Source: Sulfurimonas sp.
GTDB lineage: Bacteria; Campylobacterota; Campylobacteria; Campylobacterales; Sulfurimonadaceae
NCBI GenBank assembly: GCA_028684815.1
Contig: JAQUFE010000008.1
Span: 1-64,000 of the forward strand
DNA: 64,000 nucleotides
Direction: 5' to 3'
Shown here: in pieces, positions 1-64,000 of the stretch
Layout: the number at the start of each line of letters is the position of its first letter
Numbering within the stretch: the first letter of the stretch is position 1
The notes under the pieces: generated by a model
What the model saw: only the letters and a program-made list of their open reading frames with translations
Told to the model about the DNA's origin: nothing
Databases searched by the model: none
Position numbers and translations under genes: made by a program

Positions 1-81
1 AAAAGAAGACATAGTTATTTGGATTATATTTCACCAAATGAGTTTGAAAAAAGATATAATTTGGAGTCTTCAAAAAAGTAG
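1..81 (+). mobile_element. C-terminal end of IS3-family transposase (OrfB/DDE), 5' truncated by window edge
   Basis: Frame 1 translates KRRHSYLDYISPNEFEKRYNLESSKK*, the typical IS3-family C-terminus (RRHSxLxYxSPxEFE). Followed by an IR-like end ttgtctagtttataggggaca at 101-121. Confidence 0.85.
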
Positions 82-93
82 GTTTTTACTGAG

Positions 94-675
94 TTAGTAA
101 TTGTCTAGTTTATAGGGGACATTCCAATTATAAACTTCTTGGATAGCAGTAAGCATAATAGTACGAACTGGACGCACCACTTCTATGCTCTGTGTAAGGT
201 CTTGAAAAAGTATTTCAACTTCTTCACTGTCCTTTGATTTTATAATCTTTTCTACAGTAGCATTAAAGCGTTTGGATTCTGATAGCCATCCTGCATATCC
301 ATCTTTAAACTTTTTCCATTCAACTTTTTCAGCTTCTGATTGCTCAAGTGCTTCGCTAGCTTTTATACCACCTTCTGCACGCTCAAATGCTGCATTGGTC
401 TGCTCTAATGCATTGTTCAATTTTGCTACTCTATCTGGATCGTCTTTTAATCCTCGTACTCTATTTTGTTGAATAATTGCTAACTGGATACCATTTCTAG
501 TTGTCCCTACGTTCATAAGCGAAGGTGTTCGTAAGTTTCCAATCTCATCTACATCTGTTTTCCAATTCACAGTTGCACTATATCCCATCCAACCCAAAAT
601 AGCTAAAGCTATAACTAAAATACCCGTAAGCAACATTAACTTTGTCTGTAAAACCATATTTTCTAACCAATTCAT
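94..675 (-). pseudogene. Methyl-accepting chemotaxis protein, N-terminal fragment (4-helix-bundle sensor) truncated by IS insertion
   Basis: MNWLENMVLQTKLMLLTGILVIALAILGWMGYS... is an MCP-type TM1 plus 4HB sensor; no HAMP or signalling domain. The last residues (VPYKLDNY*) are encoded by the IS end. Confidence 0.8.
101..121 (+). repeat. Probable right terminal inverted repeat of the IS3-family element
   Basis: ttgtctagtttataggggaca (reverse strand TGTCCCCTATAAACTAGACAA) lies just after the transposase stop and ends in CA, at the point where MCP coding similarity stops. Confidence 0.6.
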
Positions 676-701
676 CTCTATTTTCCTTGTATTTGTTTTT
701 C

Positions 702-1172
702 TTATATCTGTTCAATACCAACTAACTCATCAGCTTCAAAAAGCTTAAGCACATCTAAAATCATCACTACATAATCCTCTATTTGAGCAACTGCACATAT
801 AAAATCCGTATCAATTGAGCTTCCGAATTTCGGAGGTTCACTCAAACTTGATGATTCGATGGAAGAGACCTCTTCGACTCTATCTACGATAAACCCAATA
901 CTAATCTTTTGTACCTCGACGATAATAATAGCCGTGTGCATATCTGACTCTCTATGCTCCATGTTAAAACGAAGTCTTGTATCAACGACTGGTATAATTG
1001 AGCCGCGTAAATTGATTACCCCTCTCATGTATGGTGGGATATTTGGAACCTTTGTTATGCCCATCATTGCGATAATCTCTTTGATTCTATCTATCGCTAT
1101 TCCATATTGTTCATTTCCTATATGAAAGGTGAGATATCTCTCCCTTCTTGACTGTGTTGCATTTTTATCCAT
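702..1172 (-). CDS. cheW: CheW-family chemotaxis coupling protein
   Basis: YLTFHIGNEQYGIAIDRIKEII...VPNIPPYMRGVINLRGSIIPVVDTRLRF CheW signature. Confidence 0.92.
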   Translation of the reverse strand: MDKNATQSRRERYLTFHIGNEQYGIAIDRIKEIIAMMGITKVPNIPPYMRGVINLRGSIIPVVDTRLRFNMEHRESDMHTAIIIVEVQKISIGFIVDRVEEVSSIESSSLSEPPKFGSSIDTDFICAVAQIEDYVVMILDVLKLFEADELVGIEQI

Positions 1173-1174
1173 GT

Positions 1175-1561
1175 TTAGACTCCTAAGACCATTTGTAGAG
1201 ATTTTATAAGCTTGTTATCACTAAATGGTTTTACCATCCAGCCAGTCACACCTATCTCTTTTCCACTCATTTTCATTTCGTTTGAACTCTCCGTTGTTAA
1301 GATGATAATTGGTTTGTTTTTATATCGCTCATCTGCTTTAATAGCACGCGCAAGATCCAATCCGTTTAACTCAGGCATGTTTACATCGCTAATAAGAAGG
1401 TCAAAATTTTCACTTCCGTTTTGCAATGCTCCTAAAAGTTCCATTGGATTTAGATAGGACTTAAACTCTATAGTTTTAGAGTCTATCATCTCTTCCAAAG
1501 CCAACTCAGCCGTTGCAATAACTGCTCTTGAATCATCAACAATAATTACCCTTTTTGCCAT
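1175..1561 (-). CDS. CheY-like single-domain response regulator
   Basis: 128 aa receiver domain with VDDS, LLISDVNMPELNGLD, TTES and KPF motifs. Confidence 0.9.
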   Translation of the reverse strand: MAKRVIIVDDSRAVIATAELALEEMIDSKTIEFKSYLNPMELLGALQNGSENFDLLISDVNMPELNGLDLARAIKADERYKNKPIIILTTESSNEMKMSGKEIGVTGWMVKPFSDNKLIKSLQMVLGV

Positions 1562-1582
1562 TTATCTCTCTCCTTATATTTT

Positions 1583-2986
1583 TTAAAAAAATTCCATACT
1601 ATCTTCATCATCGCCTCTCACTTCTTTATCCCCGATTATTCCCTCTATCTGCATGCATGAACTAAAAAATGAGCTATCAAGATAGTGAATATCTTCCGTA
1701 TCTTGTAGAACAAATATATGTTCTCTCCACGAGGTAAGGTCCTCACCCAAATGCTCAAAAAGCATAATCATTGTTTTTATTTTCGATTTATCTTCACTTA
1801 CAATCTTTGCATTGTCTTTGATAAAAGACCCCAAAGAAGTTAGCGCATAAGCAAGAGCTGTAAATTCAAAAAGGCTATTGATAACACGAACATAGACATA
1901 AAGAACAGCATCAACAAAATGTATTAAGTTTTTTTCACTAGGTTCTACTTCGATCAAGTTAAGCCCTTCCCTCCACTCATCATCAATACTTGAGAGTTCA
2001 AGAATATCATCTAAAATATCACCTACTTCAGCAACATAATCTGATGCACTTGTTTTGTGAATAAAGCTTTGATGCATAAGTTCCTTTTCATTTTCTTTCA
2101 TAACTCTTACTTCTTTTACACTCTGAGTTTTATGTTGACTTTGCATATCTTCTACTGGTGCATTTTTTATTTGTACCTGTGTCGGTATTTCTTGGACAAC
2201 TATCTCTTCCTCCTCCTTTGGCTTACTTAATCTTGCACAAAATATATTTTCTAAAATGATTACATCTGTTCCAAATTCACTAAGCATATCTAAGGTTTTT
2301 TGCTCTAAAGTTATTGCTTTATCAAACTTAATTGTGATGTAAAACTCTTCATAGCTCTCTTCGACAATAATAGTCAATGTCTTGCCGTTTCTAGTTCCTT
2401 CAATCATAAGCTTATAAAATAGTTTAATAACTTTGTCAAACTTACTAGAGAGTGTTGTGAATTTACTTTTATATCTGTCAAAGAGCCACAAGCCAAACTC
2501 CATCATCGTATCTGTATTGACTATGTCAAAGATGGTTTTGTAGGAAGGAATATCCGAGTTAAATGGGTTTAGTATAATTTTTTTCGTTTTCTCTTTAAAA
2601 TTACTTAATCCTAAATGAAATGCTAAAACAACGTTTTGAAGTTCAAAACGAATCAGTTCCTTGTTGATAGGTTTATGAACATATACATCGATGCCTATCG
2701 CTCTCATCTTATCTTCAACACTAGAATCAAAAACGCCTGTTACTATCATTATAATGATTTGAGGATATCTTTCTTTTATAATTTGAGATGCTTCAATACC
2801 ATCCATTTTTGGCATCATAATATCCATCAAAATAATATGAGGACGCCACGACTCTGTAATCTCGACAGTTTCAAGACCATCAGCAGCATCTTTTAACTCA
2901 AAATAATTTAAATTTATACATGTTTCTCTTAAAACTAAACGATCGTATTCATCGTCATCAGCTATAAGAAGTCTTAATTTCTCCAT
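1583..2986 (-). CDS. Response regulator with N-terminal receiver and uncharacterised C-terminal region
   Basis: LLIADDDEYDRLVLRETC...HIILMDIMMPKMDGIEASQII...KPI receiver motifs, followed by about 340 aa without an obvious output domain. Confidence 0.85.
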   Translation of the reverse strand: MEKLRLLIADDDEYDRLVLRETCINLNYFELKDAADGLETVEITESWRPHIILMDIMMPKMDGIEASQIIKERYPQIIIMIVTGVFDSSVEDKMRAIGIDVYVHKPINKELIRFELQNVVLAFHLGLSNFKEKTKKIILNPFNSDIPSYKTIFDIVNTDTMMEFGLWLFDRYKSKFTTLSSKFDKVIKLFYKLMIEGTRNGKTLTIIVEESYEEFYITIKFDKAITLEQKTLDMLSEFGTDVIILENIFCARLSKPKEEEEIVVQEIPTQVQIKNAPVEDMQSQHKTQSVKEVRVMKENEKELMHQSFIHKTSASDYVAEVGDILDDILELSSIDDEWREGLNLIEVEPSEKNLIHFVDAVLYVYVRVINSLFEFTALAYALTSLGSFIKDNAKIVSEDKSKIKTMIMLFEHLGEDLTSWREHIFVLQDTEDIHYLDSSFFSSCMQIEGIIGDKEVRGDDEDSMEFF

Positions 2987-3097
2987 TTATCAACTCTTTA
3001 TTAATATGTTAGTTGTAGTATTAAATCAAATAAGGATGCAAAAAGAATGCAAAAAAGAACTAGTTTAGGTAAAATATATTTATATTTTTAAAAATGG

Positions 3098-4363
3098 ATG
3101 ATTATGAACTCTATAACACTAAGCTCAAAAACGCTGCACGACATTCACAATAGTTTAAATATTATTTTGGGGTATTCACAAATGCTTCAAGATAAGGAAG
3201 GCTTATGCGAAGAGCAAAAAAAAATGGCTATTTCCATAGAGAAGGAGACTTCCAATATAGCCACTTTTTTATCTTCAAAAAAAGACGAAAATAGAGGAGA
3301 TTTTACACAACAAAATTTTCAACCAAGAGAAGTACATAAAGACTCACTAAGTTCAAAAATAGTTATTATTGATGATAAAAAAGAAAATCTATCTCTGTTT
3401 AGTCATATGCTTACTCCATACAAATACGATATAAAAGTTGCATCAAATGGAGAAGATGGGTTAAAAATCATAAAAAAATTTCATCCTGAGTTAATTTTAC
3501 TTGATGTCATAATGCCTAAAATGGATGGATACAAGGTTCTAAGAAAACTAAAGCAAGATAAATCTACTAAAGATATTCCAGTAATTTTTTTAACAGCAAA
3601 AGACAGTACAGAGGATGTCATAAAAGGATTTAAAGTAGGTGCAGCAGATTACATAGCAAAACCATTTCATCCAAAAGAGCTTATTGCTAGAATTCAGGCA
3701 CATCTACAAAAAGCAAGGCTTTATACAAATTTAAAAAAAGTTATGGAAGAGTTATTTCATGAACTCCATACACCTCTTAGCATAATAAATTCAGCTATGC
3801 AGATGCAAGAGTTAGAATATAAAAGATCGGACTATACACAAATGTCTCTTGCTGCATGTAAAACCCTGCAAAATATCTATGATGATCTCTACTACTCAAT
3901 CAGCTATTATGATAAAATAAGAGAAAAAAAAGTATTTGACTTTAGTGCGCTTTTACATCAAAGAGTTAAATACTTCAGCTTAGTCGCACATAGCCGCTCT
4001 TTAATATTTAAAATAAATGTTGCACAACAGATATCTCTCTGGCTCAATCAAGAGGAGATGGAAAGAGTGTTAGATAACCTTATTTCAAATGCTATTAAAT
4101 ACACAAAGGAGAATGGCAACATATTTATATCTACCACCCAAAAAGAAGAAAAATTGGTATTTTTGATTTGTAATCAGTCATTTAAAGAGATAGATACTAA
4201 AAATATATTTCAAAAATACCATCGTCAACAAAAGGAGATTTTTGGACTTGGCATTGGTCTTGATCTTGTTAAGTTAATATGTCAAAAGAACAATCTTGAT
4301 ATTGTGGCTAGGACTAACAATAATTTATTTTGTATAGAAATGGAGTTACCTAAAATAAAATGA
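3098..4363 (+). CDS. Cytosolic hybrid histidine kinase (H-box-like helix, receiver, HisKA, HATPase)
   Basis: IVIIDDKKENL..ILLDVIMPKMDGYKV receiver; FHELHTPLSIINSAMQ H-box; NLISNAIKYTKENG N-box; GLGIGLDLVK G-box. Confidence 0.9.
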   Translation: MIMNSITLSSKTLHDIHNSLNIILGYSQMLQDKEGLCEEQKKMAISIEKETSNIATFLSSKKDENRGDFTQQNFQPREVHKDSLSSKIVIIDDKKENLSLFSHMLTPYKYDIKVASNGEDGLKIIKKFHPELILLDVIMPKMDGYKVLRKLKQDKSTKDIPVIFLTAKDSTEDVIKGFKVGAADYIAKPFHPKELIARIQAHLQKARLYTNLKKVMEELFHELHTPLSIINSAMQMQELEYKRSDYTQMSLAACKTLQNIYDDLYYSISYYDKIREKKVFDFSALLHQRVKYFSLVAHSRSLIFKINVAQQISLWLNQEEMERVLDNLISNAIKYTKENGNIFISTTQKEEKLVFLICNQSFKEIDTKNIFQKYHRQQKEIFGLGIGLDLVKLICQKNNLDIVARTNNNLFCIEMELPKIK

Positions 4364-5025
4364 AAATACTACTAATGGAAGATGAGTTGCATCTAAGGCA
4401 AAATATCAAAAAATTTTTAAATATTAAAGGGTATTTTGTAGATGATTTTGTAGATGGTGAGCAGTTGCTAAGAGAAGCTAATCTTCATGACTATGACTGC
4501 ATTATATTAGATATCAACACTCCTAAAATTAATGGATTTGAAGTTCTTAAATATATTAGAGAAAACAATATTTCGACACAGACAATTTTTATAAGTGTAT
4601 TAACAGATGTGCAAAAAGTCCTCAAAGCTTTTGAGCTTGGAGCCGCTGACTACCTTAGAAAACCTTTCGATTTTGCTGAACTTGAAGTGAGGATGTTGCA
4701 AACAATTCCAAAAAATTTCATCAATAATTATGTCTATCTTGATGATAACTACAAATATGACTTAAAAAATCGTACACTCTTTAGAAATGAAACCCCTTCC
4801 AAGCTCACTACAACACAAAAAAGACTCTTATATATCTTGATAAAAAATCAAAATACATTAGTCACATTTGACACCTTAAGGGAGTATGTTTGGGATGACA
4901 AAGAGATCTCACATAGTACGATTTTATCTACTATGAGAGATTTAAAGAAAACTTTGCCCAACTCTTTTATCCAAAATATCAGGGGAGAGGGTTATATAGG
5001 TGTTGTACCAGTTGAATATACTTGA
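4360..5025 (+). CDS. OmpR/PhoB-family response regulator
   Basis: MKILLMEDELHLRQNIKKFL...IILDINTPKINGFEVL...KPF receiver plus C-terminal winged helix (LRDLKKTLPNSFIQNIRGEGYIG). 4-nt overlap with the upstream kinase gene. Confidence 0.92.
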   Translation: MKILLMEDELHLRQNIKKFLNIKGYFVDDFVDGEQLLREANLHDYDCIILDINTPKINGFEVLKYIRENNISTQTIFISVLTDVQKVLKAFELGAADYLRKPFDFAELEVRMLQTIPKNFINNYVYLDDNYKYDLKNRTLFRNETPSKLTTTQKRLLYILIKNQNTLVTFDTLREYVWDDKEISHSTILSTMRDLKKTLPNSFIQNIRGEGYIGVVPVEYT

Positions 5026-5166
5026 AAAATCATTCTTCTTTACTAACATAGCTCGAATTTTAATATACAAAGCATTCAAATTATCCATTAAATATTGAAC
5101 TTACTTATATATTAACTATTTTTATGTTAGTCTGAATATCTAAAAGTAACATCGTGCAGTAACAAT

Positions 5167-5285
5167 AATTGAGTCTTCTGAACAATTATGAAATTAGATC
5201 CTCAGTCAAGTTCATGATGACGCATGTCCCGTCATTTCGTGCTTGACACGAAATCTAGTTTACAAATTAATCAGAGGGTTCAATT
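5167..5285 (+). repeat. Family A composite palindromic MITE-like element, copy A1
   Basis: aattgagtcttctgaacaatta...tcatttcgtgcttgacacgaaatctagttta..attaatcagagggttcaatt. Confidence 0.8.
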
Positions 5286-5326
5286 GCCATTTACACAGTT
5301 TAAATTTTTACATAAAGAGGAAAAAA

Positions 5327-6106
5327 ATGAAAAGAATAGTTATTAAAGTTGGAAGTAGTGTTTTAACAGAAACAACAAATATAGCAGAAGAGAGAATGTT
5401 GCATCTTGTCTCTTTAATCACTGAAGCTAGAAAAAAATACGAAGTAGTCCTCGTCACATCTGGTGCAGTATCGGCTGGATATACAGCGGTAAAGTTAAAC
5501 AGAACTATACCCACAAGTAAAAAGGTTTTAGCATCTGTTGGACAGTCTATTCTTATGAGTTCTTATAAAAATATGTTTGATATTTATGATGTAACTATTT
5601 CTCAAATACTCTTAACAGAAGAGGATTTTGATTCAAAAGTACATACTAGAATTTTTCAAGATATCATAGAGAGAACATTTAAGCATGATATTTTACCTAT
5701 TGTTAATGAAAACGACATCTCAACAACCCCAGATCAACTCTTTGGAGACAATGATCAACTATCGGCTCATGTTGCTTACTATACAGGAGCAGATTTACTT
5801 ATAATACTGAGTGATATTGATGGTTATTACGATTCTAACCCTAAAGATAATCCTAAGGCAAAAATAAGAAAGTTTGTAACGGAGTTAAATGTAGAGGAGC
5901 TAAATCAAGAGCATACTCCAAACTCTCAATTTGCAACAGGCGGAATCGTAACAAAACTAAAAGCGGCCGAGTACCTTATGGATAACGGCAGAGAGATGTT
6001 TTTGTGTAATGGCTATGATTTAACCACTGCTAGAGAGTTTTTGATAGATGGCGTGCACAATAAAGGCACTCTCTTTACTAAGAAAAAAGATATAACACAA
6101 GATTAG
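5327..6106 (+). CDS. proB: Glutamate 5-kinase
   Basis: MKRIVIKVGSSVLTE...VTSGAVSAG...NENDIST..FGDNDQLSAHVA. Start moved from 5243 to 5327 (RBS aaagagg); the upstream ORF part lies in a repeat. Confidence 0.92.
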   Translation: MKRIVIKVGSSVLTETTNIAEERMLHLVSLITEARKKYEVVLVTSGAVSAGYTAVKLNRTIPTSKKVLASVGQSILMSSYKNMFDIYDVTISQILLTEEDFDSKVHTRIFQDIIERTFKHDILPIVNENDISTTPDQLFGDNDQLSAHVAYYTGADLLIILSDIDGYYDSNPKDNPKAKIRKFVTELNVEELNQEHTPNSQFATGGIVTKLKAAEYLMDNGREMFLCNGYDLTTAREFLIDGVHNKGTLFTKKKDITQD

Positions 6107-6175
6107 TTTTTTTGCCCTGAGGGAACGCGTTTAAAGTTTTATGTCAGCTACAATCTCTAACACAACTCTTCACTT

Positions 6176-7315
6176 CTAAATATTTAGAAGTGATATCATT
6201 TGAGTAAGTAAAACCCCTATTTGTGCTTGAATAGAAGCCTTTTCACTCTCTTTTGCATGAGAGAGTTTTGCTTCAAGAATCTTTATCTTCTTTTGTAGTT
6301 GAGTCATGATATCATCATCTTCACCCTCATCTTGTAGTATATTTTGATTGTCTGCATAGATTTGTTTCACATCTAGTAGAGAAGATTTTTTTTGGAAAAT
6401 CTCAAGAGTATTTAAATTTTCCAGAGTTTTAGTTGCCATATCAATATGAGAGATAATCCCTGCTTTGCCACTCTTAAAAAGGACGATGCCACTCTTTCTC
6501 ATCTCACCTAAAAGCTCATTTGAACTAGACTTAAAGCTAAAAGGAGTCTGAGTATTTCCTAAAAAAATAGCTCCGATACCTACTTCACCTAAAGCCAATA
6601 ACTCATCCTTGTCATCTGTTTTTTGCCAAATTCTAAGTTTATCAAATATCTTATCATTCGCATCTATCCAGCCGTTATTGTCATCATCATATTTGCTCAA
6701 ATCTGCAAAGCCATCACCACTCTTCGTACCAAAAAGCTCGCTACCATCATCTATAATACCGTTGTTATTTTTGTCAAGTGCTAAAAAACCACTTCCCTCT
6801 TTTAGCAGTGATATCTGATCTCTCCTACCATCGCTATCTATATCAAATGAAAATTTATTAGAACCTAAACTTGGCATAAGTCCATCGAGAGAGATAATTA
6901 AAGGATCTTTTAGAGACTTGCTTACTAACTCAGCACTTATCTGAGTTGTTTGAACAAAGCTCCTTGAGAGGAACAAATCCATAGAGATATCTATCTCTCT
7001 GCCATCTGCTACAACTTTTGCATCTACTGTGAAGTTTAAAGCCTGTGACTCCATAAATGTACTGCTTATTATAAATCTGTCTTTAACAATCTTAGCAGAC
7101 TCTGAGTTGATATTTTTCAAAATCGCTTTAGATAGTTCTATGGAGAGCTCTTTATTTGTGTCTATATTTTGAATATCTTGTTTGATAGCAGATACACTCG
7201 CAGAATTACCATTTTCAAAAGTTTGTGTATCCTTCTTGATATCAGCTTGAGTCGATTGATGCCAAAGATTGTAAAATTGCGCATTCATTTGCACAGAATA
7301 ACTATCTATTCTCAT
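6176..7315 (-). CDS. Hypothetical protein with EF-hand/dockerin-like Ca-binding repeats
   Basis: DIDSDGRRDQISLL, DKNNNGIIDDGSELFG and DDDNNGWIDANDKIF repeats typical of Ca-binding loops. Confidence 0.7.
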   Translation of the reverse strand: MRIDSYSVQMNAQFYNLWHQSTQADIKKDTQTFENGNSASVSAIKQDIQNIDTNKELSIELSKAILKNINSESAKIVKDRFIISSTFMESQALNFTVDAKVVADGREIDISMDLFLSRSFVQTTQISAELVSKSLKDPLIISLDGLMPSLGSNKFSFDIDSDGRRDQISLLKEGSGFLALDKNNNGIIDDGSELFGTKSGDGFADLSKYDDDNNGWIDANDKIFDKLRIWQKTDDKDELLALGEVGIGAIFLGNTQTPFSFKSSSNELLGEMRKSGIVLFKSGKAGIISHIDMATKTLENLNTLEIFQKKSSLLDVKQIYADNQNILQDEGEDDDIMTQLQKKIKILEAKLSHAKESEKASIQAQIGVLLTQMISLLNI

Positions 7316-7465
7316 GCTACTCTCCTTAATATTTATGAGTATATTATCGGCTAGAAGAGTAAACCCTTAAAAAAACCATATATCTATCATGCATTTTAAC
7401 CTTAAATATCCTCTACTTTTAGTCAATTCTAAGTTTCGTATGATAGAATTTTGCCATCATTTTAT

Positions 7466-7540
7466 TGGGGTATCGCCAAGCGGTAAGGCCGTGGCTTTTG
7501 GTGCCACTACTCGGGGGTTCGAATCCCTCTACCCCATCCA
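7466..7540 (+). tRNA. tRNA-Gln (anticodon TTG)
   Basis: TGGGGTATCGCCAAGCGGTAAGGCCGTGGCTTTTGGTGCCAC...GGGTTCGAATCCCTCTACCCCATCCA: cloverleaf stems, GTTCGAATC T-loop, encoded CCA, 7-nt anticodon loop TTTTGGT. Confidence 0.95.
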
Positions 7541-7635
7541 CAACACTTCAACAATCATAAACATTTTCTTAAAAATTAACCACTTCAACAATCAAAATAG
7601 TGTAATATGCTTTTTACTAAATTATTGGACTATAT

Positions 7636-8370
7636 ATGGATTTCTCACACTTAGACAGACTCAAAGCCAAGCTAGATGCGCACAGACCACTCTCACAAGA
7701 GATGCTAAGCAATCTTCATGAAGATTTAGTTCTTAGATGGACTTTTAACTCTAATGCTATTGAGGGAAACACTCTTACACTCCAAGAAACTAAAGTCGTC
7801 CTAGAGGGAATAACTGTTGGCGGTAAAAACCTGCGAGAGCATTTTGAGGCTATAAATCACAAGGAAGCAATTTTTTACGTAGAAGAACTTACTACAAAAA
7901 ATGAACTTCTTTGTGAGCATGACATCAAGTCCATCCACTCACTCATCTTAAAAAATATTGACGATAAAAATGCGGGTAAATATCGTGATATAAATGTTCT
8001 TATAAGTGGAGCTGAACATAAACCACCTCAAGCACTTGAAGTAAGTGCTAAGATGCAAGAGTTTATATCTTGGTACAAAAAAGAGCATACAAATCTTCAC
8101 CCTGTAGAGTTAGCAGCTAGAGTTCATGTTGATTTTGTAGCCATCCACCCTTTTGTAGATGGCAATGGCAGAACATCAAGACTTCTTTTAAACCTTGAAC
8201 TTATAAAGCACGGTTTCCCCCCTGCTATTATAAAAGTAGAAAATAGACTAGCCTACTATAAAGCTCTTGACATAGCACACACTACACAAAACTACGAACC
8301 TTTTTTAGAACTAGTTTCTCAGGTTTGCGTTGAGAGCTTTGAGCCTTACTTTTATCTACTTGGGCTATAA
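7636..8370 (+). CDS. Fic-family protein (putative AMPylase)
   Basis: HPFVDGNGRTSR Fic catalytic motif; N-terminal SNAIEGNTL resembles the autoinhibitory (S/T)xxxE(G/N) helix. Confidence 0.9.
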   Translation: MDFSHLDRLKAKLDAHRPLSQEMLSNLHEDLVLRWTFNSNAIEGNTLTLQETKVVLEGITVGGKNLREHFEAINHKEAIFYVEELTTKNELLCEHDIKSIHSLILKNIDDKNAGKYRDINVLISGAEHKPPQALEVSAKMQEFISWYKKEHTNLHPVELAARVHVDFVAIHPFVDGNGRTSRLLLNLELIKHGFPPAIIKVENRLAYYKALDIAHTTQNYEPFLELVSQVCVESFEPYFYLLGL

Positions 8371-8402
8371 TTGACAAATCAAAAATTATTTAAAGGTAAA
8401 AC

Positions 8403-8504
8403 ATGGAAGATCTCGATGGAGCAACCATAATAGTTAGATCTCTAGTTCTTATAGTGATACTAGTAATCTTTTTCTTTGTTCTAAAGAGTAAGAAAAAAGA
8501 CTAA
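8403..8504 (+). CDS. Putative 33-aa single-TM small protein
   Basis: Not in the ORF track: MEDLDGATIIVRSLVLIVILVIFFFVLKSKKKD*, with upstream aaaggtaaaac RBS-like sequence and a lysine-rich end after one TM helix. Confidence 0.55.
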   Translation: MEDLDGATIIVRSLVLIVILVIFFFVLKSKKKD

Positions 8505-8506
8505 AC

Positions 8507-9004
8507 TTATATATACTTTTTAGTTAACTTTTTTATTTTTTTATATATCTTATCAAAGTCCGTTGAGTAAACTCTTGTGCTTGCTATGGCTGTTATAAAG
8601 TTTGTATCCCTGTTCCACCTAGGAACTAGATGCATGTGAATGTGCTCAGCTATCCCAGCTCCTGCATCTTTACCTAAGTTCATACCGATATTTACGCCCT
8701 TTGCACCCAAACCCTCTTTTAAAAGTCTAACGCCCTTTTGAGCCAAAAGACTCATATGTAACCACGTTGTCTCATCCAACTCTTCTAGCTTGTCAGTATG
8801 TTTGTGAGGGATTATCATAAAGTGCCCTGGAGTGTAAGGATATATATTCATCACCATAAAACAGTGCTCATCTCTGTAGAGAACATGCGATTTTTTATCC
8901 TCTTTTGCATGAGTGCTTATATGACAAAAAACACAACCCTCTATCTTTTTACCAGCAATATAATCATCTCTCCACGGCGCATATAAAATATCTTTCATCT
9001 TCAT
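8507..9004 (-). CDS. HIT-family hydrolase
   Basis: CVFCHI...YPYTPGHFMIIPHKHT...HIHMHLVPRW histidine-triad motif. Confidence 0.92.
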   Translation of the reverse strand: MKMKDILYAPWRDDYIAGKKIEGCVFCHISTHAKEDKKSHVLYRDEHCFMVMNIYPYTPGHFMIIPHKHTDKLEELDETTWLHMSLLAQKGVRLLKEGLGAKGVNIGMNLGKDAGAGIAEHIHMHLVPRWNRDTNFITAIASTRVYSTDFDKIYKKIKKLTKKYI

Positions 9005-9109
9005 CTCTCTTTTTATTTTCTAACTATAGTTTAGTCCATTACTCTATAAAAAGAGATAACTTTACTAATATATATAAAGATAAGCATTATGAAGCTCTTA
9101 AAATTCACA

Positions 9110-9267
9110 ATACTTTTCGCAAATGATGGTTTGTAAACCATTAAAGTTTTAATGGCTTTTCGCAAGCGATGCTTTTTACGTCCTTAAAGTTTCAATCACT
9201 TTTCGGAAGCGATGCTTTTAGGAATGCTAACCAATGGCATTCTCCACTGTGAGGCTTTGAAGCCTAC
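9110..9267. repeat. Family C intergenic repeat, copy C1
   Basis: cttttcgcaagcgatgcttttt / cttttcggaagcgatgcttttaggaatgctaaccaatggcattctccactgtgaggctttgaagcc. Confidence 0.65.
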
Positions 9268-9385
9268 AATTGAGCCTTCTGATTAATATCTAAACTAGAT
9301 TCCGTGTCAAGCACGGAATGACGGAACACTGGTCATCCTGAACTTGATTCAGGATCTACCTTAATAATTGTTCAGAGTACTCAAT
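9268..9385 (-). repeat. Family A element, copy A2 (reverse orientation)
   Basis: aattgagccttctgattaat..ctagattccgtgtcaagcacggaatgac...tcatcctgaacttgattcaggatc...taataattgttcagagtactcaat. Confidence 0.85.
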
Positions 9386-10668
9386 CATACAAAAGCAAAA
9401 ACCAAGATTGGAAAGGTGATAACTAACCCTAGTGCTAGGAGTTGTAGAAGTATAAAAGGGATGATGCCTCTGTATATTTCACTAGTGCTCACACTATCCC
9501 CAGCTACGCCTTTTAGAAAAAAGAGCGCTAGTCCAAAAGGTGGCGTTAAAAAAGAGGCTTGAAGATTTAGCGCTATAAGGATTGCAAACCAGAGAGGGTC
9601 GATGCCAAAGCCTATCATAACAGGGACTAAGATTGGTACGATGATAAAAGATATCTCTATAAAATCTATAAAAAAACCAACTACAAAGATGACGAGCATT
9701 GAGATTGCTATAAAAAACCAGACATTTCCTATATCTTCATGAAAAAACTCAACTATAGCGTCAGTTCCTCCAAGCTCATTAAAGACAAGAGAAAATGCAG
9801 TAGATGCGATGAGTATCATAAATATCATACCGCTTAGTTTCACACTTCCTAGCGAGGCGTACTTTAGCATCTCAAAGTTAAGTGACTTGTTTATAACACT
9901 TAAAATTATCGCACCGATAACGCCAAAAGCGGCAGACTCAGTAGGAGATGCAATGCCTGCAAAGATACTTCCTAGGACTGAGAACATCAAAAGAAGTGGC
10001 GGAATTATAGAGAGAAGTATCTCTTTTATAGATACTTCTTTAACCTCTTTTGGGATTGGAGCTAATTCTGGAGAAAAATAGGAGCGGACTAAAATATATA
10101 CGATGTAGAGAGTAACAAGAAGAGCTCCTGGCAAAACTGCACCCATAAACAACTCGCCCACACCAACACTCATAACATCGCCTAAGATGATTAGAATGAT
10201 GGAAGGAGGTATGATTTGTCCGAGTGTTCCAGATGCTACGATGGTCGAAGATGCCAAAGATTTGTCATATCCAGCGCGAAGCATAAGTGGAAGTGCAATA
10301 ACGCTCATCATTACCACAGATGCAGAGACTATGCCAGTTGAAGCTGCGAGCATCGCACCGACTAAAACTACACTAACAGCCAAGCCCCCACGGACATCAC
10401 GAAACAGAGCACTCATGGAGACTAGAAGCCTCTCTGCCATTTTTGATTTCTCTAGTATAAGCCCCATTGCAATAAAGAGTGGAACTGCCATCAGCGTTGA
10501 GTTGCTCATGATTCCATAGATGCGAAGAGATAAAATATCAAAGATGCCAAAGCCTAACTCTGGTATAAAAAAAGCAAAAACGATTGCAACACTTCCAAAA
10601 ACAAAAGCAACAGGGATGCCCAAAAGTAGAAGTGCTAAAATAGTTATAAATATAGCTATAGCCATCAT
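9385..10668 (-). CDS. dctM: TRAP transporter large permease (DctM)
   Basis: 427 aa, polytopic; GIPVAFVFGSVA, ASGTLGQIIPPSIILIILGDV, FLTPPFGLALFFLKGVA typical of DctM. Confidence 0.9.
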   Translation of the reverse strand: MMAIAIFITILALLLLGIPVAFVFGSVAIVFAFFIPELGFGIFDILSLRIYGIMSNSTLMAVPLFIAMGLILEKSKMAERLLVSMSALFRDVRGGLAVSVVLVGAMLAASTGIVSASVVMMSVIALPLMLRAGYDKSLASSTIVASGTLGQIIPPSIILIILGDVMSVGVGELFMGAVLPGALLVTLYIVYILVRSYFSPELAPIPKEVKEVSIKEILLSIIPPLLLMFSVLGSIFAGIASPTESAAFGVIGAIILSVINKSLNFEMLKYASLGSVKLSGMIFMILIASTAFSLVFNELGGTDAIVEFFHEDIGNVWFFIAISMLVIFVVGFFIDFIEISFIIVPILVPVMIGFGIDPLWFAILIALNLQASFLTPPFGLALFFLKGVAGDSVSTSEIYRGIIPFILLQLLALGLVITFPILVFAFV

Positions 10669-11189
10669 AACTCTATAGCCTCATTATAATCTTTGAACTC
10701 ATTACTCTTTGTAGCATCTCTTAAACTTTGGATATCTTTGTAGGCTTCATTGATGGCAACAAGAGCCAAAAAAGCAAAGGAGATGGGAAGAAGTGACTTG
10801 ACTAAAAATCTATACTCTAAACCTCCAGGGTTTGATGAGGCTTCGTTTTGAGCAAAGCTCAAAGCTACAAAATCTATGCCGATATAGACTATCATACATG
10901 AAAAAGGAAGCACAAAAAAAAGTGAGGAGATAATGTTTATAATGGTTTTTTTCTTCTTTGAGTATGAGGCATAAAATATATCTACCCTAACATGAGCATT
11001 CTCCCTTAGAGTATAAGCTATCCCAAAAAGAACTACCACATCAAAGAGATGCCATTCAAGCTCCTGAAGTGCTACAGAACCGCTTGAAAATATGTAGCGA
11101 GCACTAGCGTCATAAACCACAAGCAAAACTAAAAAACCCAAGATAAAAGCTGTAAAATACCCTAAATATTTTATACTTTTATCTATCAT
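10665..11189 (-). CDS. dctQ: TRAP transporter small permease (DctQ)
   Basis: 174 aa, ~4 TM; ALQELEWHLFDVVVLFGIAYTLRENAHVRVDIFY DctQ signature; adjacent to dctM. Confidence 0.88.
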   Translation of the reverse strand: MIDKSIKYLGYFTAFILGFLVLLVVYDASARYIFSSGSVALQELEWHLFDVVVLFGIAYTLRENAHVRVDIFYASYSKKKKTIINIISSLFFVLPFSCMIVYIGIDFVALSFAQNEASSNPGGLEYRFLVKSLLPISFAFLALVAINEAYKDIQSLRDATKSNEFKDYNEAIEL

Positions 11190-11191
11190 AT

Positions 11192-12634
11192 CTATATGAA
11201 ATTAGGTGCATCATTTGCAAAGAGGATGATGTCTCCAGCTTTTGTCTGAGATGCTAAGACATCTTGGATTTTTGACTTATCGCTAAGCATGATTTTGTTT
11301 TTCACAGTAATGTTTTTCTCAAATAGTTTTGCATTTAGTGAGCCTGTAACTATAACTATATCAAAGACTGCATTTATCTCTTTTATAAGTTCTAAGTTTA
11401 ACTCATCACTGCTCTCAACAAGTCCAGGTGTTACTATAACTTTTCTGCCATCATGAAGTGAGCAGAGTCTGATGCTCTCTCTCATACCATCAATGTTTCC
11501 GTTATATCCATCATCTAGGATGATTTTTCCGCCAGCTACTATTTTTTCTAACCTATGTTCTACTGGTTTTAGCTTTGCGACGGCTTTCATAATCTCGTCT
11601 TGACTTAGTCCAAAAGTCTTAGCAATTTGCACGGCCACTTCAATGTTGTTGGCTTGAAATGCACCTAGAACCTTAGTATGCAGTTTTAAACTTTCATCAC
11701 CAAACTTCATCTCAAAAGTAGTCCCCTCAAGCGTAGCATCTACATTTAAAACTCCATCACCAAAAAAAGTGACCCTTTCGTGTGGTTCATCTGTAACAGA
11801 GTTGTGTATATAGGCTTTTTTGAGTCTTGGAGACTGCATGATTTCGAGTTTTGTAGCTATGATATTTCTTAAAGATTTAAAGTACTCTATGTGAGCTTCT
11901 CCAACTTTGCCAACAACCGCAATCTGAGGCTCTAAAAAGAGAGTTATCTCGTAAATATCTCCACTCTCTCTAGCTCCAGCTTCACAAATATAAACTTCTA
12001 CATCACTCGGTAGTGACTCATTTATATCACGAATGATGCCTCCTAGTGTGTTTACACTTCTTGGAGTTGCATGAACCTTGTACTTTTGTGAGAGAATCTG
12101 CTCTACAAAGTTTTTTATACTTGTTTTTCCATAACTTCCTGTTATACAAACAATTTCTAGCTCGTTTATAGAGTTTAACTTCTTTTTTGCTTCTTTATAA
12201 AACGCCATAAAAAGGAACTTCTCTATCATCACACTACCTATATAAGCCAGTGCTATAGGCATAAAAACTCCATAAACCTCACAAGCATCTTTTAATGTAC
12301 AAAGTACATCTTGAAAAAGGGTCAAAGAGACTAAGAGTATAAGAAATCTTTTAACACGCCATGTGAGAACTAGCTTCTTATCTAACTTTTTATACCAAAC
12401 AAAAGTTGCAGGAAGGAGTGCAAAGTAGAAGAAGATTGGAAAAAATCCAGCAGTCGTATAGTAGGCAATAAAGGGGACTAAAAAGTAAACAATATGCCAG
12501 TGAGGTTTATGGTGTTTTAGTATTACCCTTGTGAGTTTATAGTCATACCATTGTAGGTTTGTTATAAGATACCATCCCAAAGTTGTAACAAATAAAACAT
12601 TTGTTACAAAGGATAAAAGTAACATGAAGTCCAT
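11192..12634 (-). CDS. murF: UDP-N-acetylmuramoyl-tripeptide--D-alanyl-D-alanine ligase (MurF)
   Basis: ITGSYGKTSIKNFVEQIL ATP loop; LEPQIAVVGKVGEAHIEYFKS; DDGYNGNIDGMRESI. Confidence 0.88.
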   Translation of the reverse strand: MDFMLLLSFVTNVLFVTTLGWYLITNLQWYDYKLTRVILKHHKPHWHIVYFLVPFIAYYTTAGFFPIFFYFALLPATFVWYKKLDKKLVLTWRVKRFLILLVSLTLFQDVLCTLKDACEVYGVFMPIALAYIGSVMIEKFLFMAFYKEAKKKLNSINELEIVCITGSYGKTSIKNFVEQILSQKYKVHATPRSVNTLGGIIRDINESLPSDVEVYICEAGARESGDIYEITLFLEPQIAVVGKVGEAHIEYFKSLRNIIATKLEIMQSPRLKKAYIHNSVTDEPHERVTFFGDGVLNVDATLEGTTFEMKFGDESLKLHTKVLGAFQANNIEVAVQIAKTFGLSQDEIMKAVAKLKPVEHRLEKIVAGGKIILDDGYNGNIDGMRESIRLCSLHDGRKVIVTPGLVESSDELNLELIKEINAVFDIVIVTGSLNAKLFEKNITVKNKIMLSDKSKIQDVLASQTKAGDIILFANDAPNFI

Positions 12635-13371
12635 TATTTATGCTCCAAAGTTTTTAAAAAAATATTTTTTATCTCATTTGAGACTTCTTTAGCATGATTC
12701 ATAAAAAAGTAGTGATCTCCATCATAGATTTTTAGAGTTGAATCTTTTAAAAGTTTTTGCATCTTATGTGCAATACTCAGTGGCGTAGCTGTGTCTTTAT
12801 CTCCCCAGCAAAGCAGTGTTTTAGCATCACTTGAGCTAAACTCTTCACTCAAATCTTCATCTATAACATTTTTAAAAGTCTGATACATCGGCTCACTCAA
12901 ACTCTTTGCATCTTCAGCCACAAAGAGTGAACGAAACTTTGCAAGTCCAAAGAGTTTAAATAGTTTATATATAGCTATCTTAAGTCTTATTTTTAATGGT
13001 TTTGGCACCATAATTCCAGTACTTCCAACAAGTATAAGAACCTTTGGTTCAAGTAAGAGAGCAACTTTTCCACCAAAAGAGTGCCCTAAGATGATATCTT
13101 TTGAAGCATTTATATGAATCATAAAAAGTTCAACTATTCTTGCATAGTCTTTAGTATTTAGTGCCACACAAGAGGTACTTTTACCAAATCCTGGTAGATC
13201 TATATAGATATGCCTAAATGCACTCATATATGGATGAAATGAGTTCTTCATAAGCTCTTTATTGCTTCCCCAACCAGGTAAAATTATCAAGTCAACTGGC
13301 GCTTCAGGGTTTAGTATCTCATAGCTTATATCAAAAGTGTGCTGATTATACTGGATAGACTTTAGAGCCAT
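12634..13371 (-). CDS. Alpha/beta hydrolase
   Basis: LPGWGSNKELM, ILGHSFGGKVALLL nucleophile elbow, LLCWGDKDTATP, DGDHYFF. Confidence 0.85.
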   Translation of the reverse strand: MALKSIQYNQHTFDISYEILNPEAPVDLIILPGWGSNKELMKNSFHPYMSAFRHIYIDLPGFGKSTSCVALNTKDYARIVELFMIHINASKDIILGHSFGGKVALLLEPKVLILVGSTGIMVPKPLKIRLKIAIYKLFKLFGLAKFRSLFVAEDAKSLSEPMYQTFKNVIDEDLSEEFSSSDAKTLLCWGDKDTATPLSIAHKMQKLLKDSTLKIYDGDHYFFMNHAKEVSNEIKNIFLKTLEHK

Positions 13372-14408
13372 TATTTACCTTTTGCCTTTGAAATTGAGTG
13401 AATATAGTCGTAGTTTGTTTTTGCTCTTCTTTGTGTGGGAAGAGATGAAGTTAGTAGTTCTAGGGAAGCTTTAAAATCATCAAAAAGATAGTTAGCCATA
13501 GAACCTGGGATTGGATTTACCTCGTTTAGATAAACTTCTGAATTTAGAACAAAAAAGTCACATCTAATGAGTGCGCCCTCAAAGAGATTTTCATAGATTT
13601 TCTCAAATGTTGACTTTAATTTTGCTTCAATTGCTGGGCTTAGTTCTGCTTTTTCCACACTCCCAGAACGAGAAAAATCCATATACTTTTTTTCAAAGTC
13701 TAAAAATTCATTTTTTTGTGGCTCTTCTATTATAGAGAAGTGAAACTCTCCTTTTGCCATAAATCCAGCTAGATTGTACTCTTTTATACCACACATAAAA
13801 GGCTCTATTATAACTGACTTATCAAACTCAAAAGCGACATCTAAAGCGTAGTCTAACTCACTCTCTTCCTTTACTATGCTAACACCAATAGAACTTCCAA
13901 GTCTTGCAGGCTTAACTATAATTGGGTACTTTATATTTATATTTTTATGTTCATTTGATGAGAGAACTTCATACTCTATGGTCTTGATTTTTTTAGCTTC
14001 GCAAAGCCATTTTGTATATCTCTTATCATAAGAAAAAACACTAGCATCTACCCTAGGCCCGATATACTTAATATCAAAAAAATCAAGCAAAGATGCAATA
14101 GTTCCATCTTCTCCATCAGCTCCATGAATAAGGTTTAAAACAACACCCGCATGTTTAGTTGAGCTAAACATTCCTTTTTGCTCAAAGTAGCCATTTGTAA
14201 GATTTACTTGTGGCATCCCTTTATGTTCACCTCTAGAAAAGGTGTTAGCCTTCATCTTTGATGGTTCTATAAGATAAAACTTATGATCTTGGTCACAAAA
14301 TATAAAAGTTAGTTCATATGTTGATAGCTTTTCTCTTAAAGTTATGGCGCTTACTATGCTAATTTCATGTTCAAAACTAGCCCCACCAAATAAAATTGTT
14401 AATTTCAA
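13371..14408 (-). CDS. ddl: D-alanine--D-alanine ligase
   Basis: MKLTILFGGASFEHEISIVSA...IVKPARLGSSIGVS...LNEVNPIPGSM. Apparent TTG start at 14408, 7 nt after a repeat hairpin containing the SD. Confidence 0.92.
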   Translation of the reverse strand: MKLTILFGGASFEHEISIVSAITLREKLSTYELTFIFCDQDHKFYLIEPSKMKANTFSRGEHKGMPQVNLTNGYFEQKGMFSSTKHAGVVLNLIHGADGEDGTIASLLDFFDIKYIGPRVDASVFSYDKRYTKWLCEAKKIKTIEYEVLSSNEHKNINIKYPIIVKPARLGSSIGVSIVKEESELDYALDVAFEFDKSVIIEPFMCGIKEYNLAGFMAKGEFHFSIIEEPQKNEFLDFEKKYMDFSRSGSVEKAELSPAIEAKLKSTFEKIYENLFEGALIRCDFFVLNSEVYLNEVNPIPGSMANYLFDDFKASLELLTSSLPTQRRAKTNYDYIHSISKAKGK

Positions 14409-14695
14409 AATAGATTTCCTTAATTTTATTTTATAAAATGAAGGAAGCCCTTCATCTTATTTGTCCGTAGAAGGAACAAGTCCCTTCTACTTCGCTCACG
14501 CCGCTGAGACGACTAAAGCTAGCTCTTTAAAAAAAGAGCAGAATTATTTGTCCGTAAAAGGAACAACTCCCTTCTACTTCGCTCACGCCGCTGAGACGAC
14601 TCATCGTGGGAATGCCATTGGTTAGCATTCCTAAAAGCTAGCTCTTTAAAAAAAGAGCAGAATTATTTGTCCGTAAAAGGAACAACTCCCTTATA
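14409..14695 (-). repeat. Family B 5'UTR element, copy B1 upstream of ddl, with tandem upstream units
   Basis: Hairpin 14416-14446 (ttccttaattttattttataaaatgaaggaa on +) plus three ttgtccgta(g/a)aaggaac units at 14461, 14548 and 14667. Confidence 0.82.
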
Positions 14696-14716
14696 CATTT
14701 GTTTAAACTGCTATTC

Positions 14717-15064
14717 TCACTGAGTTTTGATAAAAATTTCTTTGTATTTTTCTTCATCCCAGCCAACAATAACACTCTCTTTATACTCAATTATAGGTCT
14801 TTTAAAAAGCATATTTTCTTTGCAAAGCCACTCTCTTTTTGCATCTGAATCAAGATTTAAATCTTTTAACTTTAGAGTTCTGTATTTTGTTCCACGACTG
14901 TTAAAAAGTGTGTCTATATCTTCATGTTTTAGCCAATAGTCCAGCTCTTTAGAGCCCACAGAAACTTTTTTAAAATCAACAAACTCTATCTCAATATCGT
15001 TGTCTTTAAAGAACTTTCTAGCGCTTCTAACACTGCCACAGGTTGGTATACCATATAGTTTCAT
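14717..15064 (-). CDS. ArsC/Spx-family thioredoxin-fold protein
   Basis: MKLYGIPTCGSVRSARKFFKDNDIEIEFVDFKK, typical ArsC/YffB-like. Confidence 0.85.
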   Translation of the reverse strand: MKLYGIPTCGSVRSARKFFKDNDIEIEFVDFKKVSVGSKELDYWLKHEDIDTLFNSRGTKYRTLKLKDLNLDSDAKREWLCKENMLFKRPIIEYKESVIVGWDEEKYKEIFIKTQ

Positions 15065-15101
15065 AGTTACAAATCCTTGTTTTAAAACCCGGATTATAGC
15101 A

Positions 15102-15668
15102 TTAAATAGTTTGAAGTTGTTTTAGAGCCTCTTTTACAAGTAGTGAAGTGTCTTCACTAGAACATGAACTAAGAGCTTTGGAGATTTTATCTTTTTTAAA
15201 TCCTAGTGATTGGAGTGCTTCGCTAGCTTCATTAAAGGCTTTAGTCTTTGGAACTTCTGCAGATGACATAAGTTCTGCGTCAAAACCACTAAGCTCTACT
15301 AAAATCCGCCCTGCACTCTTAGGTCCGATGCCAGGGACTTTTTTTAGACCATTTATATCTTTATTATTTATTAGAACTGCAAACTGATTAGGAGTGAAAG
15401 TTGAGCATATTGCCGTTGCAACTTTAGGACCAACTCCGCTTATTTTTATAAGCATCTCAAACATCTTCTTCTCTTGAATATCTAAAAAACCAAAAAGAAG
15501 TTGCGCATCTTCGCGGACTATATGTCTTGTAAAGAGTTTTATCTTGTCATCTCCTAGTGCGGAGAAAGTATGAAGAGAGATAAAAACCTCATAAACTACA
15601 CCATTAACATCAACATGAACTAAACTCGGCTCTTTATGTACAATTTTGCCATTTAACCCTACTATCAT
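15102..15668 (-). CDS. ruvA: Holliday junction branch migration protein RuvA
   Basis: MIVGLNGKIVHKEPSLVHVDVNGVVYEV...ISGVGPKVA..VPGIGPKSAGRILVEL HhH motifs. Confidence 0.95.
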   Translation of the reverse strand: MIVGLNGKIVHKEPSLVHVDVNGVVYEVFISLHTFSALGDDKIKLFTRHIVREDAQLLFGFLDIQEKKMFEMLIKISGVGPKVATAICSTFTPNQFAVLINNKDINGLKKVPGIGPKSAGRILVELSGFDAELMSSAEVPKTKAFNEASEALQSLGFKKDKISKALSSCSSEDTSLLVKEALKQLQTI

Positions 15669-17576
15669 CTACTCTTTCACCGCCTCTATTTTATATACAC
15701 CATCATCTACTTCTACTATCGCAAAAATTTTATCAGGTGAGCCTTCATTTGGTATATACGAGACTTCCATAGGTGGATCTACTAGCCTAAATATTATCTC
15801 ATTATGCCCCACCCATCTATCTCTATTTATGATTCTTGCGTTAAAAATGTTGTCTTGAAAAGAAGCAGTTTTTGTTGTTAAGAGAGTTAAATGATCTTTT
15901 TTTGATATATATTCTTTTTCTATCTTAGATAAATATTCTTTAGCTTTTTTAAACTTACTATACTGCTTTACAAAAGAAGAAGGCATTTTTACATTGTTTT
16001 TTTTATAGTTAATAAGTCGTCTTCTTACATCTTCAAAATTTTTTTGATTTTTTTGAACTATCTCCGTGTACTCTTTTATCTCTTTTTTTATGTTTTTCAC
16101 ATTGTTTTCTAACTTGGAGATATCTTCTTTGTTTTGTTCTAAGCCTTTTTTAATAGAACCTTTAAGGAGTGGATCTATTATAAAAGTGTTTTCACTACCT
16201 TGAAGTTTTTTTATCTCAATAAACCTAGATGCTGTAGCATTTACATAGGAGCCACAACTCTCTAAAGTTATCTCTTTTGCCCTTATATTTCCACCTACGC
16301 ATTGAGCGATATCGACAATCTCCCCTTCTACTTCCCCATGTTCTAGTCTTGTTATATGGATATTTTTTCCATATGCCCTTCCTTTATGAATATTGATGCG
16401 CAGATTCTCAGCTGTCATAGTAGCTGTCTTATGTGTTTGTCCGCCTACAGTTGCTTTAAGAGCTATAACTTGAGCATTTGGTCCGACATTTCCCTCTATC
16501 TCTATCTCACTGACTTCAACTTTCATGCCAGTTCCGATAGCATCTTTCATTACATCGCTCTCTTTTACGCTCATACTCACATCAGAGTCAATACCAGCAT
16601 GAATATTACCAGTAGTCTTAAAACTAATCTCGCCAACGTCTATATCAGATTTTATAGTATAAGCGTTTGCATCAAATACTACATATCCATTTTCAACAGC
16701 CCTATATTCTATTTTATCATCACTATCTATTATTTGGATTGTAGCATCTGTGCTAAAGCTTGGAGTATTTGATTCTAGTGGTTCTTTGGGTTCTAAAAAC
16801 TCACCTCTACAGTTTCTACCAGGCTTTCCCTTTTTAGCTTTAATGTACTCCATAAGAAGTTCATCTTTTTTAACACTCTTTATAAAACCCCTGTTTGCAT
16901 AGTCTACTTTTTCATTTTCACTAATGTTTTCTTTTTTTTCATAGTGTAGTATTAAAGCATCATTTCTTGTAGGTACAGGTTCATGAGATTCAGCTACAAG
17001 ATGCACCTCACTTTTTTCATATTTTACACTCTCTTGGACCATTACATAGGCCACTATTTTAGACACAACACTTGGCAGCATTGTGTCAAAAACATTTATA
17101 AGAATGTTCGCACGAGCTTTACTTTTGTTTATAAGAGTGACTAAATCTTGTTCAAAATTTTTGTTATATGTAACTTCTGAATCTTCTCTTATTCCTAAAT
17201 AAACCTTACACTTGGTAGCATTTGCGCCTATTGTTAGATGAAAATCTTTATATGGCTCATTTTGTATTTTAGAAAACATCTCTATCTCATACATCTGTTT
17301 TATTTGAAAATTTTTGTTGAGTAGATTCTCCTCAGTTAGTAGTGTTTGAAGTTCATGATTTGTAACTTCTTCCCATTCTATCTCTTGATTATCTTTATTT
17401 AGTCTTGTATATGTTTGAACATCAAGCACATTAAAATCAATAGAACCAATACTTACTTCATTGCTCTTAGCAACAGAAATCAACTCTTTTGCAACATTAT
17501 GAGTTCGCACAATAGTTGGACGAATCTTAGTTTGTGATGATTGAGTATCTTTTTTGCCAGAAGCAAAGACTGCCAT
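15669..17576 (-). CDS. FapA-family (DUF342) flagellar assembly protein A-like
   Basis: KAKKGKPGRNCRGEFLEP...YRAVENGYVVFDANAYTIKSDIDVGEISFKTTGNIHAG: DUF342/FapA beta-repeat region. Confidence 0.8.
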   Translation of the reverse strand: MAVFASGKKDTQSSQTKIRPTIVRTHNVAKELISVAKSNEVSIGSIDFNVLDVQTYTRLNKDNQEIEWEEVTNHELQTLLTEENLLNKNFQIKQMYEIEMFSKIQNEPYKDFHLTIGANATKCKVYLGIREDSEVTYNKNFEQDLVTLINKSKARANILINVFDTMLPSVVSKIVAYVMVQESVKYEKSEVHLVAESHEPVPTRNDALILHYEKKENISENEKVDYANRGFIKSVKKDELLMEYIKAKKGKPGRNCRGEFLEPKEPLESNTPSFSTDATIQIIDSDDKIEYRAVENGYVVFDANAYTIKSDIDVGEISFKTTGNIHAGIDSDVSMSVKESDVMKDAIGTGMKVEVSEIEIEGNVGPNAQVIALKATVGGQTHKTATMTAENLRINIHKGRAYGKNIHITRLEHGEVEGEIVDIAQCVGGNIRAKEITLESCGSYVNATASRFIEIKKLQGSENTFIIDPLLKGSIKKGLEQNKEDISKLENNVKNIKKEIKEYTEIVQKNQKNFEDVRRRLINYKKNNVKMPSSFVKQYSKFKKAKEYLSKIEKEYISKKDHLTLLTTKTASFQDNIFNARIINRDRWVGHNEIIFRLVDPPMEVSYIPNEGSPDKIFAIVEVDDGVYKIEAVKE

Positions 17577-17690
17577 AACTACCTACCAATAATTTTTATA
17601 ATATATCTTAATCTAATATTTGTTAAACTTACGTAAATGTAACGCAATATCGACAAAATTACGACAATTTTAAGACAAAGTAGCCCTTTT

Positions 17691-19091
17691 ATGTTTAGAT
17701 CCATTTTCACAAATAGCTTCGGAATACTCTTTTCTAGGATACTTGGATTCCTTAGAGATTTGCTCACGGCATCGGCTTTGGGCGCTAGTGTTTATAGCGA
17801 TATATTTTTCATAGCATTTAAGCTACCAAATCTTTTTCGTAGAATCTTTGCAGAGGGTGCATTTACTCAAGTCTTTATTCCAGCCTATGCCAATTCAAAA
17901 CATAGATCTATTTTTTCTATAAATATCTTCTTAATCTTTTTATCAATAATACTTATAATAACTCTACTTGTCAATATCTTGCCATCTCTTGCCACTCAAG
18001 CAATAGCAGTAGGTTTTAGTGATGATACTATAGAGTTAGCATCTCCATTTGTAGCTATAAACTTTTGGTATCTTCCACTCATATTTATGGTTACTTTTTT
18101 AAGTACAATGCTTCAATACAAAAAACATTTTGCAACAACAGCCTTCTCAACTGCACTGCTAAATATCTCTCTTATCTTTGCACTTCTTCTCTCACAAAAC
18201 AAATCTCAACTAGATATAGTTTACTACCTAAGTTTTGGTGTAGTCATAGGTGGCATCTTACAGCTTATTGCACACTTTATAGCTATGCATAAACTAGGAC
18301 TTTTTAAACCTTTATACGGTGGCATAAAGTACATAAGAACAAAATCGCATCATATAAAGGAAGAGTCAAAAAAGTTTAAAAAGCAGTTTTTTCCTGCGAT
18401 GTGGGGTAACTCAACTCCACAAGTTAGTGCATTTTTAGACACCATCTTAGCATCGTTTTTAGTGACTGGTTCTATCAGTTATCTCTACTATGCAAACCGC
18501 ATCTTTCAACTCCCACTAGCTCTTTTTGCCATAGCAACTTCCATAGCACTCTTTCCTAGTGTAGCTAGATATATAAAAAACAAGCAAAATAGCGAAGCTA
18601 GAGCCTATATGAAAAAAGCTTTTTGGTTTTTAACATTTTTACTCACTGCGAGTACCATTGGTGGCATAATACTCTCTCATGAGATAGTTTGGTTTCTCTT
18701 TGAGAGAGGCTCATTTACAGCACAGGACACCACAAACTCCAGTTTAGTTCTTCAAATGTATATGATAGGACTCCTGCCTCTTGGGCTTCAAAAACTATTT
18801 TTACTCTGGTTATATGCAAATGCTCAACAGCTTCACGCTGCAAAAATAGCAACATTTTCACTCATTTTTTACATTGTTTTTGCACTAACACTTATAACTC
18901 CCATGGGAGCTGCTGGACTAGCATTAGCTGGAACCATCAGCGGTTTTGTAGGTTTTACCTTAACTGTAAAAGCCTTTGGTGTGAAAAACTTTTTAGAGAT
19001 GCTGGGATTAAAAAACATAACATATCTCATAGTTGGCTCTGCACTTTTAAGCCTCCTGCTTTTAGCTTTTAAGAGTTTTATAAACTCTTAA
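17691..19091 (+). CDS. murJ: Lipid II flippase MurJ (MviN)
   Basis: FGILFSRILGFLRDLLTASALGASVYSDIFFIAFKLPNLFRRIFAEGAFTQVFIPAY. Confidence 0.95.
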   Translation: MFRSIFTNSFGILFSRILGFLRDLLTASALGASVYSDIFFIAFKLPNLFRRIFAEGAFTQVFIPAYANSKHRSIFSINIFLIFLSIILIITLLVNILPSLATQAIAVGFSDDTIELASPFVAINFWYLPLIFMVTFLSTMLQYKKHFATTAFSTALLNISLIFALLLSQNKSQLDIVYYLSFGVVIGGILQLIAHFIAMHKLGLFKPLYGGIKYIRTKSHHIKEESKKFKKQFFPAMWGNSTPQVSAFLDTILASFLVTGSISYLYYANRIFQLPLALFAIATSIALFPSVARYIKNKQNSEARAYMKKAFWFLTFLLTASTIGGIILSHEIVWFLFERGSFTAQDTTNSSLVLQMYMIGLLPLGLQKLFLLWLYANAQQLHAAKIATFSLIFYIVFALTLITPMGAAGLALAGTISGFVGFTLTVKAFGVKNFLEMLGLKNITYLIVGSALLSLLLLAFKSFINS

Positions 19092-19156
19092 AAGAGATGA
19101 TTTCAAAAAAGCCCTATGTGCTATAATGCGACAAAATTTAAAGATAAAAGATTACT

Positions 19157-20557
19157 ATGAAGATTTACGATTCACAACAAAAAACAAAACGAGAATTTAT
19201 TCCTCAAGAGAAAAATAATGTAACACTTTATGTTTGCGGCCCAACAGTCTATGATGATGCCCACTTAGGTCATGCAAAAAGCGCTCTGGTTTTTGACCTG
19301 CTTTGTAGAGTTTTGCGAGCAAATGGCTACGAGGTTACTTATGCTAGAAATATCACAGATATTGATGATAAGATTATTAAAAAAGCACAGCAAGAGAACA
19401 AAAGCATAAAAGAGATAACAGAGTTTTACGCTGATGCTTACAACAAAGAGATGAGTAAACTTGGAGTTATAAGACCAGATATAGAGCCAAAAGCAACAGA
19501 GTCACTAGATGCTATGATAGAATTTATACAAAAACTCATAGATGCAAATCACGCCTATAAAACAGAAGATGGAGATGTATATTTTGACACTTCAAGCGAT
19601 AATGAGTATCTAAGCCTCTCAAAAAGAGTTCAAGAAGAAGACGATAAAAAGCAAAGAGTTGAGAGCTCTTTGCAAAAGAGAAACAGTGCTGACTTTGCTC
19701 TTTGGAAGAGCGTAAAAGATGGAAGTGTTACATTTGATTCTCCTTATGGTAAAGGCCGTCCTGGTTGGCATCTTGAGTGTTCTGCTATGATAGAAAAACA
19801 TCTTGCAAAGCCTGAGTTTAAGTTTAGTGTAGATATCCATGGCGGAGGAGCAGACCTTTTGTTTCCTCACCATGAAAACGAAGCTGCACAGACAAGGTGT
19901 GCAACAGACCACACACTAGCAGCTTACTGGATGCACAATGGTTTTGTAAACATTGATGGCGAAAAGATGTCAAAGAGTTTAGGCAATAGCTTCTTTTTAA
20001 AAGATGCACTAAGAGAGTACGATGGAGAGGTTCTGCGTTTTTACCTTCTTAGCACTCACTATAGAAGCAACTTTAACTTCAGCACAGTCGATTTAGAACT
20101 CTCAAAAAAGAGACTTGACAAGGTTTACAGACTAAAAAAACGACTCTTTGGACTTAGTGAAGCAAACGATGCAAGCGAGTTTAAAGATGCACTCCTTGAA
20201 GCTCTAAGTGATGATATGAACATCTCTTTAGCACTAAGCCTTATAGAAGAGATGATATCAAGTGCGAATGAGAGACTCGATTGTGCTGGCAAACATAAAG
20301 AGCTTAAAAAAGAGACTATCTCAAATCTTGCCTTTATAGAAGATGTCCTAGGTTTTGGAGTTAAAAACCCTTATGAGTACTTCCAATCAGGAGTAGATGC
20401 AGCAACTAAAGAGAAGCTAAGTGAGCTTATCTCAAAAAGAGATGTGGCAAAAAAAGAGAAAGACTTTGCAACTTCAGACAAACTAAGAGATGAAATTCTA
20501 GCCTTTGGAGTAAACATTATGGACACCCCACAAGGCACTTTTTGGGAGAAAATATAA
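19157..20557 (+). CDS. cysS: Cysteinyl-tRNA synthetase
   Basis: NVTLYVCGPTVYDDAHLGHAKSALVFDLL...GRPGWHLECSAM...DIHGGGADLLFPHHENEAAQ...KMSKSLGN. Confidence 0.97.
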   Translation: MKIYDSQQKTKREFIPQEKNNVTLYVCGPTVYDDAHLGHAKSALVFDLLCRVLRANGYEVTYARNITDIDDKIIKKAQQENKSIKEITEFYADAYNKEMSKLGVIRPDIEPKATESLDAMIEFIQKLIDANHAYKTEDGDVYFDTSSDNEYLSLSKRVQEEDDKKQRVESSLQKRNSADFALWKSVKDGSVTFDSPYGKGRPGWHLECSAMIEKHLAKPEFKFSVDIHGGGADLLFPHHENEAAQTRCATDHTLAAYWMHNGFVNIDGEKMSKSLGNSFFLKDALREYDGEVLRFYLLSTHYRSNFNFSTVDLELSKKRLDKVYRLKKRLFGLSEANDASEFKDALLEALSDDMNISLALSLIEEMISSANERLDCAGKHKELKKETISNLAFIEDVLGFGVKNPYEYFQSGVDAATKEKLSELISKRDVAKKEKDFATSDKLRDEILAFGVNIMDTPQGTFWEKI

Positions 20558-20603
20558 GTTTTTAAAAGTATGTTTAAGAGCACTTAAATAAAGAACGGCC
20601 TTA

Positions 20604-21518
20604 CTAAATCAAAAGTGCTAACGCACCTTTATATATTGGCTCGTCTATAAAACCGTACTCAGGATGAGTAAAGCCAGTGACACCCTTCTCTCTTTGCATC
20701 TCAAAGAGTTTTACTATCTCTTTTGCTCTCTCTATTTCAAGCTCACTATAAGAAAAATTCTCATTAACTAAGCTCACTTGCGATGGAGAGATGCAAGCTT
20801 TTGCATCGTAGCCTAAAGATTTTTCAAACTCTATCCATTTTGAAAATTCATCTAGTTTTTCAAACTCTTGATAGACAAAAGAGACAGCTTTAACTCCCAT
20901 TGCTCTGGAGCTTACTAAGAAGTGTGTAAGAATATAGTTTATTGTAGGATTATCCATCTTTAGCAGACTTTGGGGTAGCCTCATATCCGCTAAAAGATCT
21001 AAGATGCCTAGGTAAAATGTAGTAACTCTCTGGTTTACTCTAAGAGTCGCTAGATTGTGCCACGCTTCTTTAGTCTCTATAGAGAGATGGAGTTCTATCT
21101 CTTCATCTAAAAGAGCTAAAACAGACTCCACCTCTTTTCTTGTTTTTATCTTTGAGACTCTTATAGCATCTGGCATAAACTTCTTTAGATAAGTTATCTC
21201 GTCATAACCACCCTCATCAAGTGCATTTACCCTTACTACAAGCTTTTTACTACACTCTTTATGTTTGGCTAGATATATAGCGCAAAGAGCTAGGGCTAGA
21301 GGTTTATCCTCTTGGCTCACTCCATCTTCAAGGTTTAAAATGATGCAGTCTGCTTCAAGCTCGTCAATCTTCTCTAGATGCTTAATTTTGTTGCAAGAGA
21401 GCATAAGAGCTGATGCAAAATCATCTCTCTTGTTCAAAACTCTTATAGTCGGCTCAGCCATTGCTTTTAGTGCTTCTACATCTCTAGCATCAAAGGCTTT
21501 GAGGACTTTACTTAACAT
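20604..21518 (-). CDS. HpcH/HpaI aldolase / citrate lyase beta-subunit family protein
   Basis: LMLSCNKIKHLEKIDELEADCIILNLEDGVSQEDKPLA; RVNALDEGGYDEI. Confidence 0.8.
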   Translation of the reverse strand: MLSKVLKAFDARDVEALKAMAEPTIRVLNKRDDFASALMLSCNKIKHLEKIDELEADCIILNLEDGVSQEDKPLALALCAIYLAKHKECSKKLVVRVNALDEGGYDEITYLKKFMPDAIRVSKIKTRKEVESVLALLDEEIELHLSIETKEAWHNLATLRVNQRVTTFYLGILDLLADMRLPQSLLKMDNPTINYILTHFLVSSRAMGVKAVSFVYQEFEKLDEFSKWIEFEKSLGYDAKACISPSQVSLVNENFSYSELEIERAKEIVKLFEMQREKGVTGFTHPEYGFIDEPIYKGALALLI

Positions 21519-21846
21519 TTTTTTTACTTTCTTGTAGATAGAGATAGAGTGCTTGTATCTCTTTTTTAGTTAAAAAATATCTTGGCATCCCATCTTTTCT
21601 TTTGTTTAGTGAGTTGAAAAAATACTCAAAATCTAGTCCATTTATAACTGGTCCACTAAAATTTTTTGGTTTTTTTTTATCTATATAAGTAGCAACTATT
21701 TTTCCCTCACCTTTGTTTCCGTGACAGTGATGACAACCTATTCCTCTAGGATTTTTGTAGAGTTGGGATGCGTATTCTAGTGGAGTTATAAAGCTGCTTG
21801 ATGCATAGATGTAGAGTGGAAAGATTAAAATCAATATTTTTTTCAT
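21508..21846 (-). CDS. Mono-heme c-type cytochrome
   Basis: MKKILILIFPLYIYASS signal peptide; GIGCHHCHGNKGEGK heme motif. Start trimmed from 21936 to 21846. Confidence 0.82.
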   Translation of the reverse strand: MKKILILIFPLYIYASSSFITPLEYASQLYKNPRGIGCHHCHGNKGEGKIVATYIDKKKPKNFSGPVINGLDFEYFFNSLNKRKDGMPRYFLTKKEIQALYLYLQESKKNVK

Positions 21847-21905
21847 AAAGCGACCTATTATTATTGGAGTGATATAATATCGAAAAAATAATTTATGGGG
21901 TTTAA

Positions 21906-22775
21906 ATGCAGTTATTAGATGGCAAAGCACTCTCAAAAAAAATAGAAGAAAAAGTAGCTAGTGATGTTAAAGAGCTAAAATCAATCTGCGGATGCACTCC
22001 TGGCTTAGCTGTTGTTTTAGTTGGAAAAGATCCAGCAAGTCAAGCTTACGTAAATATGAAGAAAAAAGCTTGTGATAGAGTTGGTTTTTACTCCATAACT
22101 CACGAGATGCCAGAGACTATATCTCAAGAAGCTATAGAAAAAACTCTAATTATGATGAATAATGATTCAAATATAGACGGCATCCTCATCCAACTCCCAC
22201 TTCCTTCACATATAGATGAAACAAAACTACTTGAACTTGTAGACCCAGCTAAAGATGTTGATGGTTTTCATCCCTTTAATGTAGGAAGACTCACAACTGG
22301 GCTTGATGGCTTTGTACCTTGTACGCCGCTAGGCGTTATGCACTTACTTAGCGAATATAACATCGATGTTAAAGGTAAAAACTGTGTGGTTGTTGGTGCA
22401 TCAAACATAGTTGGAAAACCAATGGCAGCGCTTTTACTAAATGCAAATGCTACAGTTGAGATATGTCATATCTTTACAGATGACTTAAAAAGGCATACAC
22501 TTCAAGCTGATATGATTTTTGTAGGTGCAGGAGTGATAAATCTTATCAAAGAAGATATGGTCAAAGATGGAGCTGTAATTGTAGATATTGGCATCAACCG
22601 CGCTGAGGGTGGAAATCTTGTAGGAGATGTTGATTTTCTTAATGTTAGCAAAAAATGCTCTTACATCACTCCTGTTCCTGGTGGAGTTGGACCTATGACT
22701 ATCGCCATGCTTCTAAGTAACACGCTAAAAGCTGCTAAAGAAAATGCTCGCAAACTAAAAGAGGCACAAGCTTAA
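21906..22775 (+). CDS. folD: Bifunctional methylenetetrahydrofolate dehydrogenase/cyclohydrolase
   Basis: DPASQAYVNMKKKACDRVGF...DGILIQLPLPSHID...GASNIVGKPMAALLL...PVPGGVGPMTIAML. Confidence 0.97.
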   Translation: MQLLDGKALSKKIEEKVASDVKELKSICGCTPGLAVVLVGKDPASQAYVNMKKKACDRVGFYSITHEMPETISQEAIEKTLIMMNNDSNIDGILIQLPLPSHIDETKLLELVDPAKDVDGFHPFNVGRLTTGLDGFVPCTPLGVMHLLSEYNIDVKGKNCVVVGASNIVGKPMAALLLNANATVEICHIFTDDLKRHTLQADMIFVGAGVINLIKEDMVKDGAVIVDIGINRAEGGNLVGDVDFLNVSKKCSYITPVPGGVGPMTIAMLLSNTLKAAKENARKLKEAQA

Positions 22776-23584
22776 TGAAAGAGTTTTTATACAAAACTTA
22801 CAAATTTTCAAACTCATGGACTGGAACTGTAGTCATAGTCCTTTTTATCATCTTTTTTATAGCACAAGCCTTTAGAATTCCCTCTGGTTCTATGAAAGAC
22901 TCACTTCTTATAGGTGATCATCTTTTTGCTAAAAAATTTGCTTATGGCATCTCTATGCCACACATTCCTTTTTTAGAGATGTCCATTATGCCGTGGAGCG
23001 ATAGACTTCGCCTAGTAGATGGAGATAAGCCAAAAAGAGGCGATATTGTTATCTTTAGACCACCTCACAATCCTAAACAACACTACGTAAAAAGATGTGT
23101 AGCACTTCCTGGTGATGAACTTTTTGTAAGCGATAAAAACTTATATGTTCATCATCATGAGGGAGATGAGTGGATAAAAGAGAACTTTAAAGATTATGAG
23201 ATCATCATCTTTGGGGAAAAACTCTGGGTTAAAAACCCTTATATGAAAATCCATCCTGGCATCCATCACGATGAAAAAATCCAAAACAATGGAAGATACC
23301 ATATGGAGCTTTTTGAATTTGCTCCAATTCGTGTAGATAAAGATCACTACTTTATGATGGGAGATAACCGCGACCACTCAAACGATAGCCGTTTTTGGGG
23401 TGCAGTTCCATATGAAAACATAGAAGGCGCTCCTTGGTTTGTCTACTTCTCTGTGGGTGAGAACTGGGAAATAAGATGGGATAGAATAGGAAAAACTCCA
23501 ACAGATTTGGAGCAAGAAAGTCATCTTGACCTTGCAATACAAGAGAGAATAAAAGAAGACAAAGACGATCATGGAATCTATTGA
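22775..23584 (+). CDS. lepB: Signal peptidase I
   Basis: FRIPSGSMKDSLLIGDHLFAKKFAYG; RGDIVIFRPP; YVKRCVALPGD; MGDNRDHSNDSRFWG. Confidence 0.96.
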   Translation: MKEFLYKTYKFSNSWTGTVVIVLFIIFFIAQAFRIPSGSMKDSLLIGDHLFAKKFAYGISMPHIPFLEMSIMPWSDRLRLVDGDKPKRGDIVIFRPPHNPKQHYVKRCVALPGDELFVSDKNLYVHHHEGDEWIKENFKDYEIIIFGEKLWVKNPYMKIHPGIHHDEKIQNNGRYHMELFEFAPIRVDKDHYFMMGDNRDHSNDSRFWGAVPYENIEGAPWFVYFSVGENWEIRWDRIGKTPTDLEQESHLDLAIQERIKEDKDDHGIY

Positions 23585-24245
23585 TATACTAAAAATAGTA
23601 GCTGCTGTTGTAGCCCTCGCTATTGCCATTATCGGACATGAGATTATGCATGGCTGGGTAGCTTTTATGTATGGAGATACAACTGCAAAAAATGCTGGAA
23701 GACTCTCTATAAATCCTCTTATCCATGTTGATTTGGTTGGTACTATTATAGTCCCTGCTACTATGTACTTTCTACCGATGCTACTAGGCGGCGAGAGCGG
23801 GTTTTTGTTTGGTTGGGCAAAACCAGTACCAATAAACACAGCAACTGTAATAAAAAATGGCGGATACAACGCCGCTATGCAAGTTGATTTAGCTGGTATA
23901 GTTTATAACTTTACATTAGCAACCATAGCATCTATAGCACTTGTAGCGATGAGTCAACCAACAACTGCAGATAGTATAATCTATATCTTTGCCTATATGC
24001 TTGTTTTTCAACTTCTTATCATAAATGTAGTTTTAGGAGTCTTTAACCTACTCCCTATTCCTCAGTTTGATGGCGCTCACTTTTTGATGCATTTAGCACT
24101 AAAATACAAGGTAAATGCTGTAGCAGAGTTTTTTTACAAAAATGAGAGATATGGCATCATTATAGTTCTTATAATTTTGATGACGCCTATCAAAGATTAT
24201 GTTTTACTCTTACCAGTTAGAACAATCCTCACACTACTTACATAA
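23571..24245 (+). CDS. Site-2 protease family (M50) membrane metalloprotease
   Basis: IIGHEIMHGWVAFMYGD HExxH motif; FNLLPIPQFDGAHFL second zinc motif. Confidence 0.9.
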   Translation: MESIDILKIVAAVVALAIAIIGHEIMHGWVAFMYGDTTAKNAGRLSINPLIHVDLVGTIIVPATMYFLPMLLGGESGFLFGWAKPVPINTATVIKNGGYNAAMQVDLAGIVYNFTLATIASIALVAMSQPTTADSIIYIFAYMLVFQLLIINVVLGVFNLLPIPQFDGAHFLMHLALKYKVNAVAEFFYKNERYGIIIVLIILMTPIKDYVLLLPVRTILTLLT

Positions 24246-24254
24246 AGGAAAAAT

Positions 24255-24692
24255 ATGAAATTTTACATCGCCACAGATCATGCAGGATTGGATTTAAAAG
24301 ATTTTACTGTAGAATTGTTAAAGCAAAAGGGTCATGAAGTTATAGACTTAGGTCCTTTTACAAAAGAGAGGGTAGACTATCCAGACTTTGCCATCAAGGT
24401 TTGTCAAGCAGTTTTAGCAGATAAAGGCTCTCAAGGAGTCCTAATATGTGGCTCTGGCATCGGAATGAGCATGGCAGCAAATCGCCATAGTGGCATAAGA
24501 GCTGCTCTTTGCCATGATGCATATACTGCAATGGTAGCAAGAGGACACAACGACGCAAATGTTCTATGTTTTGGCGAAAGGGTTGTAGGTCAAGGTGTAG
24601 CAGAGTCTATACTCGATTCTTGGCTTAGCTCAAGTTTTGACGGTGGAAGACACTGCGGCCGTGTTGAGAAGATAGAAAACATTAAGTGTTAG
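24255..24692 (+). CDS. rpiB: Ribose-5-phosphate isomerase B
   Basis: MKFYIATDHAGLDLKDF...GVLICGSGIGMSMAANRHSGIRAALCHD. Confidence 0.95.
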   Translation: MKFYIATDHAGLDLKDFTVELLKQKGHEVIDLGPFTKERVDYPDFAIKVCQAVLADKGSQGVLICGSGIGMSMAANRHSGIRAALCHDAYTAMVARGHNDANVLCFGERVVGQGVAESILDSWLSSSFDGGRHCGRVEKIENIKC

Positions 24693-24700
24693 GTTTTCTC

Positions 24701-24724
24701 ATCACATCTCTCCTGAGATGTGAT
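24701..24724 (+). terminator. Perfect 10-bp hairpin downstream of rpiB (terminator-like, weak T-tract)
   Basis: ATCACATCTC-TCCT-GAGATGTGAT. Confidence 0.45.
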
Positions 24725-24764
24725 GATTGGTATTCGTTACACCTCATGAGAGATGGAACAAGAA

Positions 24765-24812
24765 AAGTTTTGACGGTGACTGCGGCCGTGTTGAGAAGAT
24801 AGAAGCGATAAA
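24765..24812 (+). pseudogene. Duplicated 3'-terminal fragment of rpiB
   Basis: aagttttgacggtgactgcggccgtgttgagaagatagaa repeats 24632-24677 with a 6-nt in-frame deletion; reads SFDGDCGRVEKIEAIK*. Confidence 0.8.
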
Positions 24813-24867
24813 ATAACTTTCTCATCAGATGCATCAAGATGAAGAGAGAGTCACAAAAGGCATCCTC

Positions 24868-24997
24868 AAAAAGGCACTAGTGCCGAGAGCCTTGCGCTGA
24901 GCAAAACCAAGTGTTAGCGTAGCTAAAGGGACTTGTTCCTTTAGCGTGACAAAATGAGATGGAGGTTTCCTTCATTTTATAAAATAAAATTAAGGAG
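24868..24997 (+). repeat. Family B 5'UTR element, copy B2 upstream of the coiled-coil/apt/trpB genes
   Basis: gctaaagggacttgttcctttagcgtgacaaaa..ttccttcattttataaaataaaattaagga then ATG at 25007. Confidence 0.85.
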
Positions 24998-25006
24998 TAG
25001 AGCTTT

Positions 25007-25339
25007 ATGTTTTGGGAATGGTCACTTTTAACAATTTTATCAATTCTTTGCGTCTATCTCTTCGTAAAGATGTACTACTTTAAGAGCATTACAAGTAAAG
25101 AACAAAGAGGAAACGACCTGATGAAGTTAACACTTCAAGAGGCTGAAATCCTAATTAGAAAGTATCAAATACAACTCCAAAGAGCATTGGGAAATGTTGA
25201 TATCCTAAGTGAAGAACTTACAAAACTTAGAAATGAGCTAAAAGTTTTAAAACAAAGAAATACTAAACATAGACAAGAAACAGACCGTCTAAATGGTAAA
25301 ATCAAAGCACTAGAGGGTCGCATCGATGCTCTATTATAA
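25007..25339 (+). CDS. Hypothetical membrane-anchored coiled-coil protein
   Basis: N-terminal TM ([25 protein letters not shown]) then an extended heptad-rich region; SD from the upstream repeat element. Confidence 0.75.
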
Positions 25340-25350
25340 GGAAAAAGTAT

Positions 25351-25902
25351 ATGCTTATACTAAATAAAATAGAAAGAAAAATTATTGAAGAAGCTATCAG
25401 AGATGTAAAAGATTTTCCAAAACCTGGTGTGGTTTTTAAAGATATTACTACTATCTTAAATGATAAAAAAGCCTTTTCTACTTTAATGAACCACTTATAT
25501 CAAAGATACAAAGAGTATGATTTAGACTTTATAGTAGGCATAGATGCAAGAGGTTTTATCTTTGGTGCAGCCTTAGCCCAAATGCTAGGTATTGGCTTCG
25601 TCCCTGTTCGCAAACGCGGAAAACTTCCATATACAACTATTAGTGAAAAATATACATTAGAGTACGGTATAGATGAAGTTGAGATTCATATAGATGCTTT
25701 TCGCGGAGAAAAAGATGCTAGAGTACTTCTTATAGATGACTTAATAGCAACCGGCGGAACTGCAAATGCTGCAGTCACACTTATAAAGCAAGCTGGTGCT
25801 CACTGTGTTGAGGCTTGTTTTATTATCACTCTTACTTTTTTAGATGGTTATAAAGAAGTAGAGAAAAAAACTCCAGTTTACTCCCTTGTAGAGGTAAAAT
25901 AA
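25351..25902 (+). CDS. apt: Adenine phosphoribosyltransferase
   Basis: [18 protein letters not shown]...[12 protein letters not shown]...[21 protein letters not shown]. Confidence 0.95.
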
Positions 25903-27101
25903 TGTATATTCCAAAAGCTTCAAAATTTGATCCAGATGAAAATGGACACTTCGGCATCTTTGGTGGTAGATATGTGTCTGAAACACTAATGCCAGCACTT
26001 TTAAAACTAAAAGAGGAGTATGACTTAATCCGCTTTGATGAGAGTTTTTGGAAGGAGGTTGATTACTACCTAAAAGACTATGTAGGTCGCCCTTCCCCAC
26101 TCTACTATGCTAAAAATGTCTCAGATGAGTTAGGTGCAAAAATCTACTTAAAAAGAGAAGATTTAAACCATACTGGTGCGCATAAAGTAAACAACGTAAT
26201 AGCTCAAGGACTGATGGCTAAAAGACTTGGATATAAAAAAATCATAGCTGAGACTGGAGCTGGGCAACACGGCGTGGCAACTGCTACAATTTGTGCCTTA
26301 CTAGGTTTAGAGTGTGAAGTTTTTATGGGAGCTAAAGATGCAGCTCGTCAGGAGTTAAATGTTTTTCGTATGAAGCTTCTTGGCGCTAAAGTAAATGCGG
26401 TTACTAGCGGCTCTTGTACACTCAAAGATGCCATGAATGAAGCTATCCGTCACTGGGTTACAAACACTAGAGACACTTTTTATATCATAGGAACAGTAGC
26501 TGGTCCGCATCCTTATCCAATGATGGTAAGAGATTTTCAGTCCATCATAGGATATGAAGCTAGAGCCCAAATACTCGAAAAAGAGAACCGTTTACCCGAC
26601 TATGTCATAGCTTGTATTGGTGGTGGTTCAAACGCAATAGGAACATTTCAACACTTCTTAGAAGACAAAGAAGTTGAGTGTATTGGGGTTGAAGCTGGAG
26701 GTCTAGGCATCGAAACAGATAAACATGGCTGCTCACTTAAAAAAGGTCGCCCTGGTGTTCTTCACGGTCAAATGAGCTATATACTCCAAGATGAAGATGG
26801 GCAGATTAAAGAGGCTCACTCTATCTCGGCTGGACTTGACTATCCTGGCATCGGGCCTGAACACTCTTTTCACAACGATAATAAGTCTGTAAGTTATGGT
26901 AATGCAACGGATGAAGAGGCCCTTGAAGCTTTTGTATGGCTCTCTCAAAAAGAGGGGATTATTCCAGCATTTGAGAGTGCGCACGCTGTTGCTTACCTTA
27001 AAAAGATAGAAGATATAAAAGGTAAACTCATCATTGTAAACCTCTCAGGAAGAGGCGATAAAGATATGATTCAAGCAAAAGAGATACTACATTTCGACTA
27101 G
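25902..27101 (+). CDS. trpB: Tryptophan synthase beta chain
   Basis: [19 protein letters not shown]...[19 protein letters not shown]...[10 protein letters not shown]. Confidence 0.97.
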
Positions 27102-27127
27102 GCTGATGGTTTTTCATCTTTAGGTAC

Positions 27128-27245
27128 AATTGAACCCTCTGATTAAATTATAAACTAGATTCCGTGTCAAACACGAAATGATGGAACACAAGTCATACTC
27201 AACTTGATTTGGGATCCATTTGATAATTCTTCAGAGCATTCAATT
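27128..27245 (-). repeat. Family A element, copy A3 (reverse orientation)
   Basis: aattgaaccctctgattaaa..ctagattccgtgtcaaacacgaaatgatgg...acttgatttgggatcc..taattcttcagagcattcaatt. Confidence 0.82.
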
Positions 27246-27273
27246 AAGATAAATTTATCTCAAGGAGATTGAT

Positions 27274-27876
27274 ATGAAGTATTTAGAACATGGGGTTTCT
27301 ATAGGTGTAAATCGTGTAGATGATTTTTTCTTTATCAAGATAAAGATAGTTGGTAAGCTCACACAAGAAGACTATGCAAATATGACTCCGATGCTAGAGA
27401 GTTCGCTCGAAGGCGCAAAAGAGCTTAAAGCTAAAATGCTCTTAGATGCAACAGAGTTTGATGGTTGGGAACTTAGAGCTGCTTGGGAAGACTTCAAGCT
27501 TGGGCTAAAGTATAAAGACTTATTTAGCAAAATTGCCATAGTTGGAGCTAGTACAACTGATGAGTATTTAGCAAAATTTGGAAGTTGGTTTATAAGTGGT
27601 GAAATGGAGTTTTTTAACTCGGTTGATAGTGCTTATGCATGGCTAAGTAGAGAAGAGGTAAAGCCTGTAACTCCTGTGCAAAAAGATATGCACTCAAGAA
27701 AACAAGCTATACAAGACGATTTAGAATCACTCTTCAAATCAAACCTTAGAGTGACCGGCTACAATGTCCCAGAGCCAAATGGACAAAATGCATCTGAAAT
27801 TTTACTTGAAATCTTTGAAGAGAAATTAAGAAGCATACAAGATGATGTAAAAGCAAAAAAGTATATGAACTATTAG
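27274..27876 (+). CDS. SpoIIAA-like/STAS-domain protein with C-terminal extension
   Basis: FFFIKIKIVGKLTQEDYANMTPMLES...KMLLDATEFDGWELRAAWEDFKLGLKY...KIAIVG matches the SpoIIAA-like family. Confidence 0.78.
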   Translation: MKYLEHGVSIGVNRVDDFFFIKIKIVGKLTQEDYANMTPMLESSLEGAKELKAKMLLDATEFDGWELRAAWEDFKLGLKYKDLFSKIAIVGASTTDEYLAKFGSWFISGEMEFFNSVDSAYAWLSREEVKPVTPVQKDMHSRKQAIQDDLESLFKSNLRVTGYNVPEPNGQNASEILLEIFEEKLRSIQDDVKAKKYMNY

Positions 27877-27913
27877 AGATATCTAATCAATAAAATTAAA
27901 CTATGGAAAAACA

Positions 27914-29326
27914 ATGAATATAAAACTTATAAATAAAAATATATCTGATATAAAAGCAGACATAAAAGTAGAGTTTTTAACTCCTGATGAACTAAAAAAA
28001 CATAAAGAGTTTAAACTCTTAAACTTAGCTGGATTTAAAGCAGAACAAGACTCTATCTGTTTTTTACATGAAAAAGGCTTGCTTTTTTGTGGAGTAGATA
28101 GTAAAAAAAGTGATGACGTAAGAAGTGCAACTAGTAGCATGATAAAAGCACTAAAATCCTCAAACTATAAGAGTGTAGTTTTTAGTGTTATAAAGGCAAA
28201 TTCACTTCATGCTATGGTTGAGGGCGTAATCCTTGGCGGATATGAGTTTAATGATTATAAATCAAAACCAAAAAAGAGCAAACTAGAAAACATTTTCATG
28301 GCATCTGATGAGCTTGAACATAAAAAACTAAAAGCCATCTTTGAGAATGCACTCATCATCTCAAAAGCTACTTGCTTTACTAGAGATATTGTAAACACTG
28401 CTCCTCAAGAGCTTAACCCAGAGTCATTTGCAATATTAGCAAAAAAACTAGCTGATGATAACTCTTTAGAGTGTGAGATTCTTGCAGAAGATGAGCTAAA
28501 AAAAGAGAATATGAACGCAATGCTTGCAGTTGGTCGTGCATCTATTCATCAAAGTCAACTCATCCACTTAGCTTACAAGCCAAAAAAAGCTAAAAAAATA
28601 ATCTCTCTTGTTGGCAAAGGTCTAACTTATGATAGTGGCGGACTTAGTCTAAAACCATCAACCTCAATGGTAACTATGAAGATGGATAAAGCTGGTGCAT
28701 GTTCAGTTTTAGGCATCATAAAAGCTGTTAGTGAACTAAAGCTAGATATCGAAGTTCACGCTTTTATAGGTGCAGTGGAAAATATGGTTGGTGGAGATGC
28801 TTACAAACCTGATGATATTTTAGTCTCAAGAAGTGGAACTACTATAGAAGTTAGAAACACTGATGCTGAGGGTAGATTAGTCTTAGCAGATGTCCTAGAC
28901 TATGCGCAAGACAAGGTAGATGCAGATGTTATCTTTGACTTTGCAACTCTTACTGGCGCTTGTATGGTGGCTCTTGGTCAATACACAACTGGTGTTATGG
29001 GACATTCTCATAAGCTAAAACACGATATCTCAAAAGCTGCAACTCTTTCTGGTGAGTTTACTGGTTCTTTACCATTTAACAAACATCTTAAAAAGCTACT
29101 AAAGAGTGAAATAGCTGATATCTCAAATGTCTCATCAAAGCCTTATGGTGGAGCTATTACAGCTGGCCTATTTTTAGATAACTTTATAAAAGAGAAAAAC
29201 AAAGATAAGTGGTTGCATTTTGATATAGCAGGTTCAGCATATACAGAGACTCCTTGGGATTGTAATGTTTATGGGGCAACTGGTTCTAGTGTACGTTTTA
29301 TGTGTGAGTATTTGAAAAACGTATGA
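27914..29326 (+). CDS. pepA: Leucyl aminopeptidase (M17)
   Basis: VGKGLTYDSGGLSLKPSTSMVTMKMDKAGA...NTDAEGRLVLADVLDYA. Confidence 0.95.
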   Translation: MNIKLINKNISDIKADIKVEFLTPDELKKHKEFKLLNLAGFKAEQDSICFLHEKGLLFCGVDSKKSDDVRSATSSMIKALKSSNYKSVVFSVIKANSLHAMVEGVILGGYEFNDYKSKPKKSKLENIFMASDELEHKKLKAIFENALIISKATCFTRDIVNTAPQELNPESFAILAKKLADDNSLECEILAEDELKKENMNAMLAVGRASIHQSQLIHLAYKPKKAKKIISLVGKGLTYDSGGLSLKPSTSMVTMKMDKAGACSVLGIIKAVSELKLDIEVHAFIGAVENMVGGDAYKPDDILVSRSGTTIEVRNTDAEGRLVLADVLDYAQDKVDADVIFDFATLTGACMVALGQYTTGVMGHSHKLKHDISKAATLSGEFTGSLPFNKHLKKLLKSEIADISNVSSKPYGGAITAGLFLDNFIKEKNKDKWLHFDIAGSAYTETPWDCNVYGATGSSVRFMCEYLKNV

Positions 29327-30198
29327 CAAAAGAGCGCGAAGGCGAGCTTTTAGTTGGGGGACTCTCCATTTTGGAGAGTTGGTTTCCCATACTCTCAATC
29401 GTAGCCATTTCATATATTGGCGCACTTCATACTTACGCTTTTTCACTCTTTATATCTCTCTTCTTTTTTATCTCTCTTATGCTAAAAAAAGGGCTTTTTA
29501 GTGAGCTAAAAAACAGAGATGCTTACAAAGACCTACTTCTTACAAGTTTTTTCATTACTACACTTTTTGCCTTAGTTTTTATAGGTATGCAGTTTACTAC
29601 AGCTGGAAATATGTCTGTAATTATGTTTACTCAACTCTTCTTCTCCTACCTCTATTTCAATCTCTTTAAAAAAGAGAAAATAGACCTTATTCATAGTATT
29701 GGTGCTTTTATTATGGGTATTGGAGCGATTATTATACTCTTACCTGATAATTTGACTTTTAACAAAGGTGACTTTATCATCCTTATTGCAGCATCTATCG
29801 CTCCTATTGCAAATTTTTACTCAAAGCGTGCAAGAGTGCACTGCTCATCTGTAACAATTTTAGGCTTTAGGACAATCATAGCCCTACCAGTTATTGCGCT
29901 TTTAGCTTGGATAGTAGAGCCAAAGATTAGCCTAGAGGCTTTAGAGAATGCACTTCCTTATCTTCTACTTATTGGGTTAGCTATTTTTGGCATCTCTAAG
30001 ATTTTATGGATGGAAGCACTGCATCGCATCTCCATCACAAAGGTAAGTGCGATGGTTGCTTTAGTACCGCCTATGACACTTTTTTTTGCTTTTATATATT
30101 TAGACGAAGTACCAGAATTTCGTCAGATGCTAGGAATAATCCCCATTCTTATCGGCGGATATCTTTTAACAAAACCAAAAAAATTCTCTAATCTTTAG
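29323..30198 (+). CDS. DMT-family (EamA) transporter
   Basis: About 10 predicted TM segments; EamA-like C-terminus MVALVPPMTLFFAFIYLDEVPEFRQMLGIIPILIGGYLLTK. Confidence 0.85.
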   Translation: MTKEREGELLVGGLSILESWFPILSIVAISYIGALHTYAFSLFISLFFFISLMLKKGLFSELKNRDAYKDLLLTSFFITTLFALVFIGMQFTTAGNMSVIMFTQLFFSYLYFNLFKKEKIDLIHSIGAFIMGIGAIIILLPDNLTFNKGDFIILIAASIAPIANFYSKRARVHCSSVTILGFRTIIALPVIALLAWIVEPKISLEALENALPYLLLIGLAIFGISKILWMEALHRISITKVSAMVALVPPMTLFFAFIYLDEVPEFRQMLGIIPILIGGYLLTKPKKFSNL

Positions 30199-30393
30199 TT
30201 TATATGGTTTTCTAGGCATAAAAACTGTTTAAATATAAAAAATTAAAGAGAATAATCCTTCTAAGAGAAAAAAGAAAGTCTATGCCCTAAATCACTGATA
30301 AGCATTATAAGAGTATAATTCGACTTATCTTAACTGTCTCATCATTAAACAATATTGAAGAAACAAACAAATATTAATATATACGGAGAAATA

Positions 30394-31494
30394 ATGGGTG
30401 TAAGTATAGGTCTAGTAGGACTTCCAAATGTCGGTAAATCAACAACATTCAACGCATTAACAAAAGCACAAAACGCAGAGGCTGCAAACTATCCATTTTG
30501 TACCATAGAGCCAAACAAAGCTGTAGTTCCAGTTCCAGATAAGAGACTTGCTGAACTTGCAAAAATTGTAAAGCCTGAGAGGATTCAATACTCTACCCTA
30601 GATTTCGTAGATATCGCAGGTCTAGTAAAGGGTGCATCAAAAGGTGAAGGACTTGGAAACAAGTTCCTCTCAAACATCCGTGAAACTGAGGTTATACTTC
30701 AAATTGTAAGATGTTTTGATGATGAAAATATTGTCCACAACGAAGGCAGTATTGACCCACTTCGAGATGTTGAGATTATCGAGGGTGAGCTTATCTTAGC
30801 TGATATTGAAGTCTTATCAAACCGCATTGATAGGCTCAAAAAACAAGCTAAGGCCGATAAGAGTGCTAAAGAGATGCTAGACATGGCAGAAGAACTAATG
30901 GAGTTTTTAGCTGAGGGTGAATTAGCAAGAAACTTCAAAGATGCCGACACTGATGTTTACAGACAGCTAAATGCTGAAGTTAGATTTTTAACCAACAAAG
31001 AGATTATGTACGGAGCTAACACTGATGAAGAAGGACTCCTAGAAGACAACGCTTATGTAGTAGCTCTTAGAGATCATGCCGCTAAAAACAACTGTGAGAT
31101 TATAAAACTTTGTGCAAAGATAGAAGAAGAGCTTATTGGTCTTGAAGATGATGAAGCTGAGGAGTTTTTAACAGACTTAGGAGTTAAAGAGTCAGGACTA
31201 GAGCAGATTATACAAAAAGGTTTTGATAAACTTGGACTTATGAGCTACTTTACTGCGGGTGTTAAAGAGGTTAGAGCTTGGACTATTAGAAAAAACTCAA
31301 CTGCACCAAGAGCAGCTGCTGCCATTCACAATGACTTTGAAAAAGGTTTTATCCGTGCAGAAGTCATATCTTATGAAGATTTTATAACTTATGGTGGAGA
31401 AGCAAAAGCAAAAGAAGCTGGAAAGATGAGACTTGAGGGAAAAGAGTACATCGTAAATGATGGCGATGTTATGCATTTTAGATTTAATGTTTAA
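30394..31494 (+). CDS. ychF: Redox-regulated ATPase YchF
   Basis: MGVSIGLVGLPNVGKSTTFNALTKAQ...NYPFCTIEPN...AWTIRKNSTAPRAAAAIHNDFEKGFIRAEVISYEDF. Start corrected from 30355. Confidence 0.95.
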   Translation: MGVSIGLVGLPNVGKSTTFNALTKAQNAEAANYPFCTIEPNKAVVPVPDKRLAELAKIVKPERIQYSTLDFVDIAGLVKGASKGEGLGNKFLSNIRETEVILQIVRCFDDENIVHNEGSIDPLRDVEIIEGELILADIEVLSNRIDRLKKQAKADKSAKEMLDMAEELMEFLAEGELARNFKDADTDVYRQLNAEVRFLTNKEIMYGANTDEEGLLEDNAYVVALRDHAAKNNCEIIKLCAKIEEELIGLEDDEAEEFLTDLGVKESGLEQIIQKGFDKLGLMSYFTAGVKEVRAWTIRKNSTAPRAAAAIHNDFEKGFIRAEVISYEDFITYGGEAKAKEAGKMRLEGKEYIVNDGDVMHFRFNV

Positions 31495-31517
31495 AATGAT
31501 AAAATAATGTCATAAAA

Positions 31518-31636
31518 CTTAGCGCACCCCGAAGGAAGTACCCTTGGGGTATTAGCGTAGCCAAAGGGACTTTGTTCCTTTGGCGTGACAAAAACAAATG
31601 GAGGTTTCCTTCATTTTATCTAATAAAATTAAGGAA
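31518..31636 (+). repeat. Family B 5'UTR element, copy B3 upstream of hypothetical gene 31643
   Basis: gccaaagggactttgttcctttggcgtgacaaaa..ttccttcattttatctaataaaattaaggaa then ATG at 31643. Confidence 0.85.
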
Positions 31637-31642
31637 ATTACT

Positions 31643-32242
31643 ATGGAATTAAAATATGTTGGTCCAAAGCCTATTATCTCTCACACTGGAATAGAGTTTG
31701 ATAATAATAAAGAAGATAAATTTGTCTACTTAAATATAGCAGTCCAGCTTATAAAAGCACTTAACCACGACTATTTTGAAGATAAAACATATACATATGA
31801 AGCTTCGACTAAGAGACTAAGTAATAAAGATCTCTTTGATGAGATAAAAAAAATATGTCCAAACTTAAATGAACTTATGAATAAACAAAACCATGATGTA
31901 GAGCAAGAAATAGAGCATAATTTAAAAAGAGCTCAAGAAAACAGTGTACTAAATGAAGAAAATAGAGAAGTTTTGTACAACAACATAACTATTATGCGCG
32001 ATTATCTTATTCAAAGGTCTGTCAATAAAAGTGTCTATTATTGTATTATACAAGCACTTGCAGAAATGTTGAAAAAAGATAATATCAACTATGTTATCGC
32101 CCCACTATTTCATAATTTTGCTCATGTTCTACACTCAGTTCAAGGAAGTCTAAAAAGACAAAAAAATCCCATAGAAACTGCTATAGAAGTTTATCAACAA
32201 GACAAAGAGCTCTTAGTAAAATTAAAAGTAATTAACAGATAA
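31643..32242 (+). CDS. Hypothetical protein
   Basis: MELKYVGPKPIISHTGIEFDNNKEDKFVYL...; start corrected from 31598 because the repeat-derived SD aaggaa is 6 nt upstream of this ATG. Confidence 0.75.
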   Translation: MELKYVGPKPIISHTGIEFDNNKEDKFVYLNIAVQLIKALNHDYFEDKTYTYEASTKRLSNKDLFDEIKKICPNLNELMNKQNHDVEQEIEHNLKRAQENSVLNEENREVLYNNITIMRDYLIQRSVNKSVYYCIIQALAEMLKKDNINYVIAPLFHNFAHVLHSVQGSLKRQKNPIETAIEVYQQDKELLVKLKVINR

Positions 32243-32249
32243 GCAAAAC

Positions 32250-32723
32250 TTATAGACTTAAGATATCTTCTAGTTTAGGTTTTAACTTATCTGCCATCTC
32301 AAAAGCTATACGACTTGAACTCATAAGAGTTTTCGAGTCGTCTTTATCGTCTTCAAGTTCTCTAAATCTCTCTAAGAGTTGCTTTTTATATTCACTTAGC
32401 ATCTGATCTATATCCATCTTTGAATCTGGATTATCTTCTAACTCTTTTTCTAGCTTTTTCTTGTACTCTTCTAGCATCTCTTCAATCTTTTGCATATTAA
32501 AATCATGCATAAATTTAAAAGCACCCTTTTGTGTTAGGTCTTTTTTAAACTGCTGGAGTGCTATATCTTCTTCGTTTATCTCATCACGACTCTTATACTC
32601 TTTCATTTGAGTTTGAGTTTGAGTTTGTTTTTCATCATTTAATGCAAAAGCTATATCAGATTCTTGCATCTCTTTTTTGTCTTTAGTGTAGTTAAAAGCA
32701 CTTGTAGAACTACCAACTATCAT
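32250..32723 (-). CDS. Hypothetical coiled-coil protein
   Basis: 157 aa, charged heptads, QTQTQTQ low-complexity stretch. Confidence 0.65.
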   Translation of the reverse strand: MIVGSSTSAFNYTKDKKEMQESDIAFALNDEKQTQTQTQMKEYKSRDEINEEDIALQQFKKDLTQKGAFKFMHDFNMQKIEEMLEEYKKKLEKELEDNPDSKMDIDQMLSEYKKQLLERFRELEDDKDDSKTLMSSSRIAFEMADKLKPKLEDILSL

Positions 32724-32831
32724 AACCTACTCCTGTTTTTTTTTAGACTATAAGCAATAACTATACCTTTTACATTTAAAGTGGACTTTCAACTAAAATA
32801 GATAAACTTTCATAAAAAAACAAGGCTTATT

Positions 32832-33746
32832 TTGACTTTACAAGAATTAAACGCACATATTTTACTAAACTCAAAAGGCTTAAACGCTGAATTTAAAAGA
32901 CTTTTTCACGGTCGTGGCGGACTTTATGATGGCTTTAGGCATCTCACTATTGACTCTATTGACACTATTTTGAGTGTGGCTCTATATGATGAAGATGCGA
33001 ACGAGTATGAACTCTTAGAACTTTTAAAATCTTTTATCAAAACATCAAGACATGAGACTTTAGTTCTGCAAAGAAGATATAAAAAAGATTTTCCAGTTGA
33101 AGTAATCATAGGAGAGTTAAGTGATGAGATTTTTGCTCTTGAAAATGGTATGAAATTTAGACTAAACCTTCTCTCAAATCGCAACAGCGGCTACTTTGCA
33201 GATATGAAAAAGGGAAGGGAGTTTGTAAGAGAGAGTACAAAAGACAAAAATGTTTTAAATCTCTTCTCATACACCTGCGCTTTTAGTGTCGCTGCACTCT
33301 TTGGTGGTGCAAAAAGTGTCTCAAACATCGACATGAGCAAAGCATCTCTAAGTATTGGTCGCTCAAACCATCACTTAAATGGACTTGAAACAAGAGGGGT
33401 TTGTTTTCTGCCTTACAACATCTTAAAATCTTTTTCTCGCATCAAGAAAAAAGGTCCCTATGATCTTATTATCATAGACCCACCAAGTTTTCAAAGAGGG
33501 AGTTTTGAAGCTACAAAAGATTACAGAAAAATCATAGCAAAACTTCCAGATATCGCGTCAGAGGACTGCATCTTACTAGCTTGTTTGAACTCACCAGAAC
33601 TAGACTCATCTTTTTTAAAAGAGCTTATATGTGAGCTAGCTCCTGAGTTTGAATTTAAACAGAGACTCCCAAACCTAAAAGAGTTTGAGTCTCTTGATGA
33701 AGAGAGAAGTCTAAAGAACTTAGTCTTTACAAAAAAGATTATTTAA
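32832..33746 (+). CDS. Class I SAM-dependent rRNA methyltransferase (RlmK/RlmI-like)
   Basis: VLNLFSYTCAFSVAALFGGAKSVSNIDMSKASL...YDLIIIDPPSFQRG. Confidence 0.88.
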   Translation: MTLQELNAHILLNSKGLNAEFKRLFHGRGGLYDGFRHLTIDSIDTILSVALYDEDANEYELLELLKSFIKTSRHETLVLQRRYKKDFPVEVIIGELSDEIFALENGMKFRLNLLSNRNSGYFADMKKGREFVRESTKDKNVLNLFSYTCAFSVAALFGGAKSVSNIDMSKASLSIGRSNHHLNGLETRGVCFLPYNILKSFSRIKKKGPYDLIIIDPPSFQRGSFEATKDYRKIIAKLPDIASEDCILLACLNSPELDSSFLKELICELAPEFEFKQRLPNLKEFESLDEERSLKNLVFTKKII

Positions 33747-33768
33747 AGTAGAAAACTATTAGGACTTT

Positions 33769-34293
33769 CTACTTTGGAAAAGTACTCATCATTTTTGTGA
33801 TGGCAGAGTCTATATACTCTTTTCTTTTTTGAGGAGTTTTTTTATCTTTTATCTCTTGCGTCCCTGTAACTCTCCAAACTATCTTTTTATTTTTTGGGTT
33901 TAGTGCATCTATAATTAAAGTACCCTCTTCGTAACTGTGAGTATTTGTAGTTGAAACCCCAGCTCCGCCATACCTATACATACCAAAACCCATCATCTGG
34001 TAGCTTGTTTGGATATCATTTTTCTGTTGAATATCTATATGAAATACAAAAATAAGATCAGCCTCCTCCTCTTTGGAACTCTTTTTGTAACCCTTAGCTT
34101 GCAGATTTGATTCTAAGGAGTCTATGATTCTGTCGTATAAAAGTGTATCTTTACCGACTTTATCTTCGTGTTTAATAACAAAACTTTTTTGTTTAGAAAA
34201 ATCAAAAGTATCGTCATAATCCCTACTTATTTTTAGAGTCGAACAACCTACGAAAAGCACTAAAGCACTAAGTAATATAATAATATATTTCAT
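33769..34293 (-). CDS. DUF4136-type lipoprotein
   Basis: Lipobox ALVLFVGCS; DYDDTFDFSKQKSFVI...IIDSLESNLQAKGYKKS...ADLIFVFH. Confidence 0.8.
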   Translation of the reverse strand: MKYIIILLSALVLFVGCSTLKISRDYDDTFDFSKQKSFVIKHEDKVGKDTLLYDRIIDSLESNLQAKGYKKSSKEEEADLIFVFHIDIQQKNDIQTSYQMMGFGMYRYGGAGVSTTNTHSYEEGTLIIDALNPKNKKIVWRVTGTQEIKDKKTPQKRKEYIDSAITKMMSTFPK

Positions 34294-34303
34294 AATTTTC
34301 TCA

Positions 34304-34867
34304 TCATGTTTTTTTACAAAAGTCCGCTAAGAGTCCACCTTTTACCGTCTGGTAAGTCTCTTCGCCCTTTAGCTTTTTAACAATTGCTAAAGCAAAACAC
34401 ATAGCAGTCGCAGGTCCACGAGATGTTAAGACATTAGCATCTTCAACAACCATTGTGCCATCTCCTACATAGCCCTCTTCTCTTATCTCTTTTTCTACTG
34501 ATGGATAACAAGTATAGCTTTGCTTTAAAACTCCAGCTTTATGAAGTGCATAAGGAGCCGCGCAGATGGCTGCTATGTTTTTGCCTTTACTATCCATCTC
34601 TTTTAAGATGCTCTGTACATTCTCATCTTCTGCTAGAGCTAGAGTTCCATCCCATCCACCAGGAAGTGCAATCATATCAAGCTCACTAACTTTTACATCT
34701 TTGATATCTATATCGGCTAAAATACTTATACCATTTGCACCTTTTACAACGCTCTTCTCATTAAGCGCGGCAACTAGAACTTCAATCTCCGCTCTTCTTA
34801 AAATATCTATAATAGATACAGCCTCTATCTCTTCAAACCCTGTAGCTAGTGGTACTAAAACTTTCAT
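34304..34867 (-). CDS. DJ-1/YajL-family protein
   Basis: MKVLVPLATGFEEIEAVSIIDILRRA...ALPGGWDG...AAICAAPYALHKAG. Confidence 0.92.
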   Translation of the reverse strand: MKVLVPLATGFEEIEAVSIIDILRRAEIEVLVAALNEKSVVKGANGISILADIDIKDVKVSELDMIALPGGWDGTLALAEDENVQSILKEMDSKGKNIAAICAAPYALHKAGVLKQSYTCYPSVEKEIREEGYVGDGTMVVEDANVLTSRGPATAMCFALAIVKKLKGEETYQTVKGGLLADFCKKT

Positions 34868-34940
34868 AAAAATCCTTTATCAATATGTTATTCTTATTCT
34901 AGTATAATTGAAAAATTTTTACAAAGGCGAATTTAAAAAG

Positions 34941-35999
34941 ATGATAAATTATGAAACTATAAAACCTTGGCTTTTTAAACTAGAACCAGAAAATGCTCAC
35001 CTTTTAGCTGAGACTGCTCTAAGGGTTGCAAATATTAGTCAGATACCATTTAACTCTTTTTTAGAGTCTCATTTTGTAGCTGATGATGTTTTAAGACAAA
35101 AGTTATTTAACAGAGAGTTTTTAAATCCTGTTGGTCTTGGAGCTGGATTTGATAAAAATGCGACGGTTCTTCGTGGCATCCAGATACTCGGATTTGGATT
35201 TAGTGAGATAGGAACTACAACACCTCTTGCACAAGATGGAAATCCAAAACCTAGAATGTTTAGACATATAGAGGAAAAAACTCTACAAAATGCTATGGGT
35301 TTTAACAATGATGGTGCGCTAAAGATTCAAAAAAGACTCAAGAAAATCTATCCTTTTACAACTCCTGTCGGTGTAAATATTGGTAAAAACAAAACTACAT
35401 TAGATAAAGATGCCATCAACGACTACACAAAGCTCATAAAAACTTTTGATGGCTTGGGTGATTACTTTGTTATAAACATCTCATCTCCAAATACTCCAGG
35501 ACTTAGAGATCTGCAAAACGAAGAGTTTATCACAGAACTTTTTAAAGAAGCAAAAGCACTTACAGATATGCCCATACTTCTTAAAATAGCGCCTGATATG
35601 ACAAAAGAAGATGCCGTAGCACTTACAAAGCTTGCAGTTGCTAAAGGTGCAGATGGGATCATTGCAACTAACACAACTATAGACTACTCACTCGTGCCAA
35701 ATCCTAAAGATATCGGCGGGCTTAGTGGCGCGGTTTTAAAAGAGAAGAGTTTTGAGATGTTTGAGGCTATCGCAAAAGAGCTTTTTGGCAAGACTATACT
35801 TATCTCAGTTGGTGGGATTGACTCGGCAGAGGAAGCTTACAGACGCATAAAAGCTGGAGCATCTTTAGTTCAAGTCTACAGTTCACTGGTATTTAGCGGA
35901 CCTGATTTGATTATGAACATAAACAGAGGGCTTATAGAGCTTATCAAAGCTGATGGATATACAAATATTACAGAAGCTATAGGTGCGAACAGAAAATGA
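34941..35999 (+). CDS. pyrD: Dihydroorotate dehydrogenase (quinone)
   Basis: NPVGLGAGFDKNATVLRG...GFSEIGTTTPLAQDGNPKPRMFR...INISSPNTPGLRDLQ. Start corrected from 34908. Confidence 0.95.
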   Translation: MINYETIKPWLFKLEPENAHLLAETALRVANISQIPFNSFLESHFVADDVLRQKLFNREFLNPVGLGAGFDKNATVLRGIQILGFGFSEIGTTTPLAQDGNPKPRMFRHIEEKTLQNAMGFNNDGALKIQKRLKKIYPFTTPVGVNIGKNKTTLDKDAINDYTKLIKTFDGLGDYFVINISSPNTPGLRDLQNEEFITELFKEAKALTDMPILLKIAPDMTKEDAVALTKLAVAKGADGIIATNTTIDYSLVPNPKDIGGLSGAVLKEKSFEMFEAIAKELFGKTILISVGGIDSAEEAYRRIKAGASLVQVYSSLVFSGPDLIMNINRGLIELIKADGYTNITEAIGANRK

Positions 36000-37288
36000 A
36001 AATCTTCTTAGCAACCTTACTATCTTTAGGGACATTAATGGCTTCATCACTACCTCACTATGAGACAAAAACACTAAAAAATGGACTACAAATAGTTGTA
36101 ATCCCACTAGAAAATTCTACAAATGTAATCTCTACGGATATCTTTTATAAGGTTGGAAGTAGAAACGAAATCATGGGAAAAACTGGTATTGCTCACATGT
36201 TAGAGCATATGAATTTCAAATCTACAAAAAATCTAAAATCAGGTGAATTTGACAAAGAAGTAAAGAGTATCGGTGGAGTAAACAACGCTTCAACGAGCTT
36301 TGACTACACTCACTACTACATAAAATCAAGTACAAACAATCTAAGTAAATCTTTAAAACTTTACGCTGAACTTATGCAAAATCTAAAACTACAAGATGAA
36401 GAGTTTCAACCTGAGCGTGATGTTGTAGCTGAAGAGAGACGCTGGAGAACTGAAAACTCTCCTCTTGGTTACTTGTATTTCTCTTTGTTTAACAACGCTT
36501 ATGTTTATCATCCATATCACTGGACGCCGATAGGCTTTATGAATGACATCCAAACATGGACTATTGATGATATAAAAGAGTTTCACAAGACTTACTATCA
36601 GCCAAACAACGCCATCTTAATGGTTACAGGCGACGTAGATGCAAAAGAGGTTTTCAAACAAGCTGAAGCTGAATTTGCTCATATTAAAAATGGCACTAAG
36701 ATTCCTGATTTTAAGTTTGTAGAACCTCCTCAAGATGGAGCAAAAAGAGTCACTATCCACAAAGATAGCGAAGTTGAACTACTCGCTATCGCTTTTCATA
36801 TCCCAGACTTTAAAAGCACAGATCAAGTAACACTTAGTGTTATCTCTGAGATACTTTACTCTGGAAAAAGCTCAAGACTCTACAAAGAGTTAGTAGATAA
36901 GAGACACCTAGTAAACCAAGTATATGCTTACAATATGGAAAACATCGATCCAGGTCTTTTTATATTTTTAGCATCTTGTAATCCTGATGTAAAAGCAGAG
37001 GATGTTGAAAAAATTCTTATAGAGCAAATTGAGCTTATGAAAAACTCAGAAGTGACTAAAGCAGAACTTGAAAAAGTAAAAATAAATACAAAAGCAGACT
37101 TTATATACTCACTTGAGAGTTCATCATCTGTTGCAAACTTGTTTGGCAGTTATCTAGTTCGTGGGGATTTAACTCCGCTTTTAACTTACGAAGAAAACAT
37201 AAATAAAGTGACTTCAAAAGAAGTTTTAGAAGTAGCAAATAAGTACTTTGACTTTAAAAAGTCAACTACTATCATACTTAAGAAATAG
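35996..37288 (+). CDS. M16-family zinc metallopeptidase
   Basis: GIAHMLEHMNFKST (HxxEH), signal peptide MKIFLATLLSLGTLMAS. Confidence 0.93.
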   Translation: MKIFLATLLSLGTLMASSLPHYETKTLKNGLQIVVIPLENSTNVISTDIFYKVGSRNEIMGKTGIAHMLEHMNFKSTKNLKSGEFDKEVKSIGGVNNASTSFDYTHYYIKSSTNNLSKSLKLYAELMQNLKLQDEEFQPERDVVAEERRWRTENSPLGYLYFSLFNNAYVYHPYHWTPIGFMNDIQTWTIDDIKEFHKTYYQPNNAILMVTGDVDAKEVFKQAEAEFAHIKNGTKIPDFKFVEPPQDGAKRVTIHKDSEVELLAIAFHIPDFKSTDQVTLSVISEILYSGKSSRLYKELVDKRHLVNQVYAYNMENIDPGLFIFLASCNPDVKAEDVEKILIEQIELMKNSEVTKAELEKVKINTKADFIYSLESSSSVANLFGSYLVRGDLTPLLTYEENINKVTSKEVLEVANKYFDFKKSTTIILKK

Positions 37289-37289
37289 C

Positions 37290-37500
37290 TTCTCGGAACC
37301 CAGAACTTGTTCTGGGCAAAATGGCTTTTAAGCAGTAAGTCACAACCAAGCTTTCTCTACGAGGTTAAAACCTCGCTTCCAAAAGAGGTGCAAGGCTTTA
37401 AAAATTTGCAATGTTTTCGGAGGCGATGCTTTTGGAATGCTAGCCCATGGTATTCTCCACGATGAGCTTTGCACTGTGTGGCTTTAAAACTCTAAAGTTT
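37290..37500. repeat. Family C intergenic repeat, copy C2
   Basis: gttttcggaggcgatgcttttggaatgctagcccatggtattctccacgatgagc...tgtgtggctttaaaac, matching C1. Confidence 0.65.
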
Positions 37501-37502
37501 CT

Positions 37503-38153
<651 letters not shown>

Positions 38154-38236
38154 TTATTCCTAATCGTTTGTTTAGTAAAACTATATAGTAATGAGTTTAA
38201 AATAAGCTCAATTTTCTTTTTTTTAGCAAAAAAAGT

Positions 38237-38391
38237 AATTGAATGCTCTGAACAATTATTAAGTTGGATCCTGAATCAAGTTCAGGATGACGCGTATCTT
38301 GTCATTCCATGCGTGTCCGTCATTCCGTGCGTGTTCGTCATTCCGTGCTTGACACGGAATCTAGTTTATAGATTAATCAGAAGATTCAATT
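38237..38391 (+). repeat. Family A element, copy A4, with internal 18-bp tandem units
   Basis: aattgaatgctctgaacaatta..gatcctgaatcaagttcaggatgac..gtcattccgtgcttgacacggaatctagtttatagattaatcagaagattcaatt. Confidence 0.88.
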
Positions 38392-38483
38392 TATTCATTT
38401 TAATCTATACTATCTCTATAAACTTACTTGACTTTAAAAAATAAATCTGTTATTATTTTGTACTTTTAAAAAAAGGATATGTT

Positions 38484-38900
38484 TTGGCAATCGTTTCAAC
38501 AAAGGGTGCTTATGGTTTAACAGCCATGTTAGTGCTTGCAAAAGAGGAAGATGGTGAGAAGTTGTTGCAGATAAAAGATATAGCTTTGATGGGAGATATT
38601 CCTCAAAACTATCTTGAGCAAATCTTAGTTCTTTTAAAAAAGGCCGCTTTAGTTGAGAGTGTTAGAGGTGCAAATGGCGGATATAGACTTAGAAAACCTA
38701 CAAATGAGATAAGCGTATTTGAGATACTAAACTCACTAGAGTGTTGTATGATTCAAACTGATAACAAAAGCAACGACAACATGCTTGAGCCTTTTTGGCA
38801 AGATACACAAGAGAAGATTAAAGAGATTTTTTCACTCTCTTTAAAAGAGTTAGAAGAGTTTTTGCAAAAAAACTCTCAAAATTTCACATACCATATTTAG
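38484..38900 (+). CDS. Rrf2-family transcriptional regulator
   Basis: STKGAYGLTAMLVLA...IPQNYLEQILVLLKKAALVESVRGANGGYRLRKPTNEISVFEI. No conserved three-Cys cluster apparent. Confidence 0.9.
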   Translation: MAIVSTKGAYGLTAMLVLAKEEDGEKLLQIKDIALMGDIPQNYLEQILVLLKKAALVESVRGANGGYRLRKPTNEISVFEILNSLECCMIQTDNKSNDNMLEPFWQDTQEKIKEIFSLSLKELEEFLQKNSQNFTYHI

Positions 38901-38912
38901 TAAATTAAAGAG

Positions 38913-39178
38913 GTATAGATGCTGAGGAATTCTCAGCGACATCGTGACAAAATATCAAAATCGCACCAGTGCGATGGGCTTCCTGCCGAAGGAAACCAAG
39001 CGTTAGCGTAGATGGCGGAATTACTTCCGACATCGTAATAAAAACATCAAAATCGCACCAGTGCGATGGGCTTCCTGCCGAAGGAATCTCAGCGATAGCG
39101 TAGATGGCGGGATTACTCCCGACATCGTGACAAAACAAATGAAGGGTTCTCTTCATTTTATGAAATAAAATTAAGGAA
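38913..39178 (+). repeat. Family B 5'UTR element, copy B4 upstream of cysK
   Basis: Two ~95-bp units with atcgcaccagtgcgatgggcttcctgccgaaggaa, then ttctcttcattttatgaaataaaattaaggaa and ATG at 39187. Confidence 0.85.
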
Positions 39179-39186
39179 ATAGACTT

Positions 39187-40107
39187 ATGAAAATAGCACA
39201 AAATGTTACTGAATTGATTGGAAACACTCCACTTGTAAAGATAAATAGCATCTCAAATGAGACAAACACGACCATACTCGGCAAATGCGAGTTTTTGAAT
39301 CCTACTAGCTCTGTAAAAGATAGAATTGCTCTCGCTATGATTGATGTGGCAATAGCTGATGGACTGATAAACAAAGAGACTCTTATCATCGAGCCAACGA
39401 GTGGAAATACTGGGATTGGGCTTGCAATGGTTTGTGCTTCAAAAGGTTTAAAGCTCACTCTTACTATGCCAGAATCTATGAGTCTTGAGAGACGTCAACT
39501 ACTCACTGCACTTGGTGCTAACATAGTTTTAACTCCAGCTCCACTTGGAATGAAGGGTGCGATTGATGAGGCTGCTAAGTTAAATGAAGAGAATAAAAAT
39601 AGTTTCATGCCTCAACAGTTTAACAACCCAGCAAATCCTGCTGTGCATAAAGAGACTACTGCACAGGAGATATTAAGAGATACAGATGGCAAGATTGACA
39701 TCTTTGTTGCAGCAGTTGGAACTGGTGGCTCTTTAACGGGAATAGGAGAAGCTCTAAGAGAGCACAATCCTAACATAGAGATTATCGCAGTTGAGCCAAC
39801 AAGTTCGCCTGTTCTCTCTGGAGGAAAAGCAGGGCCTCATAAGATTCAAGGCATCGGTGCTGGTTTTACTCCAAAAGTACTAAACTGTGACCTCTTCAAT
39901 GAAGTTATCCAAGTAAGTGATGAAGATGCTTTTGCCTCTTCAAAAGATTTAGCAAAGAGTGATGGACTTTTAGTTGGCATCTCAGCTGGAGCAAATGCTT
40001 ACGCTGCAAAACTTGTGGCCCAAAGAGAGCAAAATAGAGGAAAAACGATAGTTACAATTCTTTGTGATACGGGAGAGAGATACCTTAGTACTGCTCTTTA
40101 CTCGTAA
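39187..40107 (+). CDS. cysK: Cysteine synthase
   Basis: IGNTPLVKINSIS...EFLNPTSSVKDRIALAM...EPTSGNTGIGLAMVCASKG...GTGGSLTGIGEAL. Confidence 0.95.
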   Translation: MKIAQNVTELIGNTPLVKINSISNETNTTILGKCEFLNPTSSVKDRIALAMIDVAIADGLINKETLIIEPTSGNTGIGLAMVCASKGLKLTLTMPESMSLERRQLLTALGANIVLTPAPLGMKGAIDEAAKLNEENKNSFMPQQFNNPANPAVHKETTAQEILRDTDGKIDIFVAAVGTGGSLTGIGEALREHNPNIEIIAVEPTSSPVLSGGKAGPHKIQGIGAGFTPKVLNCDLFNEVIQVSDEDAFASSKDLAKSDGLLVGISAGANAYAAKLVAQREQNRGKTIVTILCDTGERYLSTALYS

Positions 40108-40121
40108 TTGGATGATAATAT

Positions 40122-41444
40122 ATGAAAAAAAATAACGACATTTTTAGACCTTTTGTAGATGCAGATATAAGTTTTAGTGAAATTTCCGAGGATATCATCG
40201 GGGTAAATAAAGAAAATTACTTTGACTATACGGCATCTGGGCTTGCCTTTAAACCTATAGAGGATAGACTTCAAGAGGTTTTACAAACTTACGCAAACAC
40301 TCACTCAGAGTTTGCAAGTGATGCTAAAACTACCTCTTTTTACTACGATATAGCGAGAGAAAATCTTAAAAAGCATCTTGAGCTTGAGAGTGACTTTGTT
40401 CTGCTTCCTTGTGGAAGTGGAGCAACTGGCGCTATCAAGAAGTTTCAAGAGCTATTAGGGCTCTACATCCCACCAGCAACTAGAGCTAGATTTAAGATAG
40501 ATTTGAAGATGCAAAAGCCTCTTATCATCATAGGACCATTTGAGCATCACTCTAATGAGATAAGCTATAGAGAGGGAGTTTGTGACACTCTAAGAGTCCC
40601 TCTTGATATGACTGGAAATGTGGACTTAGAATTTTTAGCAGATGCACTAGAGAAAAACAAGCATCGAGAGTTAATTGGTGCATTTTCTACAGCTTCAAAT
40701 GTAACTGGCATCATCCCTCCATACGTGGAGATATCCAAACTACTTAGAAGCTATGGGGCTATTGTAGCCTTTGATAGTGCGGCATCTTCGCCATGCCTCA
40801 ATGTTGACTCTCGGTTATTTGATGCTCTATTTTTATCGCCTCACAAGCTTTTGGGTGGACCTGGAACTTGTGGACTTTTGGCCATTAGAAAAAAGCTTAT
40901 AAATGAGAAAGATTCCCCTACTTTTGCAGGTGGAGGAACTGTGGCTTATGTCTCGCCAGATGAGCATATCTTTAACTCTGATATTGAGATTCGTGAAGAT
41001 GCAGGAACTCCTGCAATACTCCAACTCATAAAAGCTTCTTTTGCTTATCAACTAAGGGGTGAGATAGGGATTAAACGGATTCAAGAGAGAAAAGTCGAGC
41101 TATTTAAGATTCTAAAAGAGTCACTAAAAGATGTAGGCGAACACACCATCTATGGGCAAAATCAAGCTCATAGTAGTGTCGGCATCTTAGCTATAAACTT
41201 TCACGGAGTAACACCTTATGAGCTTTGCGAAAAACTCTCGCTTAACTTTGGCATCCAAACAAGAGCAGGATGTAGTTGCGCAGGACCTTATGGGCATGAC
41301 CTCTTTGGGATAAGTAAGGTTTTAAACAAAAATGAAAAACCAAGCTGGCTAAGGATTAGCGTAAACTATACTCACAGCATAGAAAGCATAGAGCATCTAG
41401 TTGAAGCTCTAAAAATTTCAGTAAAAGAGCTAAAGAATAAATAA
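40122..41444 (+). CDS. Class V aminotransferase / cysteine desulfurase-like PLP enzyme
   Basis: FDYTASGLAFKPIED...SPHKLLGGPGTCGLL Lys motif; IQTRAGCSCAGPYGHDL. Confidence 0.85.
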   Translation: MKKNNDIFRPFVDADISFSEISEDIIGVNKENYFDYTASGLAFKPIEDRLQEVLQTYANTHSEFASDAKTTSFYYDIARENLKKHLELESDFVLLPCGSGATGAIKKFQELLGLYIPPATRARFKIDLKMQKPLIIIGPFEHHSNEISYREGVCDTLRVPLDMTGNVDLEFLADALEKNKHRELIGAFSTASNVTGIIPPYVEISKLLRSYGAIVAFDSAASSPCLNVDSRLFDALFLSPHKLLGGPGTCGLLAIRKKLINEKDSPTFAGGGTVAYVSPDEHIFNSDIEIREDAGTPAILQLIKASFAYQLRGEIGIKRIQERKVELFKILKESLKDVGEHTIYGQNQAHSSVGILAINFHGVTPYELCEKLSLNFGIQTRAGCSCAGPYGHDLFGISKVLNKNEKPSWLRISVNYTHSIESIEHLVEALKISVKELKNK

Positions 41445-41445
41445 C

Positions 41446-41617
41446 CGGACCTTCTGATTAATATATAAACTAGATTCCGTGTCAAGCACGGAATGACGGA
41501 ACATAAGGATCCAACTTAATACTCGTCATCCTGAACTTTCTTTGGGATCTAACCTGATATTCGTCATCCTGAACTTGATTCAGGATCTAACTTAATAATT
41601 CTTCAGAGCATTCAATT
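41446..41617 (-). repeat. Family A element, copy A5, duplicated right hairpin
   Basis: ggaccttctgattaatatataaactagattccgtgtcaagcacggaatgacgg...tcatcctgaacttgattcaggatctaacttaataattcttcagagcattcaatt. Confidence 0.85.
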
Positions 41618-41713
41618 GAACTAACATATAAGACACTAAGACAATAATTTGATAGTTAAACTTTGCTAATTTTATAGCAAATGTGCTTTGTTGAAAATAA
41701 TCTTATCTATATA

Positions 41714-42058
41714 CTAAAAATCTAGCTCTAGCTGCATCAAGTACATATCCTCTCCATCAAGGATATCAAGATCAGGACTCTGGCATGCAGGGCAATAATA
41801 CTCTATCCCTTCTATGGTTGATTCAACTAAACAGCTATTGCATTTAACAATAATTTGCTGCATATTTATAACAAACTCTGCCTCTTCGCAGAGTGTCTTT
41901 TCCTTAAATGTCTCAAATGCAGTTCTTAAAAGTTCAGGTTCAACACCACTCATCACGCCTATTTTTATGACAACTTTAGTTACTTTTTTTGCATTGTTCT
42001 TTATTGCATTCTCTTCACAAGAGTCTAAAAGAGACTGGACTATACTATATTCATGCAT
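41714..42058 (-). CDS. hypA: Hydrogenase nickel insertion protein HypA
   Basis: [18 protein letters not shown]...CNSC...[21 protein letters not shown]; Ni-binding MHE and two CxxC. Confidence 0.95.
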
Positions 42059-42062
42059 CTGT

Positions 42063-42260
42063 ATTCCTTGATTTTATTTTATAAAATAAAGGGAATCCTT
42101 TATTTATTTTATCACGATATCGAAAGTAATTCCGCTATCTACGCTAACGCTTGGTTTCCTTCGGCAGGAAGCCCATCGCACTGGTGCGATTTTAATGTTT
42201 TATCACGATATCGGAAGTAATTCCGCTATCTTTGCTAACTTTCCTTCGGCACTTGTGTCT
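42063..42260 (-). repeat. Family B 5'UTR element, copy B5 upstream of hypA, overlapping the 3' end of hypX
   Basis: Reverse strand: gcaccagtgcgatgggcttcctgccgaaggaaaccaagcgttagcgtagatagcgg..tccctttattttataaaataaaatcaaggaatacagATG(hypA). Confidence 0.85.
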
Positions 42261-43898
42261 CTTAAGTCTTTCTGGTGTTTGTAGAGAGCACACTTTATAT
42301 ACAAAATCATATCTTAGTTTATGAAAAGAGCTATCTTCTTCCCAAAACTCTCTATACATAACTCTTAACTCTTCTTCTTTTTTTTGCTCAATTAGGGAGC
42401 TATTTTGAGATAAACAGTCCTCTTTTTCATATAAAAAATCATCATAACTCTCCCCATCTTCGCATTGTTTTTGAGCAAACTCGTTTAAAGATTGAAAATA
42501 ACTAGCATATCCAAAAATTTTATCTATCATTCCTAGCTTAAGTGCACTATTTACACTGATGGGCAGACACTCATCTAAAAGTTCGCCTGCTTTTTCCTCG
42601 CCAACTCTTTTTGATAACGAAAAAGTGTGATATTCACTCCCACTTAGCCCCAAAGTTTTATAGTGCGGATTTAAAACCACTCCCTCTTGTGCTACTACGA
42701 AGTCACAGGCGAGTGCCAAAAAGACTCCGCCTGCTCCTGCATTTCTATGTAGAGATGCGATTGTTATAACTTCATCTGCAAAGAGTATAGACTTTACTAC
42801 ATCATTCATAGCATTTATATTACTCCAACCATCCTCGCCCTGCTTTTTTGAATCTTGTAAGATATTTAGATGGATGCCATTACTAAAAAAATCCTCTCCC
42901 CCCATCAAAACTATAACTTTGCAGCTCTCTTTTAAGTAGTCAAACGCATATTTTAACCTTATACACTGCTCAGAGTGCATGGCTCCGTTATGAAAATTAA
43001 AGTAGAGATATCCAACATCGTCTATAACTTTAGAACTAATCTCATGAAATGTTATATCTCCAACTTCACTAATCAGAGGTATTCGCACTTCCTTAACACC
43101 TTTTATCTTCTCTTTTAGAGCGTAAGTTGATGGAAGTTTAAATCTGCCAAGCTCTTGCATATGACTTATCCAGAGTGCTCCATCAACTGTGCCAACGCAA
43201 ACTGCACCATCTCTTTTTGCGATTATCTCTTTTGGTGCCCCTCTTAAACTCTCCTCTTGCCATGCACCAAAAAGATAGCACTCTAAGCCTAAAAACTCAT
43301 CTTTAACACCTGGATAACTATCACTCATATATATCTTTTTTATAATCTCTTTTGTAGTCTCTTTTTCCCAGTCTATGGCTCTATCTTGTTGTGAGAGATA
43401 GTGGTGCATCTCGGATTTTAACTGTGGAGTAGGTTTGAAATCTTTATTGGTTAAATTTGCAAGTAACTCTTTTAGAGCCTTTGATGCAGCACGCGCTACC
43501 TCATTTCTATAGATAGAAGCCTTGTAAGTACCACGCATCACAAATCTAACTTCTGCGTAAATATCTCCGCCATCAAGCTCTTCATTTGCCTTAAGGATTA
43601 CAACTCCCCACTCACTTTTTTCCTCTCTTATGGCATGATCTAGCGAGTTGTGACCTCTATCGCCTCTAATACCTGGATGGAGTATAAAAGTTGGAGTATT
43701 TAAAAATATCTCTTTTGGGAGATACTTTTTCAGATAGGGAGAAAAAATAATATCTGGCGCAAACTCTTCAACACTCTGCATCATCGCTTCACTACTTATT
43801 GCATACTGCACCGAGATTTCGTGATTCATATCTCGAAGCTCACAAAATAGCCGCTGAGTAAGAGAGTTAAAAGCCGATACGATGAGTAGTATTTTCAT
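42192..43898 (-). CDS. hypX: HypX/HoxX hydrogenase maturation protein (formyltransferase + enoyl-CoA hydratase domains)
   Basis: HPGIRGDRGHNSLDHAI...ELDGGDIYAEVRF formyltransferase-like; MGGEDFFSNGIHLNIL...NAGAGGVFLALACDFVVAQEGVVLNPHYKTLGLSGSEYHTF hydratase-like. Start trimmed from 43931. Confidence 0.9.
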   Translation of the reverse strand: MKILLIVSAFNSLTQRLFCELRDMNHEISVQYAISSEAMMQSVEEFAPDIIFSPYLKKYLPKEIFLNTPTFILHPGIRGDRGHNSLDHAIREEKSEWGVVILKANEELDGGDIYAEVRFVMRGTYKASIYRNEVARAASKALKELLANLTNKDFKPTPQLKSEMHHYLSQQDRAIDWEKETTKEIIKKIYMSDSYPGVKDEFLGLECYLFGAWQEESLRGAPKEIIAKRDGAVCVGTVDGALWISHMQELGRFKLPSTYALKEKIKGVKEVRIPLISEVGDITFHEISSKVIDDVGYLYFNFHNGAMHSEQCIRLKYAFDYLKESCKVIVLMGGEDFFSNGIHLNILQDSKKQGEDGWSNINAMNDVVKSILFADEVITIASLHRNAGAGGVFLALACDFVVAQEGVVLNPHYKTLGLSGSEYHTFSLSKRVGEEKAGELLDECLPISVNSALKLGMIDKIFGYASYFQSLNEFAQKQCEDGESYDDFLYEKEDCLSQNSSLIEQKKEEELRVMYREFWEEDSSFHKLRYDFVYKVCSLQTPERLKRHKCRRKVSKDSGITSDIVIKH

Positions 43899-43902
43899 CT
43901 CT

Positions 43903-44901
43903 TTAACAGATCCTAGGAAGAAGTTCACCACTTGGAGTATCTAAAAATCTAGAAGTTCCCCAGCTGCTCTTTAAGATAACTTTCTTTAGATGAGTGTCTG
44001 TTACCTTGCCAATTGTCGTGGCTTTTGAACAATTAGGAAATCCCTTTAAAATCTCAACTGCTCTTTGCGCATCTGTTTGATTTACAGCAAGCACAAAAGT
44101 ACCCTCATTTGCTAAAGTGGTCGCTTCAAAGCCTAGCATCTCACAGATACCTTTTACTTCATCGCTTACAGGAATATTCTCTTCTTCAACCTCAATGCAG
44201 ATATTTGACTGTTTTGCCCACTCATTTAAAACTGCGCTAACACCGCCTCTAGTGGCATCTCTCATGGCAGTTATTTTTATGTTCGCATCTAAAAGAGCTT
44301 TTACTTGAGGATAGAGCGATTCACAATCACTTTGAAGAGCACTACTCATCTCAATCCCCTCTCGAGCCACAAAAATAGCCGCCCCATGACACCCAATATC
44401 ACGGTTTACTATGATGATATCATCCTTGCTTATGTTGTTAGAACTGATACCTTTTTTTATAACTTCGCCGATCCCGCTAGTGTTTATAAAAATCTTATCA
44501 ACACTCCCACGAGGCACAACCTTAGTGTCACCACTAACAACAATAGCCCCATTAATCTCAAGCTCTTTTTTCATACTTCGCACGATTTTCTCTAACTCTC
44601 TTGTGCCAAAACCCTCTTCAATAATCACACTACAAGTAAGATATTTAGGCTTCGCACCCATCATAGCCAAATCATTACAAGTCCCACAAACAGCAAGTTT
44701 ACCGATGTCAGCTCCAGCAAAAAAGAGAGGTGAGACCGTAAAACTATCAGTAGAAAACGCAAGTTCGCCATTATGAATAATAGCCGCATCTTCACTTTTC
44801 TCTAAAATCTCATTTTTAAAAGCCTTATAAAAAACCTTAGAGATAAGTTCATTATTCTCCTCCCCACCATTCCCACAAGCTAAACTTATTGTTTTGTTCA
44901 T
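43903..44901 (-). CDS. hypE: Hydrogenase maturation protein HypE
   Basis: ACGNGGEENNELI...GDTKVVPRG...DATRGGVSAVLNEWA; C-terminal PRIC. Confidence 0.95.
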   Translation of the reverse strand: MNKTISLACGNGGEENNELISKVFYKAFKNEILEKSEDAAIIHNGELAFSTDSFTVSPLFFAGADIGKLAVCGTCNDLAMMGAKPKYLTCSVIIEEGFGTRELEKIVRSMKKELEINGAIVVSGDTKVVPRGSVDKIFINTSGIGEVIKKGISSNNISKDDIIIVNRDIGCHGAAIFVAREGIEMSSALQSDCESLYPQVKALLDANIKITAMRDATRGGVSAVLNEWAKQSNICIEVEEENIPVSDEVKGICEMLGFEATTLANEGTFVLAVNQTDAQRAVEILKGFPNCSKATTIGKVTDTHLKKVILKSSWGTSRFLDTPSGELLPRIC

Positions 44902-45896
44902 CTGTTTTTCTCCATATTTTTTATTTTATTCACTTCCCAATACCCACCTTTATTTGCACCGACTCTTTTTATCTTACTTTGTTCTTTTAACTCATTAATA
45001 TTTTTTTGCACCGTTCTTGTACCTATGTTACAAATAATCGAGAGTTGTTTGATTGTTATATATTTGTCTTTTATTATTTCGTTTAAAATTTGTTGTGCAT
45101 TTTGTTGTGCATTTTGTTGTGCATTATTTGGAATATTCTCTTTTTCTACACTTTTTAAAGTATCTAGTATTATTTCAAGCATATACTCTATAAAAGGGGT
45201 ACTTTCTCCTTGAGTTCCTGAATCTTCAAGTGCTTTGTAGTACTCATTTTGTCTTTGACGAATTATACTCTCTATGGGTATGTTAGCAAATATCTCTTTG
45301 AAGTTGTAGAGTATTAAAGATTGCCAAAATCTCCCAATCCTTCCATTACCATCATTAAAAGGGTGTATAAATTCAAATTCGTAATGAAATATTGAACTTT
45401 TTATCAATGGATGTTCATCAGAATTTTTTAGCCAATCAAACAGATCTTGCACCAACTCAGGTACTCTCTCATGAGGAGGAGCTACATGTGTTACACCCTT
45501 TTGTCCACCTACTCCTACATTTGCCACTCTATAGTGCCCACTATCTTTTAAAAGCTCTTGCATCAGTATTTTGTGCGATTTTAGCAGATCTTTTTGAGAT
45601 TTAAAATCAAGCTCTTGCATCGCGTCATAAAGTTCTATCGCACCTCTTGCTTCTGCAACCTCTCTAGGAGTTCCTAGAACTATTTTCCCCTCAAGTAGTG
45701 CAGTAATTTTCTCTTCATCAAGTGTGTTTCCCTCTATCTGCAGAGTTCCTGCCAATGTCTTTATGCGATTAGCTTTTCTAAGTTTAAAAGCTTGTTTTTT
45801 AAGCGAAGACAACTCACCGAGTTTCTCACTTATAAGGCTTACAAGGTTTAAAGTTTTGGATGTAATCGTAAACGGCGGTTTATAACTCATGCCCAA
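44898..45896 (-). CDS. Fic-family protein with C-terminal winged-helix domain
   Basis: HPFNDGNGRIGR motif; IEGNTL inhibitory-like motif; NAQQNAQQNAQQ linker then HTH (ITIKQLSIICNIGTRTVQKNINELKEQSKIKRVG). Confidence 0.9.
   Translation of the reverse strand: MGMSYKPPFTITSKTLNLVSLISEKLGELSSLKKQAFKLRKANRIKTLAGTLQIEGNTLDEEKITALLEGKIVLGTPREVAEARGAIELYDAMQELDFKSQKDLLKSHKILMQELLKDSGHYRVANVGVGGQKGVTHVAPPHERVPELVQDLFDWLKNSDEHPLIKSSIFHYEFEFIHPFNDGNGRIGRFWQSLILYNFKEIFANIPIESIIRQRQNEYYKALEDSGTQGESTPFIEYMLEIILDTLKSVEKENIPNNAQQNAQQNAQQILNEIIKDKYITIKQLSIICNIGTRTVQKNINELKEQSKIKRVGANKGGYWEVNKIKNMEKNR
45090..45124. repeat. 12-nt in-frame tandem repeat (about 3 copies) in the Fic gene
   Basis: ttgttgtgcatt repeated, encodes NAQQNAQQNAQQ. 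Confidence 0.9.
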
Positions 45897-45921
45897 CTCC
45901 TCTTTATATCTATAATTTTAC

Positions 45922-46866
45922 TCATGTCAAGTTTAACTCTTCGCTAATATCTTTTATAAGTTTGCTTAGAGGGCGTTTGTGGAGGTCTTCATCACTCACA
46001 TATCCACATGTAACAAGTCTAAGCAAATCCTCACGGTTTTTAAATAGTGTTCCTTCGTATTTTTGCATAAGTTCATCTAGGTAGCTGTCGTTGTATATTT
46101 GGGCTTTTTGGATGAGTTCTAAAATTATATCTTTGTGGTTATCGTATAAGTCTTTGAGTTCAAAATCATTTAAATTGTTTTCAATTCTTTGTTTTTCATC
46201 AGTAGATATTTTTGCATCAAACTTATATTTAAAATTAAAGCCATTTTCTGAATAGTAAAAAGAACTTTTCTCTATTTGTAGTCCAAATTTCATATTTTTA
46301 TTAAAATCAAATCTTGTGTCATAAGGATTTATATATTTTTTGTCATCATTATCAAGTTTAATTTTATTGCATACTTTACATGATGGTATTAAATTATAAA
46401 AGGAAATTGCGAAAAATGGATATTTACTTTTTGGATAATAATGGTCTAATTCTGATGTTCTTTTTGTTTTATTTTTGATGTTATATATAGTATTTCGGTT
46501 GCAATATGGGCAAGTTTGAACTCCTAATAATTTCACTAATTCATAAGCTCTATAAGGTGTTTTTTTGCTATCTTCTTCAGTATAAAACTTTATAGCATCA
46601 TATTTATTTAAATAGTTATAAAGCGTTTTAAAATAGTTAAATGGCTTACAACACTTCCATTTATACATTTCTGATAACACTTCTAATTCATGTGGTTTTG
46701 CTAAAATTAATTTTTTAAAATCTAAACTATCCCCAAAACAGCTTTTAATTTTATCGTTAATTTCTTCTAAGGAATACCCACCTTCTTTGTTTTGTAGATA
46801 GTTTTTTATTACTTTATAATGATTTAGTGCTAAATCATCCAACTTTAAAGTTTCAATTTTAATCAT
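45922..46866 (-). CDS. HNH endonuclease, PtuB-like (TIGR02646-like)
   Basis: CPYCNRNTIYNIKNKTKRTSELDHYYPKSKYPFFAISFYNLIPSCKVCNKIK: two CxxC plus ELDHYYPKS HNH core; overlaps the ATPase gene by 4 nt. Confidence 0.82.
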   Translation of the reverse strand: MIKIETLKLDDLALNHYKVIKNYLQNKEGGYSLEEINDKIKSCFGDSLDFKKLILAKPHELEVLSEMYKWKCCKPFNYFKTLYNYLNKYDAIKFYTEEDSKKTPYRAYELVKLLGVQTCPYCNRNTIYNIKNKTKRTSELDHYYPKSKYPFFAISFYNLIPSCKVCNKIKLDNDDKKYINPYDTRFDFNKNMKFGLQIEKSSFYYSENGFNFKYKFDAKISTDEKQRIENNLNDFELKDLYDNHKDIILELIQKAQIYNDSYLDELMQKYEGTLFKNREDLLRLVTCGYVSDEDLHKRPLSKLIKDISEELNLT

Positions 46867-48509
46867 TGCTTTTTTCTTATCATTTCAATTCTATGCTTTA
46901 TAAATTCAAGCTCTTCTTCTAGTCTATCAAGATTATCTATTTTAGATAATCTTTTACTGTCCAATATTCTTTGAAGTTGATTTTTAATAATAGGCTCGCC
47001 GATTATATAGATAATATTTTCACAATAATCTATCTCTTCTTTTGATAAACTTTTCTGGTTTAAATATTGAATAGCTTTATCTATTTTCCCTTTCGCAAAC
47101 TCCCCCATAAGCCCATCTTTCATAAAAAAACCGTGAGAAAGTAGAGTGTGGATATTTGCTCCGAAAGTGTTTAAATTTACTCTATTTGTAGCATTTACAC
47201 ATTCACCAGTTTTCTCATCTTTTTTTAAAAATATTACATTTTCTTTTGGGAGATCTGATAAGAGAAAAGGGGAATGACTAGTAAAAATAAAATGATAATT
47301 TTTTTTCATTTGTATAAGCAAATTGGACAATTCATTTATATAATTTTTTTGCCAATTTGGATGTAATGATATTTCAGGTTCATCAAATAAAAAAAGTAAA
47401 TTATCATTTTTTGATTTTTGTGAATTATAATATATATTCAATAATTGCCCGAATAATGTTTTTTCCCCATGACTCAAATCACTATATCTTCTATTTTTCT
47501 CATCGATAAAATCATATTCAAAAAAATCACTATATTTATCTATATATACTTCTTTTTCTTTTTTTTCTAATGCACTAACTTCTTTCGCTAACATTTCGCC
47601 TAATTCTTCAGAAATTTTAAAATATCTATTAAAATCATCTTCTGAAATAACTTCTATATTTTGAGCTTTTAATGTATCTTCTACTTTTTCTTTTGTTAAA
47701 TTAAAGTCATGAGTATCTTCCTTGTGTTCTATTAATATTAGTATTAAAAATTGAAAATATTTATCATTATGTAAGCTTTCAAAATTTGCAATTTGAGTTT
47801 GCTGTTCATCACTAGTATTTTTAATATATATATCATCCCGTTCATATCTAGATAATGGATACAATTTATCATTTGTAATTAGTTGTACAAATTTTCTTTC
47901 AAAATCACATAATCTTATTTCAATTTTAGTTGGTAAATACATAAAAGAAGATAGTTGAAAATTCTCACTTTGCGAGTAATTAGAAACTATCATTTTTGCT
48001 ATTGAAGAATTATCAAATAATAACTGATTTTTTATCTTAATATCACTTGAGTAAACATAATAATCTAAGATATTTTCAATTTTGTCATCCTCATTAAAAG
48101 TATTGGAATCATGATTATTTATTGATTTTATTTTATAGGTTTTATCTTTTATTTTAAAGGCTAAAGAAAATTTATTGCTATGCTCTGTATCAACAATCAA
48201 ATTTCTATTTTTATTATATTCAATACGAAATATTTCAGCTAAAAATTCTAAAACACTACTTTTTCCACTCCCATTTTCTCCAACAATAGCAGTTATATTA
48301 ATATTCTCACCAAAAAAGTTTTCTACAAACTCTTTTGGATTAATAACTAATTCACATTTATCTTTTAGCCTCTCTTTTTCTTTGCCATTTTCATCAGTAT
48401 ACTTTTCATATTCTGCTTTAAAATCACATGTAAACCTAGGCGAAAAGTTAAACCCTTGATTTTTTATATTTTTATACTCTTCTACCCAAAGATATACTAA
48501 CTCCACCAT
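46863..48509 (-). CDS. AAA/ABC-type ATPase, PtuA-like (Septu-type defence)
   Basis: AIVGENGSGKSSVLEFL Walker A; SDLSHGEKTLFGQLL signature; LLFLFDEPEISLHPNWQ Walker B; HFIFTSHSPFLLSDLP; NTFGANIHTLLSHGFFMKDGLMGEFA. Confidence 0.85.
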   Translation of the reverse strand: MVELVYLWVEEYKNIKNQGFNFSPRFTCDFKAEYEKYTDENGKEKERLKDKCELVINPKEFVENFFGENINITAIVGENGSGKSSVLEFLAEIFRIEYNKNRNLIVDTEHSNKFSLAFKIKDKTYKIKSINNHDSNTFNEDDKIENILDYYVYSSDIKIKNQLLFDNSSIAKMIVSNYSQSENFQLSSFMYLPTKIEIRLCDFERKFVQLITNDKLYPLSRYERDDIYIKNTSDEQQTQIANFESLHNDKYFQFLILILIEHKEDTHDFNLTKEKVEDTLKAQNIEVISEDDFNRYFKISEELGEMLAKEVSALEKKEKEVYIDKYSDFFEYDFIDEKNRRYSDLSHGEKTLFGQLLNIYYNSQKSKNDNLLFLFDEPEISLHPNWQKNYINELSNLLIQMKKNYHFIFTSHSPFLLSDLPKENVIFLKKDEKTGECVNATNRVNLNTFGANIHTLLSHGFFMKDGLMGEFAKGKIDKAIQYLNQKSLSKEEIDYCENIIYIIGEPIIKNQLQRILDSKRLSKIDNLDRLEEELEFIKHRIEMIRKKQ

Positions 48510-48529
48510 TTAGCCTTTTTTAGTAATTT

Positions 48530-48802
48530 TTATCTCTCTTGCCATTTAAAAATATCAAGTATTAAAAGTTTTTCACTCTCAATTTTATATATAATTGTAT
48601 AGCCATAGTAAATCAAATCTCTATAACTTTCATCATCAAAATATATTGATTTTCTGTGTTTTTTAGGAAAATTTATTAAGTTGTTAATTTGCTTGTTTAG
48701 TTTGTTTTCGAATTTTTTTGCAGCTAAAGGTTTGTCATTTTTAATATAAGCGATAATGCTCATTAAGCCATAGATATACTTTGGCTTTTTTTCTATCATC
48801 AT
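48530..48802 (-). CDS. RelE/ParE-type toxin
   Basis: 90 aa; KPKYIYGLMSIIAYIKNDKPLAAKKFENKLNKQINNLINFPKKHRKSIYFDDESYRDLIYYGYTIIYKIESEKLLILDIFKW is ParE/RelE-like. Confidence 0.8.
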   Translation of the reverse strand: MMIEKKPKYIYGLMSIIAYIKNDKPLAAKKFENKLNKQINNLINFPKKHRKSIYFDDESYRDLIYYGYTIIYKIESEKLLILDIFKWQER

Positions 48803-49068
48803 CGCTTGATTCCCAATTCTTCGGTAAAAAACTTATCCATCAATTTATTATATTGATCTTCATTTAAACCTATCTCTTTTTCAGATTCAAAAACTCTTTC
48901 TCTCACATCTTCTACGCTATTTACAACTATACTTTTAGGATAGTTATTTTCAAAATCAAGACTATCATCTTGGATAATTTCAACTTTTTTATCTTTTATA
49001 AAACTCTCTAAAATAGCCCTAAAATGTGGAAAAAAATTATCCTCTATCTTTAAATTTATTATCTGCAT
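48799..49068 (-). CDS. Cognate antitoxin-like protein
   Basis: 89 aa; 4-nt overlap with the downstream toxin gene; acidic N-terminal part. Confidence 0.65.
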   Translation of the reverse strand: MQIINLKIEDNFFPHFRAILESFIKDKKVEIIQDDSLDFENNYPKSIVVNSVEDVRERVFESEKEIGLNEDQYNKLMDKFFTEELGIKR

Positions 49069-49134
49069 TTCGCAACCTTTATCTTATTTTATTAGTATAT
49101 CTCTTACAAATATAAAACATTCCTCACTCAACTA

Positions 49135-50304
49135 TTATACCAAATTCCCATATTTATAATAAGCTGCACAAGCGCCCTCACTACTTACCATACAGCTCCC
49201 AATCGGGCTTGTTGGTTTACATGCGGTTCCAAAAATAGTACATTCTGGTGGGTTTGCCATCCCTCTTAGTATGTCTCCGCAGATGCATAGTTTGTGGTCT
49301 TCTATCTCGCCTATTGGCAGAGTATCTTTGTAGATAATCTCTGCATCGTACTCTTTAAACTCGGGCTTTAGTTTTAGTCCGCTTTTTGGAATATTGCCTA
49401 ATCCTCGCCATTTAAATAAGTCTCTTTTGTCAAAATATCTCTCTATTAGATTTTGCGCTTTAAGATTTCCATCATAAGTCACTAATCTTTTGTACTCTAT
49501 CTCAAGTTCGCATCTGCCCTCTATAAACTGCTTGACTATCATGCTAATAGCCTGCATCACATCAACTGGCTCAAAACCAGCAACAACAACTGGACGGTTG
49601 TAATCCCTTGGAAACTCTTCATATATCTTACTTCCGCTGATAACGCTCACATGAGATGGCCCTAAAAATGCGTCTATTTTGTTGTTATAGCTATCAACAT
49701 GAACATCTCTTGAGTCGATTAACTCGCGCATTACCTCTGGAACTGTTACATGATTTATGTGAAAGAAGATATTTTTTATCTCTTTTTTTATAACCGCATC
49801 AAGAAGGGCCGCTGTCATTGGAGTTGTGGTCTCAAATCCTATAGCAAAAAAGATGATTTTTTTAGTTGGGTTTTCATTTGCGATTTTTATACACTCTAAT
49901 GGCGAATATACAAAACGAACATCCGCACCTTTGCTTCTTGCATCTTGGAGGCTTCCACTGCTTCCTGGCACCTTTATCATGTCGCCTAGAGTTACTAAAA
50001 TCACATCCTCTATCATGCTCAAAACATAGGCGTGGTCTATGCGCTCTTTTGGCATGATACAAACTGGGCAACCAGGACCGTGGATAAACTTGATGTTTGA
50101 TGGCAAGAGCTGTGGAAGTCCGTATTTCATGATGGTGTGCGTATGTCCACCGCAAACTTCCATGATATTTATCTGGTTTTTAAGTTTTTTGGCATCTTCT
50201 TTTATGATTTTCGCATAGGCTTTTATGGTGTCACCATCTCTAAAATCATCATAAAGATTTTTTAGTTCTAGTTCCATCTCACTCTCCTCTATTTGGGCAC
50301 TCAT
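49135..50304 (-). CDS. hypD: Hydrogenase formation protein HypD
   Basis: INIMEVCGGHTHTIMKYGL...IKFIHGPGCPVCIMP...FAIGFETTTPMTAA...CICGDILRG. Confidence 0.97.
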   Translation of the reverse strand: MSAQIEESEMELELKNLYDDFRDGDTIKAYAKIIKEDAKKLKNQINIMEVCGGHTHTIMKYGLPQLLPSNIKFIHGPGCPVCIMPKERIDHAYVLSMIEDVILVTLGDMIKVPGSSGSLQDARSKGADVRFVYSPLECIKIANENPTKKIIFFAIGFETTTPMTAALLDAVIKKEIKNIFFHINHVTVPEVMRELIDSRDVHVDSYNNKIDAFLGPSHVSVISGSKIYEEFPRDYNRPVVVAGFEPVDVMQAISMIVKQFIEGRCELEIEYKRLVTYDGNLKAQNLIERYFDKRDLFKWRGLGNIPKSGLKLKPEFKEYDAEIIYKDTLPIGEIEDHKLCICGDILRGMANPPECTIFGTACKPTSPIGSCMVSSEGACAAYYKYGNLV

Positions 50305-50569
50305 CCGCTTCTAAAATCGCCATCTGCCGATCCTCTTCATTCATGGCGGCTATGATTTCTTTGTAAAGTTCCAAACTATCGAGCGCTTCGGCTTCATCGA
50401 TTTTGTTCATAACAAACCCGATATGCAAAAGTACATAGTCACCTATTTTAATATCCTCTTGGCTCATAAGCGACAAAGAAGCTTCTCTTTGTACGCCCAT
50501 AGTATCAACTGTTGCTATTTCGTTTTCTTTGTCTATCTTGACAACTTTACTTGGAATTGAAAGGCACAT
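50279..50569 (-). CDS. hypC: Hydrogenase assembly chaperone HypC
   Basis: MCLSIPSKVVKID...GDYVLLHIGFVMNKID. Confidence 0.95.
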   Translation of the reverse strand: MCLSIPSKVVKIDKENEIATVDTMGVQREASLSLMSQEDIKIGDYVLLHIGFVMNKIDEAEALDSLELYKEIIAAMNEEDRQMAILEADECPNRGE

Positions 50570-51411
50570 TATCTCATCCCCATTTTAAATTTAATCCATG
50601 AAGCTACTTTTTTGATACTCTCTTCATCTTTTGTACTAACTTCAAGTATGTCAACGCTAGGTTTTAATGCTCTTGCCATCTCTTTTTCTTTTTGCATATC
50701 GTACTCAAAATATGGAAGCAAATCTGTTTTAGTAAAGAGTATCAAATCTGCTTGGCGAAACATAACTGGATATTTTGCAATTTTATCTTCACCCTCTGGG
50801 ATGCTCACAAGAACAATATTTAGGTGACTTCCAACATCATAACTAGCAGGACAAACAAGGTTTCCAACATTTTCTATAAAACAGACATCTACACTATCTA
50901 AGTCCATGTGATGCAGAGCTTTATGAACCATAAATGCATCTAGATGACAAGCTGAACCAGTTTGAATCTGATGAGCTTGAATGCCTTTTGCTTTTAATCT
51001 ATCAGCATCTCTACTTGTCTCTAAGTCTCCCTCAATTACGGCAAATTTAAATTCGCCTACATCTGACAAAGCCTCAAGTAGAGCCGTTTTTCCACTTCCT
51101 GGAGAACTCATTAGATTTATACAAAGAACATCTTTAGAGTTAAAATGCTCTCTATTGTGCCCTGCTTCTTGATTGTTTTTATCTAAAATTTTAGTAATTA
51201 CAGAGATAGTTTTTGGGTCATTTAACTGTGGGTTATCATGTATATGTGCATGAGCATCCTGATGTTCGTGAGAACCCTCGTGATGATGATGGTCTCCATG
51301 ATGGTCATGAGAGTGACCTTCCTTATGAGAGTGACTATGTTCTACAATTGAGCAACCGCAATCTTTACACATTTTTAATTCCTTAATTTTTTTCTTGATA
51401 TGAATGAACAA
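50569..51411 (-). CDS. hypB: Hydrogenase nickel incorporation GTPase HypB with His-rich N-terminus
   Basis: CKDCGC; HSHSHKEGHSHDHHGDHHHHEGSHEHQDAHAHIH; NLMSSPGSGKTALLEAL. Start likely internal at MCKDCGC (51369). Confidence 0.95.
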   Translation of the reverse strand: MFIHIKKKIKELKMCKDCGCSIVEHSHSHKEGHSHDHHGDHHHHEGSHEHQDAHAHIHDNPQLNDPKTISVITKILDKNNQEAGHNREHFNSKDVLCINLMSSPGSGKTALLEALSDVGEFKFAVIEGDLETSRDADRLKAKGIQAHQIQTGSACHLDAFMVHKALHHMDLDSVDVCFIENVGNLVCPASYDVGSHLNIVLVSIPEGEDKIAKYPVMFRQADLILFTKTDLLPYFEYDMQKEKEMARALKPSVDILEVSTKDEESIKKVASWIKFKMGMR

Positions 51412-51470
51412 ATTTATTGTTCTGAATAGGTATTCATATTATATGTTTTTAAAATAAATCTAATATAAAC

Positions 51471-51579
51471 TGAGTATTTTGAACAATCATTAAATCAGAT
51501 CCTGAATCAAGTTCAGGATGACGCGTGTAACGTCATTTAGTGTTTGATACGAAATCTAGTTTATACACTAGGTCCAATT
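51471..51579 (+). repeat. Family A element, copy A6 (degenerate), between hypF and hypB
   Basis: ctgagtattttgaacaatcattaaatcagatcctgaatcaagttcaggatgacgcgtg..gtttgatacgaaatctagtttatacactaggtccaat. Confidence 0.75.
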
Positions 51580-51592
51580 TTATATTTTCTTA

Positions 51593-53821
51593 TTATCCAA
51601 TTTTATATTTCTTATTATATGATAAAACATAATAAGCCTGCCCTAAGGCAATGCCACCATCGTTAATAGCACTCTCTTGCTGTGAATGATATTTTATTTT
51701 CTCTTGCCCTAACGCTTGACTCACAAGCTCTAAGAGCGTTTTATTTTGAAACACACCGCCGCTTAAAACCACTTCTAATTTTTCGATTTTTGAAATATCT
51801 GTGATGATTTTTACTAGAGTATTTATTAGCATAGAACTGAGCTCATCTTTATCCATTTTACCCTTTAAAATATACTCAACTATTTTTATATCAATCACAT
51901 TGTTATCTATAGTATAGTCGAAGCATTTTACTATATTTTCATCATAATAGCTCTCACCCAAAAGCCCACTCTCACCCTCATAACTTATAAACTGAGCAAT
52001 ATTTGAAAAAGAAGCAATAGCATCAAAGAGTCTTGCTACGGAGCTTGTTTTTGGTGCATTGAGATTTTTTATATAACTCTGATGGAGCATCTTTATCTCA
52101 GATGCTACAAAAGATTTAACAACATCAAACTCTAGCTCTAAAACCTCTTCTAAGCTTAGCTCGTCAAAAAGCATACTAAGAGCAACTCTTCTTGGTTCTT
52201 TTATGGCTTTATCTGCACCTAAAAGTTTAATCCCTTTAAAGCTATATTTGCGAGCATCTCCTACAAAAATCTCTCCACCCCAAAGAGTGCCATCATCCCC
52301 ATAACCAGTGCCATCAAAACTAAATCCAAGATAATCCCCACTAAGTCCAAATTCCGCCTTACAAGCATAGATGTGGGCTAAATGGTGTCCAACTTCTAAA
52401 AGCTCACAGTTTTGTTTTTTTGCCCACTTTGTTGTCTCATAATTTGGGTGTTTATCATGAACTATAATATCAGGCTCAAAATCGTAAAACCTTTTAAAGC
52501 TCTCTAGTGTTCGCTCAAAAAAACCAAATGCCTCCATAGAGTCCAAATCCCCTATATGAGGAGATAAGATGATATTATCCCCAATTACAAAAGCTACAGA
52601 GTTTTTTGCATTTGCACCAACTGCTAAGATTTTTTTCTCACTCTTAAATGGAAGTTTTATAACCTTAGGTGCGAAGCCTCTTGAGAGCCTTAAAGTCTGC
52701 ATCTCTGCACCAACTACTTGGACTAAACTATCATCAACTCCGTTGATTATCTCTCTATCAAAATCGAGTGTAAAATCAACAAAAGGAAGTTTTTTAAAGA
52801 TATCTTTAGCGCTTATAATTATAGGCTCATCTCCAAGATTTGCACTTGTTGCCACTATGGGGTTTTTAAGATGCATAAAAAGAAGATGATGAAGTGCATT
52901 GTAAGGCAAAAAACAGCCGATTCTATCAATCTTTGGAGCTACAAGAGATGAAATATTATTGCTGTTTGTAAGCTTTTTTAGCACTACAATAGGAGCTTCT
53001 TTAGATGCTAAAAGCTCTTCTTCTTTCTCGCTTACTTTAGCTAGTGACTCTATCTGCTGTAGGTCTCTGCACATAATTGCAAAGGGTTTTGCAGGTCTGT
53101 TTTTAAACTCTCTGAGCTTTTTTACTACATCATCATTTGTAGCATCACAAACTATATGAAATCCACCTATGCCTTTTATGGCTACAATCTCTGCACTCTC
53201 TATTAGAGATGCAACTTTTTTGATTATATCTTTTTCATCTACTCTTGTCTCGCCCCTAAAAAGAGACAAAATAGGTCCACACTCATTACATGAGATTGGC
53301 TGTGCGTGGTATCTTCTCAACTTAGGGTTTTTGTACTCATCTTCACATGAGCTGCACATCTCAAATTTCTGCATTGAGGTGTTTTTTCTATCATAAGGGA
53401 CTGTTTTTATGATGCTATATCTTGGACCGCAGTTTGTGCAGTTTGTGGCAAAATAGTTGTGGTACTTTTTACTATTTTTTACATCTGCTAAACACTCTTG
53501 ACATATTGCGATATCTGGGGAAATCAATGCCGTCTTTGAGATGCTTTGCTCACTTTGCATAATTATAAAGCTATTCTCTTTTACTAGCTCTATCTCTTTT
53601 TTTAGCATCTCATCAATTCTTGCAAGTGGTGGCAGTCTAAAGCAGAGTGAATCTTCAAAGAGTTTTATATCTTCATCCCTGCCCTGCACTTCAAGCTTAA
53701 CTCCGTAGGCATCGTTTTTAACAAAACCCACAAGAGAAAACTCTAATGCCCTCTTATATATAAAAGGGCGAAATCCAACGCCTTGAACCTGTCCTTTTAT
53801 ACTATAACTGACTCTTCTCAA
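51593..53821 (-). CDS. hypF: Carbamoyltransferase HypF
   Basis: GQVQGVGFRPFIYKRA acylphosphatase; CQECLADV..CTNCGPRYSI, CSSCEDEY..CNECGP zinc fingers; VVLSGGVFQNKTLLE. Confidence 0.96.
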   Translation of the reverse strand: MRRVSYSIKGQVQGVGFRPFIYKRALEFSLVGFVKNDAYGVKLEVQGRDEDIKLFEDSLCFRLPPLARIDEMLKKEIELVKENSFIIMQSEQSISKTALISPDIAICQECLADVKNSKKYHNYFATNCTNCGPRYSIIKTVPYDRKNTSMQKFEMCSSCEDEYKNPKLRRYHAQPISCNECGPILSLFRGETRVDEKDIIKKVASLIESAEIVAIKGIGGFHIVCDATNDDVVKKLREFKNRPAKPFAIMCRDLQQIESLAKVSEKEEELLASKEAPIVVLKKLTNSNNISSLVAPKIDRIGCFLPYNALHHLLFMHLKNPIVATSANLGDEPIIISAKDIFKKLPFVDFTLDFDREIINGVDDSLVQVVGAEMQTLRLSRGFAPKVIKLPFKSEKKILAVGANAKNSVAFVIGDNIILSPHIGDLDSMEAFGFFERTLESFKRFYDFEPDIIVHDKHPNYETTKWAKKQNCELLEVGHHLAHIYACKAEFGLSGDYLGFSFDGTGYGDDGTLWGGEIFVGDARKYSFKGIKLLGADKAIKEPRRVALSMLFDELSLEEVLELEFDVVKSFVASEIKMLHQSYIKNLNAPKTSSVARLFDAIASFSNIAQFISYEGESGLLGESYYDENIVKCFDYTIDNNVIDIKIVEYILKGKMDKDELSSMLINTLVKIITDISKIEKLEVVLSGGVFQNKTLLELVSQALGQEKIKYHSQQESAINDGGIALGQAYYVLSYNKKYKIG

Positions 53822-55488
53822 AGTAGCTCATTTGCACCATATAAAATATTTCTACCATCTATTGGCAACTCTTTGTTGAAGTAGAGATTGTGATTTACTG
53901 AGACTTCTTTACTAAGTTTACAAAAAAGATGTCTATTTTCTAAAAGCATTCCAGTAGCAACTACTGCATCTGTTTTCATCTCCTCTTTTATATCATCAAA
54001 TTGCGATGAGATAAACTCAACAAAACTCTCAACTACCCCATAACAAAGTGTAAGTCTATCTACATCTGCTAGTTTAAAACTCATAGCAGTTCTTATGGTC
54101 ATAAGTGGTTCTAAGTAAACTTTAGAGTTTTGTCTTTTTAGTTTATAGTCTATTCTTGGGCCTTTTGTACCTAAAAAAAGAGCTGCATTTTGCTCTATAA
54201 TCTCTGCTGATTTCATCAAATCTTTATCTTTTGAATAACCTAGCACTATAGAGACAATCCCCCAAAGTTTATAAACATTAAACTCCTCTTCATCAAACTC
54301 TATCTTAGATATCTCTTCGTAATGCTCAGGAAATTTGTTTTTAAAGTTCTCTACTAATTTTCCTCCAGCTTCATCAAAAGCTATTATGGAGTCAAACACC
54401 TCTTTAATCGAGCTAAAGTTAAATTTAAATGAGAGATACTCAATAACTCCAAACTTTTTAGAATAGACCATAATGTTATTGTGATACTCTTTAGAAATAT
54501 TAACCCCAGCGACAGTTCCATCAAGCAAAGAGTGCTCTTTTACAACTGAGAAAAAAGCGCCAACATGTTTGATAAGATCACTTTTATGACTTAGATTTTC
54601 ATATGGCAGACCTTTTTGCCCTTTTACAATTGCGATATGCTTATCACCTACAACAATTTCTATAGGTTCTAGCTCTTTTTCGCGCATTATCAAATCAAAC
54701 TCCACATCAAAAGCAATACTCTCTTTTGTTATAAAAATCATACTGATACCAAGCTTGTTTAGTTCACCAAGCAGTAGATGCAAAACAAAATCATCTGGAA
54801 GTTTGAAGCGGATAAGCTCTTTATCCACTTCCTCAAAATCCATCTTAAACTTCATATTTGTTTTTAATCTTATAAGAGGTTTCTCTATAGCTCCAAGAGC
54901 TACTACTTCGCTATTGCTAGCGTTTGTGTAGTTTAAAACTGATACTAAGTCATAACAAACAATATCAAAATCAGTATTGCTACATTTGCTTCCTACTTTA
55001 CCAACATAATATCTACCATTAAATGTATCTAGGCTAGCCACCTGTCCGTCACTTATAGCTTTAGCAAGAGTTGCAAAGTCCTCTTTATAACTTCTCATCT
55101 CACCCGAAACTCCGTATCCACAAACTTCACACTCATGAAATATATTGTAGTAGTTTTTATCTGCTTCGTCCATAACTTCGTTTAAACACTTTGGACAAAA
55201 CGCCATATCTAGCTTTGGTGTTTTTTGCAAAATGAAACTACTCTCTGGCATCTCATCAACAACTCTTACATCTGTTTCATGTAGAAAAATAGAGTGAGGA
55301 ATCTCTGTTGAGAGCCTATTTGCAAAACTCTCTAGCTCATTGCTATCTTCTGATTTTACATATAAAAATAGCTCATCGCCACTTTTTATGATTTTTGATT
55401 CTAGTAAAAACTCTTTTAGAGTTCTTGTGATTATCTTCTCATAAATTAAAGATGATGAGAGATAATTAAATGAAAATTCCAATATCAT
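53818..55488 (-). CDS. hydE: HydE-like, degenerate HypF-related hydrogenase accessory protein
   Basis: CPKCLNEV..CEVCGYG single zinc finger and DAVVATGMLLENRHLFCKL parallel to HypF CQECLADV..CTNCG and VVLSGGVFQNKTLLELV; position after hydD as in Wolinella-type hydABCDE. Confidence 0.75.
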   Translation of the reverse strand: MILEFSFNYLSSSLIYEKIITRTLKEFLLESKIIKSGDELFLYVKSEDSNELESFANRLSTEIPHSIFLHETDVRVVDEMPESSFILQKTPKLDMAFCPKCLNEVMDEADKNYYNIFHECEVCGYGVSGEMRSYKEDFATLAKAISDGQVASLDTFNGRYYVGKVGSKCSNTDFDIVCYDLVSVLNYTNASNSEVVALGAIEKPLIRLKTNMKFKMDFEEVDKELIRFKLPDDFVLHLLLGELNKLGISMIFITKESIAFDVEFDLIMREKELEPIEIVVGDKHIAIVKGQKGLPYENLSHKSDLIKHVGAFFSVVKEHSLLDGTVAGVNISKEYHNNIMVYSKKFGVIEYLSFKFNFSSIKEVFDSIIAFDEAGGKLVENFKNKFPEHYEEISKIEFDEEEFNVYKLWGIVSIVLGYSKDKDLMKSAEIIEQNAALFLGTKGPRIDYKLKRQNSKVYLEPLMTIRTAMSFKLADVDRLTLCYGVVESFVEFISSQFDDIKEEMKTDAVVATGMLLENRHLFCKLSKEVSVNHNLYFNKELPIDGRNILYGANELL

Positions 55489-56030
55489 AAAGCGCCTTTT
55501 AAATATGTATATTTAGAGACCTCTTCTAAAGTTATGCTTTTTTTAACCACAACTTTGATTCCAAAATCTTCCATATATTTTATAATAACTTCCTGCATTG
55601 TCTCTGCAGCTTTTAAAACCTCATCAGTCATTGTAAAGGTGCTGTTTTCACCTATGACAAAGGGAATCACTCCTACTATCCTTGTAGGCGGCAAATCTCC
55701 TAGCATCTCAATCATTTGTAGAGTTTGTAGCATCTCAACTTCATGAGCACTTCCATTCCACGTGATGCACTCAGGGACATCGCTAAAATCAAAGCTGTAA
55801 ACATCTCCAATCTCTCCATCAACTACTTTTACACAGTCTATAAGTAAAACACTCTCATACTCTGTAATAATAGGAATCAATCTTTGCGCTAAAGTACCAC
55901 CATCTAAGATATCTACTGTATGTTCATCAGAAATAAACTCATATTTTTCTTCTATGAGATTTGCAAGATGAGGACCGATGCCCTCATCTCCAAAAAGAAT
56001 ATTTCCAATGCCAAGAATTAAAATTTTCAA
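55485..56030 (-). CDS. hydD: Hydrogenase maturation endopeptidase (HyaD/HupD family)
   Basis: MKILILGIGNILFGDEGIGPHLANLIEEKY; LIDCVKVVDG; SAHEVEMLQTLQM. Confidence 0.95.
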   Translation of the reverse strand: MKILILGIGNILFGDEGIGPHLANLIEEKYEFISDEHTVDILDGGTLAQRLIPIITEYESVLLIDCVKVVDGEIGDVYSFDFSDVPECITWNGSAHEVEMLQTLQMIEMLGDLPPTRIVGVIPFVIGENSTFTMTDEVLKAAETMQEVIIKYMEDFGIKVVVKKSITLEEVSKYTYLKGAL

Positions 56031-56044
56031 AAGCTAATCCTATA

Positions 56045-56758
56045 TTAGTGTTTTCTTTTCCATCTATATCCGCTAAATATAGAGTCAACCGTTCCTTCTT
56101 TGCCATAGACAGCATTAAAAACTACCATATAAACATGCCCAACTACAAAGATAATAACTCCCCACATAAGTATATGATGAAGTTCTCTAACAACTGCTAG
56201 TCCGCCTAACATCGCTTCTAAAGCTCTCATTGAGTCATACAGCATAGCACCGATTCCACCATGAAAACTATGAACATAGAGGATAAGTCCTGTTAAAATC
56301 AAACCAGTTATTGCTATATAAAAAATCAAATATGCAATGAGTTGCACAACATTATATGCCCCACTTAACTTTGGATGCTTTGTTATAAGAAGGTAGTATC
56401 CTACCTGATTAAGCCAATTTTTTATGCTAAAAAGATCTTTAAAAGAGTTTAGCTCTCCTTTGTTCTTTACAGAAAAAAAGAAGTAGTACGTCTTTCCTAT
56501 AAACATAGATATCATTACAAATCCAAAGATTTCATGTATCCCTCTTAAATCTGCATATAAAAAGTTTGTAGGCTCTGCATTTACAGCTGGCACAATAAAA
56601 GGAACAGAGATATAAAACCCTGTTATAGTTAGTATGATTATACTTAACACTCTAATCCAGTGATGCCATCTATAAAAGGAAGTAAATTCAAGCTCACGCT
56701 CAATATCTTCTTCAATTTCTATATGAGAATTTTTCTCTAATGTATTAACACTTTGCAT
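56045..56758 (-). CDS. hydC: Ni/Fe-hydrogenase b-type cytochrome subunit
   Basis: YRWHHWIRVLSIIILTITGFYI; DLRGIHEIFGFVMISMFIGKTYYFF; VVRELHHILMWGVIIFVVGHVYMVV. Start trimmed from 56812 with RBS aaggggg. Confidence 0.93.
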   Translation of the reverse strand: MQSVNTLEKNSHIEIEEDIERELEFTSFYRWHHWIRVLSIIILTITGFYISVPFIVPAVNAEPTNFLYADLRGIHEIFGFVMISMFIGKTYYFFFSVKNKGELNSFKDLFSIKNWLNQVGYYLLITKHPKLSGAYNVVQLIAYLIFYIAITGLILTGLILYVHSFHGGIGAMLYDSMRALEAMLGGLAVVRELHHILMWGVIIFVVGHVYMVVFNAVYGKEGTVDSIFSGYRWKRKH

Positions 56759-56768
56759 AATAACCCCC

Positions 56769-58502
56769 TTAGATAGTGCATCCGCCATAAAGCGGATCAA
56801 CTTTATACTCACTCAGCACCTTACCCTTAGTATCCATAACATGAACAGCACATGCTATACATGGGTCATAGGAGTGAATAATTCTAATTATCTCTATGGG
56901 CTGTGTTAAATCTTCTATCTTTAGTCCTACTAAGTCAGCTTCATAAGGTCCTTTTACACCTTTTGAATCCATTGGTCCTGCATTCCATGTTGATGGAACA
57001 ACCGTTTGATAATTCTCTACAACACCATTTTTAATTCTAATCCAGTGACTTAGCATTCCTCGCGGAACATCACTCATACCTCTACCCTTATACTCTTTGT
57101 TTTTATCAATCGTATAAGTAGCACAAGTCTCTTGATCAACTTTTAAATTTTCTATTAGATTATTAAAAGCAATTAGTGCATTATCAGCTACAAGTTTAGT
57201 TTGTAGCATTCGTCCTGCAGTTCTTCCTAGAGTTGAAAACAGAGCACTAGCAGGTAGTCCTGTCTGCTCTAAAAAGCCATTTACAACACTCTCTACTCTT
57301 TTGTTACCTTTTGCATAAGCAACTAAGATACAAGCAAGAGGTCCAACTTCCATAGGTTCGCCATCATATCTAGGCGACTTTATCCAGCTGTACTTCTCTT
57401 TTTCGTTAATGTTTTTTGAAGCTACTAACTTACCATCAGGTCCAATACTTTGCCCATCTACAAAACCTGTATATTGAGGATTGTTTGTTCCATCATAAGG
57501 ATGCTGAGGCTCATTATCTTTATACCATGCATGAGTAGCTTCTTCTGTAATTAAGTCCTCATCTATATCAAAGACTTTACTTAAATCTCCATCTCTAATA
57601 ATTCCAGTCTCAAAAAGATAGTCATTTCTTCCTATCATAAATCCTTTATGCGATAAAAAGTTTTTAACGCCCATAGGTTTCATAACTGATGGCTCAGTCT
57701 TATACATCTCTCCTGCCATTACAATATCTGCATAATATGCATTGTTTACAAATTCTGCAACTTCTTGGAATTTAACAAGATACTCACCCATTCTAGCTGG
57801 ATTTAAAAGGTCCATAACACATGTAACACCACCAACTGCCAAACTTTGAGGATGTGGATTTTTACCACCAAATATCGCCATCATTTGAGCTACAGTTCTT
57901 TGAACTTCTAAAGCTTTTAAGTAGTGAGAAAGCGCTATAAGATTTTGCTCAGGAGAGAGTCTAAAAGTTTTATGTCCCCAATATGCATTTGCAAAAGGCC
58001 CAAGACCTTGAGGATTTTTAGCAAATTTTGCTATTTTTTCTTTTACCTTTTTAAGCTCATTCTCACCTGTTCCTATAGGATTTGGTGTATATTTAAATGC
58101 TAACTTACTAGCCTTCGCCTCATCAGCTGATAGTGCTGAGACAATATCTACCCAGTCAACACCATGCAGATGGTAAAAGTGAACTACGTGGTCATGCATA
58201 AATAGAGCAGCAAGCATAAGTGTTCTTACAAGTTCTGCATTATATGGCACTTTTATACCTAGTGCATCTTCAACTGCTACAGTACTTACAAGGTAGTGCG
58301 AATATGTACAAACACCACAAATTCTCTGCATCATCAAGGGAATATTTCTAGGATCTCTTCCTTTTGCAATTACCTCTAAACCTCTCCAAAGAGTTGAAGA
58401 TACAAAGGCATCTTGGACTATCCCATCATCTCCAACTATAACTTCAGCTCTTAAGTGTCCTTCAATTCTTGTTATCGGATCTACTATTACTCTTTTTGAC
58501 AT
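56769..58502 (-). CDS. hydB: [NiFe] hydrogenase large subunit (group 1 membrane-bound uptake)
   Basis: RIEGHLRAEV; MQRICGVCTYSHYL; HSYDPCIACAVHVMDTKG with cleavable C-terminal extension. Confidence 0.97.
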   Translation of the reverse strand: MSKRVIVDPITRIEGHLRAEVIVGDDGIVQDAFVSSTLWRGLEVIAKGRDPRNIPLMMQRICGVCTYSHYLVSTVAVEDALGIKVPYNAELVRTLMLAALFMHDHVVHFYHLHGVDWVDIVSALSADEAKASKLAFKYTPNPIGTGENELKKVKEKIAKFAKNPQGLGPFANAYWGHKTFRLSPEQNLIALSHYLKALEVQRTVAQMMAIFGGKNPHPQSLAVGGVTCVMDLLNPARMGEYLVKFQEVAEFVNNAYYADIVMAGEMYKTEPSVMKPMGVKNFLSHKGFMIGRNDYLFETGIIRDGDLSKVFDIDEDLITEEATHAWYKDNEPQHPYDGTNNPQYTGFVDGQSIGPDGKLVASKNINEKEKYSWIKSPRYDGEPMEVGPLACILVAYAKGNKRVESVVNGFLEQTGLPASALFSTLGRTAGRMLQTKLVADNALIAFNNLIENLKVDQETCATYTIDKNKEYKGRGMSDVPRGMLSHWIRIKNGVVENYQTVVPSTWNAGPMDSKGVKGPYEADLVGLKIEDLTQPIEIIRIIHSYDPCIACAVHVMDTKGKVLSEYKVDPLYGGCTI

Positions 58503-58514
58503 ATCTATACTCCT

Positions 58515-59681
58515 CTATTCTTTTGGTTTTTTAACTAATGAAATTGCAGCGTGTGCAGCTATACCTATTGCGGTAACAGTTAAAATCCCAACACCAATCT
58601 TATCAGCAGTTGCATCGGCCCCGAGTCCACCAAAGGTTGTATGATAGAGTCTATCACCTAGTGGTTCGTGAACTATTCCCATCTTATCCCAAAAGTCAGG
58701 CTCACTACATCCCATACAACCGTGTCCTGCTTGGACTGGCCAAGATGTACCTTGGTTGAACTTTTGTTTTGAGCAGTTGTTAAAAGTATATGGACCTTTA
58801 CACCCTACTTTATAGAGACAGAAGCCATTTTTAGCTCCCTCATCACCAAACTCTTCTACAAACTCACCTGCATCAAATCTACCTCTTCTCTCACAAGCAT
58901 CATGGATTCTAAGTCCATAAGCCCATTTTGGTCTGTTGTAAACATCAAGTGCCGGAAGAGTTCCATAAAGAATAAAGTGAAGTAGTGTTCCTACAATATT
59001 GCTCTCACTTGGAGGACAGCCTGGAACATTTATAACAGGTCTATCTGTTACATTACTAAGTGCTGTTGCATTTGTAGGATTTGGAGCCGCCGCTTGAACA
59101 CCACCAAAAGATGAACATGTACCAATAGCAAAAATCGCAGCAGCATTTGCAGATGCTTCTTTTGCACTCTGCTCTCCTGTTTTACCATGAGCGCCAATTG
59201 TTAAAAAGTAATCACTCTGCCCATGAGGGATACCACCCTCAACCATTAAGATATATCTACCTTTATATTTTTCAATAGCATTTTCGAGATTTTGTTCAGC
59301 TTGCCAACCAGCTGCTGCCATCAGTGTCTCGTGATACTCAAGTGAAATGTAGTCAAATATCAGACTATCTATACTCGGCGTAGCAGTTCTAAGCAAGGAT
59401 TCACTACATCCTGTACACTCTGCCATATGTAACCAAACTAATGGAAGCCTATCAGCTAACTCTGCAGCCTTTGCAACAAGAGGGGTAAAACTAGCAGGTA
59501 ACATCAACATTGATGTCATAGCTCCTGCCCAAGTCATAAACTCTCTTCTTGAAAAACCTTTCTCTTCAACCAACTTTGAGATTGAAACTTCATCATCTAG
59601 TTTTGGTAGATTTGACAACTCATCTAACCTAGAAGATAACTTGTTAAACAAACTATTACTCTTCATAATACACTCCCTCAT
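58515..59681 (-). CDS. hydA: [NiFe] hydrogenase small subunit, Tat-exported
   Basis: SRREFMTWAGAMTSMLMLP Tat signal; AECTGCSESLLR; GTCSSFGGVQAAAPNPTNA; GCPPSESN; GHGCMGCSEPDFWD. Start may be the internal MKSNSL. Confidence 0.97.
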   Translation of the reverse strand: MRECIMKSNSLFNKLSSRLDELSNLPKLDDEVSISKLVEEKGFSRREFMTWAGAMTSMLMLPASFTPLVAKAAELADRLPLVWLHMAECTGCSESLLRTATPSIDSLIFDYISLEYHETLMAAAGWQAEQNLENAIEKYKGRYILMVEGGIPHGQSDYFLTIGAHGKTGEQSAKEASANAAAIFAIGTCSSFGGVQAAAPNPTNATALSNVTDRPVINVPGCPPSESNIVGTLLHFILYGTLPALDVYNRPKWAYGLRIHDACERRGRFDAGEFVEEFGDEGAKNGFCLYKVGCKGPYTFNNCSKQKFNQGTSWPVQAGHGCMGCSEPDFWDKMGIVHEPLGDRLYHTTFGGLGADATADKIGVGILTVTAIGIAAHAAISLVKKPKE

Positions 59682-59820
59682 GATTTAATATTATCGCATA
59701 AATGAATACTCATTCAACAATGGTATACAAAAAAAACTTAATCTAAAATTAAAGAGATGGATATAATAATTATTTATAATGGATTGTTGATTTTAGTATA
59801 AATAATATAAAAGAAAATTA

Positions 59821-61083
59821 TTAATGTGTTGTGCAGATTGAGCAAACATCAAATGATTTAAAAACAAGTTCTGCGGTTTTAATATCACTTAGCCCAACCA
59901 TTGCTTTTTGTGAAACTCCCAGCTTTTCTCTTGTTCCACCACTTAAATTCCACTGTGTTGGAGTAATAATCTCATAATTTTTTATGATGCCCTTTTCTAT
60001 CTCAACCTTATGAATTAGCGTTCCGCGCGCTGCTTCAACAGCTGAGTAACCACTAGAAGTAAGTTTTGAGATATCAAGTTGCGGCTCAATATATGAAGGT
60101 TCAGCTAAATCTAGATTTTTAATCAATTTTTTTGAATAATTTAAAAGCTCTGTTATCTCATAGGCTCTTGCTAAGATTCTACTATAGAGACTATCGCCGT
60201 ACTTTTTATGAGCATCTACTATAAGCGCTGTTTTATTTACCATAGCACGAGCAAGTGGTCCTACTTCATAATACTTCTCTTTATAGCTCACATTTTTAGC
60301 AAACGAGGTTGGCATCTCAGTCTCTTTTACATCTTTAAGTGAAATACTATGACTCACCTTTTTCTTTAGTGATTTACCTTTTTTAAAAAAGCTATTTTCT
60401 CCAAAAGCTATAAACCTATCATAACTCTTTGCATGATTTATCATATCTGTATTTTTTATCTCTCTTAATATATCCGGTAAATCCCCAGAAAATTCCAAAA
60501 GTGCATCTGCATCTTTACATGCTAATAGTGTTTTACTATCTATCTTGACCAAGTTTTCTTCTACAAACTTAAGTGTTTGAGATATATAATTCTCTACTTT
60601 TATAATATCCATTTGAGTAATTTCACAAACTACTCCGCCAACAACTGCATAAGAAGTATGTGGATATTGCCCACCAAAAACTGCAATCGCTTTACTCATA
60701 AGTTGCGTCGGATATGTTGCTTTTAATATCTGTTGTTTATGCCCAAAAAAAGGAAACATTGTGAGATAAAACCACTTAAAATGGTTCTGAATTAGCTCAA
60801 AATTAAGAGTTAGCTCTCTTATGGCTTTTGCTTTATTTGAGAGTTGTAGATTGTCATAGCAGCTCTCTAATGCTTGAACTGTAGCTATGAGGTGTGCATG
60901 ACCACAGATGCCGCAAACTCTTGGGTTTATCACAAGTGCATCAAAAGCTCTTTTGCCTCTTAAGATATTTTCAATATTTCGTGTTGACATAAACTCAACA
61001 TCCACAAAATCAATCTTGCCATCTTTAAAATTAAAGTTGAGCTTTGCTTCGCCCTCTATTTTCTCTATCAATTTAATCATCAA
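59821..61083 (-). CDS. [NiFe] hydrogenase large subunit, sensor/cytoplasmic group 2-like, no C-terminal extension
   Basis: INPRVCGICGHAHLIATV (L2) and FDVCSICTTH at the very C-terminus. Confidence 0.88.
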   Translation of the reverse strand: MMIKLIEKIEGEAKLNFNFKDGKIDFVDVEFMSTRNIENILRGKRAFDALVINPRVCGICGHAHLIATVQALESCYDNLQLSNKAKAIRELTLNFELIQNHFKWFYLTMFPFFGHKQQILKATYPTQLMSKAIAVFGGQYPHTSYAVVGGVVCEITQMDIIKVENYISQTLKFVEENLVKIDSKTLLACKDADALLEFSGDLPDILREIKNTDMINHAKSYDRFIAFGENSFFKKGKSLKKKVSHSISLKDVKETEMPTSFAKNVSYKEKYYEVGPLARAMVNKTALIVDAHKKYGDSLYSRILARAYEITELLNYSKKLIKNLDLAEPSYIEPQLDISKLTSSGYSAVEAARGTLIHKVEIEKGIIKNYEIITPTQWNLSGGTREKLGVSQKAMVGLSDIKTAELVFKSFDVCSICTTH

Positions 61084-61969
61084 ACAACTTCTTTTCTAAT
61101 CTATCTATCTTAAACGCTTTTGTAATTCCAGCAAGAGTAAGATAGACTCTTTTGTTAACACCAACAGGTAAACTCTCAGGGATAGACATGTTTTTTTTCG
61201 TACTAAAGAGGTTTTGTCTTGGAAAGCTAGGTTCAGTACAGCCCATACAAGGAAGCCCTACTCTAGTCTTTGAACTTACTTCATTCCAAAGTATCTTGTT
61301 GCAACTTCCGTGGGTAAAGGGTGCTTGACAACCATGTTCATAATACATACATCCCTCAAGCTCTCCAAATTTGTGATTATCTACTTTATACTCGAAATAT
61401 TCGTTTCTTGTACAGCCATTATGTACAGTATAAGCATAAAACTCTTTTGGTCTTAAAAAATTATCAAGCCTTAAAGTAGCACTTTTTTTAATAGCGTAGA
61501 GAGTATTTGCCAAAATTTCAGGATGAATAGGACAACCTGATAGTGAGATTGTTTTATCTAATAGGTATTTAAAATCTTCTAGCTTTTTTTCTTGGTCGAA
61601 ATGCAATCCTGAAGCGTTTTCATAACCACTCTCTCTAAAGATACCTCCAAAAGTTGCACAAGTACCAACTGTAACTATTTTTTGCACTATCTTAGAGTAC
61701 TTCTCAATTATCTCTACAATAGATACATCCGCTCTTTTATATTCCTTTGATATAGCGCCCTCTATAAGCAAGATATCACAAGCTATCTGTTTTGAGACTA
61801 TATCTTGTAGTAGATACTTAGAATCTATAACTGGATGATAGATAAACTCGAAATCATCTAAAAACTGCTCCATATATGGATAGTTTAAAAATGAGTGAGT
61901 GTTGCCGTTGCATGAGATTGCACTAAGCCATAATATCTTCATCTTTGTTTTCATAATTACTCCGCGCAC
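61073..61969 (-). CDS. [NiFe] hydrogenase small subunit without Tat signal
   Basis: ILWLSAISCNGNTHSFLNYP; VGTCATFGGI; SGCPIHPE; HNGCTRNEY; GCMYYEHGCQAPFTHGSCNKILWN; GLPCMGCTEPSFP. No twin-arginine leader. Confidence 0.88.
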   Translation of the reverse strand: MRGVIMKTKMKILWLSAISCNGNTHSFLNYPYMEQFLDDFEFIYHPVIDSKYLLQDIVSKQIACDILLIEGAISKEYKRADVSIVEIIEKYSKIVQKIVTVGTCATFGGIFRESGYENASGLHFDQEKKLEDFKYLLDKTISLSGCPIHPEILANTLYAIKKSATLRLDNFLRPKEFYAYTVHNGCTRNEYFEYKVDNHKFGELEGCMYYEHGCQAPFTHGSCNKILWNEVSSKTRVGLPCMGCTEPSFPRQNLFSTKKNMSIPESLPVGVNKRVYLTLAGITKAFKIDRLEKKLFDD

Positions 61970-62547
61970 AAAGCTTTATAGATATTAAATGTTATATCTT
62001 CTACATAGTCGTTTAAATCTTTTGGCAAAATATTTTCACCCTTTAAAAAAACCATACCCCCTAGATAACCCATAAAAAGCCCAAAAGCACTAAAGAAGTC
62101 TTGTTCTCTTAAATCTCCACACTTAACACCCTCTTCAAAGTAGATCATAATCTCTGTAACAAACTCATTTACACAGAGCATCCCCTCACAACTATCTTTA
62201 AAAACTTCACGATTAGATAAGTATATTCTTAAAAAATAGTCTATCATCTCAGGTTTTAGGGAGGCAGTTTTAAAATACATCTCTACTATTTTTCTTGTTT
62301 TTTCTTTAGTAGATATATCCTCTTCATTTATCTCTTTTAGTTTTTCGCCTAAATATATAGAGATGTACTTTATAATTTCACTCGCTAGTATATCTTTAGA
62401 TTTAAAATAGTTATACATGTTACCAACGCTCATCTTAAGAGATTTGGCAATATCTGGAATAGTAGTACTATAAAAACCTCTTGAGGCAAATAGTTCTAAC
62501 GAACACTGTATTATCTGCTCTCTTTTTAACTTCTTTTTGTCTGACAA
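61957..62547 (-). CDS. TetR/AcrR-family transcriptional regulator
   Basis: KREQIIQCSLELFASRGFYSTTIPDIAKSLKMSVGNMYNYFKSKDILASEII; overlaps the downstream hydrogenase small-subunit gene. Confidence 0.92.
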   Translation of the reverse strand: MSDKKKLKREQIIQCSLELFASRGFYSTTIPDIAKSLKMSVGNMYNYFKSKDILASEIIKYISIYLGEKLKEINEEDISTKEKTRKIVEMYFKTASLKPEMIDYFLRIYLSNREVFKDSCEGMLCVNEFVTEIMIYFEEGVKCGDLREQDFFSAFGLFMGYLGGMVFLKGENILPKDLNDYVEDITFNIYKALCAE

Positions 62548-62727
62548 AAAACTCTCCTACTTTAGTTTATATCGTAAGATTATACTATAAAATATTTTTA
62601 TACTCTTAAATATTATAAACTGCTACTTCTTTTATAGTTTCTTTGTTAGCTCACTTGTTAGTTCTCTTGATGGTGATAATATGATAGAAAATAGGAATTT
62701 TTGAGGGTTTACTTGTTGGAAGTATTT

Positions 62728-62758
62728 TGCACAAAGTCAGTAAAGTTAACTTTGTGCA
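62728..62758 (-). promoter_or_regulatory. Perfect 10-bp inverted repeat upstream of tetR
   Basis: TGCACAAAGT-N11-ACTTTGTGCA. Confidence 0.35.
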
Positions 62759-63058
62759 TGAAGAGGTACACTTGTATAATAGGAGAAGAAGTTCTTGTTC
62801 ACTCATTTTATAATCCTTTCATCACCACGATATAACCATTGTACTCTTATTTTTCATTAGTTTACTTGGAAGTTTTGTTAGTTTTTAACCATCACTATTT
62901 TAAGTCCTAAAGCACATTTAGCATTGCTAGGATTCTAAGAAGCATTGCTTCCGAAAGTCTGACAACTTTAAAGTCATATATTTTTTTCAAAAGCGAGGTT
63001 TTAACCTTGTAAATAAGAAGATTGTACTTGACTTTAAAGCTACACACCTCTTTTAATA

Positions 63059-63415
63059 AATTGAATGTTCTTAACAATTATTAGGTTGGATCCTGAATCA
63101 AGTTCAGGATGACAGTTTTGTTTGTTTGGGATGACGCGTGTTCCGTCATTCCGTGCTTGACACGGAATCTAGTTATAGATTAATCAGACAGTTTATTCCT
63201 TACAGTTTGTTTGCTCAAGGTGATGCGTGTCCCGTCGTCATTCCGTGCTTGACACGGAATCTAGTTATAGATTAATCAGACAGTTTATTCGTTTCAGTTT
63301 GTTTGCTCAGAATGACAGTTTATTCCTTACAGTTTGTTTGTTTGGGATGACGCGTGTTCCGTCATTCCGTGCTTGACACGGAATCTGGTTTATATATTAA
63401 TCAAAGGGTGTAATT
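63059..63415 (+). repeat. Family A element, copy A7, internally expanded (three right-hairpin units)
   Basis: attccgtgcttgacacggaatct at 63148, 63240 and 63364, flanked by aattgaatg and a degenerate end. Confidence 0.85.
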
Positions 63416-63481
63416 CACAATAACTTCACAAGAATAATGTATGATACAAAATACAAATATTATAAAAGAGGATTTTATAAA

Positions 63482-64000
63482 ATGAAGTTACTGTTTCTAC
63501 ATATATGTCTTTTTGCCTTAATACTCCAAGCAAATACTTTATCGTTAGAGGAGTGTATAGATAAGACACTAAAAAATCATCCTGATATTAAAAAACTATC
63601 GCTTGGTATCTCAAGAACTGAGGCTATGGTTGGGATTGCAAAGGCTGATTATCTTCCTCAAATCAATGCAAATGCACAATATAATCCCATCAACACCTTT
63701 GTCATGCCACAAAATGGGAGCTTCAACACTATCGAAGATGATAGCTGGCAAGTTGGCGTACAACTTAACCAAAAGCTCTATGATTTTTCTAAAACAACAT
63801 CTACTATCAACGCTTATAAAAAAGACACAGAGATAGCATCTCTATCTTTAGGTGACCAAAAAGCCCTTCTTGCTTACACTGTAAAGATTCAGTACAGCAT
63901 TGTACTTCTTCAAACAAAAGCACTTGAGGTAAGAGAAGAGGATTTAAAAACAAAAGAAGAACTCTATAATCAAGCAAAAGCCTTTGTAAAAGAGGGTTTA
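63482..64000 (+). CDS. TolC-family outer membrane efflux protein, 3' truncated by window end
   Basis: MKLLFLHICLFALILQANTLSLEECIDKTLKNHPDIKKLSLGISRTEAMVGIAKADYLPQINANAQYN...; open to the window end. Confidence 0.88.
   Translation, partial: MKLLFLHICLFALILQANTLSLEECIDKTLKNHPDIKKLSLGISRTEAMVGIAKADYLPQINANAQYNPINTFVMPQNGSFNTIEDDSWQVGVQLNQKLYDFSKTTSTINAYKKDTEIASLSLGDQKALLAYTVKIQYSIVLLQTKALEVREEDLKTKEELYNQAKAFVKEGL

Follow-up and report, generated by a model that had tools for sequence, protein, structure and literature searches.

A candidate mobile leader cassette with a structured ribosome-binding site in Sulfurimonas and its relatives

Five near-identical hairpins in a 64,000-nt stretch of a Sulfurimonas genome (the window, meaning that whole stretch) end a few nucleotides before the start codons of five different genes. 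As the initial annotation had claimed, the sequence AAGGA within the 3' arm of the hairpin is the Shine-Dalgarno (SD) sequence. The question raised by this locus is whether such a hairpin hides the SD and works as a translational switch, or belongs to an element with another role.

Start-anchored hairpins in the window and in other genomes

All five hairpins were present, with 0–3 mismatches to the consensus and 0 expected from 100 dinucleotide shuffles. Three of the five positions given at first were exact, but those ahead of cysK and hypA were off by 1–2 nt and are corrected in Table 1. It had been overlooked that conservation extends well beyond the hairpin, which forms only the 3' tip of a larger block. 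Directly upstream of it lies a further segment, A1 (together module H), and upstream of that a 95-nt module (module U), often in tandem.

Table 1. Positions of hairpins, modules U and H, neighbouring genes and a second repeat family in the window.
Feature	Position	Strand	Score or basis
Hairpin ahead of ddl; loop AAA; 7 nt to start codon	14416-14446	-	pattern match
Hairpin ahead of ORF at 25007; loop AAA; 9 nt to start codon	24967-24997	+	pattern match
Hairpin ahead of ORF at 31643; loop CTA; 6 nt to start codon	31606-31636	+	pattern match
Hairpin ahead of cysK; loop GAA; 8 nt to start codon	39148-39178	+	pattern match
Hairpin ahead of hypA; loop AAA; 5 nt to start codon	42064-42094	-	pattern match
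Module U, type A: hairpin S1, pseudoknotted S2, AGYGTTARCGTAG linker with mini-pseudoknot, hairpin S3	24862-24956	+	R2 covariance model, 94.9 bits
Module H, focal copy: A1 ATGGAGG 24959-24965, B CCTTCAT 24969-24975, HP2 stem-loop, SD arm A2	24951-24997	+	65.5 bits
SD AAGGA for ORF at 25007	24992-24996	+	sequence
ORF, 110 aa, no confident family, downstream of focal copy	25007-25339	+	
Divergent U carrying GTACCCTTGGGGTAT palindrome	31487-31595	+	R2, 34.2 bits
Module H ahead of ORF at 31643	31590-31636	+	63.9 bits
ORF, 199 aa, no NCBIfam match	31643-32242	+	
Tandem U pair near cysK, first	38951-39045	+	R2, 105 bits
Tandem U pair near cysK, second	39043-39137	+	R2, 95.9 bits
Module H ahead of cysK	39132-39178	+	68.2 bits
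cysK, cysteine synthase A	39187-40107	+	TIGR01139, 437 bits
Partial U, upstream member of tandem, overlapping 3' end of ORF 42192-43931	42196-42279	-	R2, 41.5 bits
Module U near hypA	42105-42199	-	R2, 103 bits
Module H ahead of hypA; A1 ATAAAGG / B CCTTTAT, a compensatory change in A1:B	42064-42110	-	58.7 bits
hypA	41714-42058	-	NF001839 / TIGR00100, over cut-off
Type-B U near ddl, upstream tandem copy	14544-14656	-	R2, 26.6 bits; direct repeats D10/D14
Type-B U near ddl, GCTTTAGT..CAGCGGCGTGAGCGAAG	14456-14537	-	R2, 30.4 bits
Module H ahead of ddl (TTG start 14408)	14416-14462	-	67.6 bits
ddl, D-alanine--D-alanine ligase	13371-14408	-	NF002527, 375.7 bits (cut-off 310)
Second repeat family, sites	5160-5294, 9261-9388, 27125-27252, 38230-38406, 41428-41630, 51455-51595, 63055-63424		

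Three further observations were made in the window. The ORF upstream of hypA (42192-43931) runs into the partial U, so that this U copy provides its C-terminal end and stop codon. At 31598, A1 contains an ATG from which the reading frame of the gene that follows would be 214 aa long rather than 199 aa; A1 could therefore also serve as an alternative start. A second dispersed repeat family, unrelated to U and H and with the core GTCATTCCGTGCTTGACACGGAATCTAG / GTCATCCTGAACTTGATTCAGGATC, occurs in both orientations in at least seven places.

In the genome that holds the window (G000, 2.27 Mb), the hairpin pattern matched 15 times on each strand and the reversed pattern not at all. A covariance model scan of the genome and its relatives, which the initial annotation had put forward as a check, was performed with a model of the tip of the element (R1, 47 nt; E-values are approximate). 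It found ~43 distinct copies in this genome; all but a few, which are upstream members of tandem arrays, stand immediately ahead of a start codon. The model matched 46 of the 61 genomes of the genus Sulfurimonas. Class-wide, R1 matches were present in 15 of 250 genomes: ten belong to Sulfurimonas, four to a further three genera of its family, and one (G118) to another family; in G118, five copies stand before purA-like, dnaK-like, and other genes.

A start-blind pattern scanned over GTDB genomes yielded 79 distinct copies (77 scorable), all in Sulfurimonas, Sulfurimonadaceae, or records with older or misassigned names. A start codon lay 4–13 nt after AAGG in 76 of the 77 copies, most commonly at 8–9 nt, and was ATG in 72; the corresponding values were 6% for random positions and 2.5% for the antisense strand. 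Enrichment of genome-wide copies before starts in sense orientation had been set beforehand as the test of portability, which this result does not refute. The view of the hairpin as part of a portable, sense-oriented and start-anchored 5'-leader module is thus upheld.

Targets of H named by family models were ddl, cysK, hypA, rplL, rplI, rplS, rpmA, and fabI. By sequence, we take dnaK, groEL, citrate synthase, rpoZ, glmS, tkt, secG, trxB, nusA, ilvC, leuC, and flagellar genes to be further targets. The downstream proteins formed 75 clusters, 40 of them with more than one member, a recurrence count somewhat inflated because a small number of entries in the two sets of loci come from the same genome. 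H recurs in several species at fabI, citrate synthase, dnaK, rplI, rpoZ, hypB, and flgD, and for approximately half of the H-bearing genes of this genome a relative with H was present elsewhere, many more than chance would give for ~60 clusters among ~2000 genes. The upstream gene was co-directional in 33 of 39 cases in this genome and in 59 of 69 named cases (ORF limit 110 aa), which fits positions inside operons.

Covarying helices of module H and predicted accessibility of the SD

Module H consists of A1 (AUGAAGG), B (CCUUCAUUUUAU), and A2 (AUAAAAUUAAGGA, containing the SD). A1 lies directly 5' of B, usually as AUGAAGG(G) or AUGGAGG, and its sequence complements the CCUUCAU in B; A1:B and the outer half of B:A2 are therefore mutually exclusive. 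The 5' arm of the hairpin hence has a second, competing partner, which the initial annotation had missed. The A1:B helix was complete (7/7) in 114 of the 134 copies of the first sequence family, with G.U pairs used in 49 of the 114. Compensatory changes in it include AUAAAGG/CCUUUAU (window copy at 42064 and C20:15701), AUGAAGA/UCUUCAU, AUGAAAG/CUUUCAU, and AUGGAGC/GCUUCAU. The single mismatch noted earlier between the hairpin arms is real: B7 and A2-25 are never paired (134/134 copies: C.U 128, C.A 3, U.C 2, A.A 1). B7 does pair, however, with A1, and where B7 is T, A1 has A and A2 has C. A second sequence family of H, AGGGAAAAGG-UUCCCUUAAAUUUAU..AUAAAUUAAAGGAA (rpoZ, glmS, ftsH, and others), has different letters, and its A1 again pairs with B.

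A1:B energies were better than those of 2000/2000 partner permutations, also within the 19 copies with variant B, and the control pair A1:A2 gave no signal in partner permutation among copies. For the inner seven B:A2 pairs, 0 of 5000 permutations were equally good. Such permutations retain the shared ancestry of the copies; independent single-position compensations are visible by eye. The helices of module H do covary, as expected from the RNA-level structure claimed for it. The six outer B:A2 pairs, those over the SD, showed no covariation above chance (718 observed vs. 718.6 permuted), although, except for the terminal ones, they can form in >95% of copies, whereas the competing and stronger A1:B helix covaries. 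Since the SD itself cannot vary, the missing covariation on this side is weak evidence against hiding. The copies of H were collected through conserved B/A2, so divergent ones are missed and the conservation of these arms is not readable from the set.

As the inner B:A2 pairs and A1:B covary and the SD-covering pairs do not, the conserved fold is best read as two neighbouring hairpins with the SD exposed: HP1, formed by A1 and the 5' part of B, and HP2, formed by the 3' part of B and the 5' part of A2 (UUUUAU-loop-AUAAAA), which would end just before the SD. B appears to follow A1 rather than the SD, and the fold looks built for an open SD rather than the hidden SD proposed at first.

Folding calculations point in the same direction. 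The mean energy at 37°C in 33 copies of this genome was −9.6 kcal/mol for A1:B and −6.5 kcal/mol for B:A2, and A1:B was predicted to be stronger at every temperature tried. The long SD-hiding B:A2 hairpin would be a competing and usually weaker state, by ~3 kcal/mol on average. The predicted ensemble openness of the SD was 0.56 for U+H, 0.52 for H alone, and about 0.05–0.07 without A1, by nearest-neighbour folding, which leaves out pseudoknots and coaxial stacking. Single copies differ widely in these predictions: the copy at 31606 is almost fully closed (0.03), and several others are open.

A sequestering switch, in the form first proposed, is not supported by these results. A revised switch would have two states, A1:B with the SD open and B:A2 with the SD hidden. 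The balance between them would be set by U as it folds, by a ribosome bound to the SD-like A1, by a small RNA, or by some trans factor, and H would serve as a portable regulon device for growth genes. It gains from the two exclusive helices, which lie within 2 kcal/mol of each other in 8–13 of the 33 copies, depending on temperature, from a mean predicted openness near one half, and from the recurrence of H at the same genes across species. The SD-covering pairs, however, do not covary, no common pathway is evident among the targets, no ligand-type aptamer or shared regulator was found, and most FabI orthologues lack the element. We regard such a switch as possible but not probable, and any signal that shifts A1:B to B:A2 would belong to it. 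More generally, a conspicuous SD-covering hairpin can be misleading if its arms are not checked for a competing partner.

Fold, distribution and apparent mobility of module U

Covariation in 67 aligned type-A copies supports a fold of U in which hairpin S1 is followed by S2, a short stem capped by a GCYGA loop, then by a linker and by hairpin S3; two small pseudoknots are added to these three hairpins. In the first pseudoknot, an RGC triplet just 5' of S2 pairs with GCY of the S2 loop (outer pair 28-39: GC 36, AU 30, GU 1). An alternative pairing of the S2 loop with the linker was dropped, since it is the triplet 5' of S2 that covaries. The linker holds a second pair of crossing helices, AAC:GUU and GY:RC, that forms a mini-pseudoknot. 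Pairing was possible in 96.9% of cells vs. 76.7% in shuffled alignments, with 322 double changes vs. 88.6; compensation was present in 20 of 23 pairs, and the signal was lost when partners were slid. Type-B copies, such as those before ddl, have another S2 and linker on a plan that, judged by eye, is comparable. The foot before S3 is usually GTAG in type A and GAAG or GGAG in type B. The loops of S1–S3 in several copies hold short palindromes, e.g., GTACCCCTTGAGGGTA(T) at 31523-31555 and in the S3 loops of L008, L044, and L052, as if small palindromes inserted into U hairpin loops.

With Rfam 15 at gathering and relaxed thresholds, the window gave only a tRNA, single copies had no plausible weak match, and none of the Rfam ribozyme families matched U or H. 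U can therefore be described as a covarying pseudoknotted RNA absent from Rfam. No description was found in open-access literature on Sulfurimonas repeats, riboswitches, and start-linked stem-loops; the main texts of a 104-candidate survey and a 50-genome survey do not mention these bacteria.

This genome contains ~50 strong U copies, almost all in sense orientation. They precede H and a start codon (44–54 nt), another U, or a plain ribosome-binding site and start codon (12–19 nt; rplK, citrate synthase, and a purS-like gene). Exceptions are one copy before tRNA-Trp and one facing a tRNA 3' end. In the ribosomal operon from tRNA-Trp to rplL (L265, G000:C57:76490-79707), U occupies three gaps, one of them directly before the tRNA. 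Class-wide, U was detected in 37 of 250 Campylobacteria genomes and 11 of the 55 genera sampled, and a single genus outside the family had many genomes with at least 16 copies each; in other genera, about half of the inspected copies do not precede a start codon. U is therefore the wider element, and the start-anchored H belongs mainly to the Sulfurimonas family. A relative (G232:C1) carries four identical pairs of overlapping U matches, the two of each pair in opposite orientation (762785-762942, 1641300-1641457, 1817659-1817816, and 2223017-2223174), possibly linked to rRNA operons. Phage records gave no match. In plasmid records a single U was present, in Sulfurovum mangrovi, where it is intergenic and runs antisense to the neighbouring genes.

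Complete U+H units occur in tandem (C20:123162-123615; also in C49, C90, and C96), and the tandem order of U is direct, not inverted. Among FabI orthologues from 29 genomes, three carry U+H; in the rest, a short spacer or another palindrome follows the upstream gene, which by sequence context is presumably tpiA. On the gene tree, the three occur in scattered positions (3 changes, the same as in shuffles; modest support). A related pair without and with U is represented by L251 and L245. In most species the start of rplI overlaps the upstream stop codon or sits within ~25 nt of it; G000 and the genome G032 have U+H exactly in that gap. Repeated gain or loss of U+H at orthologous genes is apparent from these sequence comparisons. 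In G286, a relative, direct repeats of 21–31 nt flank three of the four U copies (L365, L366, and L367), which is the best hint at an insertion mechanism. With regard to the features of a MITE, direct repeats or target-site duplications around U in this genome were not above those of permuted pairs, and no terminal inverted repeat common to U copies was noticed. Tandem copies, scattered presence at orthologues, and the flanking repeats in G286 argue for mobility of U+H.

The same features would suit a selfish intergenic element without leader function, which would persist at sites of least harm and for which a ribosome-binding site at the right distance would be camouflage that permits survival between cistrons. 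The tandem arrays, the scattered presence on the FabI tree, the G286 repeats, and the many U copies of other genera away from start codons all accord with it. We consider it unlikely, since the strong copies of this genome are almost never elsewhere or antisense, compensation maintains both HP1 and HP2, and recurrence at the same genes in different species is much more frequent than chance predicts.

With modest confidence, we instead propose that U+H is a mobile leader cassette of Sulfurimonas and its relatives that would provide a structured but accessible ribosome-binding site. In a transcribed leader, U would fold into S1, S2 with its loop paired to the 5' triplet, the mini-pseudoknot linker, and S3. 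A1 would act as a built-in anti-sequestor by pairing away B, so that HP1 and HP2 stop short of the SD, leaving it single-stranded in the cell 8–9 nt from the start codon. By insertion between cistrons, presumably through some form of transposition, the cassette would equip the gene behind it with a ribosome-binding site that is standard, self-contained and insulated by structure, and the translation of that gene would become independent of the upstream neighbour. A bolder extension, which we find doubtful, holds that U is an undescribed catalytic or ribosome- or protein-binding RNA and that U+H is a natural transposable expression insulator, spreading between Campylobacteria operons and separating a cistron's translation from that of the genes upstream.

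Weaker alternatives and known systems

An RNA thermometer, in which the SD-hiding hairpin melts on warming, had also been proposed, and it would agree with an A/U-rich hairpin over the SD and with the heat-shock genes dnaK, groEL, and ftsH among the targets. In a FourU/ROSE-like thermometer, the SD would be paired when cold and open when warm; here its predicted openness was nearly flat (0.49, 0.53, 0.56, and 0.62 at 10, 25, 37, and 50°C, respectively) and is therefore evidence against it; most targets are not heat genes and the competing A1:B helix is the stronger at each temperature tried, so we regard a thermometer as very unlikely. A DNA-level operator or protein-binding palindrome is scarcely credible: H is near-palindromic and present in many copies, but G.U pairs keep HP1 and the U helices, the crossing pseudoknot pairs covary, the spacing is fixed to start codons rather than promoters, and the upstream gene is usually co-directional.

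If the cassette reading is true, the cargo that U+H carries as a mobile element would be a folded ribosome-binding site. Core genes as unlike as those for ribosomal proteins, biosynthesis, chaperones, and flagella could thereby acquire one translation leader, and genes with this leader would be freed from translational coupling to the upstream gene. U, being covarying, pseudoknotted, absent from Rfam, found in 11 of 55 genera, and present in at least 16 copies per genome in many cases, is an approachable target for structural and functional work.

One general likeness is to pneumococcal BOX, ERIC, and similar elements, which are small, multi-copy, modular and transcribable intergenic stem-loop elements, sometimes located before genes. 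U+H is likewise modular, multi-copy, intergenic, and built of stem-loops; unlike them, it has one sense orientation, a fixed SD-start spacing, covarying pseudoknots, and an internal ribosome-binding site. RiboJ-type synthetic insulators consist of a ribozyme plus a hairpin ahead of the ribosome-binding site. U+H resembles them in its folded upstream part followed by a hairpin predicted to keep the SD open, but it is natural and repeated, and we know of no cleavage activity of U.

REP/REPIN elements with RAYT (TnpA-REP) are palindromic intergenic repeats with a GTAG/GGAG foot 5' of the palindrome; type-A U usually has GTAG before S3, and a Y1 transposase is encoded in this genome. U differs from them in its direct tandem order, in a Y1 gene that it does not flank, and in its start-codon anchoring. 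A link to a Y1/RAYT-like transposase was rejected, since there was no U match around either Y1 locus. Like U+H, translational preQ1 and SAM/SAH riboswitches have 5' leaders with pseudoknots, there near the SD, and a helix that competes and can hide the SD, whereas U+H has targets without a common ligand pathway, many copies per genome, tandem arrays, and no Rfam match. U has a conserved pseudoknotted core; the targets, from ddl, cysK, and hypA to rplI, rplL, rplS, rpmA, fabI, and others, do not form one pathway, as those of a metabolite riboswitch would.

The tisB leader is reported to have a pseudoknotted structure upstream of a possibly sequestered ribosome-binding site and to involve ribosome standby (PMC7708055). 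By analogy, a pseudoknotted structure upstream of the ribosome-binding site may be the common trait, present at a single gene in tisB and at many genes in U+H. In marine Beggiatoaceae, dozens of sense TAACTGA repeats stand before the starts of unrelated genes, and a translational role was proposed for these unstructured 7-nt sequences, which overlap the ribosome-binding site and mostly occur without an SD (PMC4679880). Both repeats are sense-oriented and precede unrelated starts; a U+H copy, however, is a long leader that folds and has an SD at its end.
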